From: Arenicola marina | Taxonomy: Eukaryota; Annelida; Polychaeta; Arenicolidae | Direction of reading: 5' to 3' | NCBI GenBank assembly: GCA_964019135.1 | Contig: OZ025261.1 | Coordinates: 32,938,738 to 33,002,737 of the forward strand | DNA: 64,000 nucleotides | Notes under the pieces: generated by a model | Told to the model about the DNA's origin: nothing | The model's database searches: none | The model's input: the letters and a program-made list of their open reading frames with translations, nothing else | Translations under genes and position numbers: made by a program | In this document: piece by piece, positions 1-64,000 of the stretch | How positions within the stretch are numbered: the first letter of the stretch is position 1 | How the letters are laid out: each line of letters begins with the position of its first letter

Positions 1-290
1 TACTCCTACTCCTCCTACTCCTACTCCTCCTACTCCTACTCCTCCTACTCCTACTCCTCCTACTCCTCCTCCTCCTCCTCCTTCTTCTCCACCTCCTCCA
101 CCTCCTCCACCTCCTCCACCTCCTCCACCTCCTCTTACTCCTCCTCCTACTCCTACTCCTACTCCTCCTCCTCCTCCTCCTTCTTCTCCACCTCCTCCAC
201 CTCCTCCTACTCCTCCTACTCCTCCTACTCCTGGTCCTCCTCCACCTGGTCGTCCTCCACCTTTTCCTCCTCCCCCCCCCCCCCCCCTAC
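1..290. repeat. TCC/TAC microsatellite
   Basis: The first 290 bases are an interrupted array of TACTCC, TCC and CCACCT units ending in a C-run. It is simple-sequence DNA with strong strand asymmetry (almost no G). No coding meaning is inferred. The array may continue to the left of the window. Confidence 0.95.
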
Positions 291-486
291 GCCTCCGGCT
301 CCTCACCTTACCAGGTTACAGGCCCAGGTACACCGCCGGGAAAGACGCTTTTGATTATACGTCGGAAGGAGGGTGCTTAAGATCCCTGGGACCAGTGCTG
401 AGTAATGGCGTGTGCCTTTCACTCTCGGACCATTTCTCACGCTGCTGTTCCCCGCGATCGATCTGAGGACATACCAAGCGCCGAAA

Positions 487-1380
487 AGGTCGAAGCTATA
501 TATTTCCCCCCCCCCACCCTCTCACCCCCCACCCCACTAGCCAGCCCAACCAGTGTCTCTCACTGGGACCACTGTCTCCGTTGACCAGCCGTCCCGCCAC
601 TCCAGCCAGTGGGTGCTTTCCACCATCGAGTCCCCACACCCACACCCACCTCTACTCCCACCTCTGCCGGTCATCTAATCTCAGCTCCCCCCCCCTCCCC
701 CGCCCACCCTTCCCTCCTTCTCCTTCTCTGTGTCCAATCTTCAGGTCGTCACCACCACCCCTCCATCCCCTAGGATTGTCCACCCCTATGTCCCTCCCTG
801 CCCCTCCCCACTGTCCCACCCCGGCCTATCTTTACCCCCGGCCCCTCCCTCTCCTCACCAGCAGCGGAACGCTCACGAGCCCCACAGCCTTCCCCCGCAA
901 CCCCACCCCTCACCCCCACATCCCCATTTGGCTTTCCACACGAAATCCCGCTTACTTACTCACACCCGCCCCCGTCTTCTCAAAATTCACCCCACTCCCT
1001 CCTACCGCCCATGTTCCTAATACCCAACCCTCCCTACCCCCCGTCATGTAACCTACCCATCCCACCATGCACACTCATACCCCCAACACTCGCAAACTCA
1101 CCCCAGCCTTATTCCCGCCACCCCTACCCCTCTCCCTCCCACCCCCTTCACTCTCCCTCCCAACCCCTTTCCCTTCACTCTCCCTCCCACCCCCTTTACT
1201 CTCCCTCCCACCCCTTTCATTCCCCGTCCCGCTCCCATCACTCACCCCCCTACCTCCCCCCCCCCCCGCGCCACCGTCGGCCCTCAGCGATCCCACTCTC
1301 CCTCCTACCCCCATCACTCCCCTTCCCGCCTCCATCGCTCGCCCTCCTACTTCCAGCACACTTCCCCCCCACACACGCCG
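487..1380. repeat. C/T-rich low-complexity tract
   Basis: Almost pure pyrimidine on the plus strand, with short tandem blocks such as CACTCTCCCTCCCACCCC around 1,130-1,220. Several forward frames stay open for 80-170 codons because C-rich DNA lacks stop codons. The products are Pro/Ser/Leu-rich and show no domain, so I do not call a gene. The preceding stretch 291-486 shows nothing recognisable. Confidence 0.85.
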
Positions 1381-1629
1381 CCGGCCCCCACCGATCGATG
1401 TGCGTGGACGGGCGTTATGGCCACTTCACAGTGCTTAATCTGACCCACTCACCACTCACATCATGTCGAACACTTTCTGTCCCCCGCCATCTCACTTCTA
1501 TCATCGTGGTTGTCCTTCTGTAGAGCCACAAGCGAAGCCCTTTCAGCCATATTTTCTTGTTTATAGCCATGTATTGTGGCTTATTCATGATTCGATCGCT
1601 AGTTGGCTATACACCATATATAGTCCATA

Positions 1630-1882
1630 TATGTTCATTATTAGCGATGTATCGTCTGTTCATTATAAGCGGTGTATCGACTTTCATTATAAGCGATGTA
1701 TCGTCTGTTCATTATAAGCAATGTATCTTCTGCTCAAGCGATGTATCGTCTGTTCATTATAAGCGGTGTATCGACTTTCATTATAGGCAATGTATCTTCT
1801 GCTCAAGCGATGTATTGTCTGTTCATTATAAGCGGTGTATCGACTTTCATTATAAGTGATGTATCGTCTGTTCGCTATAGGC
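1630..1882. repeat. about 26-bp minisatellite (GATGTATCGTCTGTTCATTA type)
   Basis: About ten imperfect copies of a 25-26 bp unit with the core GATGTATCGTCTGTTCATTA. Variant units (GTATCGACTTTCATTATAAG and GTATCTTCTGCTCAAGC) recur in the same order, so the array has a higher-order period of about 75-80 bp. The forward frames through it are repeat translations, not a gene. Confidence 0.9.
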
Positions 1883-1899
1883 CATGTGTCGTCTCTGTA

Positions 1900-3120
1900 A
1901 AGTGTTTACTGGTATACGAAGGAATCGCTTGAGTTATCAAGGGTAAGTTGGCTTCCGACGAAATAGTGCAATAGACAATATATCCGTTCTATATTCCACC
2001 GTTAAAAGGTATTTAAGGTAGATTCCATTGTATACTGTGGATTTTTCAAGAGCGTTTGACTGTTCCTCATATACTGTTGGTTTGTGTTGCTGTTAAAAGA
2101 GGTTTGAAGGGCAACAAGGTTGAAGAGATCTGATCCATGTACACACGGCTGCAGGATTATCTCCTTACTCTTTGTCCAATATAAGATTTAAATACATTTG
2201 TAGATATGTGCTCCTGAGTCAGAAGACACGGTAGGTATTTGGACGAGAACTTCCATATATGTCTTTACTATGGGTGTTTAGATTGGATTCTCAGGCAAGC
2301 TCCAGGAACAGTCATGTTATAGTACAAAAGGATGACAAATGAATCTTTGAAGGCGGGCCCATTGACGGCATTTCCTATGAATTATGTGGGTTTTCCTCAA
2401 GTGGAGCAAATAAGTCAAACGCACGGGTCAAACGCAGCTAAATGCTGAAAATGAATGAGTTTATTATTGACCAGCGATGCGGCTGGCCTCTGTTGGCGAC
2501 GCACGATATAGGCCAAGATTGGTGCCGAGCAGCTCCTTCCAGCGGGTCTAACCACCCTGACCTACGAGACGACCGGGCCGCGTTCTCCGCGTTCTCCTTT
2601 CATCCCTTCCTGTGTGCTCTCCTGGCGCTGTTTCCCTTCAGAACCGGGGCGGACGCCACATTCAGGAAAGCCTGACAAATGGCGCCTGGGCCGCCAATAA
2701 GGTTCTTAAAATTAATAGCAGATCATAAATGTGTCCTCAGTTCCGCTTTGTGCGGTGTAACAAACGGACGGGACGCTCACTTTGAAGGTCACCTGTCAAG
2801 GACACCATCAGATGCAGTTCCAAGGTCGCTCGACCGACTTGTGGCTCCGCCTAGTGTTCGACATGGTGATTAGGAGACTTTACGTCTTTTTGCGGTGACT
2901 TGGAGGCGAGGTCGGATGAATTTGTAAGTCGTTTGAGCGCATGCGCCGTCACGCTCCGGACTAATATACGAGAGGCTCACTCTCCGTCACAGCGCCCCCT
3001 GGCCACCGTAGCCGGCACTAAGGGGAGGCTGGTTGGGTCGGCTTCGTCCGAGAAAAGAAATAGTCCCGCGAAACGCCGACATGGGGCAGGAAGACTTCAG
3101 CCCGCGTCGCTCCGTCTGAA
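1900..3120. other. unassigned sequence
   Basis: Ordinary-composition DNA with only short open frames (77 codons at 2,442; 136 codons at 2,900 running into C-rich DNA). No homology, splice context or repeat structure was recognised. A CAGCGCCCCCTGG string at 2,989-3,001 resembles part of a CTCF core but is weak alone. Confidence 0.5.
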
Positions 3121-3470
3121 GTACCCCTACCACCCCCACCACCACCAGCAGCCCTCCCCACCCCATCCCTCCCAACACACCGTGCTAATCACCGCGTGGA
3201 CTACCACCCCCCCCCCGCCCCCCACTATCGCCCACCCAATCGTCCACGGGCTACACGCCCACAAACTCCACCTCGAATCTCAATCTTGGCCCACCTTGAG
3301 CCTTATTTAGCGCGTCCCTGGCCCCGACAGGCCCCGGCCCTGTGACCACCCCCCCCCACTCTCGTCTACCGGCCCTGTACCCCCCTACCCCCTCCCTCCT
3401 CCCGTCCTAGGCCCGGCGTCCCCTCCCCCGCCCACTCCCGGCCCTGGCCTCGGACACGGCCACCGCATGT
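3120..3470. repeat. C-rich low-complexity tract
   Basis: Runs of CCCC, CCACC and CCCTCC on the plus strand continue the C-rich character seen further left. No gene is supported. Confidence 0.8.
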
Positions 3471-3639
3471 GTATGACTAACACGGAATCGAATAAGTCAT
3501 TAGAGGGAGAGGGGGTTGGGGTTACCGGGCGAGTGAGTGAAGGGTGAGGGGGTGAGGGCCAGGTACCTTACATGGTGGCCCAGGTTGTGGCCGACCTGTC
3601 TGCTGGACATTAGGACTGGCGCGGCACGGCTCGTCTGTA

Positions 3640-4515
3640 CAACCAGTGGCAGGCTGGGAGTGGCAGGCCGGGAATGGCAGGCCGGGAGTGGCAGGCCGGG
3701 AGTGGCAGGCTGGGAGTGGCAGGTCGGGAGTGACAGGTCGGGAATGACCTCCCACTTCAGGCCTGCCATTCCCGACCTGCCACTCCCGGCCTGCCACTCC
3801 CGGCCTGCCACTCCCGGCCTGCCACTCCTGGCCTGCCACTCCCAGCCTGCCACTCCTGGCCTGCCACTCCCAGCCTGCCCCTCCCGGCCTGCCATTCCCG
3901 GCCTGCCACTCCCGGCCTGCCACTCCCGGCCTGCCACTCCCGGCCTGCCACTCCCGGCCTGCCACTCCCGGCCTGCCACTCCCGGCCTGCCACTCCCGGC
4001 CTGCCATTCCCGACCTCCCAGTTCAGGCCTGCCATTCCCGACCTGCCACTCCCGGCCTGCCACTCCCGGCCTGCCACTCCCAGCCTGCCACCCCCGGCCT
4101 GCCACTCCCGGCCTGCCACTCCCGGCCTGCCACAACCAGCCTGCCATTCCCGACCTGCCACTCCCGACCTGCCACTCCCAGCCTGCCACTTCCGGCCTGC
4201 CACTCCCAGCCTGGGAATGGCAGGCCGGGAGTGGGGCTGAGGCGTCAATGGGCTGCTTCTGGACCCTAGGGAGGAGCCTGTGACTGCCACTCCCGGCCTG
4301 CCACTCCTGGCCTGCCACTCCCAGCCTGCCACTCCCGGCCTGCCACTCCCGGCCTGCCACTCCCAGCCTGCCACCCCCGGCCTGCCACTCCCGGCCTGCC
4401 ACTCCCGGCCTGCCACTACCAGCCTGCCATTCCCGACCTGCCACTCCCGACCTGCCACTCCCAGCCTGCCACTCCCGGCCTGCCACTCCCAGCCTGGGAA
4501 TGGCAGGCCGGGAGT
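3640..4515. repeat. 15-bp minisatellite with internal inversion
   Basis: About 55 copies of a 15-bp unit, CGGCCTGCCACTCCC on the plus strand. From 3,645 to about 3,745 the unit is in the opposite orientation (GGCAGGCCGGGAGT), then it flips to the forward orientation. A spacer with GTGGGGCTGAGGCGTCAATG appears twice, at about 4,213-4,284 and 4,495-4,566, so a block of about 282 bp was itself duplicated. Because 15 is a multiple of three, several frames on both strands stay open for 160-340 codons. These are repeat artefacts (for example the pentad AGREW on the minus strand). Confidence 0.93.
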
Positions 4516-4852
4516 GGGGCTGAGGCGTCAATGGGCTGCTTCGGGACCCTAGGGAGGAGCCTGTGACACCTGGGTCCCTCGGGGCTAGGCCGACTGTTGT
4601 GGGGTGCGGGACGGGGGAATGGGGGGCTCAAGCTAGGGTGGTGGGATGATTAAGTTGGTTGCTATGAAGCATGGTAGGGATGTAGAAACTAGAAATGTAG
4701 ACTGAAACTGAATAAACTGGCAGTTTGGTTTTAGCTGTCCACCGAGTGAGATCGTTGAACCGGGGGGCGTAACTGAAGAGTGACTTTTACTTTTAGGATG
4801 GGGTTAACATTTGAGAGAATGCTCACTATAGCGACAGTTTTAGAGCTGCCGG

Positions 4853-4955
4853 ATCTGAGAGGCATATATGGATCTGTGGTATTAAATATGGGCAAGTATA
4901 GATCTGAGGGGTCAGTCTGGATCTAAGGTATCAAATCTGGACCTGAGGGGCCAAA
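4853..4955. repeat. degenerate GGATCTGAGG tandem repeat
   Basis: Four to five imperfect copies of a roughly 30-bp unit beginning GGATCTGAGG or GGATCTAAGG. Too decayed for a precise consensus. Confidence 0.5.
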
Positions 4956-4959
4956 TACG

Positions 4960-7690
4960 TCACAAATAAAGTCACAGTCAACTCAATTGTTACGGTCAAG
5001 GTCATTATAGTGGACCGAAGACATAATCCAGATTTTACAGTTTACGTCATTCTCACCCTACAGGTGACGAAATCTCGTCTATTTATTGTGCAATTAATCC
5101 GGTGACGCACTGGGAGGGAATTAGGGAGGGGAGATAGGGGGGGGGGGGTCGGTATTCATTGATTAGCCCCGTGTAATAACGCTCCTCTCTCTTAATCATT
5201 CTCAATCACTTGTTGAGCCGTCACAGCTGTCGCCATGCCTCTCCTTCCTCATCCGACGCCCCCCTCACCACCCGACGTCCCCCCCCCCCCTCCACCCCCC
5301 GACAAGATGACTAGACTGCGGCCAACATCTGCCCGAGACAGCTTGGGACCTCCATAGGTAATCTAACTCCGCAAAACACCGGCTATGTGTTAATGTAATA
5401 TATGGAGCTAAGACAGACGATACTGGCATACCAATATATAAATATATATATATATATAATACATGCGATACGTACCTTGCGTCACTAAGGACAACAGCAA
5501 GGCCAAGACGAGGCTCGTGGGCGACAGACTTTCCCGCGCTTTTCTGACGGCCTTGAGGAGCAGAGACGTCGCCAAGTTACCCAAGGTCAGGCGCGGCATA
5601 TTGGCGGATGACGTCACGCAACGCTCACCAAGACGGGGCGGAGGGAGAAAGGGGAGGGGTGGGAGGGGGTGGGGGTGTGTGTAGTGTCTGTGCTAGATCC
5701 TGGCCACGGTGGGTGGGAGGACAAGCAGTCAGGTCTCACAATGAACTCATCACGTGCTGATTGGCTGGGGACTCTGATGATATCCGATGTTTTCCCTTCC
5801 GAGAGCCAGAGTGATGATGAGAGATATGCACGATATGCAAAAACGCAACTGAATGGCGGGCTTTTCTTCTTTGAGGGTAAGAAGAAAAGCAGAGACGAGA
5901 CTATAGTTGTGATAATCCGCAGTCCGCAGTACTTGAGGCGGTGGGTGGGGATGTCGACAACGCCTCAAGGTCGCTGCAGGTCAATACTTTGACCTTGGGA
6001 GGTCATGCCAGATCCCTTCGATCTGGCGTGTCCATATGGCTGGGATGGAGTTCCGGGATCTAGGTCACTCCAACTTATCTCTGGCGGGTCTCAAATTACC
6101 CTTTGAGCCCCCAAACACCACTCCCAACCTCCTCCTCCGCTCCTTCTCTTTCTTCCCTCCTTCTTGCCGCCAGTACGTAGCCCGTCGCGAGACTTTACTT
6201 AATCTCAGACCAAGTCTCGCAACCTGAATCTTGAAGAGACAACAGTTGTGCGGCTTAGACCTGTTAAGAAATGTAGCCAGCAGGAGCAAAGGATCTTAAA
6301 CCCGGGTACTTAAAGTGCGCATGGCGACAAACAAAGGGAGGGATGGTGGGTTAGAGAGTGCGTGTGGGTGAGGGTGGGGTCTCTGGCATCAGCGTCCCAC
6401 CCACACAATGGCCGGGCGGCGGTCCAGGCGCGGGACGGGTGAGGGAGCTTTTCGCCGGAAGTGGAAAGGGGCCATCTATGGAAAGCCGTGAATCAATCAA
6501 TGGATAAACCCTGCGTCTCGCCGGTGTCTCCGCGCCTTACGCAGGTAACAGAAGAAATTATCCGTTTGCGTGACAAACAACTCGCGGGTGTTGAAACCCG
6601 AGGAGAAAAGACTCTCGTAGGGATGTGACTCTTGTCTTAATAATAACAAGGAAGATAGTCAGCACCCGCTCCAGCAGTGGTCGCACGAGCTCTGATGACG
6701 TGTAATAAGATCCTCCATGGGCTGTGACGTCATGACCTTGGTATGACCTTGACCATGACCTCTAAGACGCATCCAGATGCGCTCTCCGCCACGTCCGCCA
6801 CTATCCACTCTCCGCTGGCAAGGTGCTGTAATTGTTAATGTATACCAAGCAGAGGTATGGGTATTACCATCGAGTGGTGTGTGAATCAGTCACCAGGTGT
6901 CACCGGCGGCGCCGTCTGATTGGTCCACGCCGGAGGTTGTTATCTGGAAAGAGGGAAACACAACAAAGTCAATAAAAGTGTTTATTTCCGTTTGTGATTT
7001 CTCAAACTCGGACACAAGTCATATAAATGCTGTACCGAGACGCTGAAATGCATCACGTCGGTACATATGATTCGGACTACCGAAGTAAACTGTTGTAGCT
7101 CTTTACGCTACATATCAAATGCAACCCACCTTCCGTGTCATAATAGTACTGTGGGTCTTTAAGGTGACATTAGTCAGAGATTGGTTATGATTTTGAGAAA
7201 GTCTCGACCAAGACACGACGAACTATCGTCAGTCAGTAACATGACTCAGCGTGACAATCCAGATATCCCAAGTATTAAAAACATATCCTAGACACGTATG
7301 GCGCATCACGTTTGATAACTGAAGTTGTGTGTTGTGCTAACACGTTGGTGGCCCATCCTACAAACAGATGTACATACCACATGCTTCGAAATATAAAGTA
7401 ATATGTTCTGTCATTTTGTGTATTACGAACCGCTTCTCCATGTCAAATAAGTATATTCTGTCTTGAATTTAAATCCTGAAAGCCTGTGGGCTATCCGGAG
7501 AGAAGCAGATGTGTTCACCGGAGCAGAAGTTGGTGGCCGGCTTTATATCCTTGCGCGCCTGTTCGCTGTTCGGTATTCTTTGTGATGTCGACCGCGGCTC
7601 GCTATCACGTCCGCGCGCGATAAAAGAGGGTGGGGAGGGGGTATGCGGCGCGAACAGGTGTATCAAATCCCAATCGATCCACTACCTACA
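4960..7690. other. gene-free interval
   Basis: Includes an AT dinucleotide microsatellite at 5,433-5,459 and a short cluster of TGACCTTG motifs at 6,729-6,762. The open frames (up to 107 codons) have no recognisable product and no supporting splice or initiation context. I see no gene. Confidence 0.5.
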
Positions 7691-7815
7691 GTGTTCATTG
7701 TCCATTTTTCAAAATTTTCAGTGTCGAATGTCGATTTTCCACAACCTTCCGTGTCGCTTTTTGAATAAGTTCAGTGTCGATTTTTCAGCTCCTCAGCGTG
7801 TCGCATGTCGCCTTT
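7690..7815 (-). repeat. dispersed GAAAAATCGACA-type repeat, copy 1
   Basis: Read on the minus strand this segment is a string of short modules such as AAAAATCGACA, CACTGAA and AAAAAGCGACA. The same modules in a similar order occur on the plus strand at 38,933-39,055, next to a 23-bp minisatellite. This points to one dispersed repeat family. The family is not identified. Confidence 0.55.
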
Positions 7816-9590
7816 TACCGGTTCCAAACCCTTGTTATAAAAACCGAGGGAGGTGTAGCAGGCGGAATATTGCAGTTCATCATTTTGATAATAAAAATGT
7901 TATTTTATGTACGCTCGTAACTTAATTTGTGAAAATCATGACCATATATAATGTTGGGGTGTTCTTAGTCCCCGCTCCCCCACAGCATGTGGTGTTGTGA
8001 CTGGCATAAATTATCTAACACAAGCTAAGACCTTCATGTTAGTGAGTACGACACATAGACCTGGGTGGCATGTCACTAAGATCTCGTGACTTTTGCTTGC
8101 GAAATGTAAACATTATATTGCCGCCCGAACACGAACTGAACAATTTAAATATAGGCTTTGGCAAACTTGTTTTTTAATGATGTTAGCGGAAAATAAATTG
8201 CACAAAGATGGTTACACCCCAATCATCACCATATATCTATACTGCTTATTTCAATTGGTCGTAATTTTTTTTTTTTTTTATTTTTTTTATTTCAATTTCA
8301 AAAACAAAATTGCTCGTAAAGTTATGATCTTTCGTTAGATTAACGTGTACACGATACGGGGTTAATAGCTCGTAACTCTTAATGAGATGACCCCCAGAAA
8401 CTTGATGTTGGCCCCGTTACTCACCGGTCCAGCAGTTTGCCTTAGCTGACCGGCGAGGGATCGATTCACAACTGCTTCTCTGCCATTGCGGATCAGACTA
8501 TAACACACATATACCAATACTCTTTACGACAGTTATATGTGAGACTTGGTCAGCCGTCTGGAACAAAGAGATACACAGTTGTCTTCACTAAAACTAACAT
8601 TAAATCAGTCCTGCCGGAGAAAGATTCAATCCTTGAAAAACTAGGAGGCACGCCCCCTCCCCCCTCCGCCCTCCCCCCCGGGGGGCGGGGGGGGGGGGTT
8701 ACTCAATACATTGCTAGGTTTGAAGAGGGGCGGCCAAAGCCCCCCCACCTCTGTTGGGGCGTTGTACCGTCAAAATCCGCTCGGAAGGGGAATTTTTTCC
8801 GGGTAACCCGCTTTATGATCGCACATTTTTTGAGCCTCCCTCTCCTCGGTCGCAAGTGTGAAAATATCCGCTCTATAGTATCTTCTCCATCATAAAAGTC
8901 GACTCTATAGAGGTGTATCTTTTTTGTCCGCTCTGTCAGGAATCAAGGCACCCGCGGTCCCCCCCCCCCCGCCTCCCCTCCCCCCCCCCCCCGCCTCCCC
9001 TCCACCCCCCCCCCCGCCATATTTTTTATAATAGTGCTACACCATTTGGATGTGATGTCTGCTGTGTTCGCCATAGGGGGCAAGCCACGTGTCAATTTGT
9101 AATGGACTTCCTTTTCAAACCGTGCAGCTCGGTTTGCTCAGCTGGCTCCGCCCCCTCTCCCCTCCAGCTCCTCCAGCCCCCGCCCCCCCCCCCCGCCGCC
9201 GCCCCCACACCCCCCGCCCTTGCCCCTCTTACACCGGTCACTGTGTGTAATTACACACCGTTTCCATTCAGCGCATGCTGGCTATTCTGGGCTCAATTCG
9301 CACCATCTGCTGACCCCACAAATCATACATATCCCCCCCCCCCACCCTTCCACCCAGACCGCAGCAGCGTAAAATCGTTTATGTTTTTATATGTTTCAAA
9401 AATTGTTTTCGACTTTAACGGCAGCTTGCCGGAATGGGAGTTCAATTCTGTTACCAGATATCGCTGTATATACAAAAAATGTGTTTCAACGGACAGAACT
9501 AAGACAAATCAATACTTAGTCAACGCCATACCAGGCGACTCATCCGAATACTAGTCCGTTGACGAGACTCATTGATCAGTTTGAGTGCAT
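7816..9590. other. gene-free interval with homopolymer tracts
   Basis: Contains a T-rich tract near 8,266-8,300, a C-run/G-run palindrome at 8,650-8,700, and long C-runs at 8,960-9,020 and 9,180-9,225. The open frames at 8,539-8,895 and 8,913-9,554 run through these tracts and give Pro-rich junk. No gene is supported. Confidence 0.55.
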
Positions 9591-9607
9591 CGCCTTAGAA
9601 TCTGCGA

Positions 9608-9772
9608 ATGACATCAGGTGACATGACCTTGAACGACATGACCTTGGGCGAAATGACCTTGAGCCACATGACATCAGGTGACATGACCCTGGGCCACATG
9701 ACATCAGGTGACATGACCTTGGGCCACATGACATCATATGAAATAACCTTGAGCCACATTCAGGCAGGTGAA
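9608..9772 (+). repeat. 15-bp minisatellite carrying TGACCTTG
   Basis: Eleven near-tandem 15-bp units of the type GACATGACCTTGGGC alternating with CACATGACATCAGGT. Most units contain TGACCTTG, the reverse complement of CAAGGTCA, the extended half-site known for NR5A and ERR nuclear receptors. The repeat structure is seen directly. Receptor binding is inference only. The minus-strand frame here just translates the repeat. Confidence 0.88.
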
Positions 9773-10027
9773 TGAGCATGCGCAGACAGCGGGCTAGGTA
9801 GGGGGAGCAGATTGGCCGCGATAGGGTTAGGTTTAAGCGGGGGGGGTCGATAAGCTGGAGATGGTGGAGGGCTGAGAACAATGCGAACGGCGGCAGGCAA
9901 CATCCTCTTTATATATCTTTATTCGTACTCGGAGTACAGATGACAGTCACAGAGAACAAAGAAAGAACAAGAAGAAATTCAGAGGAACGTCCTAAACGTA
10001 ATTTTTAAAAAAATCAACAGAAACATC

Positions 10028-10051
10028 AACACACACACACACACACACACA
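10028..10051. repeat. AC dinucleotide microsatellite
   Basis: About twelve AC dinucleotides in a row. Confidence 0.95.
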
Positions 10052-10146
10052 AAAACCGGTTTAGGTCTGTGCTACTCAGTGCATAAATACTCGATGATGT
10101 CAGTTATGCCTTCATTGTCGTCAGAACCTGTATTTAGCAGCTGTAT

Positions 10147-10161
10147 CCAGCAGGTGGCGCT
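10147..10161 (+). promoter_or_regulatory. CTCF-like motif
   Basis: The string CCAGCAGGTGGCGCT matches the well-known CTCF core CCAGCAGGGGGCGCT at 14 of 15 positions. The motif is conserved across bilaterians, but one match gives no proof of binding. Confidence 0.4.
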
Positions 10162-11185
10162 TCGATACACAATATCAATTCAGGCGTTAGTCAAGTTTAT
10201 GTCTTGCTAACGAGGGATAAACGCCCGTTTAACGAGGAACCAAGCAAAGGAGCTGCCATGTCACTGGACAGGTGCGTCACTATCTGTAGATATATAATAT
10301 CTGGCTTTCAGCAAGTCATCTGCTCAAGGTCGCGACCTGGAGACGCTACAAACGATATCATGGTGAATAAATGTGATGACGAGTGAACGCCAGTCTCGGC
10401 CAGTCGACATCCCAAGGGTGTCATTATCTGTGTGGTATGTGCAGGACGCATCATGCCCTAACACATATTATTGTTAATGTTATGTAGCGAAGGTTATGTG
10501 GACTGATTGTGGTGCGTTCACTTAAATATCGGCAGTATCGAAGCAAAATATATGTTCAGGTCCGGTCAGATCGATCATTCTATAGTGTCACTTACATCGC
10601 ATTGAATTTATGATATTAAAGTTACATATGGAGCTGACCGTTGCAACGGCTGTACCAATATAAACATAAACAGGAAATGTTACCATTGACCACAAGCAGT
10701 GTCAACGGCCACCGCCAAAGAAAAAGTTGCGCTCCGGACGCTTCTATTGTCTCATATAATTTAGCGCTTGGGCCCCCTGTCGGTGGCACCAGTAAACAAC
10801 TTGTGTGCACACTTTTATGACGTTTCAAATCAGCACAAGTTTTCATTTTTGTGGCGGACAATTCATGAATTTGAAATGTTTTGCTCATTGGCAGATACTT
10901 GGTGAGCGATATGGTAGGTGTTTATTGTTTGTTATGAACCTTAAGGCCTTAGGTTTGTGTGCTTATACGCAAATTTGGCATTCAAAAACAGCGAAACAAC
11001 TCCACATGCAACTTTAATTATTTTATTGGAAATAAAAGCAGCTTGACATTATTAATTATATTAATTATTGAAATGTTAAGTTATTTAACTCAACGTAATC
11101 GTAATACGCGAAATAACGAAACATATTAATTAACGAGATGTACGTTGATAAATGATGAATGTCTGGCAAACAGACACTTGTAACA
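10162..11185. other. gene-free interval
   Basis: AT-leaning sequence with short open frames only (up to 88 codons). Nothing recognised. Confidence 0.5.
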
Positions 11186-11190
11186 GAATA

Positions 11191-11281
11191 CAGACGGTCC
11201 ATGTCCCATCCAGACGGTCCATCTCCAATACAGACGGTCCATGTCCCACACAGACGGTCCATGTCTCGTACAGACGCTTGG
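11191..11281. repeat. 20-bp tandem repeat
   Basis: CAGACGGTCC recurs exactly every 20 bases at 11,191, 11,211, 11,231 and 11,251, with a decayed fifth copy at 11,271. The second half of the unit is ATGTCCCAYM-like. Confidence 0.92.
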
Positions 11282-11289
11282 TTCATAGG

Positions 11290-11893
11290 CCACCGCTTAC
11301 GCCTTATTAGATAAAGGCGCACCACGCCGCCTTCCGTTGTAATGTCTTATCCGTGTAAACGGGACGTTCTGGGAGGGGTTACCTTAGCGCCAAACGCCAT
11401 AACGACAGCGGTGACCGACGTGGAAAGCCTTGTAATGACCCTGGGGGTTTGTGTCGGCTGTCAGCCACCGACAGTGGTGATTGGTGGAGATGGAACACAA
11501 TCACAACCACATGGTCCTTTATTTATTGCACACTACATTTTTGTATTAATGCAATAATTTGTAAATAATATAATAACTATTACCAAATGTTATATTTTCA
11601 TGACAAACTGTATTGAAAAGCTCCGAGAGCCCACTAGGCTCGTGTTTTTTTTACAGAGAATCCAAAAAGTTGTCTTTTCCAATAACCGGCTTAGGAAAAT
11701 ACTCATTATCCAGCATATTTAATTTGGTCCTGAAGCCAAATACATTTTAGTCGGCCCTGGGGCTATTAGATATATTAAATTGTGTATTTGTTGGTGCAAT
11801 TGCCTTGAGGTTGGCAATTGGATTTACTACTTGCCGTAAGCCTGAGGCAATGGCGGACGGGTTACAGTCATGGAGGAAGAAAACTAAATTGTT
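11290..11893. other. gene-free interval
   Basis: Between the 20-bp repeat and the satellite region. Short open frames only; no recognised product. Confidence 0.45.
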
Positions 11894-11937
11894 GATGCTC
11901 GAAGCCACTTTTGTGCACACGAAGACCATCTTGGGCC

Positions 11938-14900
11938 GAGCAGCCTCTCTGACGGGGCTCCCGGGGCAATGAACGGGTGACACATGCCGGTGGGAGGGTA
12001 GGTCTACCGAACAGCCTCTCTGACGGGGCTCCCGGGGCAATGAACGGGTGACACATGCCGGTGGGAGGGTAGGTCTACCGAACAGCCTCTCTGGCGGGCT
12101 CCCGGGGCAATGAACGGGTGACACATGCCGGTGGGAGGGTAGGTCTACCGAACAGCCTCTCTGACGGGGCTCCCGGGGCTATGAACGGGTGACACATGCC
12201 GGTGGGAGGGTAGGTCTACCGAACAGCCTCTCTGGCGGGCTCCCGGGGCAATGAACGGGTGACACATGCCGGTGGGAGGGTAGGTCTACCGAACAGCCTC
12301 TCTGGCGGGCTCCCGGGGCTATGAACGGGTGACACATGCCGGTGGGAGGGTAGGTCTACCGAACAGCCTCTCTGGCGGGCTCCCGGGGCAATGAACGGGT
12401 GACACATGCCGGTGGGAGGGTAGGTCTACCGAACAGCCTCTCTGGCGGGCTCCCGGGGCAATGAACGGGTGACACATGCCGGTGGGAGGGTAGGTCTACC
12501 GAACAGCCTCTCTGGCGGGCTCCCGGGGCAATGAACGGGTGACACATGCCGGTGGGAGGGTAGGTCTACCGAACAGCCTCTCTGGCGGGCTCCCGGGGCA
12601 ATGAACGGGTGACACATGCCGGTGGGAGGGTAGGTCTACCGAACAGCCTCTCTGGCGGGCTCCCGGGGCAATGAACGGGTGACACATGCCGGTGGGAGGG
12701 TAGGTCTACCGAACAGCCTCTCTGGCGGGCTCCCGGGGCAATGAACGGGTGACACATGCCGGTGGGAGGGTAGGTCTACCGAACAGCCTCTCTGACGGGC
12801 TCCCGGGGCAATGAACGGGTGACACATGCCGGTGGGAGGGTAGATCTACCGAACAGCCTCTCTGGCGGGCTCCCGGGGCTATGAACGGGTGACACATGCC
12901 GGTGGGAGGGTAGGTCTACCGAACAGCCTCTCTGGCGGGCTCCCGGGGCTATGAACGGGTGACACATGCCGGTGGGAGGGCAGGTCTACCGAACAGCCTC
13001 TCTGGCGGGCTCCCGGGGCTATGAACGGGTGACACATGCCGGTGGGAGGGTAGGCCTACCGAACAGCCTCTCTGGCGGGCTCCCGGGGCACTGAACGGGT
13101 GACACATGCCGGTGGGAGGGTAGGTCTACCGAACAGCCTCTCTGGCGGGCTCCCGGGGCACTGAACGGGTGACACATGCCGGTGGGAGGGTAGGCCTACC
13201 GAACAGCCTCTCTGACGGGGCTCCCGGGGCAATGAACGGGTGACACATGCCGGTGGGAGGGTCGGCCTACCGAACAGCCTCTCTGGCGGGCTCCCGGGGC
13301 ACTGAACGGGTGACACATGCCGGTGGGAGTGTAGGTCTACCGAACAGCCTCTCTGGCGGGCTCCCGGGGCTATGAACGGGTGACACATGCCGGTGGGAGG
13401 GTAGGTCTACCGAACAGCCTCTCTGGCGGGCTCCCGGGGCTATGAACGGGTGAAACATGCCGGTGGGAGGGTAGGCCTACCGAACAGCCTCTCTGGCGGG
13501 CTCCCGGGGCAACGAACGGGTGAAACATGCCGGTGGGAGGGTAGGTCTACCGAACAGCCTCTCTGGCGGGCTCCCGGGGCTATGAACGGGTGACACATGC
13601 CGGTGGGACGGTAGGTCTACCAAACAGCCTCTCTGGCGGGCTCCCGGGGCTATGAACGGGTGACACATGCCGGTGGGAGGGTAGGTCTACCGAACAGCCT
13701 CTCTGGCGGGCTCCCGGGGCTATGAACGGGTGACACATGCCGGTGGGACGGTAGGTCTACCGAACAGCCTCTCTGGCGGGCTCCCGGGGCTATGAACGGG
13801 TGACACATGCCGGTGGGACGGTAGGTCTACCGAACAGCCTCTCTGGCGGGCTCCCGGGGCACTGAACGGGTGACACATGCCGGTGGGAGGGTTGGCCTAC
13901 CGAACAGCCTCTCTGGCGGGCTCCCGGGGCAATGAACGGGTGACACATGCCGGTGGGAGGGTAGGCCTACCGAACAGCCTCTCTGGCGGGCTCCCGGGGC
14001 TATGAACGGGTGACACATGCCGGTGGGAGGGTAGGTCTACCGAACAGCCTCTCTGGCGGGCTCCCGGGGCAATGAACGGGTGACACATGCCGGTGGGAGG
14101 GTAGGCCTACCGAACAGCCTCTCTGGCGGGCTCCCGGGGCACTGAACGGGTGACACATGCCGGTGGGAGGGTAGGTCTACCGAACAGCCTCTTTGGCGAG
14201 CTCCCGGGGCTATGAACGGGTGACACATGCCGGTGGGAGGGTAGGCCTACCGAACAGCCTCTCTGGCGGGCTCCCGGGGCTATGAACGGGTGACACATGC
14301 CGGTGGGAGGGTAGGCCTACCGAACAGCCTCTCTGGCGGGCTCCCGGGGCTATGAACGGGTGACACATGCCGGTGGGAGGGTAGGTCTACCGAACAGCCT
14401 CTCTGGCGGGCTCCCGGTGCACTGAACGGGTGACACATGCCGGTGGGAGGGTAGGTCTACCGAACAGCCTCTCTGGCGGGCTCCCGGGGCTATGAACGGG
14501 TGAGACATGCCGGTGGGAAGGTAGGTCTACCGAACAGCCTCTCTGGCGGGCTCTCGGTGCACTGAACGGGTGACACATGGCGGTGGGAGGGTAGGTCTAC
14601 CGAACAGCCTCTCTGGCGGGCTCCCGGGGCTATGAACGGGTGAGACATGCCGGTGGGAGGGTGGGACTACCGAACAGCCTCTCTGGCGGGCTCCCGGGGC
14701 AATGAACGGGTGACACATGCCGGTGGGAGGGTAGGTCTACCGAACAGCCTCTCTGGCGGGCTCCCGGGGCAATGAACGGGTGACACATGCCGGTGGGAGG
14801 GTAGGTCTACCGAACAGCCTCTCTGGCGGGCTCCCGGGGCTATGAACGGGTGACACATGCCGGTGGGAGGGTAGGCCTACCGAACAGCCTCTCTGGCGGG

Positions 14901-17900
14901 CTCCCGGGGCAATGAACGGGTGACACATGCCGGTGGGAGGGTAGGCCTACCGAACAGCCTCTCTGGCGGGCTCCCGGGGCTATGAACGGGTGACACATGC
15001 CGGTGGGAGGGTAGGTCTACCGAACAGCCTCTCTGGCGGGCTCCCGGGGCAATGAACGGGTGACACATGCCGGTGGGAGGGTAGGCCTACCGAACAGCCT
15101 CTCTGGCGGGCTCCCGGGGCACTGAACGGGTGACACATGCCGGTGGGAGGGTAGGTCTACCGAACAGCCTCTTTGGCGAGCTCCCGGGGCTATGAACGGG
15201 TGACACATGCCGGTGGGAGGGTAGGCCTACCGAACAGCCTCTCTGGCGGGCTCCCGGGGCTATGAACGGGTGACACATGCCGGTGGGAGGGTAGGCCTGC
15301 CGAACAGCCTCTCTGGCGGGCTCCCGGGGCTATGAACGGGTGACACATGCCGGTGGGAGGGTAGGTCTACCGAACAGCCTCTCTGGCGGGCTCCCGGTGC
15401 ACTGAACGGGTGACACATGCCGGTGGGAGGGTAGGTCTACCGAACAGCCTCTCTGGCGGGCTCCCGGGGCTATGAACGGGTGAGACATGCCGGTGGGAAG
15501 GTAGGTCTACCGAACAGCCTCTCTGGCGGGCTCCCGGTGCACTGAACGGGTGACACATGGCGGTGGGAGGGTAGGTCTACCGAACAGCCTCTCTGGCGGG
15601 CTCCCGGGGCTATGAACGGGTGACACATGCCGGTGGGAGGGTCGGCCTACCGAACAGCCTCTCTGGCGGGCTCCCGGGGCACTGAACGGGTGACACATGC
15701 CGGTGGGAGTGTAGGTCTACCGAACAGCCTCTCTGGCGGGCTCCCGGGGCTATGAACGGGTGACACATGCCGGTGGGAGGGTAGGTCTACCGAACAGCCT
15801 CTCTGGCGGGCTCCCGGGGCTATGAACGGGTGAAACATGCCGGTGGGAGGGTAGGCCTACCGAACAGCCTCTCTGGCGGGCTCCCGGGGCAACGAACGGG
15901 TGAAACATGCCGGTGGGAGGGTAGGTCTACCGAACAGCCTCTCTGGCGGGCTCCCGGGGCTATGAACGGGTGACACATGCCGGTGGGACGGTAGGTCTAC
16001 CAAACAGCCTCTCTGGCGGGCTCCCGGGGCTATGAACGGGTGACACATGCCGGTGGGAGGGTAGGTCTACCGAACAGCCTCTCTGGCGGGCTCCCGGGGC
16101 TATGAACGGGTGACACATGCCGGTGGGACGGTAGGTCTACCGAACAGCCTCTCTGGCGGGCTCCCGGGGCTATGAACGGGTGACACATGCCGGTGGGACG
16201 GTAGGTCTACCGAACAGCCTCTCTGGCGGGCTCCCGGGGCACTGAACGGGTGACACATGCCGGTGGGAGGGTTGGCCTACCGAACAGCCTCTCTGGCGGG
16301 CTCCCGGGGCAATGAACGGGTGACACATGCCGGTGGGAGGGTAGGCCTACCGAACAGCCTCTCTGGCGGGCTCCCGGGGCTATGAACGGGTGACACATGC
16401 CGGTGGGAGGGTAGGTCTACCGAACAGCCTCTCTGGCGGGCTCCCGGGGCAATGAACGGGTGACACATGCCGGTGGGAGGGTAGGCCTACCGAACAGCCT
16501 CTCTGGCGGGCTCCCGGGGCACTGAACGGGTGACACATGCCGGTGGGAGGGTAGGTCTACCGAACAGCCTCTTTGGCGAGCTCCCGGGGCTATGAACGGG
16601 TGACACATGCCGGTGGGAGGGTAGGCCTACCGAACAGCCTCTCTGGCGGGCTCCCGGGGCTATGAACGGGTGACACATGCCGGTGGGAGGGTAGGCCTAC
16701 CGAACAGCCTCTCTGGCGGGCTCCCGGGGCTATGAACGGGTGACACATGCCGGTGGGAGGGTAGGTCTACCGAACAGCCTCTCTGGCGGGCTCCCGGTGC
16801 ACTGAACGGGTGACACATGCCGGTGGGAGGGTAGGTCTACCGAACAGCCTCTCTGGCGGGCTCCCGGGGCTATGAACGGGTGAGACATGCCGGTGGGAAG
16901 GTAGGTCTACCGAACAGCCTCTCTGGCGGGCTCTCGGTGCACTGAACGGGTGACACATGGCGGTGGGAGGGTAGGTCTACCGAACAGCCTCTCTGGCGGG
17001 CTCCCGGGGCTATGAACGGGTGAGACATGCCGGTGGGAGGGTGGGACTACCGAACAGCCTCTCTGGCGGGCTCCCGGGGCAATGAACGGGTGACACATGC
17101 CGGTGGGAGGGTAGGTCTACCGAACAGCCTCTCTGGCGGGCTCCCGGGGCAATGAACGGGTGACACATGCCGGTGGGAGGGTAGGTCTACCGAACAGCCT
17201 CTCTGGCGGGCTCCCGGGGCTATGAACGGGTGACACATGCCGGTGGGAGGGTAGGCCTACCGAACAGCCTCTCTGGCGGGCTCCCGGGGCAATGAACGGG
17301 TGACACATGCCGGTGGGAGGGTAGGCCTACCGAACAGCCTCTCTGGCGGGCTCCCGGGGCTATGAACGGGTGACACATGCCGGTGGGAGGGTAGGTCTAC
17401 CGAACAGCCTCTCTGGCGGGCTCCCGGGGCAATGAACGGGTGACACATGCCGGTGGGAGGGTAGGCCTACCGAACAGCCTCTCTGGCGGGCTCCCGGGGC
17501 ACTGAACGGGTGACACATGCCGGTGGGAGGGTAGGTCTACCGAACAGCCTCTTTGGCGAGCTCCCGGGGCTATGAACGGGTGACACATGCCGGTGGGAGG
17601 GTAGGCCTACCGAACAGCCTCTCTGGCGGGCTCCCGGGGCTATGAACGGGTGACACATGCCGGTGGGAGGGTAGGCCTGCCGAACAGCCTCTCTGGCGGG
17701 CTCCCGGGGCTATGAACGGGTGACACATGCCGGTGGGAGGGTAGGTCTACCGAACAGCCTCTCTGGCGGGCTCCCGGTGCACTGAACGGGTGACACATGC
17801 CGGTGGGAGGGTAGGTCTACCGAACAGCCTCTCTGGCGGGCTCCCGGGGCTATGAACGGGTGAGACATGCCGGTGGGAAGGTAGGTCTACCGAACAGCCT

Positions 17901-20060
17901 CTCTGGCGGGCTCCCGGTGCACTGAACGGGTGACACATGGCGGTGGGAGGGTAGGTCTACCGAACAGCCTCTCTGGCGGGCTCCCGGGGCTATGAACGGG
18001 TGAGACATGCCGGTGGGAGGGTGGGACTACCGAACAGCCTCTCTGGCGGGCTCCCGGGGCAATGAACGGGTGACACATGCCGGTGGGAGGGTAGGTCTAC
18101 CGAACAGCCTCTCTGGCGGGCTCCCGGGGCAATGAACGGGTGACACATGCCGGTGGGAGGGTAGGTCTACCGAACAGCCTCTCTGGCGGGCTCCCGGGGC
18201 TATGAACGGGTGACACATGCCGGTGGGAGGGTAGGCCTACCGAACAGCCTCTCTGGCGGGCTCCCGGGGCTATGAACGGGTGACACATGCCGGTGGGAGG
18301 GTAGGCCTACCGAACAGCCTCTCTGGCGGGCTCCCGGGGCAATGAACGGGTGACACATGCCGGTGGGAGGGTAGGTCTACCGAACAGCCTCTCTGGCGGG
18401 CTCCCGGGGCAATGAACGGGTGACACATGCCGGTGGGAGGGTAGGTCTACCGAACAGCCTCTCTGGCGGGCTCCCGGGGCTATGAACGGGTGACACATGC
18501 CGGTGGGAGGGTAGGCCTGCCGAACAGCCTCTCTGGCGGGCTCCCGGGGCAATGAACGGGTGACACATGCCGGTGGGAGGGTAGGTCTACCGAACAGCCT
18601 CTCTGGCGGGCTCCCGGGGCTATGAACGGGTGAGACATGCCGGTGGGAAGGTAGGTCTACCGAACAGCCTCTCTGGCGGGCTCCCGGGGCTATGAACGGG
18701 TGAGACATGCCGGTGGGAGGGTAGGTCTACCGAACAGCCTCTCTGGCGGGCTCCCGGGGCTATGAACGGGTGACACATGCCGGTGGGAGGGTAGGTCTAC
18801 CGAACAGCCTCTCTGGCGGGCTCCCGGGGCTATGAACGGGTGACACATGCCGGTGGGAGGGTAGGCCTACCGAACAGCCTCTCTGGGGGGCTCCCGGGGC
18901 TATGAACGGGTGAGACATGCCGGTGGGAGGGTAGGTCTACCGAACAGCCTCTCTGGCGGGCTCCCGGGGCTATGAACGGGTGACACATGCCGGTGGGAGG
19001 GTAGGCTTACCGAACAGCCTCTCTGGCGGGCTCCCGAGGCACTGAACGGGTGAAACATGCCGGTGGGAGGGTAGGTCTACCGAACAGCCTCTCTGGCGGG
19101 CTCCCGGGTCTATGAACGGGTGAGACATGCCGGTGGGAGGGTAGGCCTACCGAACAGCCTCTCTGGCGGGCTCCCGGGGCACTGAACGGGTGACACATGC
19201 CGGTGGGAGGGTAGGTCTACCGAACAGACTCTCTGGCGGGCTCCCGGGGCTATGAACGGGTGAGACATGCCGGTGGGAGGGTAGGTCTACCGAACAGCCT
19301 CTCTGGCGGGCTCCCGGGGCTATGAACGGGTGACACATGCCGGTGGGAGGGTAGGCTTACCGAACAGCCTCTCTGGCGGGCTCCCGGGGCTATGAACGGG
19401 TGACACATGCCGGTGGGAGGGTAGGCCTACCAAACAGCCTCTCTGGCGGGCTCCCGGGGCACTGAACGGGTGACACATGCCGGTGGGAGGGTAGGCCTAC
19501 CGAACAGCCTCTCTGGCGGGCTCCCGGGGCTATGAACGGGTGACACATGCCGGTGGGAGGGTAGGCCTACCGAACAGCCTCTCTGGCGGGCTCCCGGGGC
19601 TATGAACGGGTGACACATGCCGGTGGGAGGGTAGGCCTACCGAACAGCCTCTCTGGCGGGCTCCCGGGGCTATGAACGGGTGACACATGCCGGTGGGAGG
19701 GTAGGCCTACCGAACAGCCTCTCTGGCGGGCTCCCGGGGCACTGAACGGGTGACACATGCCTTTGGGAGGGTAGGCTTACCGAACAGCCTCTCTGGCGGG
19801 CTCCCGAGGCACTGAACGGGTGACACATGCCGGTGGGAGGGTAGGCCTACCGAACAGCCGCTCTGGCGGGCTCCCGGGGCACTGAACGGGTGACACATGC
19901 CGGTGGGAGGGTAGGCCTACCGAACAGCCTCTCTGGCGGGCTCCCGGGGCAGTGAACGGGTGACACATGCCGGTGGGAGGGTAGGCCTACCGAACAGCCT
20001 CTCTGGCGGGCTCCCGGGGCAGTGAACGGGTGACACATGCCGGTGGGAGGGTAGGCCTAC
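11938..20060. repeat. 70-bp satellite array, about 116 copies
   Basis: A head-to-tail array with unit CGAACAGCCTCTCTGGCGGG followed by 50 more bases ending in GTAGGYCTAC. Copies are mostly 95% or more identical. A few are 71 bp, with CTGACGGGG. Diagnostic variants are the pair AA, TA or AC before TGAACGGG, GTAGGTCTAC versus GTAGGCCTAC, ACATGG, and GTGGGACTAC. They define higher-order repeats: a 980-bp period (14 monomers) and a 2,380-bp period (34 monomers). The block starting at 13,261 recurs at 15,641. Each monomer has about five CpGs and a CCCGGG. The roughly 40 minus-strand 63-codon frames are shadows; 70 is not a multiple of three. Confidence 0.97.
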
Positions 20061-20635
20061 AGACGTTTGTTTGCCAAGCCTTTCTCATACACAGCTGGTT
20101 GTTTGAGCTGTGGCAGCTGAATCACGTGTTTCATCCATGGCTTGTCGGTAAAACATGCATCCGGAAGTCATGCAGGTGTGCCACTAACCAGGTAACCAAT
20201 TATCTTGTCGTCATTGACATCTTACGCTGTACTCGATGATTAGCTTTTTGCATTGCATGGTTTTGACATTATTTGCCGGCTCTCGTACGATGAAAACGGT
20301 CTCGGCTGTGTCGTTTATTTTTTCTGCTTGATGACTTGTGTTGGAGATAACGATATTACGGCTTGGAAGGGTATCAGGAAATCTTCAGTTTCCTCTGACG
20401 CCATTTCTCTGTCCCGGGAGGTAGCATGGCCCAGAATGCGCTTCAGCGGCTTAAAATACTTTTATTTCATTTCGTTTCATGACCGTGTGTGTCTTCCCCA
20501 TCATTCCAAGAGAATGACAATTAATGTGTCAGTGTCCGTCAGAAATCAAATATCGCCGTATTTCATAAAAGAATTTCCCCCTTACGGGCTGCAACGTCAA
20601 TATATCATTTTCCTCGGTGTTTGGACATTGAACAG

Positions 20636-20755
20636 TACAAAACGGTCACCTCAACGGTACAAATCGGTCACGAAGCAGTAAAACAAATCGGTCTACCGAA
20701 CGGTGCAAATCGGTCACCCGAACTTACAAATCGCTCATCCGAACCCCCTACGCAG
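20636..20755. repeat. 22-bp minisatellite, copy 1
   Basis: About five imperfect units of the type ACGGTACAAATCGGTCACCC. The orthologous position in segmental copy 2 carries the same array at 22,650-22,745. Confidence 0.85.
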
Positions 20756-20828
20756 ACCAATGTACGGAACGGCCATTTTTATATGACTGACATTCTGAAT
20801 AAAAACACAAGTATACTTACGTCTGTGG

Positions 20829-21305
20829 GGGCCTAATGTGTCCTAATCTTTTGTGTCCCTCGTCGCCGTTTCATCGCCCGTTACGATGGCCCACGCTGTG
20901 GGCCCTAAACTGAACCCCTATCCTTAAGCCGTAAGCCCTACCCATAGGCCCTAACTCCTAACTCTCATCCCAATCCCTGACCCTAATCCCTAATATCTGA
21001 CCCTAATCCCTAATATCTGACCCTAACCCCTAATATTTGATCCTAATCCCCAATCCTGACCTCTAATACCTAACCGATGAACCCTAATCCTTGAGCTGTA
21101 ATGCCTCATACCTGACTCCTAATCTTCAATCCCTGACCCTTAATCCCCAATCCAGCATCCCTAATACATAACCGATGATCACTAATGCCCAATCCCTGAC
21201 CCATAACTCTTAATCCCCACGCCTAACAATAATATGGGGAGTGAAACGGCAATGCATGCCACATAAGCCCCGACGAACACATCAGGCCCCCACATGCGTC
21301 CTAGG
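20829..21305. other. telomere-like CCCTAA insertion
   Basis: About 477 bp, much of it made of degenerate CCCTAA, CCTAATCCCTAA and TGACCCTAATCCCTAATATC strings. In the downstream paralogue the flanks are directly joined: GTCCGTGG is followed by AAGTTGG at about 22,830-22,845, whereas here GTCTGTGG at 20,821 and AAGTTAG at 21,306 are separated by the insert. It therefore looks like a discrete insertion of interstitial telomere-like DNA after the duplication, or a clean loss from copy 2. Confidence 0.7.
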
Positions 21306-21639
21306 AAGTTAGAAATGTCACTTGTCTGACTTGAGATATTAATTGCCAATCTATCTCTACCCCAGTTCTTTGACAGCCACTGATTGTGGAAGACGTATAG
21401 CATACACTACCCACCAAGAAATGTGGGTAAAACACGTAACCGGAACCGGAAGCTGTGTAGTGTATCACGAGCGCACTGATCTGCAATATTGAGATGATTG
21501 CTGGCAGGGCAATTAACTATACCCCGAGATCCTATTTTTTGCCTTCCTGTTTAGCGTTCCGTGCCATCGTTATTTTTCGTCCCAGTTTTGCTCGTGTTTT
21601 TTTTAATATGATGTCTCTTTCCGGAGTAGTCGGGGACTG

Positions 21640-21765
21640 ACTTGAATGGGAGGAGGTCGTGGAGAAGGGGAGGAGAGAAGGAAAGATGGTGGGGCGGGAG
21701 GGGAGGGGCGGTAGTAGAGGAGGAAAGGAGAGGGGATGGGGCGGGAAAGGTTTCTCGCGCTAGAT
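21640..21765. repeat. purine-rich tract, copy 1
   Basis: GGGAGGGGAGG-type G/A-rich DNA, the counterpart of the longer tract at 23,170-23,460. Frames through it are low-complexity. Confidence 0.7.
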
Positions 21766-22045
21766 ACGTCTTCCGTAGTGAGAAGAATGGGAGAGCGCAG
21801 AGTGGAGGATAGAGAGTGGACGAGGCCTAGGTGCCTTGCGATGTTGGTTGATCGCCTGATCCAGACGCTTGTCGTTGTCCACATTTTGCTGGCATAAGAA
21901 GGCGGCCGGCTCCAAGCCAGATGGCGACATTACGGCTTCTTTTTCTCACGGAATACACTGCGACATCAATTTGGTGATTTACCATTACACACAACAAAAA
22001 TGAGATGCTGATGCTAGAAGCCACTACATGAAGACTGTCCTGGAA

Positions 22046-22107
22046 CGAACAGCCTCTCTAGCGGGCTCCCGGGGGCAATGACACGCCCCATGGGAGGGTA
22101 CGTCTAC
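22046..22107. repeat. solitary satellite monomer
   Basis: One 62-bp copy of the 70-bp unit (CGAACAGCCTCTCTAGCGGG to CGTCTAC), with an internal loss of about 8 bp. It has the same flanks as the big array: GAAGACTGTCCTGGAA on the left and AGACGTTTGTTT on the right. Confidence 0.9.
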
Positions 22108-22318
22108 AGACGTTTGTTTTACCAATCCTTTCTCATAGACAGCTGTTTGATGAGCTGTGGCAGCTGAATCACGTGTATCATACATGACTTGTGGGTAAAA
22201 CGTGCATCCCGAAGTCATGCGGTGCCACTAACAGGGGAACCAATTGTGTTGCTGTCAATGACATTGTAGGCAGTGATCAGAGGTTAACTCTTTGCATTCT
22301 TGAGACTGAGGAGGAACC

Positions 22319-22480
22319 TTCCCGGTCTCAGTGGGTAAGCAGGTGGAGCTGAAAATCAGCAGGTCGTGGGTTCGAACCCTGGTGCCTACATCCGGGCGAC
22401 TTTCATATAACACCATTTTCTTGTCCCGGGAGGTTTCATGGCGCAGACTGCACTTCATGTGCACGAAAGCGGGCTTAAAA
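22319..22480 (+). mobile_element. tRNA-derived SINE
   Basis: A tRNA-like head has an A box at 22,324-22,334 (GGTCTCAGTGGG-like) and a canonical B box GGTTCGAACCC at 22,369-22,379. It is followed by a body with TGTCCCGGGAGG and a tail ending CACATTTATTTCATTTC. The body and tail recur in segmental copy 1 (about 20,410-20,480), but there the head is not recognisable. Confidence 0.65.
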
Positions 22481-22649
22481 CACATTTATTTCATTTCTTT
22501 TTATGACGGTCCGTGTGTGTCTTCCCCATCATTCCAATAGTATAACAATTGATGTGTCACTGTCCATCAGAAATCAAATATCCCCGGATTTCCAAAAGAA
22601 TCCCCCTTTACCGGCTCCAACGTTAATATCACTGTCGCTGTACCATTGC

Positions 22650-22745
22650 ATGGTACAAATCGGTCACTCGAACGGTACAAATCGGTCACCCAAGGGTACA
22701 AATCGGTTGCCCGAACGGTGCAAATCGGTCGCCCGAACGGTGCAC
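22650..22745. repeat. 22-bp minisatellite, copy 2
   Basis: Four units of ACGGTACAAATCGGTCACCC-like sequence, matching 20,636-20,755. Confidence 0.85.
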
Positions 22746-23169
22746 AAAAACTTCCCCAAACCAACCATCAATGTACTGAGCGGCAATTTTTATGTGATTA
22801 ACATCATAACATAACGTTTCTAGTTACGTCCGTGGAAGTTGGAAATGTCACCTGTCTGACTTGAGCGATCGTTTGCCAATTTATCTCTCCCCGAAATCCC
22901 TTGACAGCCGCTGATGGGGGAAAACGTATAACATATACCACCCAACAAGAAATGTGGGTAAAACACGTAACCGGAAGCTGTGTAGCGTATCGCGAGCACA
23001 CTGCGATATTGGGATGCTTGCTAGCAGGGCAACTACACCCCGAGATCATATTTTGTTCTTTCCTCGTTAGCGTTCCATGCTGACGTCATTTTCCATCCAC
23101 GTTTTGCTCGATGAAAACCGTACTCCATCCCATCACGTGTTTTTTAATATGGTGACTCTTTCCAGAGAC

Positions 23170-23460
23170 TTGAATGGTAGGAGGTCGAGGGGGAGAGGAG
23201 GAAGGAAGGAGAGGGAAAGGGGACGGAAGAAGAGTGGAGGTAGTGGATGAGGGGAGGAAAGGGGATCGGGGTGGGAGAGGAGGGACGGTAGTGGAGGAGG
23301 GGGGATCGGGGTGGGAGAGGAGGGACTGTAGTGGAGGAGGGAAGGAACAGGGAAGAGGGTGGGAGAGCATGGATGGTAGTGGAGGAGAGAGGGAGCGGGG
23401 ATGGGGCGGGAGAGCATAGAAGGTAGTGGAGGAGGGAAGAAGAGGGGATGGGGGCGGGGA
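23170..23460. repeat. purine-rich tract, copy 2
   Basis: G/A-rich DNA with recurrent GGTAGTGGAGGAGGG and GGGTGGGAGAGGA modules. Open frames on both strands here are low-complexity. Confidence 0.8.
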
Positions 23461-23684
23461 AGGTGTCTCCCGCTAGATGCGTCTTCCATGGTGAGAAGAG
23501 GGGGAGAGAGGGTAGGGGAGGATAGAGGGTGGGGGAGGCCCAGGTGCCTCGCCATCTTTGCTGTATGCCTCCTCAAGGCGCTTGTCCTTGTCCACAGTTT
23601 GCTGACATAATACGATGGCCGATAAGACGATATTATGGCTTTGGAGACATTATGCAACAAGCGAGTGAAGGGATCTTTCTACTG

Positions 23685-23985
23685 CAGTGACGGATCTAAG
23701 GGGGGGGGGTTAGGGAGGTTTCCCCTTGGAAAACTGAACATACACTGTTAAAGTCCGGTTCTTCCAGTCCCCCTTCCCCCCCCCCGGTCACAAGTCTTCA
23801 GAGCAGCCCCCCCCGGTCTCAAGTTTTCAGAGAGCAACACCCCTCACCCCTCTTGGGAACCTAAACATACACTGCTAAAGTCGGCTTCTCCGAGCACGCC
23901 CTCCGCACCCCCCCCAGGTCGCAAGTTTTTCAGAGAGCAACCACACTCCCCCCCCCCCCTTGGCAAATTCCTAGATCCGCCCCTG
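23685..23985 (+). mobile_element. MITE with CAGNGGCGGATCTAG termini, copy A
   Basis: A 301-bp element. The left end CAGTGACGGATCTAAG and the right end CTAGATCCGCCCCTG form imperfect terminal inverted repeats. It is flanked by CTACTG on both sides (23,679-23,684 and 23,986-23,991). The paralogous empty site in copy 1 reads CTCACGGAATACACTG without the element, which confirms the boundaries. The interior has C-rich runs and a duplicated CGCAAGTTTTTCAGAGAG-like module. No coding capacity. Confidence 0.88.
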
Positions 23986-24309
23986 CTACTGAATACACTG
24001 CCACGTCATTCGGAGATTTACCACAACACACAGCACCGAATCTGTTTGATACAATAAGGTTGCCCCAGTTCTGTTTTACGGGATTGGGGTAGGCCCTATA
24101 TGGTTTTGAATTCTGATGTCATATTGACAAATCAATAATTACTTTTTGCAAAATGATACCTAGGCAGACCACTAACCAATCCGTTCTTGGAGAATGCGGC
24201 AGACTTCCATCAAGTGTGCAGTATATGCTGAGGTGTATTAAGTATTGGATTAAGTTGGTCTAATGTTAGTCCGCAAGCTTTCCACACTGCTCAATCAGGG
24301 AGTAGGTAA

Positions 24310-24850
24310 TGTTCCAATGTTTTTGGCTTGTGTCAAACAACGTCTGTCAAATATTGCAACACAGGAGTAGTCATCAGCTATTTTCTAAAACAGAAACCTC
24401 GTGCCAATGTAAGACATTACATACACAAGACAAGTTATAAATCAGTTATAATTCAGAGACGTCAAAGATTGCAATGGCAAGTAAGCGCTTTAGTAGTCAC
24501 AATATATCTGTAAAGAAGCTGCGAGGAACTATAGCTCCAGAACTGCCAAGTTCAGTCAAGCCAGATTATCACCGAAGATGAGTTTCATGTTATAATGGAG
24601 TGCACACTGTATATTGACTTATACAGGCGTTACTTACCAGGTTCATGTTCATCTCCTAGATTTGATGTTTGATTTGATAGATTTCAAGTTTCTGTGATAA
24701 GTGATAAATGGCCACAAACAATACTAAAACACTAGAGAATTCGGGTTGTTATATCTATAACATAATCAAATTGAGAAGTAATTTCACCTGACGTATGTAT
24801 ATGCTGTTGTTTTTTTGTACAATAAGAGCCTAATGTCCCTGTATACAATG
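24310..24850 (+). pseudogene. LINE reverse-transcriptase C-terminal fragment
   Basis: The conceptual frame near 24,560-24,660 reads ITEDEFHVIMECTLYIDLYR. This is the C-terminal zinc-knuckle-like signature of several non-LTR retrotransposon proteins (a GR...C..C...EDE.H...C pattern). An upstream frame gives FSSHNISVKKLRGTIAPEL, matching the usual SxHxLxxExGR stretch in a shifted frame. The 5' part is missing and several frame changes are present. It faces the LINE fragment at 25,489-26,205, which has a related domain. The clade is not assigned. Confidence 0.6.
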
Positions 24851-25365
24851 GCAAACTAATGCATATTAAGTTCGAGGCCATATTTCTACACATCTAGGTT
24901 AAACCGGGGGAACAGCCCCTCGGAGAAATCGTGATAAATCGAGACGACTGGGGCAGTTTGAAGATGTCTCAATGGACCAGTGATTGTGTTACATACATCC
25001 AAAGACATAATGTCGCGAAGTGATCGTCATGTGACGTCGCTCTGCTTTGATCATCGGAGATGAAGGGTGAGCTGACACTCGCACGTTGTAGGTCAAAGTC
25101 CCTTTCATGCAGAAGGTGTTGCCCTCTGCCAGTCCAATATACCGACTCAGGCTGGCAAGCATTTATTGACGTCACTGTTGCTTTTATCCAATCATCAATC
25201 ATATGATAAAAAAGGTCCTCCACGTGCGTTATATCCGACAAACAAGTCCGACAAACAAAGCAGCATGTCACTTTCTTGTCAGTTTCAGAGATGAGTACTC
25301 CTCACTTGTACGTACCATGAGCTATGCTTGTCAATTTCATACTCACGATTAACGAAAAAGAACTC
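24850..25365. other. unassigned sequence
   Basis: No recognised gene. The minus-strand 100-codon frame at 24,969-25,271 has no recognisable domain. Confidence 0.4.
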
Positions 25366-25369
25366 AAGC

Positions 25370-25440
25370 ATGGGCGGGGCTTAGCGCGGAGTGTGGGCGG
25401 AGCTTAGCTCGGAGTGTGGGCGGGGCTTAGCTCGGAGTGT
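25370..25440. repeat. 23-24 bp tandem repeat with GC boxes
   Basis: Three copies of GTGGGCGGGGCTTAGCTCGG (about 23-24 bp period). Each contains GGGCGGGGC or GGGCGGAGC, the classical Sp/KLF GC box. No transcription unit is visible beside it. Confidence 0.8.
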
Positions 25441-25488
25441 TGACTGGTGTATTGACTCGTGTGGATGACGCACGTAAAGCCAATTATG

Positions 25489-26205
25489 TTTTTGTTGTTG
25501 TTGTTTATTTCGTGTTCAAGGCCTTCAGGCCCAAATGACAAACATATGTGCATATAACATTTTGTGCAGGAACATTAACAATCAGTGGTGTTGAATCGGA
25601 TCTGATTTTCAACGATATATACAAACATTGCTAGTTTCCGTATGACAGAGATTTCTTTCGTTGACCATAAAATTCTAAAGTTTTCAAAACTTGGCGGATT
25701 CCAGTATACATATTCAATATATTCTTGGCAAATGTCAGTGAACTTGGGGCAGCATAATAGGACATGGTACTCATCTTCAATAATTCTGGTACCTATTTCC
25801 GCGCAATATTTACATAGACGGTTTTCTAGTAGCGTGCCATCTCTGCGACCTAACTCGATGGCGAGCTTATGTGTAGAACATCTGAACCGTGAAAGTGCCT
25901 TTCGTAGTCTTGTGATGCTAACATGGTATATGTACAGTTCAGGTGTCAGTTCATCCTTAAATGTGCAATATATGTTTAATCGGCTCTGATTTCGCGAGAT
26001 CGTTAACCATTCGTCTTTCATTTTATATTGAACCCTCTCATTGAAAACATGGAGAATACTTCGTTCGTCATCGTTTTCTTGATTTAATTAGATGTCATTT
26101 AGTCCGTATTTATTCAGCAGTTCTCTCACTGACGTTACCCAAGTTTTCCTGTTGTGCACATCAAGTTCTTTAAGCATTTCATAGCAACATTTAACATATC
26201 GGTTT
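25489..26205 (-). pseudogene. 5'-truncated LINE, RT C-terminus and 3' tail
   Basis: On the minus strand the frame runs from about 26,200 to 25,575. It starts with CYEMLKELDVHNRKTWVTSV, passes one in-frame TAA, and ends with a domain containing STHKLAIELGRRDG, RLCKYC and IEDEYHVLLCCPKF. These match the C-terminal region of non-LTR reverse transcriptases. The short 3' region has GGCCTGAAGGCCTTGAACAC and an AATAAA-like string, and ends in a (CAA)n tail at 25,489-25,504, as expected for a LINE with a short tandem-repeat tail. Everything upstream is missing, consistent with incomplete reverse transcription. The single longest open part is 148 codons. Confidence 0.85.
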
Positions 26206-26219
26206 TTTTATTATGATAA

Positions 26220-26319
26220 AGAGAATGCCCATGTAACAGTACATTCTTAAAAAAGAATGTACGAGGCGCAAGCCGAGTACATGTCTTTTCAAGAATGAAC
26301 TGTTACACGGGTATTCTCT
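26220..26319. repeat. nested palindrome / long hairpin
   Basis: Arms 26,220-26,247 and 26,292-26,319 are inverted repeats matching at 25 of 28 positions. Inside the left half lies a second, perfect 10-bp inverted repeat (GTACATTCTT, AAAA loop, AAGAATGTAC) at 26,239-26,262. It may be the end of an unidentified transposon. Confidence 0.75.
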
Positions 26320-27315
26320 GACTTAAAGTACGGTCGGTGAGCCTCACGTGGTCCATGTAGCATGAATAAGAGTTCTTTTAAGATGTACATTGCATCTCTC
26401 GCTTCCGAAACCAATAAAATAGCTGACTGAAGTCAGTTCACATTCTATCTGAGAACCCAAGAAATGTATTGTTGTAGCAATGGTAAACTTGAGTCATACG
26501 TGAGCTAAGCTGAAACAGTGGTTCGCCCTGACATGGAGTAAACGTCAGACGCTGCAGCAGATTGCAAGAATGAAGTGTTTCGCATCAAGGCGCGTAGGCT
26601 ACTTCGCATGAATTATGTGTCATTATACAGTTGATAATGGTCATTTGAATGTGGAATATGATACAATCGTTCAAATTATTGGATACTGAAAGGATATGAT
26701 ACGCAGCAATGTTGCCATGGTGTTTGAAACAAGTAACACCCAGTGCGTTGTTGATGGATAGGATACGCTTTGCAAACTGAGTTTCGTGGGATTCACGAAG
26801 AAAAATTCTAGTGTTATTATAGGATATAAGGAAATGTCGGTATGTATTTTTCATATGAATTACATATGATCTCAAATTTAGTTTCTAAAAGTGGATTTTG
26901 TCATCTACGCTTGTGAGCTTCTTTACGCTCGACATTTGTATGTATGTTTTTGCCGGGGCTTCCATCGGGCGTCAAGCTTCCAGTTCATCATCCATTTTGG
27001 TTGCGACCTGTTTCAAACAAGCTCACTTATTGCGCATAATTAGTATTGACTGCGATTGTCGATTTCGTAACAGAAGGTCCATTGTTCAACAGAAAAAATT
27101 GTTTGGTCTCCTTGGGTCAATCGCAATTGATTAACTCGCTAAAACAGTACATTCGTGAAAATTAATGTACCGTTTAAACAATAGAATGACGTCATAGCAG
27201 TACTTCAAAAGAAGGCCCGGTCCAAATCCATAGCACTAAATCATCTGCTGGCATGGCAGCCCCAAAGACATGGCGGTCACCATCTCGTTTATAAATGTTA
27301 CCTAGCATTTCATAT
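26320..27315. other. unassigned sequence
   Basis: No gene recognised. A second AACAGTACATTC...AATGTAC hairpin lies at 27,145-27,170, echoing the palindrome at 26,239, so the roughly 900 bp between could be one element. Confidence 0.4.
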
Positions 27316-27330
27316 TCTAACAGCTGAAAG

Positions 27331-27535
27331 TGGCCACCTGGGAGCCTAACCGCATGTGGGTCGGTGGTTCGAGCCCCCCTGTGGCCATGTCTGTGTGGTC
27401 GCAGGATAAAGATCCCATGTCCTTATTCGCAAAGAGTAGGGGGTTATCCCCTGGAACATGTCTCCACTCTTCTCTTCCTTATCACACGATGCGATATGAC
27501 CAAAATTGGTTAAAGCGTGTGGAATATACAACCAA
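27331..27535 (+). mobile_element. 5'-truncated tRNA-SINE with 15-bp target duplication
   Basis: Same family as the SINEs at 35,942 and 39,969. It begins at TGGCCACCTGGGAGCC, so the A box is missing, keeps the B box (GGTTCGAGCCC), then GTGGCCATGTCTGTGTGGTC and the AAAGTGTAGGGG-like body. The flanks are perfect 15-bp direct repeats TCTAACAGCTGAAAG (27,316-27,330 and 27,536-27,550). Five-prime truncation plus a long target duplication is the hallmark of LINE-driven target-primed insertion. Confidence 0.9.
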
Positions 27536-27741
27536 TCTAACAGCTGAAAGTAACCCTGGGTAGCTTTGGGTAGCGGTAATTGCTGATTGCACAGTATATA
27601 CAACTGGTTGGTCGATGGATTTGCAACTTGTTTTGTTATAATTTGAATCCGTTATGTTGTTTCAGTTATTTCGCAACATTTAACCTTAAGCCAGAATAAG
27701 CATCAGAAGAACAAGAGCCGAAATCAGCCGGAGGCTGAGGC

Positions 27742-29908
27742 TTACTGACAGAAGTGATTTTGTTACAGACGATCAGGAGAATTCATTTGCTAAATTATGA
27801 TCCTATTTGGTCTAAATAGGGGCTGTAGCGGTCAATGAAGCTTCAAATAACTCATACAAACGAGCATTTTAGCCCACAATCGCATCTACACGGGGCAAAA
27901 CTGAGAAAATCGAAAGTGCCTTGAGTCCATTTCCCCATTCTCTCATCATTGGCGACCGAGCCAGGGGGGCCCCCTTTGTGGGGCGCCATGGTGCCCAGGG
28001 TAAGGGCAATACGTCAATTGTGAGCACAGGTGTGTTCATGTATAGTTCAGCCCTACTAAGTACCGTAACAATCGCAGCTCTAACTTGCTTTCCTGATTTT
28101 TGACAAATTTTCTTATTTGGCCAGAATCTCTATACTTTATCATTGGGCTCAGTTCCGTTGCCATGAAACGTCATCGCGACGTCACATGACGTCACTGACG
28201 CTTACCAAATTGGCTTCTAGCATTTGACGTTACATACTCATGAACTTATAGTGATATTACTTAGTGGTTAAATAGGTGAAAATGAAACGATTTCACAATT
28301 TCGTCGGGTAACAAAAAAAAAGATACGCACGGAAACATTTGTGCGTGGATATAAGGTACAGCGCCAAATCAACCGGTAGTCGCTATGAGGTATAATAGTC
28401 GAGTAATAGAGGTTATAAAATTATGACGTCATGACGTCATGGTGACGTCATGGCATGACGCACGGCAACGTTCAAATATCTAGACACAAACATTTGTGCC
28501 CTCAATCCAAAACGTTGATTAGAACGGCGGTAGGACTGTTTGTCGTTCAAATATATCTTCACCTAATGACCGAAAATTGCTATTCTTCATCATTACGGGT
28601 AAATGAAAAACGAGCAGACGAAAAAAGGATTCTGCAGCTAAGATGTAAAGGATAATAATGCTTTTCTGCCAATAGTAATCTGGAGACATATATTCCCTAC
28701 CATTATACGCAAAGATGGAAGGCCTAGCTAGTTTTTCCGATTTTTTACGAATTTTCTAAGTTAGAGGGAATTTGTATACTTTATCATTGGGAAAATCTTC
28801 GGTTTCCATGGAAACGAAACTGAGACACGCGTTTGCCGTCAACCTACCCTGAGTCTCTTGTACTCGTCCACATCTCGCACGGTGGTAAAGCAAAGTGAGA
28901 TCGCTCAAACGGAAGTACGTCATATTGAAGGAAGTTTGATTATCTCCATAGGGTCCCATGTTAAACGCGTTCGACTATATACCAAAAAGTTACAGAGCTA
29001 TGTCGCCGTGTTTATAGTTAATGGCTTATCCTACTACTATCCTGCAACTGCAAGTATAGAGCGATGGCTTTAATAGGACGCTCATGGGTGCCCCTGCAAG
29101 CCCCAAAAATCCCTATCTTTCACAATGGGAAAAATTTCAAAAAAATCCTGTGACGTCAGTTCCTGTTCGAATTCCATCTAATAAGGATCATGGCTACTGG
29201 GTACCATGTTTAACCAAAGGAAAAATCCCGAAACTGTTTGATGAAGCCACCGATGAAATACGGGGCGAACAAATTTCCCCAGCCTGAGAGATTGAGGGCT
29301 TTAACATTGGAGGTCCCATAGGGAATTGCCGTTACCCCTGGAACCGGAAGTAAGATAGGAACATACTATTTTTATGATGCAGACAAACATCAGACCCCAT
29401 TTCCTACAAAATGACGCCACTTCCGATTTTTTATCATTTTTTGCCGATTTTTGACGATTTTTTTAATGTACCGAAAGTGACGTCATCGTGACGTCATATG
29501 ACGTACCCGAAAAATCTCAGATTTCACAGAGGCTATTCTCATTCATATTTCTATGGCAGGCCGGAATACCAGAGTGATCTCTTTAATTTAAGTTGGTGAA
29601 ACCGCAGAAAAACGGTTCAAGGTCATCTTTTGCGTTTTTCAGAAAACTCTCTAGGTGTAATATTAACGGAGATAAAGGCGTTCTTAATTTTTTTTTTCAA
29701 AAAATCGCTGTGACCTTGATCTTTGACCTACATATGCCAATAACGAACTTAGCCGAGCTATTTCAGATATCTATCAGTCTGACAACCGTAACTGTTACCA
29801 TGCGCCCTAGACCTTGATGACAAACATATTAACAAACATATAAATAAATAAATTTACAAACCGAGCTGAGCAGTATACTGACAGAAGTCTTTAGACTTCT
29901 GTCAGTAA
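27742..29908. mobile_element. candidate inverted-repeat transposon with TTACTGACAGAAGT ends
   Basis: TTACTGACAGAAGT at 27,742-27,755 is matched by its exact reverse complement at 29,895-29,908, giving a 2.17-kb element with TTA/TAA at its outer edges. Just inside the right end, 29,877-29,906 is a perfect 14-bp hairpin of the same motif. The interior holds at least eight TGACGTCA palindromes or close variants and repeated TATACTTTATCATTGGG strings (about 28,130 and 28,770). No transposase frame is visible, so it would be non-autonomous. Alternatively, two smaller elements may abut. Confidence 0.5.
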
Positions 29909-30085
29909 TAAGAAACATGCAGAGCTTGCCGCAGTCGTTACATCGATGTTCTGTCGTATGGTCCTCACTATTACTGAGTTTTGACGGATACAACTATACT
30001 GTGTCATTATTTGACTCTTATTTATCTTGCACATACAGCGTCCCATTCCGTAAAGTCTCACATATCGACGTTGGCTGTTCATAAC
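29909..30085 (-). pseudogene. LINE-type zinc-finger fragment EHRCNDCGKLC
   Basis: On the minus strand one frame reads EHRCNDCGKLC at about 29,910-29,945. The same motif (HRCDDCGNLCPSQIGFFSH) occurs on the minus strand at about 45,110-45,180. A CxxCGxxCxSxIGxxSH finger is found near the C-terminus of some LINE proteins. This piece is short and broken and abuts the 45-bp array. Confidence 0.45.
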
Positions 30086-30109
30086 TTATAAACGCATTGG
30101 AAGTGTGGG

Positions 30110-33100
30110 CAGCACCTCACCCTACCCTATCAACAACCCTACCCCCATCCTCGCCCAAACTTCACCCTACCCCTACCTCCATCCTACCCCCATCCTCGCC
30201 CAACTTTCACCCCGCCCCTACCTCCATCCTACCCCCATCCCCGCCCAACCTTCACCCCACCCCTACCTCCATCCTACCCCGATCCTCGCCCAACCTTCAC
30301 CCCACCCCTACCTCCATCCTACCCCCATCCCCGCCCAACCTTCACCCCACCCCTACCTCCATCCTACCCCATCCTCGCCCAACCTTCACACCGCCCCTAC
30401 CTCCATCCTACCCCCATCCCCGCCCAACCTTTACCCCACCCCTACCTCCATCCTACCCCCATCCCCGCCCAACCTTCACCCCACCCCTACCTCCATCCCA
30501 CCCCCATCCTCGCCCAACCTTCACCCCACCCCTACCTCCATCCTACCCCCATCCCCGCCCAACCTTTACCCCACCCCTACCTCCATCCTACCCCCATCCC
30601 CGCCCAACCTTCACCCTACCCCTACCTCCATCCTACCCCCATCCTCGCCCATCCTTCACCCCACCCCAACCTGCATCCTACCCCCATCCTCGCCCAACCT
30701 TCACCCCACCCCTTCCTCCACCCCATCCCCATCCTCGCCCAACCTTCACCCCACCCCTACCTCCATCCTACCCCCATCCCCGCCCAACCTTCACCCCACC
30801 CCTACCTCCATCCTACCCCCATCCCCGCCCAACCTTCACCCCACCCCTACCTCCACCCCATCCCCATCCTCGCCCAACCTTCACCCCACCCCTACCTCCA
30901 TCCTACCCCCATCCCCGCCCAACCTTCACCCCACCCCTACCTCCACCCCATCCCCATCCTCGCCCAACCTTCACCCAACCCCTTCCTCCATCCTACCCCC
31001 ATCCCCGCCCAACCTTTACCCCAACCCTACCTCCACCCCATCCCCATCCTCGCCCAACCTTCACCCCACCCCTACCTCCATCCTACCCCCATCCCCGCCC
31101 AACCTTCACCCCACCCCTACCTCCACCCCATCCCCATCCTCGCCCAACCTTCACCCCACCCCTTCCTCCATCCTACCCCCATCCTCGCCCAACCTTCACC
31201 TCACCCTTACCTCCATCCTACCCCCATCCTCGCCCAACGTTCACCCCACCCCTACCTCCATCCTACCCCCATCCTCGCCCAACCTTCACCCCACCTCTAC
31301 CTCCATCCTACCCCCATCCTCGCCCAACCTTCACCCCACCCCTACCTCCATCCTACCCCCATCCTCGCCCAACCTTCTCCCCACCCCTACCTCCATCCTA
31401 CCCCCATCCTCGCCCAACCTTCATCCCGCCCCTACCTCCATCCTACCCCCATCCCCGCCCAACCTTTACCCCACCCCTCCCTCCATCCTACCCCCATCCC
31501 CGCCCAACCTTCACCCCACCCCTACCTCCATCCTACCCCCATCCTCGCCCAACCTTCACCCCACCCCTACCTCCATCCTACCCCCATCCCCGCCCAACCT
31601 TCACCCCACCCCTACCTCCATCCCACCCCCATCCTCGCCCAACCTTCACCCCACCCCTTCCTCCATCCTACCCCCATCCCCGCCCAACCTTCACCCCACC
31701 CCTACCTCCATCCTACCCCCATCCTCGCCCAACCTTCACCCCACCCCAACCTGCATCCTACCCCCATCCCCGCCCAACCTTCACCCCACCCCTACCTCCA
31801 TCCCACCCCCATCCTCGCCCAACCTTCACCCCACCCCTTCCTCCATCCTACCCCCATCCCCGCCCAACCTTCACCCCACCCCTACCTCCATCCTACCCCC
31901 ATCCTCGCCCAACATTCACCCCACCCCAACCTGCATCCTACCCCCATCCCCGCCCAACCTTCACCCCACCCCAACCTGCATCCTACCCCCATCCTCGCCG
32001 AACCTTCACCCCACCCTTACCTCCATCCTACCCCCATCCTCGCCCAACCTTCACCCCACCCCAACCTGTATCCTACCCCCATCCTCGCCCAACCTTCACC
32101 CCACCCCTACCTCCATCCTACTCCCATCCTCGCCCAACCTTCACCCCACCCCTACCTCCACCCCATCCCCATCCTCGCCCAACCTTCACCCCACCCCTAC
32201 CTCCATCCTACCCCCATCCTCGCCCAAACTTCACTCCACCCCTACCTCCATCCTACCCCCATCCTCGCCCAATCTTCACCCCACCCCTACCTCCATCCTA
32301 CCCCCATCCTCGCCCAACCTTCACCCCACCCCTACCTCCATCCTACTCCCATCCTCGCCCAACCTTCACCCCACCCCTACCTCCATCCTACCCCCATCCT
32401 CGCCCAACCTTCACCCCACCCCTTCGTCCACCCCATCCCCATCCTCGCCCAACCTTCACCCCACCCCTATCTCCATCCTACCCCCATCCTCGCCCAACCT
32501 TCACCCCACCCCTACCTCCATCCTACCCCCATCCTCGCCCAACCTTCACCCCACCCCTACCTCCATCCTACCCCCATCCTCGCCCAACCTTCACCCCACC
32601 CCTTCCTCCACCCCATCCCCATCCTCGCCCAACCTTCACCCCACCCCTATCTCCATCCTACCCCCATCCTCGCCCAACCTTCACCCCACCCCTACCTCCA
32701 TCCTACCCCCATCCTCGCCCAACCTTCACCCCACCCCTACCTCCATCCTACCCCCATCCTCGCCCAACCTTCACCCCACCCCTACCTCCATCCTACCCCC
32801 ATCCTCGCCCAACCTTCACCCCACCCCTACCTCCATCCTACCCCCATCCTCGCCCAATCTTCACCCCACCCTTCCTCCATCCTACCCCCATCCTCGCCCA
32901 ACCTTCACCCCACCCCTACCTCCATCCTACTCCCATCCTCGCCCAACCTTCACCCCACCCCTACCTCCATCCTACCCCCATCCTCGCCCAACCTTCACCC
33001 CACCCCTTCCTCCACCCCATCCCCATCCTCGCCCAACCTTCACCCCACCCCTACCTCCATCCTACTCCCATCCTCGCCCAACCTTCACCCCACCCCTACC

Positions 33101-33530
33101 TCCATCCTACCCCCATCCTCGCCCAACCTTCACCCCACCCCTTCCTCCACCCCATCCCCATCCTCGCCCAACCTTCACCCCACCCCTATCTCCATCCTAC
33201 CCCCATCCTCGCCCAACCTTCACCCCACCCCTTCCTCCACCCCATCCCCATCCTCGCCCAACCTTCACCCCACCCCTACCTCCACCCCATCCCCATCCTC
33301 GCCCAACCTTCACCCCACCCCTATCTCCATCCTACCCCCATCCTCGCCCAATCTTCACCCCACCCCTACCTCCATCCTACCCCCATCCTCGCCCAACCTT
33401 CACCCCACCCCTACCTCCATCCTACTCCCATCCTCGCCCAACCTTCACCCCACCCCTACCTCCATCCTACTCCCATCCTCGCCCAATCTTCACCCCACCC
33501 CTACCTCCACCCCATCCCCATCCTTACCTC
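30110..33530. repeat. 45-bp C-rich minisatellite, about 76 copies
   Basis: Unit CCAACCTTCACCCCACCCCT followed by ACCTCCATCCTACCCCCATC and CTCGC, 45 bp. Since 45 is divisible by three and C-rich DNA lacks stops, all three forward frames stay open. Two give proteins of 1,232 and 1,155 residues (15-residue units PTFTPPLPPSYPHPR and PNLHPTPTSILPPSS). A 1-bp shorter unit near 32,870 shifts the frames with no effect on openness. Unit variants (CATCCT/CACCCC, CTACCC/CTACTC, CCAACCTGC) recur in runs, showing block duplication. There is no start context, signal peptide or non-repetitive domain, so I call it non-coding. Confidence 0.93.
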
Positions 33531-34045
33531 CTTCCTCGCGCGGCTTCCTCACGATGTCCGCTGTACGCCTGATTGGCGTGTAGCTGATACCGCGACACAA
33601 GTTATAAACGCATTGGAAGTGGGGGCACCACCCTGCACCACCCTGCACCACCCTGCCCCACCCCACCCCGACCCTACATCCATCCCCTCGACATCCGTCC
33701 CCATCATACCTCCACCTAATACCACCACGCCCCTCCCCTCCCCTCCCCCATCTCTGCACTCATCGCCACACCTACCTCCACCACTGGACCCCTAACGCAC
33801 CCCCCCCCCCACCCCGCACTCCTACCCCTAATCTCTCCTGGTGACGTCCTCACCGCTACCCTCACCTCCACCCCTCCACCCCTACGCCCACCCCACCCCA
33901 TATCTTTGCCGGTCACTCGATATCACGAGCGCGCACCTCCGTTCATCATATAGTATAATCAGTACTGCGTCCGTCACGGCGGCACGCGGGATGATATACC
34001 CACGAGCTCGATATGACCCATGCCAGGAGAACACACGACTCACAA
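33531..34045. other. C-rich flank with duplicated array edge
   Basis: TTATAAACGCATTGGAAGTG at 33,602-33,621 also occurs at the left edge of the 45-bp array (about 30,088-30,107). It is followed here by three CACCCTGCAC units and more C-rich DNA to about 33,900. No gene seen. Confidence 0.75.
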
Positions 34046-34135
34046 GATCAAACTCCCAATCGCTAGGCGGCGATACGCAAGCGCCGCTTATACAAGTTCC
34101 CGTTCGCTAGGTGGCGCTACGCTATCGCCGCTTAT
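34046..34135. repeat. two-copy repeat with CTCF-like cores
   Basis: Two tandem copies of about 46 bp, both with CGCTAGGYGGCG and CGCCGCTTATAC. The second copy contains CGCTAGGTGGCGCT (34,105-34,118), close to the AGGTGGCGC core reported for CTCF in flies. Binding is inference. Confidence 0.55.
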
Positions 34136-34704
34136 ACCGTTGCTGTGGGTCGGGGGGAAATTTCAAAAATTCTAGAAAAAGTCAAATCGGCTGTAATTTG
34201 TTGCAACATTATAATTTTTAAGAATTAAACATGAACTAACGAGCTCTGTTTATTTTATACAGCAAAATGCATGTTATACCTTTTTTAAAGTTATAATTGA
34301 GATTGAACTCTTTCTTATCATCACCTGATACCATGTGTTATTAGACTGAGGCTAGCAAGAGAGTATGCGAATGCATTGAGGCAGTAGGCGACAACAGAGA
34401 TATAATTTAGCCCTAGTCGAAGGCAGCGAATGTAACAATATATCATTGGAAGAAAACGCGCGTCACTCTAGCGAGCTGACTACTAATGTACATGGGTTAT
34501 GTGTATCATATCACAGAGAGAGTCATGTTTAATGAAGGCTGACCGTATACTCACGGGGTATAAACCTATCGACCGTTCAAACAGACGATGATAGATATGC
34601 TGCGAGTTGCTGATGATGAATGTGATAAATGAAAAAAAAGTGACATCAGTGGATTGACACAAATATCAATTACTGACGGAGCACTGGCAGATTTCGCTTT
34701 TGGT
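34136..34704. other. unassigned sequence with a possible splice donor
   Basis: No recognised coding region. GTAAGT at 34,705-34,710 is a strong donor sequence and could end an upstream exon. The frame that would join the Cys-rich downstream frame carries a TGA 38 bases before this donor. Confidence 0.35.
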
Positions 34705-34782
34705 GTAAGTAATTCCATATTTTCAACATGTTATCTTTACTCAATTATTTTCTTGTATTGGTCAAATACGCTGTAATCCTAT

Positions 34783-35187
34783 ATGTTGTTTCTAGTCTGC
34801 CAGCTCTACTGCGGGACAGCAGGCGTGGCCTGCGGCCTCCAGAGTTCTGTGTTGTGTAACTGTCTGTTACAGGGGAGACGGCCTCTGGGGTTCAAGTGCA
34901 TCCACCACACCGGCATTGAGTGCATTCCGTTGGACCAGGACCGGTGCACCGCCCGGTATACTCAACCTCTTCCGGACCTGCCGATAGGGCTACGTCGAAT
35001 GTCATTGAAATGCTCCCAGTTGTCATATCCGGTTCATTTGGGGGCGATGGAACCAGCCCAGATAGTCGATTTTCAATCATCCGCTATCTTCTCCCGTCTG
35101 TCCCGTGCTGTTTTGAATGGGACACATCGGTATACCAAGGTTCACCTTGGGGATATACCCGGGTTGCCAACGAAATGCGCCAATTGA
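34783..35187 (+). CDS. possible Cys-rich exon (unverified)
   Basis: A 134-codon frame whose first 50 residues hold eight cysteines spaced C-x3-C-x6-C-x7-C-x-C-x11-C-x7-C-x7-C (CQLYC, CNC, KC, EC and RC). Such spacing is typical of small secreted cysteine-stabilised domains, but I do not recognise the family. A good acceptor (TATGTTGTTTCTAG) ends at 34,795, so the real exon may begin at 34,796. With the GTAAGT donor at 34,705 this gives a 91-bp intron. Joining that donor in the Cys frame meets a stop just upstream, so if the exon is real its 5' partner lies elsewhere. The C-terminal half has only two cysteines and no domain. No signal peptide is visible. A chance frame or degraded exon is possible. 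Confidence 0.3.
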   Translation: MLFLVCQLYCGTAGVACGLQSSVLCNCLLQGRRPLGFKCIHHTGIECIPLDQDRCTARYTQPLPDLPIGLRRMSLKCSQLSYPVHLGAMEPAQIVDFQSSAIFSRLSRAVLNGTHRYTKVHLGDIPGLPTKCAN

Positions 35188-35237
35188 GTGAGACGTAAGC
35201 AAAATTACATACTGCCCCGGTCTGCCACTTTCACTTA

Positions 35238-35626
35238 GGGCGTGTTCGATTTACATGAAACCAAAACCGGTTTGCCGAACTGACTGTTTGACAATAGTAG
35301 AACCGTTTGCTCGAAACCGTGAAACTATCGAGAGAGCTCGTTTGACGATTATCGGTTCGGCGGAACTGTGAGTTCAATCAACACATACACAATAGTTAAT
35401 CATAAATGTAATGAATAGAGACTTATATACAAAAGTATGACACTAATTTACTTACGGAGAGTCCAATCGCGGGCATAAATTTATAAGCACATGGCCATTG
35501 CCAAAATATATGCAGAGACTGTAAACAAATGAAACTATGCGTTCGCCTTTAGGTGAACAAACCGTTGAAACCAGTTTCAAAAAAGGTTTCCGTTTCCTGT
35601 CGGTTTCAGGTAAATCGAACACGCCC
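35238..35626. mobile_element. 389-bp MITE with GGGCGTGTTCGATTTA termini, TA target
   Basis: The left end GGGCGTGTTCGATTTA and the right end TAAATCGAACACGCCC are perfect 16-bp inverted repeats, and similarity continues inward (TGAAACC). TA dinucleotides flank both sides (35,236-35,237 and 35,627-35,628). The interior has AACCGGTTT and GAAACC motifs but no coding capacity. The ends resemble Harbinger/ISL2EU-type elements; that assignment is from memory and not firm. Confidence 0.85.
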
Positions 35627-35755
35627 TAAGAAAATCGATTGTTTGACCCATAGAACAGATGAAGCATGCACTACTCACTGCATCGAATTTTCTCTCTACT
35701 CGGTAAATATTTATACTCACGGAAGAAAGAAATGCACCGTACGAATCACTTTCAA

Positions 35756-35830
35756 TTTAATTTAATTTAATGTTTATTCAAGCAATATATGCTCGCAATA
35801 GCCTTCGCACAACAACAGTTAATCGTTAAA
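35756..35830 (-). mobile_element. LINE or SINE 3' tail fragment
   Basis: On the minus strand the segment reads GCGAAGGCTATTGCGAGCAT then TTGAATAAACATT and an (AAATT)n tail. This resembles the AATAAA-plus-short-tandem tails of the LINEs in this window. No coding part is attached. Confidence 0.4.
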
Positions 35831-35941
35831 CCATTCTCTTTGGTCACATCTGACTGATCTTGATATTTTGACTATCTATGTTATTATGTGTATGGGTTAC
35901 ATGACCATGCCACACATGGCGCTGTTTGCCATACGTATATA

Positions 35942-36240
35942 GGGGCCGGCCCGGTAGCTCAGTGGGTTAGCGCGCTCTCCTTGAGTGCTCTGGCCACCTG
36001 AGAGCCGAACGGCACGGGGGTCGATGGTTCGAGCCCCGCTGTGGCCATGTCTGTAGGGTCGCAGGATAAAGATCATCAGATTATAAAGAGGTCATTCTTC
36101 GCAAAGTGTAGGGGGATACCCTCGGGGACATGGCTCCAGTCTCCCTTCATTCCCCCATTGACGCGGTATGACCTTGCTATCGTGGCCAGCGCGCCGACCA
36201 CGATGGAAATGACCTTGCCATCTTCGCTAAGATGAGAGTA
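35942..36240 (+). mobile_element. tRNA-derived SINE, full head
   Basis: The head begins GGGGCCGGCCCGGTAGCTCA. It has an A box at 35,955-35,965 (TAGCTCAGTGG) and a B box GGTTCGAGCCC at 36,026-36,036. The distance between them exceeds that of a functional tRNA because of a CTCTCCTTGAGTGCTCTGGC insert. The body (GTGGCCATGTCTGTAGGGTC, CGCAAAGTGTAGGGG, GACATGGCTCCA) is shared with the copies at 27,331 and 39,969. The 3' edge is not well defined. Confidence 0.85.
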
Positions 36241-37009
36241 AGTTTATGTTCTATAGCACATGCCTCCTAGTTTCTGCCTGAATGTTAAAATGCTGACAAA
36301 TGTCGAAGTAACGTTGTTATTACATTATAGCAAAGTGTCTTAATGCGGTGAAATGTTCCTTTGATTGTGACATCAGGCCACTTTTATGTCACACACTGGC
36401 GACACCTCGAGACAATTGCGCTGACCCACAGCACGCGTTAAAGTGTTATCATGCTACGATAAAACAACTTTAGCTCATATTAATCTTCTAATTTTCCACG
36501 CTTATATTATCGAGCTGTAACGCCCCAAATGGTAGAAGGGCATACTTTTCCCACTTGTTTTCGCACCTACCAATTTAACTTCTGCGAGCGAGGAAAGTGA
36601 CGTCAAAGAGGAATACAAACGCACGTGTTTTTATATTGAGACAGATTCTGTCTGCTCATTGGCTTGAATTCAACGAAACGTACTCAACCATAAAAACAAT
36701 ACACGCGCTCGACCACAGATGTCTACGCACTCCATCTAAGCTCACCTGTGAATCCTGCTCTCAGAAATGAATCCGTCCGATGTTACTTTTGCTACTTTGA
36801 CGAACGTGTTTATAGTGATATCGTGGAAAAATATGTAAACTCCCATTAAAACAAATTGTTACTTGTTCATCTTCCCTAAACCAAGTTAACTTTGATCAAG
36901 ACAAAATCGTGGCACGAACACTTTAAGTGACACGGTATCATCAATAATGTGGTGGGGAACGGGAAGACTGCGCCTCCTCACACCTCATGATTCCAACCAA
37001 TGTAATACG
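36241..37009. other. unassigned sequence
   Basis: No gene, repeat or motif recognised. Confidence 0.4.
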
Positions 37010-37182
37010 TCGGATAAACGAGAGAAATAGGCACTTTGGTTGCAGAAAAGCCGTGTCGGTGTCGGAAAGCGAATGCCGGATTAACGGGGGCAATTAGCAT
37101 TGTGGAAATCCGTTACAGGTCGAACTGTGTCGGATAGGGGGGTTTCCGGATTAACGGGTGTCGGATAAACGGGGTCTGACTG
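37010..37182 (-). mobile_element. pogo/Tigger-like terminal fragment
   Basis: On the minus strand the right edge reads CAGTCAGACCCCGTTTATCC and continues with ACACCCGTTAATCCGGAAAC, next to a TA at 37,183-37,184. This matches the style of pogo/Tigger termini (CAGT... with repeated GTTTATCCG and GTTAATCCGG). The left part has partial matches (GTCGGATAAACG at 37,010) but I cannot place the other terminus exactly. Confidence 0.5.
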
Positions 37183-38520
37183 TATAATGTAAGAAACCGT
37201 AAAACAGAGACCTCGCCCATTATTTGCATGAAACTTTTATCGAAGTCACACTCACCTCCAATATATGGTTAATCCTCTGACAGCAGAATCAATTCCGTTA
37301 TTAAAGCGGCATTAACTACTCCAATTGATGAACATGTATAAAGTGACCCCTATACACGTAGGGTAGTGAGTTACCTTTGACTGTCGACGCCCACTGTAGT
37401 TCTTATTGTTATCAGATAGATCGTATCAGTAGCCCGTGTCAGTTATTCCTCCATTGACCTCGTGACATGAAGCGACCGGCGCGGCGTCTTCCTGTGCCAT
37501 CCCACAACAGAAAGCCGTGTGTCGTAGGTGGGGACGACGCTCACTCATTCACTCTCCCGCCGAGCCAGCCTGCCCGCCATCCAGCGAGCAGTCGCAGAAC
37601 TAGGGGTGGGTCGGGTGAGGGTGGGTGGGTGGGTGGTTTGGCCGCCTTTTACCCTGCCAGCCAGTCATCGCGCGCGTCGTCCCTTTCTCTGTCCGCCAGC
37701 CTCCCTACCTCACTTCCTCTGCCTGCCTGCCAGCCTCCCTCCCTCCCTACCTCCCTCCCTACCCGCTTGGCTGCCTGCCTGCCGGCCCGCCTGTCTACCT
37801 GCCGTACTGGTGAGGTCATCTGCACGGCCGTCCCCCGAGGTGGGGGTGGAGGAGGGCTTGCAGGACAGGATATCCCTTCCCACGGTCTGCTTCACTTCAG
37901 CTCTGTCAATTGTCCACGCGGTGCTGCCCCCAAGCGGCGCCACTCGCAGCGATACTGCAAGCGGCTGGCAGGCGTGGTCAGCCCACAGGGGCCGGTCCGT
38001 GAAATCGCTGCGGAAGTTACGCTGGAAGCTGTTGGCAGGACGCAGCGGTGCTGCTACCTACGTCGTCTCGGGGATATCCGTCAATGCAGGCATCCGCAAC
38101 AGGTTGAGTTTGGCGAGGCGGATGCCCCGTGGATTTATGTATACGGCGGATTTATAAAATTGGTCGTCTGGAACAAGATTAATGTTTACAGGCCACCCTA
38201 CTTCACACATGGCTCAGACCTAGGAGAGGAAACCAGGGGGCATTGATATGGGTGCATTCATTCCCCATGTTAGAACCCCCGACATGGATTGTGTTAGTAA
38301 ATGGTTGGCGTGAGTCATACATGGGTTATAAAGTTTATGCAAAAGAAAGGTTTTAGGGCCGAAAACGCCCAGCTACGTAAAATGTACTGCATTTGTAAGA
38401 GCAAATTAACAGTTACATTTGACACTTCGATCCCGCAATATCTGCCGATATGAAACCGCGATACGTTTACGCCAAGCTCAACGCCAAACTCGCAAGGCGG
38501 TATGTACAACTGACATGACA
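37183..38520. other. unassigned, partly low-complexity interval
   Basis: Two overlapping plus-strand frames (37,467-38,246, 259 codons; 37,528-38,157, 209 codons) and a minus frame pass through a CTCCCTCC/CTGCCTGCC tract at 37,690-37,800. The part at 37,900-38,150 is of more complex composition, and frames such as GAATYVVSGISVNAGIRNRL look protein-like. Both strands and several frames are open and no domain is recognised. I do not call a gene. Confidence 0.3.
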
Positions 38521-38610
38521 GGAGATGGAGGGTGGGGACCGGGTGTGTGTGTGTGGGGTGGGGGGGGGGGTCATGTGTAACACGTCACGGGAGAAGCAAT
38601 AGCTGTATAC

Positions 38611-38932
38611 CGACACCGGTGTGGTACGACTTCGGACACCGGTGTGGTACGACCTCGGACACCGGTGTGGTACGACCTCGGACACCGGTGTGGTACGGCC
38701 TCGGACACCGGTGTGGTACGACCTCGGACACCGGTGTGGCACGACCTCGGACACCGGTGTGGTACGACCTCGGACACCGGTGTGGTACGAACTCGGACAC
38801 CGGTGTGGTACGACCTCGGACAGCGGTGTGGTACGACCTCGGACACCGATGTGGTACGACCTCGGACACCGGTGTGGTACGACCTCGGACACCGGTGTGG
38901 TACGACCTCGGACACCGGTGTGGTATATTTGA
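38611..38932. repeat. 23-bp minisatellite, about 14 copies
   Basis: Unit CCGGTGTGGTACGACCTCGG plus ACA, 23 bp, very homogeneous, with the 10-bp palindrome ACACCGGTGT across each junction. Because 23 is not a multiple of three, frames cycle through the unit on both strands. The 100-190 codon open frames are artefacts. Directly left is a GTGTGTG/GGGGG tract (38,540-38,570). Confidence 0.95.
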
Positions 38933-39055
38933 AAAATCCACATTCGACATTGACCCCCAAATTCCGACGCTGCAGATCCGAAAAAGCGACATCGACACTG
39001 AAAATTTGAAAGATCGACACTTGACACTGAAGCCCCCAGTCCCGACCCCTATGTA
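38933..39055 (+). repeat. dispersed GAAAAATCGACA-type repeat, copy 2
   Basis: Modules GAAAAATCCACATTCGACA, GAAAAAGCGACATCGACACT and GAAAGATCGACACTTGACAC follow one another. The same module set lies inverted at 7,690-7,815. Confidence 0.55.
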
Positions 39056-39965
39056 AGCTTCATTTGTTTCAGTTTATCATCTCATTGCCAGAATTGGTTT
39101 CGTCAAATCATTCTACCGGTTGTCCTGTGTCATCCAAATAAGACAGTTTGATAATAATAAGATATTTTTCCGCTTTAACGAGACGAGTGTAACGTCATGA
39201 CGAGACCACAGCGACAAGATCAAGCAGCATGTCAGGAGAATCCTAAACAAGGTACTGGCAAAAACTACAAGTGCTCTTACTGAGGTTATGACATCTCAAG
39301 TAGCTCTCCAACATTACCAGGGAGTTTTTACAATGCTCTTTTTAAACAAAAGTCGTCCTATGGGTGGATAAAGGAAGGGTTGTTTTTTTATGACAATGAG
39401 AGCATTATAGACAGACGAATGCTACTTTGGAGTTTTGCCTGGGTAGTAAACTAATTACGCTTGCCAAGCGTACGGTGATCTTTTTTCAATCCGGAGACAT
39501 TTTTGCCTCATTGATAAAAGCACCTGCTGATTATTCCACCGGATGTCACCATGAGAGAAAGTCAATTAGGGATCCCTCGGTAATTAGGACTCGCGCTTAA
39601 TGCAGTTGCTGAAAATCAGTTTTGCCACCAGACAGCGCAAGTTCTCTTCCACGGACAATCCCAAGAATTAACTAGTTCATTTTCATTCCGTGATTCTTAG
39701 TGGGCAAATAAATTGGCTATGTGTAAAACCAAAACCTAATTACGCCTAGATGTAAACCAAAAAAACTATTTACGGCAGTCAGGAAGGTTCAATTTTTAAG
39801 TTAATATGAAAAACGTTAATTATCTCAATTATTAACTGATATATGACATGGGATTATTCTTTCAATTGTTGATTCGCAGTCCGCTGAGGTTAATATGGCA
39901 GTTAGCCTGGCCACTGAGACCCGTCACCAGCTAGTCTCTAGTGATGACTGCCTCGCTCCTTGGTC
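39056..39965. other. unassigned sequence
   Basis: AT-leaning DNA with no open frame of note, no repeat and no recognised motif. Confidence 0.45.
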
Positions 39966-39968
39966 ACA

Positions 39969-40250
39969 TGGGGCCGCCCGAAAGCTCATTGGGTTAGGGC
40001 GTTGGCATTCAGCGCTCTCGCCACCTGAGAGCCTAATGACACGTGGGTTGGTGGTTCGAGCTCCGCTGTTGTCATGTCTGTGTGGTCGCGGGAGAAAGAC
40101 ACCACGGCCCACTTCGCAATTAGTAGCGGGTTACCCCGGGAACATGGCTCCGCTCTTCTATTCCTCTTCCAACCAACCAGCAAAACCTTGCGGACGCCCG
40201 TGACGCTGTCGCTGCCGTGCTCGTTACTACATACATCCCAGCCTGTTGTT
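39969..40250 (+). mobile_element. tRNA-derived SINE
   Basis: The head is GGGGCCGCCCGAAAGCTCAT, with a decayed A box (AAGCTCATTGG) and a B box GGTTCGAGCTCC. The body (GTCATGTCTGTGTGGTCGCG, CACTTCGCAATTAGTAGCGG, GAACATGGCTCC) is shared with the copies at 27,331 and 35,942. More diverged from the 35,942 copy in the A box. Confidence 0.82.
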
Positions 40251-40331
40251 TCCTTCGACACGACAATAATTGACGTAAATTGCGGGATCAAAGGCCGGCT
40301 AGTACCACCGACCTAACGTTGGGGGCGGGAC

Positions 40332-40509
40332 CAGGGGCCAATCTAGGAATTTGACAATGGGAGTGGGGGCGGGGCGCTGGAAACTTGCGACCCAAGGGGT
40401 GAGGGCGGGGTGAAGATGACTACTCTAACAGACCTCAACATCCCCTCGCCTGACGGGGGTTCAACCCTTTAACCCCCCCCCCATCCCCCGCCGCTTGGAT
40501 CTGCCACTG
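40332..40509 (-). mobile_element. MITE with CAGNGGCGGATCTAG termini, copy C
   Basis: The ends CAGGGGCCAATCTAGG and CTTGGATCTGCCACTG are imperfect inverted repeats. The internal module GGAAACTTGCGACCC is the reverse complement of the CGCAAGTTTTTC module in copies A and B, so this copy is reversed. The flanks GGGAC and GGGAT suggest a decayed 5-bp target duplication. Confidence 0.7.
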
Positions 40510-40619
40510 GGGATGACTATCGGCGTCATGGATGTTAAAACCTAGGATATGAGGTGGTCGCCAGTCCTCGCGTACACCTGGCGACCCTTCCTAATGGCAC
40601 AGCGTCATCAAGCGAATAC

Positions 40620-40975
40620 TTCGACTTTTCGAGACGTACAAGACGAAAATATCAAAATGTCAGGTCTTGAAATTGTTAAAGTTAATTGCAAGATACTTCA
40701 TAATGTACTGCCATGTAACGCCAATCTTAAGAAGTGGGGTATACCCGAGCCAACTGCGACTTGTGCCCAGGGGTGCACTTCTTTGGTAGTCCGGTTTCTC
40801 CGGACCGTCTCCGAGCGCGCGATCTCCGGACTCTCCAATCTCTATCACCTCCCGAGGTGGTTTAGTTTGGAGATACCACGTGACAAATTGGCGCTGGGTG
40901 GCGAAGTGAGCTTTCGGTGTGGCATACATGGGCTTAGAGACAATTTCAAACTATAAAATAAATTTGTTGTCTAAA
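40620..40975 (+). pseudogene. L1/Tx1-like LINE C-terminal scrap
   Basis: The frame reads VNCKILHNVLPCNANLKKWG followed by IPEPTATCAQGC. This matches the region of L1/Tx1-type proteins with ILHNxLPxNxxLxxWGI and a C..C knuckle. Downstream the similarity is lost, and the ORF to 40,956 continues only by chance. Truncated at both ends. Confidence 0.5.
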
Positions 40976-41845
40976 TGTCAAACAGGAAGTCAAATAGTTG
41001 GTGTATATATGTTTTCTTCCGTCCCAACACCACAACAAAATCAAGCCTCCTGTTCCCCAAATTTCCTTTTGTACGTTTTGGAGAGTAAAGTAGACTGCAA
41101 CACAGGTAAGCCGACAGAATTTATATGTGATTATAAAACGGTGACTGCAATCTATAGCCAGGCTTAACAATGTCTCTAAGTAATAATTTATCAAGTTATC
41201 CTGATGTTTTTCACGTTTGCGTGACTGATCTGATACGTCTTAATACCCTGTCCACCTGTACAGCGCTGTATAAAGTTGAAATGAATCATACTGCACTGGC
41301 GAGCGCCTTTTTTATTCTCCGAACTCATCTGCAATCGCTTTTTTCCGCACGTTCTCCGGACTCATTCGAACTCTCCATTGGAGATACCAAAAAAGTGCAG
41401 CCCACGAGTTGCAGACATACCACACCTCCTTCGTGTGTTATGAAGATCGATTGATTTACCAACGTCTAACAACATCCCGCCTAAAATTATTTTTAGTCTT
41501 GACTCTTAACAAGCACTTTAATCTTGAATCTTTACAAGCAGGCAACAGACTCATCAATAAATGCTTCAATTTATTCTCTGTTCTATGGAAGCGGCGGTTA
41601 AATGCATGAAGACGGTTAGGAGACCACGGGAGGTAGCACCACTCTACGCACGGGGAAGGTAGACTGTGTCAGCGGCTGTTTCAGTCGTCATCGGCATGCT
41701 GACGTTAACAGGGAGGCTGAAACACGGAGGAATGCGATATGGTGACGCTGCTACAGAGAGACGGATGCTTATGGCCATTCTCCTAGAGATATTACATTAA
41801 TTAAGGAAGTTTGGGGCTATGGTTTTGAAACGTTTAGACCCCGAT
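40976..41845. other. unassigned sequence
   Basis: Short frames on both strands (70-94 codons) with no recognised domain. Confidence 0.4.
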
Positions 41846-41849
41846 GTTC

Positions 41850-42090
41850 AACGCTAAAATACGTCAATGTTCAAGGCTGAAGTATGTTTCGAAGCTCAAG
41901 CCCAAAGTATGTGTCAAGGGTTAAGGCCAAAGTACATCAAGAGCAAGGGCCAAGGCCTTACTATAGATCAAGGGCCAAGGTATTAGTTTGGATGTATCTC
42001 AGGAGCTCCATGCTATATCTCATGGGTTAAAGCCATACTATACATCATGGGTTAAGGCCATACTATATCTCAATGATTAAGGTCGCAATA
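41850..42090. repeat. degenerate tandem repeat (GGGTTAAGGCCATACTATA type)
   Basis: Eight or so decayed units of about 28-30 bp. The best two, at about 42,022-42,080, share CATGGGTTAARGCCATACTA. Confidence 0.6.
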
Positions 42091-42170
42091 CCTATGTAGA
42101 AATGTGAGAGCCTCTGAAATGCTTGCTTAACCTCTTCGCCAAGTTGGTTGAACCGGCTGATCCGTTGACC

Positions 42171-42400
42171 ATTTAGCCGCGCTGATTGGAACCTGCCGAA
42201 CCTGTAACTTAGCCATTTAGCCGCACTCACTAGAACCAGATGACTCTTTCTACCTTAGTCACCCACTTAGACGCACTGACCGGAACTAGATGATCCTTTC
42301 TCACTCAGTCACCCATTTAGACGCACTGACCGGAACTCGAACCAGAACCGGCTGTGCCCGAACTCACCCATTTAACCGCACTGGCCAAAGTCACAGTTGG
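42171..42400. repeat. about 50-bp repeat overlapping the peptide gene 3' end
   Basis: Units start ATTTAGCCGCGCTG (42,171), ATTTAGCCGCACTC, ACTTAGACGCACTG, ATTTAGACGCACTG and ATTTAACCGCACTG (42,370), spaced about 44-55 bp. The last unit is the end of the minus-strand coding region. Read on the minus strand, the other units spell similar C-terminal codons and a stop: GQCV-stop twice, then SECG-stop and NQRG-stop. Confidence 0.8.
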
Positions 42401-42545
42401 GACACTCCTGGGGATTGCAGGGTGGTATAAACCCCTCCTTCGGGCAGTACTCCAAGCACATCACCCCACCCACCGGTCCTTCGTGTGTGGCCATGGCGGT
42501 AGTCACCAAGGCAACTACCAGTAGAACCGTCAATAGGAGCTTCAT
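42372..42545 (-). CDS. small secreted six-cysteine peptide
   Basis: A 57-residue precursor. Residues 1 to about 19 form a signal peptide (MKLLLTVLLVVALVTTAMAT, with A-M-A as a likely cleavage site). The mature part has six cysteines spaced C-x3-C-x8-C-x4-C-x2-C-x4-C (CLEYC, PPC, QEC, PNC, GQC). I do not recognise the family. By architecture it could be a defence peptide, a small inhibitor or an extracellular ligand; this is inference. I chose the inner ATG at 42,545 because a strong splice acceptor (CTCCACCGTCTCTTGCAG) ends one base upstream, at 42,547, so the exon would start with G-ATG. The longer reading from 42,590 runs through that acceptor. A non-coding first exon further right is implied but not identified. 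The 3' end lies in a local tandem repeat. Confidence 0.62.
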   Translation of the reverse strand: MKLLLTVLLVVALVTTAMATHEGPVGGVMCLEYCPKEGFIPPCNPQECPNCDFGQCG

Positions 42546-42546
42546 C

Positions 42547-42565
42547 CTGCAAGAGACGGTGGAGG
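42547..42565 (-). other. splice acceptor of the peptide gene
   Basis: On the minus strand, a pyrimidine-rich run CTCCACCGTCTCTTGCAG is followed by GATGAAG. It sets the exon start at 42,546. Confidence 0.6.
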
Positions 42566-42614
42566 TCATATAGGTCAAGGTCAATGTCAAGGGCAGACAT
42601 AGTTATGGAAAATA

Positions 42615-42731
42615 CCGTAGTTGCTCGAATAAGCGCCCCTGTTCGAATAAGCGCCCGTTTGAATAAGCGCCCAGTCAATTCTTTACTCGAAAACAAATAA
42701 TTGCCCCGGACTCTTATTCGAGCAACTACGG
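42615..42731. mobile_element. 117-bp palindromic MITE, TA target
   Basis: The ends CCGTAGTTGCTCGAATAAG and CTTATTCGAGCAACTACGG are perfect 19-bp inverted repeats flanked by TA on both sides (42,613-42,614; 42,732-42,733), the pattern of Tc1/mariner-type MITEs. The interior repeats GAATAAGCGCCC three times. It lies just upstream (minus sense) of the peptide exon, in the presumed intron. Confidence 0.92.
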
Positions 42732-42739
42732 TATCCTGC

Positions 42740-44765
42740 TTGTTGTGCTCAGAGATAACGTGTGTGGTGATTGGCCACACGGAGGTTATTTTAACGTGTT
42801 TTTATCAAGCCAAGCAACGTAAATAAGATCATCAAATATGGTATATCCAATATGGCTTATAGAGTAACAGAATGATATGGCCCCATTGCTAATAAACATG
42901 AGAGGCTGAACGCCGGCAGCAGCTGCTGGGGGGGGGGGGGGGGGGGCGAGCAGGATAAGATAATAATTATCACAAGATGATATCATTGAAAAAACGAGCA
43001 TCTCCGCTCAATGTTAAAGGATTCGAATATGAATACTCAGTGTTGTCCTTCATACAACTGCATCAAATCCACTCTAACTGGCTTACCTGGTTGGAAAGAA
43101 TGATTGGCCGCCTTGTCTCCTATAGCAGTATAAGGGTCCTGGCTGCATCTCGCTGGTATTTATGCAGGGAGCGCTCCTCGCCACCCTTACATGCTCTACA
43201 TCTTGTGGTCGCCCAGGACCGCTATTGAAGCGGTATCGCCATCTTGTATCCTATTGTTCACATGACTGTGGCCCACTTACCCGGTCATAACATACGTAAT
43301 TGGTATTGGTGGCCTCTTTCGAAAATCATTATTTTGGTCAATTCTATTGATTAATTCTAATCTCTAGTCTAGTTTTTATTTTTTATTTGCTAATTTTCTC
43401 CCTTATCTGTCTGCCATAGTGACAAGGCTACTAAAGGATTGTGTTATCATGGCAAAGGCACAGACTGGCTTTTTGGCTTTTGTTACAAACTGGCGGTAAT
43501 TCCTTGAAATTTCGATATTAATCAGACGTTTTATGTGGGTTTTTATGCCATACAAAAGCTACAGGTGGCCCTAAAAGTAAGTTGAAGGCGCACACAGAAA
43601 CGCCTTGTAGAATTATTTTGTATTGCTGTTTGTACGATATCCTCGGCCCAGGGAAGAATTGCATTTTAATGCGTATTAATTTACAATGATAACATTTAAA
43701 GGCATACTTTAATTTAATAATTTAATTCTCATTGGGGCCCTTGGTCCCCTATATGTCGTTTCGAATTGGAAGGGAGTGCCAAAGTGTGCAACTAGATCAA
43801 TAACTAGGGCCAGATGCAGAGTCTGCTCCCGTTTAACCTCTTTCCGCACCATATTCCATGGTGTTGCAGCAAGAATCGTTGGATATAATCTCCCACTCAC
43901 CCTCGTGTAGCGATCTTCTTTGCACCCCGTACATGAGGTCATATTTTAATATGCATGAGTTGTACCTGTAGAATCCTCAAATGTCGTGTTTACTGGCCTG
44001 TCGCGCCTATAATAGTTTTGCAAGTGCTTGTTACTCATATCTTATAGCAACAATAGCTTATATTTACCCCTATCCATGATTTTATGTTTGTTCTCATAGG
44101 ATTTTTAACTAACTGGCCCAGGTCCGGTGGATAAAAGACAGTCTCGGGCCAGACGGAAAATTTCCCTTGGCCACATGCGGTTGGTGTTCGCCCTGTTCGT
44201 CCACTGGGCACCTGGGACCAGGAATATTACACATCCTGCTTGAGTCGAAGCAATAACTTTCTGGGCGATATTCGGCTCCGATCATCACCCATTGAGTAAA
44301 ATCCTTTTTCGCACTCACTCGGCTGCGCTTGCGCCGAATTATACTCTTCTGGCGTATATTCGCCTAAAACCAAGATCCACCGAACAGGACACATCCTACT
44401 TGAGCTGAACCCATATAAGTCTGGTCGCCATTCCTATCAGACTACTAATCACCGAATAGTGGCCTAATCCCCTAAAGTTACAGCCTCAGTTTCGTTAACA
44501 CCTTTATGCGAATGCCTCTAAAAGTGATTCGCTTTAACCACACGTATATTCCCATAACTTTACTTATATCCCGGGCATCCAGTGTGCCGTCCAGCCGTTC
44601 AGCAGCGATACTCTTATCGACAATCTCATTTGCCTATATTTCTTTCACCGACCTTTTATAACCCATAAATAGCGTCATACACGCATGAAGCCGTCCGCCA
44701 GCCCAGGCATTCATATCTTGATTCATCCCATTCAGCATAGCAACCGTGTGAATAAAGGTCTCTTT
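42740..44765. other. unassigned sequence
   Basis: Contains a G-run at 42,929-42,946. Short frames only; none recognised on either strand. A first exon of the peptide gene could lie here but I cannot pick it out. Confidence 0.4.
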
Positions 44766-44771
44766 GACACA

Positions 44772-45290
44772 TCAGTTTTTAGTTGCTCTGAACAAGATCC
44801 TCTTGGGACCATCCATGGCTTGATCTAATAGCAACAAATACCACTTTTTTCTCTTCCCCCAAAACCATACATTGCTAAGTGAGTATATGGTCCGTGTATT
44901 AATGGCCCAGGGTACTGAGGGTTCCGAACCAATCAGTGTCCCAGAGGGCTCGGGGCGGATGAGGACCGTTGACGGCAAAATGTAAAAATAAGACATCCAA
45001 ACATCTTCTGAATCCAGAATTGTATCGGGTTGGCATCCGTCCGTCTGCGAAAGACGATGGATTTGCAGCTTTGTTTTGTAACGATTAGTTAGATTTCGAT
45101 TAGTAACGCGGCGTTTACACTTATGACTGAAAAAACCTATCTGAGATGGACAGAGGTTACCGCAGTCGTCGCATCGGTGACCTGTCGATAGGTCTTGGTT
45201 TGTGCTCGCTGGTGGACGCCTAGATTGGCGTTTCAAGTCCAGTTTCACAAACGAATCCCGAATACCACACGAAACCCACACGCTACAGAT
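44772..45290 (-). pseudogene. LINE C-terminal zinc-finger fragment
   Basis: A 169-codon minus-strand frame with HRCDDCGNLCPSQIGFFSH near residues 35-53. This is a CxxCGxxCxSxIGxxSH finger like those near the C-terminus of some LINE proteins. The rest has no clear domain and is probably 3' region read open by chance. A related motif occurs at 29,909-30,085 on the same strand. Confidence 0.45.
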
Positions 45291-46130
45291 TCCGAGATTC
45301 CATTGGCAAAAAAGTAGCTCTTTTCGAAATAGGCAAATCTACTCAGTCACATGACTTTACTGGAGGTCACGCGAAGGAGTCTCGCTGACAATCTCGTCCG
45401 CGCCACAAGCCTCGTCCATATACCCATATACAATAATAAGTCCACGTCGCACCCATAATAGTTGTAGAGGCATCATCATATGCAGGAGCATACAAATGCA
45501 CTCAGATAAAAATAGCTGAATTGCCGTCACAAAATGTCACGATATCCAGATTTATACAGATTTATATCATTAAAGCTGCTCATGCAGAATTTTTTTACTT
45601 AAACTATGGTTTCCGAAATATTTTGGAAACACATTTAGAACACACTGTCTGACTGTACAAATGTAATCGTCATGAGAAATAGATCTGTCATCGCATGATG
45701 AAAGGTATAAAACTGCCGCAATGTGCATATATCGATGACATTGTACACAAGAAAGCCACACTTTTTCACATGGGATGCACTAATTTTGCCAAGAAAAGAG
45801 GCTTCACAACATATCTGGGGTTTTATTACACACAATAGGTGTACTTCTATGCTAAAAATATAAATACATCATTTCCAATCAAAATAATTTTTACATTATC
45901 CAAGAAAAATATTGCTGGGTGAATAATTTTAAGCCGGGGTGCGAATTCCAACTAATGCAACTAATACTCATGGCCTTACATTTTATCTAGAAAGTGGCAA
46001 ATAACCTCCATGGCTGTAAGCACTACCCAATTACTCCAAATGAGTAAGTTTCTCAACGAAAATTCATTTAAGCCGTCTCACGGAATTACCAGAAGTTGTG
46101 CGACTAACATATCAAAGTTCATTCCGTCAA
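45291..46130. other. unassigned sequence
   Basis: AT-rich, short frames only, nothing recognised. Confidence 0.4.
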
Positions 46131-46139
46131 CAACAAACC

Positions 46140-46540
46140 AGATTCAATGACACTCTTTATAGAAGGCATTCACAATATTACCGAAGATGCCATTTCCCCA
46201 ACCGCGAAAAGATGTAATAATTTTATTTTCATAGAAAAAAGCAATAATCATTACCATACTAAAACAGGGCAAAGATCCGTTAGACCAACCAGCTATCGTT
46301 CCATCGCATTAACCACTTGCATGTGCAAAACTCTGGATCAAATGCTTTGACGGCCTCACATATACACATATTTATGGAGACGAAGGATCTTAGATGTCAA
46401 GTGGCTCCAGAACAGAAATACACCTGACTCTTTAAACCTTAACACTTTTCTATGCAATGTGGATACAACCGGTATGGCACGATATACAGCCTTACACCCT
46501 AGCGGTGACGAAAGCACCTACAAAATGACTAATTAAAAAT
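46140..46540 (+). pseudogene. LINE reverse-transcriptase finger fragment
   Basis: The frame contains VRPTSYRSIALTTCMCKTLD, a clear match to the RT motif P.SYRPIALTSC.CKxLERM of Jockey/CR1-like LINEs. Upstream, a shifted frame gives AIIITILKQGKDPL, matching the usual ILKPGKDP. Downstream, a TGA interrupts a further matching stretch (LTYTYLWRRRILDVK). It is a short internal scrap with at least two frame breaks and no 3' end. Confidence 0.65.
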
Positions 46541-48545
46541 ATAATGTCAAAAAACCTTTTCCGTTAATGCCATTTCATATTAAAAAGCCCGGTATCTGAA
46601 GACCCATAGAGTACAATGCTTGACACCCTTGGCCGCACTAACCAGGTTATGTCTGGCCATAGTTGAACAGCCGACAGGACAAAGCAACCACTCGAGCAAC
46701 AGACGGCCGGCATGCGACAGGGACCCTGCGTCACGTGCTCCGGCACTGGCGAGCCGTCGGTCACTGACTGACCCAGACCACCTCATGAATAAAGCAAGTG
46801 AAGACGTCCACAAACCCGGCCACCGGCTCTCAAAGTGTCAACAAGCGAGCGCCAAATTTGATTGCATGAGAAATGGTGTTCCTTAAGTCCCAGCGGCTGG
46901 GTGTGACGGAGACGGGAGGGGAACAGCTTCCTGGAGACACGGATATCCAGGCTTTGCGGGGACCGCGGCACGCTCCTTGGTCACAGACAACACCCTTTGG
47001 TGCATACAACCCGGGACTTAATGACACAGATCGCCAGTGAACAACCGGATTACTGAGCACGTCGTCACTAAGGATTGCACAATTGTTTACTGCTGTCTCA
47101 GTGGGGAAGTGAAGAGGTGCCATTGCAATGGATCCTTCTGAACGACTCGTAGTTCGAATTAGACACATTGCGGTAATAATAGAGACACGAGAGTGAAGGT
47201 GTGAAGGAGGACTGCTGAACTTATCTGGCAATAGTGGAACTCGGGTACTGCAGTCCGTGTGACATATTGTGACAATAATCGAACACGAGTACAGTGGTTT
47301 TTCTTTCTTTTTTTTTCTTTCAGCCGAAGGGTGGAGGTACCATCGCCCAGGGAAATGGGAAATATGAATACGTGCAAAAACAGAGCATGTGATTTGTAGG
47401 GACATTTGTGGGGGTCATGTGTAGGTAGTGAAGTCGTGGATCATATGACTGGGGTTGAACCTCGGAGACGCTTCTCAGACTCATGTAACTAGGTTACAGT
47501 TGTCATGGCAATGGCCACACGAGACTGGCGTCGCGTGGTCACTCACCCACAGGCTCAGATACACGGACGCCACAATCACATGCAAGTCCCCAGAAATTAA
47601 ATTTTCTGATATTGATCTGACGAGAAATGGAATAAAACAAGGCAACGTTGGCTTCGAATGGCGGTTACATGATGGGTTCTAGTGGATGGATGGCTTCGTG
47701 TTTTGGGTAACCCCTGCATAGGTCGTTATGGAACAGACCCGAAACCTCGCGAGACGAAACTAGACTGGCGGGACAGAAAGATTGGAATGTGTTTTTTGTG
47801 TGTTTGTAAAATCATTTATTATCAATCAATGTCAATGTACAAGGGTGAGCAACATAACATTAGACCGATGAACAAGGAAATATTCTATTTAAAATAGAAG
47901 ATATAATTCACGTAGCAATTTACATGCTTAGTAAGGCAGCCTATGTTGATATATTTGTCCTATGTTGTCTACTTCATGCTTTAAATCGAATGCAGTGCCT
48001 CTTATCACGTTTTTCAAATTTATGATTATTTATCAATATATGCATATTATATATGATGAAACAAACAACCGAAATCACTCACTAGATCTCCACACCTGTT
48101 CCACTGCCACTATCGTCGGTTGTGACGATAGGCGCATCAACAAGCATTTATCTATAGGATCTAAACGCTGTCCTTAATAATACAACTTGTCGCAGTATAT
48201 CCCTCTTACCCATCGTCACCGCGATCAGACCGATTATTAATTTAACATCATATACCTAAAATAATCCATTCTCCTAAGTGCTTCAAACGGTAGACATTGA
48301 CTTAGGCTGCCCAGTTTAAACCCTTAACACTAAGAAGCTGATTTCTCCATGTTGTTTTGACCAGGGGACGTGTCACATTTTAAAGTCTTTGACGGGCATT
48401 TACCATTGCATAAGCACTTATAATGTTCCGATAAAAGGCAGGAAGTATCAGTAATTTAGGTTAGCAACTCTGTTGTTCACACTTAGGCTCAAAGAGGTGC
48501 ACACGAATTATTTCACTCACTGTACAGGTCAAATGGGGTCTTCTT
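46541..48545. other. unassigned sequence
   Basis: Several frames of 60-190 codons on either strand (longest 46,830-47,405 minus) without recognised domains. No repeat structure seen. Confidence 0.4.
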
Positions 48546-48806
48546 GATCGAGAAATATTCTTTTTACCCAATTTGCTTAAAGTGAAAGACATACGAGATG
48601 AGATCAATCATATCCACCCTACCCTGTGCCTTGGGAAATATCCACACATGTCGCCTTATATGCTTGTTTTTATTCCAGATGAAATTGTAGAATAATATGT
48701 TAATACGCTTTACTATGTCGTCCGGTACAGTGACACAGGTTGCCAGGTATGTAATCTTGGGAATGGCCAAGGCTTTGATAACAGTCATCTTACCGAATAG
48801 TGTTAA
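48546..48806 (-). pseudogene. L1/Tx1-like LINE fragment
   Basis: The minus-strand frame reads LFGKMTVIKALAIPKITYLA, then DDIVKRINILFYNFIWNKNK, then QGRVDMIDL. This is the conserved segment after the RT domain of L1/Tx1-clade proteins (VIKSLxxPKxxYL...INxxFxxFIWxxK...GG..M.D). Both ends are missing. It abuts, head to head, the plus-strand LINE fragment that starts at about 48,800. Confidence 0.72.
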
Positions 48807-49770
48807 AGAAAATTAGTATCCAGAGCAATGTCATTATTTCTAGCCAAATTGTTGTGCAAACTACTACCACGAAATTTTTGGGTGTACAATTAGATTGTGA
48901 CCTGTTGTGGAAACAACATATAGATTATATTAAAAGCAAATTGGCAAGGGCGCTTGGAATAATCACTTGTGCAAGGAAAATTTTAACCAGTGACACCCTC
49001 CGGATTTTATATAATTGTTTTGTATCTCCATATCTATCATATTGTATTGACGTATGGGGAGCCTCGTGTAATAGCTATTTAGCCCCTCTTATCATAATCC
49101 AGAAAAAAGCAGTGCCCATATTGTCTGGAGTTAATAAATGGGCCCATTCAGCTCCGTTATTCGTAATGAATAAGATTCTACCGCTCACATCATTATACGA
49201 GCTCAGCGTTTTAGTATTTATATTTAAACAATACAATGGATTGCAACCTCTTATCATAAAAGATTTGTTTACAAGAAATGCTGACATACATACGTATAAC
49301 ACTAGAAGGTCGCAGCTACTACATGTTCCTAAACATAAGTGTCAATTGACGAAAGTATCTATGAAATATAATGGGATATATATATTTAATAAATGGTTTG
49401 ATAAGTTAAACTTTCAATCATCGCTTCACCTTTTCAAGAGAAATACTAAGGATAGTTTGCTGAAGACAATCGAGTGATTCAACCAATGTTAACGTAAATT
49501 GAATGTGTAAGTAGCCACAATTTGATGTGTATTGCAAGGCAACGATTGGGCCAAATCGATATACAATTTAGATTGTCGAATTACTGTTTTCATTTGTCCT
49601 TTTTTTTTTTTTTTTTTTTTTCGTGTTTTTATTTTTCTTGTTTCTTCTTTGGTGTTTTTTTTTTTTTTTTTGAGCAAATAAGCCTCGGCTTCTGCTCCTT
49701 GCCAACCTGTTCTTTATTATGTTAATTTATGTACTATCCATGGCAATAAAGATTCTATCTATATAAATTC
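48800..49770 (+). pseudogene. 5'-truncated LINE, RT thumb and 3' UTR
   Basis: A 225-codon frame (48,800-49,477) has TKFLGVQLDCDLLWKQHIDY, then FVSPYLSYCIDVWGASCNSY, QKKAVPILSG and YNTRRSQLLHVP. This is the RT thumb and C-terminal region common in CR1/L2/Jockey-like LINEs. The 3' region has two long T-runs (about 49,600-49,622 and 49,655-49,671), GCCTCGGCTTCTGCTCCTTG, CAATAAAGATTCTATCTATA and a short TCTATCTATA tail. The catalytic part and everything 5' are missing. The open frame is intact within the fragment, suggesting a fairly young insertion. Confidence 0.88.
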
Positions 49771-50290
49771 CTTTTCTTCCATGTACTTAAAGAGTCTCTC
49801 CATACTCATGATTTTTTCTTCACAGTTCATTTCGTTATACTGCGCGGTATATTATATATTATATAATTATATATTATATAGTATCAATTATTTTCCCTAC
49901 GGGCAGAGGAGTAAATAAACGCACATATTACATTAGGGACTGATTATTGCCTCAATAGTTCATGACGTCTTACTTAATTGTTCGATTATTGCCTCAATAG
50001 TTCATGAAATCATGTGTATATCCTGTACCACTGTATGTCAACAAAGCATTGGTGAGCCAGCAGTCCATTAGGAAGCATCGCTTAATTACCGGAGAACTGC
50101 CATCAATGGATCGTTCAAAGTGGCTGACAATGAGTGCTTAATCATAGGCACGTCCTGTAGTTGTGTGGAATCCCCATGAGATAAAACTGCATGACAGGTG
50201 GCGTTCACCGTTAATACACTTCCTCGTTAAGGTTCATACACCTCTGTCCATGCGGTGATTACCGCTGTAAGTGGTCACCCTGGACGATTG
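49771..50290. other. gene-free interval with small repeats
   Basis: An AT palindrome tract lies at 49,848-49,882 (TATATTATATATTATATAAT). A direct repeat GATTATTGCCTCAATAGTTC occurs at 49,943 and 49,984. No gene. Confidence 0.65.
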
Positions 50291-50291
50291 C

Positions 50292-50775
50292 GGGGCCCAC
50301 AATGGTCCATGGGATGGCAGGGTGGAACCAGAACGAGGGCGGCGCCAGCAATGGTCCAGGGAAGGCAGGGTGGAACCAGAACGAGGCCGGCGCCGGCAAT
50401 GGTCCAGGCAAGGCAGGGTGGAACCAGAACGAGGGCGGCGCCGGCAATGGTCCAGGGATGGCAGGGTGGAACCAGAACGAGGCCGGCGCCGGCAATGGTC
50501 CAGGAATGGCAGGGTGGAACCAGAACGAGGGCGGCGCCGGCAATGGTCCAGGAAAGGCAGGGTGGAACCAGAACGAGGGCGGCGCCGGCAATGGTGCAGG
50601 GATGGCCGGGTGGAACCAGAACGAGGTCGGCGCCGGCCATGGTCCAGGGATGGCAGGGTGGAACCAGAACGAGGGCGGCGCCGGCAATGGTCCAGGGATG
50701 GCAGGGCGGAACCAGAACGAGGTCGGCGCCGGCCATGGTCCAGGGATGGCAGGGTGGAACCAGAACATGGGGGTG
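50292..50775. repeat. 48-bp minisatellite, ten copies
   Basis: Unit GGTCCAGGGATGGCAGGGTG then GAACCAGAACGAGGGCGGCG and CCGGCAAT, 48 bp. At least five of the six frames stay open through it, including a 257-codon plus frame with the 16-residue unit AGWNQNEGGAGNGPGM. Differences between copies change the amino acid more often than not (M/K, G/A/V, N/H, P/A, W/R), so I see no sign of protein-level constraint and treat it as non-coding. Confidence 0.92.
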
Positions 50776-52725
50776 GGCGTGGTTATAGCCCTGGGTATGT
50801 CTAAGGACTGCTCGTGCGTTGTGCGGTATTGGCCATGGAGGACAGACTACACTACAAGTACAAAACTGTTTGAAGTTCTACGCCTTGTTCGTTGGGTATC
50901 TAGTGCCGGTCATTCTTGGCCCATTCCGCAGTTGACTCTTTACCGTAGTTGGGATGGGGTGGGTTCACAAAGCCCAGAGAATACCGGCGTCTTCGCATTT
51001 ATTGCCCTTGGCTGGCCAATCGGCGGAATTGGCCGTGTTGTATTTCACCGCGCCGGTAGCACATTTATGGTATGATGGCGTGAAGTAGCTCAGGTCAGGG
51101 GTAGAATCACACAATGCCAACATCATGGGCACTCAGCTTGAGACGGGCTGTTAAAGGGAGATGCCGGGCCCATATCATTTACATTTCCAGTTAAACTATG
51201 GAATGTACTAAACATTACACAGAATATATTATTTTTTAATCATACATTAGTGAAGTTTCAAGCACCTTTGCAGGACCACCCAACTTGCCATGGGCACCCG
51301 CCTCAATGCACTGATAATGACGTCACCGGCGATGAAGCGACCAGTAGGTTTAGACGACTACTAAAACCGGAAGCTTTAATAATTTCTGACGAGTCGGACC
51401 ACGATGTAAACACCGAATTTACACCAACTGCTGATTTAATCGGGGACCAGTTTGAACCTGTAAGGGTTGACGATGGTGGATCAGGCATTGTTTATGCAGG
51501 TCGTTGACGACGCATCGCGTGGTCAGTGAAGCCGTGTTGCGTTATAAGAGAGGGTGGGAGCGGTTGGGTGCCGGGTGGGGTGGAGTCATGGGTTCATCGT
51601 CATTATTGGCAGGGTGCCCAATTTTGACTCGTAGAGTGGCAGGCCATGTTCAGGAAGCGGCCGCTGGGGGGAGGGGGTGGGGGCACTACATTACTGCAGT
51701 GGTGGGGGTGTGCCGCCCATGCCGTAGAGAGGATTTGGAGAGTGAGAGTATAGTGCCCGATTCTGTGGTCACTGAGAGATAATTTTTTCTATAATATTTA
51801 CATTGACAACATTGTAGTTAAGAAGGCATATAAAATAGACACTGACATTCATGACTGGAGGATACTAATTTGAACACTTGCGAGATCAATTAGACTATAT
51901 AGTCAAGAACTGTAAGTTTGAAAAAAAACTCGGTCTCAGATGGGCATATCGAGAAAAATTGCAGATTTCTCCTTCTAGGATTGAGAGCAAAAAGGCGAGA
52001 AAAGGGGTCATTTGGGCGACACATATGTATCACTGTAACTGAAGAGTGCATGGAGAGGACTGCCGTACTACAGAAGGGCCGTATGGGTTAGGGTGGGTGG
52101 GGTGGCGCTCTATCGGGGTGGTGGGGAGGGGTGGAGGGAGGAGTGTTGCGTGAAGCTAGCAGCCGGGTCGACTCAAAGCAATTGTTCTCATAATGTTCGG
52201 AACATACTCTTGAAGTTTGGTGGTTTTAAAACTCACACGAGCAATCTTGCGTGGTCATTGCCGCAAAAGCTGCGGGTCGCCTAGTGGACAGCGGCAGAGA
52301 GATATCCTGTTTTTGCTGTCCATTTTTGCACTTGAATTGTAACATTCAGCAGCTGAACGTCGATGTTTCAAGTTAATGAGTCAGATTTGCTTGTCACTAT
52401 TCATGAGAGGTGTTAGGCCGACAGCTTGTTCCAAAGACGCACCGCTCGCATGAAAACAAAGTGTTGGTTCAGCGGAAGGTAGTCGTCAGTGACGTCAACG
52501 CCTTGTGTGTGATTAGCTAACTCTGGTGACGTGTTCAAAACATGTCGACACCAGCTTGATGGGCGATAATGTGTATTTTTATACTGTTGATGTGCGATTT
52601 TCTCGATAATGCTTTCTTTTTAAACAGAACGATTAACGGCAAATAGCTTTTATACCAACAGAGTTTTATTTTCATATCCCATTGCAGCCCCCCGGCATTT
52701 TCTTTTAAGAGACAGTCATAAAAAC
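50776..52725. other. unassigned sequence
   Basis: Short frames (up to 92 codons), nothing recognised. TGACGTCA-like sites occur sporadically. Confidence 0.4.
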
Positions 52726-52728
52726 CAT

Positions 52729-53400
52729 AATTTTTTATTTATTTATTTTTTATTTGTTATTTTCATTGAGATTTAAGTACATGTATATTGAAATAACTGT
52801 TGATGAATGAACAAATAAATTTACATAGCACTACAAATCCCGAGATGTGATCTCTAAAAGACACCCAATTTTTGTTGCATTTTTTTGCGCTTAACCTGTA
52901 TATGTCTATTAAACTTTTCAATTTTTCATAAATAAAGCGCAGAGCACACGTAACATTACCATAATCTTTCACTTCGTCTCTTTGCAGGTAAAGTACATAT
53001 ATAAAGTAGCTTACAATACTTATTAACATAGTTTCATTGCTACTATTTCCGTACCCTAGCACCTTTTCTATTATAATAATAATAACCCAATAATTTCTCA
53101 GCATATTTACAACAGAATAGCATATGCGGAATGTCATGTACCGCGTTAGACACTGGGCACTGATCTGATTCTCGTATCTGTCATCGTTTCATGCACCGTA
53201 GTAAATCATGCAACATTTGATAATTAAACTGTGCAATTTTTAGGTCAGGAACATCTTTAACTTCCCTTGCATAGAGAACATTGATAATAAACCATGATAA
53301 TAAACTGGATTGATCGTTTTGATAATATGTGTATCACACCTGCATTGTACAGAAGCAAAATGTTCATAAGAAAAACTTCATCTGGCGTTGTATTTTAATA
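52729..53400 (-). pseudogene. L1/Tx1-like LINE 3' end
   Basis: On the minus strand, pieces in two frames read SDQCPVSNAVHDIPHMLFCC and then a frame with SYFIYVLYLQRDEVKDYG and CALRFIYEKLKSLIDIYRLS followed by AKKCNKNW. These match the C-terminal region of L1/Tx1-clade proteins (CxxC...D.xHxxxxC and a YIYxxRxxxExP... helix before the end). An AT-rich AAATAAATAAATAAAAAA tail at 52,729-52,765 marks the 3' end. At least one frameshift; 5' portion missing. Confidence 0.65.
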
Positions 53401-55035
53401 TGCTCAATCATTTATTATTATCTTGGACCGAATATGCGACTGTAGCTTTCTTAAGTTTTCTGCAATAGATTTCTGTAACATGATTTATGTGTCTATGTTA
53501 GCAATTGTTTTTCTTGTATACATCTATTATATCGTGTTAAAACGTAAAAGATTTAATGATTGCTACGTTGTAATCATCATCGACAACACGATCCAATCTA
53601 AGACGGGTGGAGATGGAGACAACGATTGATTGTTTCGAAACTGGGGTCGATAAGATTACACGTGAAATAGATTGATCGCAAAGGGTGCCTACATTATCAA
53701 TACGTGAAGGCATGTTTAGGGCATTGATATTGATGACCAGCGACCGGAGCAAAACAGAAGCTTTATGACGAAGATAATGTGAGGAATGCACCGTTAGTGA
53801 AGGCCCCTTCGCTTAACGTAGAGTGGTCGGCTTCCGTTGCCACGAGCGAGGACCTCCAACTCCCATTCTTATCCTTCAGTTGTTTTGTATTTCTGGGCAT
53901 TACTGGCGAAGAGTTCATCGACGTCCCGTGGTTTTAATACGCTTCTTTGGGAATCCACATTAAGAGTTTTGTCAGAGTGGCAGCGGTTATATCACCCTGG
54001 TGGGGAACCGTGCTCACCACAGGGACATTTTATCATGACGCCGGTTTTAATATCCAGGATTTAAATTTTATATTTCGCGCTCCGGTATTCCTCTTTCTCG
54101 TAAACAATTCTTGTTTTGTTATTCCCGATATGGCTGCATGAAATAGTATCCTTGGTCCAGTCACGTCAGCCACATTAAGTCCGCCTGTCCTAAGTCAAGC
54201 TGTTGATATATCAGTGCGAATAAATTGCCTGTAAAAGGCGACATAAGCCACGCTTTCTTCGGTTTATGACTCCGCTGTTTCCATCATGAGACGAAATTAA
54301 CGATTCAGTCTACTTTACCTTCACTTTACCGTCATGATTCGTGAATTTAAACCTCCGAAATCCCACGTTACGGTAGCTGGTAATGTCATGAGTTGCCTCC
54401 ACCATGGGTTGTGTTTGTTCGAGGAGCAGACATAATGCTGGCACATACAGTATGCAACAGGGCCAGCATTCTAAGATCGCATGAATTAACGGCATGCAAA
54501 CCGAAGATGAATCATTACAGTGGCAGGTAGTTGTTCGGTCTTCATAGGGCAATACACGAGTTGCTGATTAATACCTTGCGTCAAACGCGACAAAAAATGG
54601 TGTGTGATTCTTTTCGCTACGTATTTTCAGGTACATAGCCTCCCGAAATGTTAAGATTTCATGTCGGCATAACACGTGCATGTCTGCGCGTGTATCAGAT
54701 GATATAATCCATTAATATTGTCATATTTATGAGCAACGCGGGTCATCTGCTGAGACAGTCCACACCATCCCTCACTTTAAAGCGGTGAGATGTTTCAACC
54801 TGTATCCGAGATGTGGCTATCCGACGTCGCCTCTGCTTTAGACAGCCTTGTGGCCTGACTAGCAATATCCAGGACTCCCCCTGACGGAATAAATATTGCT
54901 GCATCAGGGGGGAGACACACTCGACAGCTGATATAAATGCCAACGGGCGAATGTAAAGACTATCACCACGCTGTGCGTGGCAGGTAAGTGGCCATATTCC
55001 CGGTTCGTTGATGTTTTTAGAAATATTTATTGTAC
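53401..55035. other. unassigned sequence
   Basis: No recognised gene. Minus frame 54,743-55,054 (103 codons) has no domain. The 5' part of the downstream LINE may start within the last few hundred bases but is too decayed to place. Confidence 0.4.
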
Positions 55036-55158
55036 AGAATACATAACTTGGCACCTGATGTGTACCGATTATGACTTATTATAAAGCGATGATATAGACC
55101 GGTATACGCAGTTCTTTTCATGTGAATCTGAGTGCATGCACCAGAGTGGCTTGTGCCT

Positions 55159-55339
55159 CAGGGGCGGATCTAGGGGCGGGGGGTTACGGGGGTGGGAACC
55201 CCCTCCCCCCTCGGGAACCCGAACATACACTGTTAAAGTCGGCTTCTCCGAGCAGGCCCCTCCGCCCCCCCCCCCCGGTGTCGCAAGTTTTTCAGAGAGC
55301 AACCCCCCCCCCTTTGGCAAATTTCTAGATCCGCCCCTG
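55159..55339 (+). mobile_element. MITE with CAGGGGCGGATCTAG termini, copy B
   Basis: A 181-bp element with near-perfect ends CAGGGGCGGATCTAGG and TCTAGATCCGCCCCTG, flanked by TGCCT on both sides (55,154-55,158; 55,340-55,344). It shares TGTTAAAGTCGGCTTCTCCG and CGCAAGTTTTTCAGAGAG with copy A but is about 120 bp shorter inside. It sits in the endonuclease region of the LINE: removing it and one TGCCT leaves an open frame across the junction. Confidence 0.92.
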
Positions 55340-55377
55340 TGCCTGGGCGACTGTAACGCGCAAATCGTAGGGCCCAG

Positions 55378-57135
55378 GGCCCGGTTGCACGATGACCCCG
55401 TAAGTGGTTACCGGCCCGTAAGCTACACGTAAGCTACCCGTACAATTTTACGTGGGTTGCACGAAGGGCGCGTAAGTTTTACGTGAGGGCCGCCGAGCCC
55501 GTAACTTTACGTGGCCGATAGACCACTCGTAAATATGTAGACTGCGGCTCGATACTGGTCAAGGGGACCATAACATGCCTAATATCTTATGAAATAACAT
55601 TGCTTTCGAAATTAAAAGTTGCTGTCCGCATTTGCAACCATTGTGTTCGTCTTTTTGATGTCAGAGCTAAAACATTGTCACTTACATTCGCCGATTTAAT
55701 CCACATGATCTGATTCACCTGACCCCCGCAGGCTGGCAGGCGACAAAGCGGGCAAGTCTAAACAGATACAGACATATGACGAACCCACTGCCACTGGGTC
55801 AGTCGGGATAACATTTTGTATTTGTAACATTGTCATTAGCCTATAATATAGGCTACCAAATAAATTTAACAGTGACAGTGTGTTCGCCCGCCCGGTCAGT
55901 GCGTGCATCCATGGCTATGACGTCAATAAAGAAATAAACGATACAATGTTGCAAGAATCATGCGTGCACCTCACGCGCATCACTTGGCTTTGTCAGCAAG
56001 TGGGTGGGGGTCACTACCTATTCGATTGCTATCAAATTTAACTTGCCAACTCCTCATAACAATCATATAAAATGCTGAAGGTTCAGGAAATCGGAGCGAC
56101 GCATTTTACAGTATCATTGAAATAAAGATGTGCATTTAATTGTAAGACTCATCAAAACGGTGGTTTGGGCGTTGTAGTGGCTGGAATACGTTGCTCTTTA
56201 TTGGCAACAACACAATAACTGCAAATTCGATTTCTATAATATTCAGCATGCCACTTGTTCATGACAATCACTATAAATTGGTAAAAGTTCTGCGAAATCG
56301 AAGCGACAGTTTTTCCGTGGTCGTTGAACTAATTCTGCTCTCTGGAATCACTGGATGTAGAAAGAGATGTAGAAGTAGAGTAGAAGGAAGGGACATGCTG
56401 GTTATTTTGTAACATTTCTGAAGTTCAATGAATGGAAAATGAATATGGCTAACTGACAGTAACTGTTATTGATTTTCTAATAAAAAGAGTCAACTGAGGG
56501 CAAGGGCTCCCCCTCCCCAATATAACACCCACCCACGGCGATAACTCACTAAAATTATGTCAGATTTTTATTACGGAGTGACCCCCGCCTCAATGACATG
56601 AAATGCATTTGTTCTATTTTTTATCTTCGCCATAACAAAGAAGTTTGCAGGAATTTTGTTACTGATAGATCTATGGTAGGCCTAGTGCACATATTCCGTT
56701 CAGCAGTCGAGCCAGAAACGCGATGATTTCTGAGAATATGTAAGGTACTATACGATCTTTGATCTCCTAAACAAATTACTCCAGACATCAAAAGGTTGTC
56801 CTTATAATTTGCTTTATTCTGCCCCTATACACTTTCAGGATTTTTGAGAAATGAATATAAATGTAGACATAACTACATATGTCAGACAAATAACTATACT
56901 ATATATATATACGTTACATGATCTAAAATGAAAAGGCGGAAAGAAACCTTGAAACCGCGGTGCATTGTCGGATCTTAAGGGCCCCGTAAATATCCTAACG
57001 CGCCAAAAAGTTTACGGGAGCGCGTAAGTGGTTTCGTGCAACCGACGTAACGTAACTTTACGGACCCCGTAAACCCCACTTACGGGTACCCGTAAATAGA
57101 CTTACGGGGGGCATCTTACGTCGTGCAACCGGGCC
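55378..57135. mobile_element. 1,758-bp inverted-repeat DNA transposon, non-autonomous
   Basis: The ends GGCCCGGTTGCACGA and TCGTGCAACCGGGCC are perfect inverted repeats, with CAG target copies at 55,375-55,377 and 57,136-57,138. Both subterminal regions (about 100 bp each) are packed with CGTAA/TTACG motifs, probable transposase-binding arrays. The interior contains two diverged copies, about 200 bp apart, of a roughly 70-bp segment (AACAATCATATAAAATGCTG near 56,057; GACAATCACTATAAATTGGT near 56,263). No transposase frame is visible. A 3-bp target and GGGCCCGGTTGCAC-type ends suggest the PIF/Harbinger group; this is inference. Confidence 0.87.
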
Positions 57136-57138
57136 CAG

Positions 57139-57646
57139 ATGCTTAGGTGCGAGCAACATTCGCTCCCGCGAGTTACAGGGCTTCACCGCCTGGTTCGATC
57201 TATGTTCGCTGCCAACTGAAGATATTTGTAGTGGGCCAGACTATACCTTTTGTCCTTACGACGGGAGACCCCAGACTCTTATCGATCACATCATTATGCG
57301 AAGGCAATATGACGATCTTGTATTGCTCGCATGTGTAGTCGACGACGATGAGTTGAATACATCAGATCACCTTCCTGTTCTTGTATCCATCAGCTGTCCG
57401 CGGTTAAGTGTGCGCGACACAGACGCACAGTTCCCTTCTCTAAAGTGGAAGCGAGTTACTAACCAATACATACGCGACACCTACACCAGAGAGCTTAACG
57501 ACAGACTGAGGCCAATATTGCACACAAACCTTAGCTGCATAGGTGACATCGAGACGTATCATAAAAGAGTCATAGATCTGATGCTGATCGTTTCGCACCG
57601 ACACATTCCGGAGGCCCGGTTCCGTCCATTTCTTAAGCCGTACTAG
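57139..57646 (+). pseudogene. LINE apurinic endonuclease (C-terminal half) and linker
   Basis: The open frame has IRSRELQGFTAWFDLC, RPQTLIDHIIMRR and LNTSDHLPVLVSI. The D-H of IDHI and the SDHLPV box are the conserved APE endonuclease C-terminal motifs. The missing GDxNA box (here GDCNA) is upstream of the transposon at 55,348-55,362, in the same frame after removal of the insert and one CAG. The frame ends at a TAG at 57,644 and resumes in the same frame with the RT ORF, so a single stop separates them (probably a former TGG). Confidence 0.88.
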
Positions 57647-57676
57647 AAGCAAGGTGCAGGGCATGCCCATAAGGAC

Positions 57677-59575
57677 ATGTACCAGGCGCGTAAGTCATGG
57701 GTGGAACAAGGCCGACCGCGTGACCCGACAAACGTAGGGTATAAGACGTATAAGAACCTGAAACGTCGTGTTAGACTTACCTTAAGGAAGTTAAAGCACG
57801 AGAGTGATGAAGAATTCTTCCAGGAGATCGATAGACAAGCTGAAGTGGACCAAAACAAGTTCTGGTCGCTCGTCAACAAGAAACTGTCTGTGTGGATCGA
57901 CTATTTTAGGGACATGTATTCAGAGACCCACATCACGAACGACGATCAGAATCAATTTGACCAATCCCACGACCGATTCATTCAAACCGCGGTAAAGCAG
58001 TTGTGGCAGCAAATACCTTCAGAGAAAGATGACATTTGCCAAGGGTTTGCCTATTCCGACATCGACAATGCTATAAAAACGTTGAAACCAGGGAAGAAAG
58101 GAGGCCACGACAACATAAATAATGAGCATGTGAAATTTGGAGGCAGTAATTTAATATTATGCTTAAATAACCTCTTCAACGCCATGTATACATATGAGTA
58201 CGTTCCAAAGGATTTAAAAAAAGGTACTATCTACACATTGTACAAGGGATCGAATAAGTATGAAGACGACAGGCGAAATTACCGTGGAATTTCACTACTT
58301 CCTGTAATTGCCAAACTATTCCATAAAGTAATTCTGTCAAAGGTAAAAACATGGATTAATGTCAATCGCGTAGACTTTCCTTCGTCCAACCAGAATGCCT
58401 ATCAAGAATCTATGTGCAGCCTCTTAGCGTCTTATAGTGTTCAGGAATGCATTAATTACAACCGCGAGAGGGGATCCGGTGTGTACTTGGCCCTGTTAGA
58501 TTCGTCTTGCGCTTTTGATACGGTGTGGCACGAAGGGTTGTTTTACAAATTGCATTCCTTCGGCATCAGAGGCAAAATTTGGTCCTTATTATACTCGGCG
58601 TACCAAGGTATGGTCTCAAATGTGGTATGTAACGGCATTAAATCCGAAGACATACCTATCAGTAGGTCTGTGCGCCAGGGTTCTGTGTTAGGGCCTTGGT
58701 ATTACATGCTATATATACACGAATTAGCAGTTGCGCTTGGTAGCTCTGTGTATGGCGCACGCATTGGTGACATAATATGCGGCGGCATACTCCAAGCTGA
58801 CGACATTGCCGTATGTGCTCTAACGAATTCTGCCTTGCAGGCACTGGTAAGCGTCTGCGAAAACTACAGCCGAAGGTGGCAATTTAAATATAATCCAACC
58901 AAGTCGAAGGTAATGTTTTTTGATAGCAAATTACGAAGAGTTAAAAAGGCAAATGCATGTCAGATTGCGCTATATAACGAGCGTGTGGAAGAAGTCCAGG
59001 TATACAAACATGTGGGAATTCACCTCGATGTCAATCTCTCCTCAACATGGGCGGTGGAGGAGGCGACTAAAAAGCTTAAGAGGGGCTTAATGAGCATCCT
59101 GTCAGTCAACACAAAGAATGCAATCACCGCTTTGAAACCGTATCGATGTATTGTCATTCCGCCGGCCCTCTATGGTGCTGAGTCATGGAATCATCTGACA
59201 CACAACCACCTAGCGAAACTTGAAGCGGCCCACAATGGCGCCATACGATGTATTCAAAATTTTCCAAAATGCTCCGGTGCGACCATTGCCCGCAGTATGG
59301 CTAACGAAATGTCTCTTGTGGAAGAAATTTATAAAAAGAAGCTAACAATTCTTGGCAGATTATGTCGGCTCAAAAATACCGCATTAGCGAAACGCATATT
59401 TGTGGAACGTCTCTATCAATCCCAGGGCCCAGGGCCAAAGTTTGGGTATATTAGGGACATCATAGAGATCCTGAAGAAATATAATCTAGAAGGAATCGTT
59501 TTTAGGTTCATGGATAACAGCAACGGTCCAACTGTTAACCACCAAATTGTCCCAACCAAAATACAGACGCCTTGA
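57677..59575 (+). pseudogene. LINE reverse transcriptase (632 codons open)
   Basis: The order of motifs is normal for a non-LTR RT. RNYRGISLLPVIAKLFHKVI is followed by the first catalytic Asp in LALLDSSCAFDTVWHEGL, then VRQGSVLGPWYYMLYI, then the catalytic pair in LQADDIAVCALT, and then the thumb (VYKHVGIHLDVNLSSTW, LYGAESWNHLTHNHLAKLEA). QADD replaces the more usual YADD or FADD. Near residues 66-72 (WSLVNKKLSVWIDYF) a stretch usual before the WxxYF motif appears deleted in frame. The frame joins the endonuclease upstream across one stop and overlaps the C-terminal frame by a +1 shift near 59,550. This is the longest real coding relic in the window. Confidence 0.9.
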
Positions 59576-59990
59576 AATGATTAGAGGGGGAGTTTTCGGC
59601 GTAAACGCCATATGGACCTTAGAACACCGTACGCGTGGTCGAAGGCAACACCTTCGTGACCTAGCTCGTTTGAACTGTGTCGTACACGACAGCAAGACAT
59701 ATGCATGCACACACTGTGACCGTGCATATACGGATATTCTCAATCACCTTTTCCATCATTGCGTGGTGTACCGTGAGGCCCGTGAATACTTCTGGGCACT
59801 AATTGTAAATACATGTGAAGTGCCAATAAGCGCGTATCTATACAATCTTGAAGAGATCGAATTAACTCGAGTAATGTTAGGCAAGCCTCCTGACATTGAA
59901 GCCACACTAGAGCAGCTTAGCCTTTTAACCCAAATATGTGCCAACGCTTGGCAAAGAATGTCATACGACAAAATGTTAAATTTTTACTGA
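59547..59990 (+). pseudogene. LINE C-terminal Cys/His knuckle domain
   Basis: This 147-codon frame is shifted relative to the RT and continues the protein. It has a knuckle YACTHCDRAYTDILNHLFHH followed by CVVYREAREYFW, i.e. a C-x2-C...H...C pattern, matching the C-terminal zinc-knuckle of several LINE clades. The stop at 59,988 is followed by a T-rich 3' region. One frameshift links it to the RT. Confidence 0.8.
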
Positions 59991-60112
59991 CGACCGATTG
60001 TGTAATTTTTGTTTGTTTGTTCTGTGTGTTTTTGTTATTTGTTCTGTTATTTTGACATGTTCTAATGCTCACCAGGAGGTGGTGGAATAAAAGAGATTCA
60101 TTCATTCATTCT

Positions 60113-61940
60113 TAACCTGTGCTTTCATTATATAATGTAATACTTACAGGACAGTTTAGAGACATCTTTTGTGTTTGTTCTGTGAGTAACAATGCCATAG
60201 AACCAACTTATCCCTGACAAAAAGAAACATTGAAGCCGGGCACATGTGTGATATTTTAGGAGGTGTTGTCTTTTCTAACTGAATTTACTTCTCGTTGTGT
60301 TAATTTGTTATCTATAAAACTTAATTCAGACAACCCTAAACTGGGCGTTCGTTCCGATACGGTCTTGGCTTAACACGTGATGGCGAAGTCAATGAGGCAA
60401 AGCGCAGTGGTCAAGAAAGTTTCGATGCTTTATTTTACCCTTAAACTCCATTAAAAACACTAGTCACAACTCCTATAACGGTGTGTAACCTACCTGGCAT
60501 CGCTGAGAACGACTATTGCCAGCCCCTTGCTCCGCAGCGCGGTATATCCAAAACTCCCAAAACTGTCTGCTTTATTCCCACACGCTCTTTCCCCAACGCT
60601 GCTCTCTTCCCAACTTGCTAGCTAAAACCCGTCCTTCGGCAACGCCGCCGACTGACTAACTGGCTGCAAAACTCAACCCAAGCGGTGACATTACCGATGT
60701 GGTTGCTGTAGCAACTCACGCAAGCAAACTACAGTATGTCGCAAAAGTATGGACCTAAAATACCGCACTTGAACCAACTACATCGGCAAGCATGGTAAAC
60801 TCATGCGAGAATCCGTTTTCTAACCCGAAACACGCAGTGTGTAGTTTTGACGATAAGTGTCGCCTGGGGTATCTGGAACGGTCTATTGGGGCAAGATCAC
60901 ATGCTGTTTGATAGATTGGAGTCAAATAGCCGGATGAACAGCTATTGTTTTTGCTGCGTGACATGCGCCCAACCCAAAACTGAAACCCAAAACTGCAAAA
61001 TAATGACAGATAGAGAGAGAGAAATATAGAGTTCGGTCGGCCGATTTAAGCTCGACACCATCATATTTCGCGACAATGCCAGATGCGAAGATATGAATGC
61101 GTCATGTTTCATGGGGATAATACTGTGAACGGCTACTGCCCAGACGACGGGATTAACGCCGGATTACCGCCGGATTACCGCCGACACACCATGACGTAGA
61201 TGTGTTATGACCCAGTGACCACCAATGTCTCCCGTCATCCCACCCCCGGCGTTGGGGGTTCACGCCCCACTCGGCGAATATCTATCATAGCGTAGGATGA
61301 CAGTGCTCTTCTCCAAAAAGAGTAGGGGACTACACGAGTTTTGTTCTGTGATGGATGCCATGCTGTACTCGCTAGGGGTCGCGTCGCTCATTATCAGGGA
61401 GAGACACTGTGAACTGGGCAGCCATAGAGAAGCCACATTAAAGATGGATAGGTCTATAAAGCGCAGCGTTAGGAACTGTAAATTAATTCCTCCAATGAGG
61501 ATATTGTGATATCTGCTCCATGAGTTGTTTAAGCTGTGTAGCTCCACTGTGGCGGCCTGTATTTAGGTACAGAGGGAGTGCCTCACTGTTCGTCTGCTGA
61601 CACCCCGGGGGGGGGGGCTGTTCTTACGGGAGCGAGATTGTTGACCAGGAGGATGTTTGGGGGGTGGAGGGGGAGGGGGGGTCGAAGGCAGACAGCAGAA
61701 CGCCTTTGGGAATTTAGTGGATCGCTCTGAGACCACCCCCTCCCTCCACCAACCAGTCATGTCCCCCCAACTCCCCCCTCCACCCACCACGACCATGCCC
61801 CCCCCCCCAAATTCTCCCTCCACCGACATGCAAGGAACCTAATTCCTCGTTTTTTCCCGTCGCCCCCCCACCCCACCCCCCTGCGGCGCAGGATCTGTCT
61901 AGTCTGCTTGCGGCCGACCATTGATCTCATCATTGGATCA
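60113..61940. other. gene-free interval
   Basis: Includes three GCCGGATTACC-like units at about 61,152-61,183 and a C/G-run tract at 61,600-61,880. Minus-strand AATAAA-like sites lie at about 60,430 and 60,570. The frames seen are short and unrecognised. Confidence 0.45.
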
Positions 61941-61951
61941 CCAGTCCGGCG

Positions 61952-62165
61952 GGCTACCAGGCGGTCTGACTGTCGATGAGATAACATTGGAGCAGACTCT
62001 GGGCATGTTATGTACCGCGGTGTGGCTACCAGGCGGTCTGACTGTCGATGGCATACCATTGGAGCAGACTCTGGACATGTTATGTACCGCGGTGGGGCTA
62101 CCAGGCGGTCTGACTGTCGGTGACATAACATTGGAGCAGACTCTGGACATGTTATGTACGTGTTA
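61952..62165. repeat. 72-bp tandem repeat, three copies
   Basis: GGCTACCAGGCGGTCTGACT recurs every 72 bases (about 61,952, 62,024, 62,096), 93-96% identical. The unit is a multiple of three, so a plus frame (81 codons, 24-residue unit GLPGGLTVDEITLEQTLGML) and a minus frame both stay open. No gene context. Confidence 0.92.
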
Positions 62166-63395
62166 AAGGCAAGTTAGCGTGGTGACAACGAGATGGCCGT
62201 CAATGAGCGTGCTTGATAGACTTGTTTTTTCCCGCTGTTTTGACATATTTCTATGTTCTGCCCTGCATCACGAACGCCATTTGTAGGGCAAAGAACAGTA
62301 CATTGTCCCGCTCGATCACATCACGTTCTGACGTCACGATGCCCATTGACCCTCCGTCCTAACCCCGTGGTTAATATATGTATAGCAAGCATCAAAGCGG
62401 GGACCTAATGAACCTGCTGGGGTTGAGCCGCGGTGTGACGTCACACACGTGTTTCGGTATGACACGACACGTAAGGAACGTTTCCATTTAACCACGTGGG
62501 CCTCGTCTCCATGGCGACAGAGCCGCGAATGATGTGTGGGACCAAGTCGTCTGTTTTCTTAGACAATTTGTCACAGATAGTATGTCCCACCCAAAGCCTT
62601 CAGCGCCCCTCCCCCCCCCTTTACTGTAAAGTCTCAACTTTAGACACCCGGCCTTATGGCCGTCAAGTTGATGTCTCCCTGACGTGTGGTTTGTGGTCCA
62701 TTGGGAAGGGGAGGGAGGGCTGGGGATGTGATGGTCACCGATGATAACAAGCATTGATGGCATGGATGATTGCCTTACGGCGGTCACGCTGTGGGGATTT
62801 ATGAAATGAGATGCTATCTTTCACACTAACTTAGAGCCGCAAATCGGATTGTATTTTTTATTTGTTAGCAAACCGGTTCACAGTGCCCTGAAAATGGCGC
62901 ATTCATTGACGGCGACGATTCTTAAAGCCAAAAAAGGTTTCAACTTGAACAGCAGTGTGGTGATAACCTTTGATGACAGATGGCGCTGAGAGGGACCCGA
63001 CATCACACTCTCGACAGCACATGAAAGGGTGAATGAAACGCACTTATAAGAATATCAATTTCCACACTGCTTACTTATGATCCCAGACAGACAGACAAGG
63101 CAGACGATCGCAATGGTTTTATTCCTCAAGAGTCAAGTGACTAAATTATAACCGTTTTAGTCGTTATGTCACTGGTTGGCATCTATGGAACCGGATATGA
63201 CGTCATGTTACAGGGGTTTTAACACAGTGTACTTGCTTTTATAAATGATAATTCTTGGAACAAAAGTTCTCTATGAACAGAACTTCACAGAACACACCAG
63301 AAACTGATAGATAAAACCTATGTTACGTGTCACAAGGCATCACATCTCGAGTTTTTTACGACGCAGATTTCAGGAGGAAATCATGATCATTAACG
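62166..63395. other. unassigned sequence
   Basis: A perfect palindrome GTGTGACGTCACAC, containing a CRE (TGACGTCA), lies at 62,433-62,446. Nothing else recognised. Confidence 0.45.
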
Positions 63396-63404
63396 TTAGT
63401 GGTA

Positions 63405-63599
63405 AACCAGAAGGGGCGTCATCTCCCGCAGGGGGCACCACTCTGCCTCTGACTGATGAAATAACAATTTCGTACTTAGACGCAACTTGAAATACGTTAT
63501 GGCCTGTCCGATCTGTGCAGATCTCAGGACGTCGATGTTTCCACGCGTACATTACCGATGAACACTGTCGTCTACCATCTGACCGAAGGATATCCCAGG
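63405..63599 (+). pseudogene. possible degraded exon ending at a splice donor
   Basis: A plus frame reads SSPAGGTTLPLTDEITISYL, one TGA, then LWPVRSVQISGRRCFHAYIT and DEHCRLPSDRRISQ. It ends exactly at CAG followed by GTGAGC (63,597-63,605), a strong donor. Composition and the donor make it exon-like, but the TGA and the lack of an identified family argue for a relic or chance frame. It could also be part of a dispersed element. Confidence 0.3.
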
Positions 63600-63609
63600 T
63601 GAGCACGTG

Positions 63610-64000
63610 ATTTCAACGCATGATACGTGATACGGCAGGTCATTGCTGTATTACCGCCCATTGTGAACTGCCTGGGATCACTTGTTTTGTCTCTTTGACG
63701 CTCAATCATGTTACTGCAATGTGTCCTGTCTGAACAAATTTAAGAGCTACATGAATTACAATTGTAATAGTAAAAAAAAAACATTAGGCCAGATATACAA
63801 TAATTCGTTGGGCGTTGAGGAATATCAAACCAGCCTTAACACTTAAATGGCGTTATGTCCAATCATGAGTCAAGTAAGTAAACCCCAGATACAGCTGATA
63901 TTAGATACAACGGCATTGCAGTTCAGTTCGGTTCAGTTCAAAGAAATAACAAGAGCAACTTAAATTAATAAGTAATTGACTATGAGATACATAGGATTTC
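63610..64000. other. unassigned sequence
   Basis: AT-rich, includes an A-run at 63,773-63,781 and CAGTTCGGTT direct repeats at 63,921-63,938. No gene. Confidence 0.5.

Follow-up and report, generated by a model that had tools for sequence, protein, structure and literature searches.

Positions 11877–24036 of the window, the 64-kb stretch of Arenicola marina DNA analysed here, hold a tandem duplication of an approximately 2-kb unit, whose copies end near 21996 (copy 1) and 24036 (copy 2). Copy 1 comprises a left flank (11877–11935), which is the start of the duplicated segment, an expanded array of 116 monomers of 70–71 bp (11936–20059), delimited by TRF and by direct splitting, and a body (20060–21997). 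Copy 2 comprises a left flank (21993–22044), a single diverged monomer of 62 bp (22045–22106), located by alignments and a core match, and a body (22107–24036). All of these features are read on the forward strand; flank and body limits come from alignments between the copies, supplemented by genome probes for the body of copy 2. The first-pass annotation had described a tandemly duplicated segment of roughly 2 kb carrying one monomer in one copy and about 116 in the other between common flanks. This description holds: the copies are collinear, their flanks align on both sides, and 1 and 116 monomers are counted.

The left flanks pair over 11877–11934 (58 bp) and 21993–22043, with 40 identities, 11 mismatches, and 7 gap columns. 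On the right, 20061–20793 pairs with 22108–22804, and 21297–21938 with 22827–23641, each at about 83% identity over non-gap columns; 21948–21996 pairs with 23988–24035 at the right end of the segment. Homology between the bodies is broken by insertions. Comparisons within the window give E-values of 7e-58 for 22046–22298 against 19991–20254 and of 5e-9 for the left flank together with the monomer. The premise that the flanks on either side of the monomer can be aligned is thus borne out, and the identical junctions on both sides agree with the earlier view that copy number changed in place. The two copies differ at 181 of 1,078 aligned sites (16.8%; K2P 0.191, or 0.096 per lineage) in a sample of six segments chosen so as to skip insertions and a purine-rich stretch. 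No convincing homology to copy 2 was found to the left of 11877 in within-window alignments; a pairing of 10000–11880 with 21280–21995 is gappy (score 46.5) and was not accepted.

The duplication junction truncates a dispersed element fragment at 21938–21997 (forward strand), which was recognized from genome probe matches and which we take to be LINE-like. In copy 1 the fragment ends at 21997, at the start of the left flank of copy 2; in copy 2 it extends to 24086. Cut at the first site and running on at the second, it matches the junction expected from a tandem duplication.

The copies have since diverged through insertions and losses. The LINE-like fragment of copy 2 harbors an insertion that is absent from copy 1 (23684–23987, forward strand), defined by alignment of the flanking pieces: in comparisons with fetched loci, the fragment aligns at 23635–23684 and 23987–24086, on either side of it. 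The ends of this insertion are presumably hAT-like. The insertion is C-rich, and related sequence is present at 55159–55339 of the window. Copy 1 alone carries a dispersed repeat of 463 bp with degenerate CCCTAAT-like internal units (20834–21296, forward strand), for which the genome search reported 58 matches, the best 40 of 438 candidates being scored; at the corresponding site copy 2 has just 22805–22826. A SINE occupies 22304–22480 of copy 2 on the forward strand, as established by genome search (59 matches reported, the best 40 of 321 candidates scored) and by alignment of the copies. Its head is tRNA-like as judged by eye, and ARAGORN, run with the bacterial code, found no tRNA in the 64-kb window. 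Copy 1 keeps a recognizable SINE tail alone (about 20389–20475), the head being missing. At two other places in the genome, C9:25590203–25591180 and C13:34400733–34401117, the tRNA-like head of this SINE is repeated at a spacing of approximately 72 bp, as if the head had become a tandem array.

TRF reports the array of copy 1 at 11936–20060, with a period of 70, 116.0 copies, and 96% matches. Direct splitting yields 116 head-to-tail monomers, 112 of them 70 bp and four 71 bp long; 37 distinct forms occur among them, and the last monomer ends at 20059. The mean pairwise difference between monomers is 4.0%, and monomers 115 and 116 are identical. Self-comparison and the order of the monomers reveal a perfect repeat of 2,392 bp within the array (13232–18003, forward strand), with starts at 13232 and 15612 and a lag of 2,380 bp, equivalent to 34 monomers. 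Further perfect repeats (425-bp, at lags of 14, 20, and 48 monomers) are also present. Blocks of monomers have thus been duplicated within the array, and these perfect block repeats suggest that unequal exchange is active; the count of 116 would capture one moment in an array that is still undergoing exchange.

The 29-base core of the monomer matches copy 2 at 22046 with 0 mismatches. The single monomer previously placed at 22046–22107 is real, and the register of the array puts the same stretch at 22045–22106. When it is aligned by hand with the closest monomer type actually present in the array, 5 of the 60 compared sites carry substitutions, three of them fixed differences from the array and two of them states unseen in it; the indels are gaps of 8 bp and 2 bp and two insertions of 1 bp each. 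Automatic pairwise alignment counts 5 mismatches against 55 identities, with 12 gap columns, and a MAFFT alignment with all monomers gives 13 mismatches over 62 positions, with the indels placed differently. The 8-bp loss may have occurred between two TGA triplets. Copy 2 contains no second or partial monomer, the flank alignments abutting the single monomer on both sides. A candidate for an extra monomer downstream, from the comparison of 21990–22300 with 23950–24600, was rejected as a merely gappy alignment (score 36.5).

We searched the genome assembly (867,369,267 bases in 762 contigs, with the window lying within the 41.5-Mb contig C14) for other occurrences of the monomer and of the segment. 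With up to 3 mismatches allowed, the 29-base core has 113 matches genome-wide, all on the forward strand, with 0 on the reverse strand and 0 in a reversed control. The window itself holds 113, namely 112 in the array and the one at 22046, so the core occurs nowhere else. All 53 matches reported for a dimer query fall in the array of copy 1, and no second array of this monomer was found with this query among the 762 contigs; its sensitivity is limited, as it missed the monomer of copy 2 itself. A dispersed or centromeric satellite family is ruled out by this confinement of the dimer matches and the core to one locus. With head-to-tail monomers of 70 bp (within the 10–100 bp range of minisatellites, or VNTRs) in 116 copies at one locus, the array is a single-locus minisatellite, private to this locus.

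The segment is equally restricted. A 90-base probe from copy 2 has two genome matches, and probes of the right flank, the middle body, and the lower body each match exactly two places, copies 1 and 2. Unique sequence to the left of copy 1 matches itself, along with two dispersed matches of approximately 40 bp. A probe of 21815–22050 returned itself and 24 matches to a LINE-like part of approximately 50 bp; it missed its counterpart in copy 2, so weakly conserved further copies of the segment could go unnoticed. The genome-wide count of the flanking block, proposed in the first-pass annotation as a check, accordingly stands at two copies, both here, a result that cannot choose between expansion and contraction.

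Divergence was used to compare the ages of the array and of the duplication. The average distance of an array monomer from the type nearest to copy 2 is 2.7%, below the divergence of the flanks between the copies (K2P 0.191). The edge monomers are also little changed: monomers 1 and 116 both lie 2 substitutions away from the same type, and monomer 1 has a 1-base insertion besides. Had both been frozen since the duplication, approximately 6.7 substitutions would be expected in each, and a total of 4 or fewer has a Poisson probability of 0.003. Little-changed edges together with an array divergence lower than the copy divergence make it probable that the array in its present form postdates the duplication. 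The edge-monomer test is not decisive, since refreshment of the edges by exchange would yield the same result, and the 'frozen edge' model behind it is doubtful. The monomer of copy 2 is itself less diverged (5/60) than the flanks, a difference that is not significant (p = 0.085).

The distribution of monomer types bears on which state is older. The type nearest to copy 2 is found intact in 17 of the 116 monomers (numbers 3, 5, 7–12, and nine later positions), with 8 of the 17 among the first 12 monomers. The first 14 monomers are the closest to this type, at 0.9% compared with about 3% elsewhere. At 26 columns that are polymorphic in the array, taken from the 112 monomers of 70 bp with the four 71-bp monomers excluded, copy 2 agrees with the nearest type at 24 and has, at the other 2, a state not seen anywhere in the array. 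Such a pattern is compatible with an array grown from one founder monomer of this type. The test is weak, since closeness to copy 2 was the reason for choosing the type and the 26 sites are mostly rare variants.

On the evidence internal to this one genome, we favor an ancestral single monomer followed by in-place expansion in copy 1, with a probability of roughly 0.7. In the proposed sequence of events, a segment of approximately 2 kb with one 70-bp motif would have been duplicated in tandem, with the right breakpoint within the LINE-like fragment. The motif of the upstream copy would have been duplicated later and then multiplied in place to 116 monomers, by unequal exchange or block duplication, while that of the downstream copy would never have expanded and would have decayed with its flanks. 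The first-pass annotation had called the single monomer the ancestral state in its heading, with a loss in copy 2 allowed for in its text. The internal evidence leans toward expansion in copy 1; ancestry as such is probable, and contraction retains part of the probability. As a counterpoint, concerted evolution of an old array would also produce low diversity and little-changed edges.

The best-surviving alternative is that the array predates the duplication, with both copies inheriting several monomers and copy 2 collapsing through recombination between its first and last monomers. Such an event would leave one monomer with both outer junctions intact, as seen in copy 2, and exchange within the array appears active. 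Such a reduction to a single unit has moreover been measured in yeast: according to PMC4232551, the CUP1 array collapsed to one unit in 6 of 135 derivatives, at about 7.6e-7 per division. We nevertheless consider this history rather unlikely, as it requires an extra step and the little-changed edges of copy 1 fit a young array. The array states in copy 2 also all come from one monomer type (24 of 26 sites, with 2 unique), an argument that shares the weakness of the column test.

An assembly artefact, affecting either the length of the array or the single-monomer copy, is highly improbable. A perfect internal repeat of 2.4 kb could be mis-stacked, and the exact count of 116 would be the fragile part under such a reading; against it stand the 37 distinct monomer forms and the divergence of the flanks between the copies. 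Helitron-related elements of bivalves carry an internal satellite of variable copy number, and dispersed repeats are present inside the segment, but the idea that the segment is itself a mobile element of this kind has no direct evidence and is scarcely credible, given that the three body probes find two places each, both at this locus, that the monomer core is absent elsewhere within 3 mismatches, and that the dispersed parts of the segment behave as separate insertions or fragments.

For the favored expansion in copy 1, the motif was presumably first duplicated in a rare event involving little homology or none, and later growth would have proceeded by unequal exchange or duplication of monomer blocks, to which the block repeats point. 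In the model of Haber and Louis (1998), as cited in PMC4232551 and PMC6947457, direct repeats of 5–10 bp lie at the edges of the founding motif. No such repeats in register flank the motif in either copy; the exact 5-bp matches there are out of the 70-bp register (one in copy 2, at a distance of 80, and three in copy 1). The absence of a flanking repeat, which a slippage model would call for, counts against the favored reading; erosion by later mutation could account for it.

A special DNA structure as the driver of expansion is unsupported. Four monomer strands and one dimer have folding z-scores between −0.15 and −1.05, indicating an unexceptional hairpin potential, and |G4Hunter| reaches at least 1.2 in 0.2% of array windows compared with 11.5% outside the array within the 64-kb window. 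A two-tetrad motif is present in the root-type monomer and absent from the monomer of copy 2. We think it distinctly improbable that the ability of a copy to expand was settled by such monomer differences, the 8-bp loss or the disappearance of the weak G-run motif. If it was, the locus would be a natural paired experiment, with the same motif in two neighboring homologous contexts, and competence for expansion could be narrowed down to a few bases.

For hypervariable minisatellites (VNTRs) of primates, unexpanded forms are reported to exist in related species (Gray and Jeffreys, 1991). Such VNTRs are short-monomer arrays at a single locus that come and go at a fixed site, and the present locus resembles them in this; it differs in that its unexpanded counterpart is paralogous, lying in the same genome, and not orthologous. 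The Haber and Louis model, as cited in the sources above, likewise starts from a unique motif that is duplicated and then expanded by slippage or unequal crossing-over, but with flanking 5–10 bp repeats that are absent in register here. The yeast CUP1 locus, as described in PMC4232551, resembles the present one in that it occurs both as a single copy and as an array, that homology at its junctions is short or absent, and that it collapses through unequal exchange or similar recombination. It differs in having a gene-bearing unit of 1.2–2 kb and in that its states were compared across strains, not between paralogs.

The process is already described in print, and the locus is of an ordinary kind with an informative paralog. 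The state from which a tandem array started is usually overwritten, and a one-unit paralog between the same flanks can serve as a local outgroup that helps to polarize variants in the array and to bound its time of growth. The earlier description of the pair as unusually informative is partly fair, but 116 is a momentary count in an exchanging array. The pair adds one case of a process that is already accepted, and it takes a true outgroup to resolve its ambiguity.

Searches for a coding or RNA role of the locus point to none: no Rfam family reached its gathering score in the 64-kb window, and Pfam applied to 9 chosen ORFs of the 52 listed gave one reverse transcriptase. An open frame of 632 aa at 57677–59575 carries the reverse transcriptase domain RVT_1 (E 5.5e-23). 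The window also contains minisatellites at 30138–33524 (45 bp × 75), 3748–4496 (14 bp × 53), 38612–38925 (23 bp × 14), and 50300–50766 (48 bp × 10). Elsewhere in the assembly, contig C762 (15,942 bases), read with the invertebrate mitochondrial code, carries COX1, which was matched to its family. The longer open frames of this contig lie on one strand and are, by our assignment, ND4L, ND4, a gap where the rRNAs would lie, ND1, ND3, ND2, COX1, COX2, COX3, ND6, CYTB, ATP6, and ND5, which we take to be the annelid gene order.
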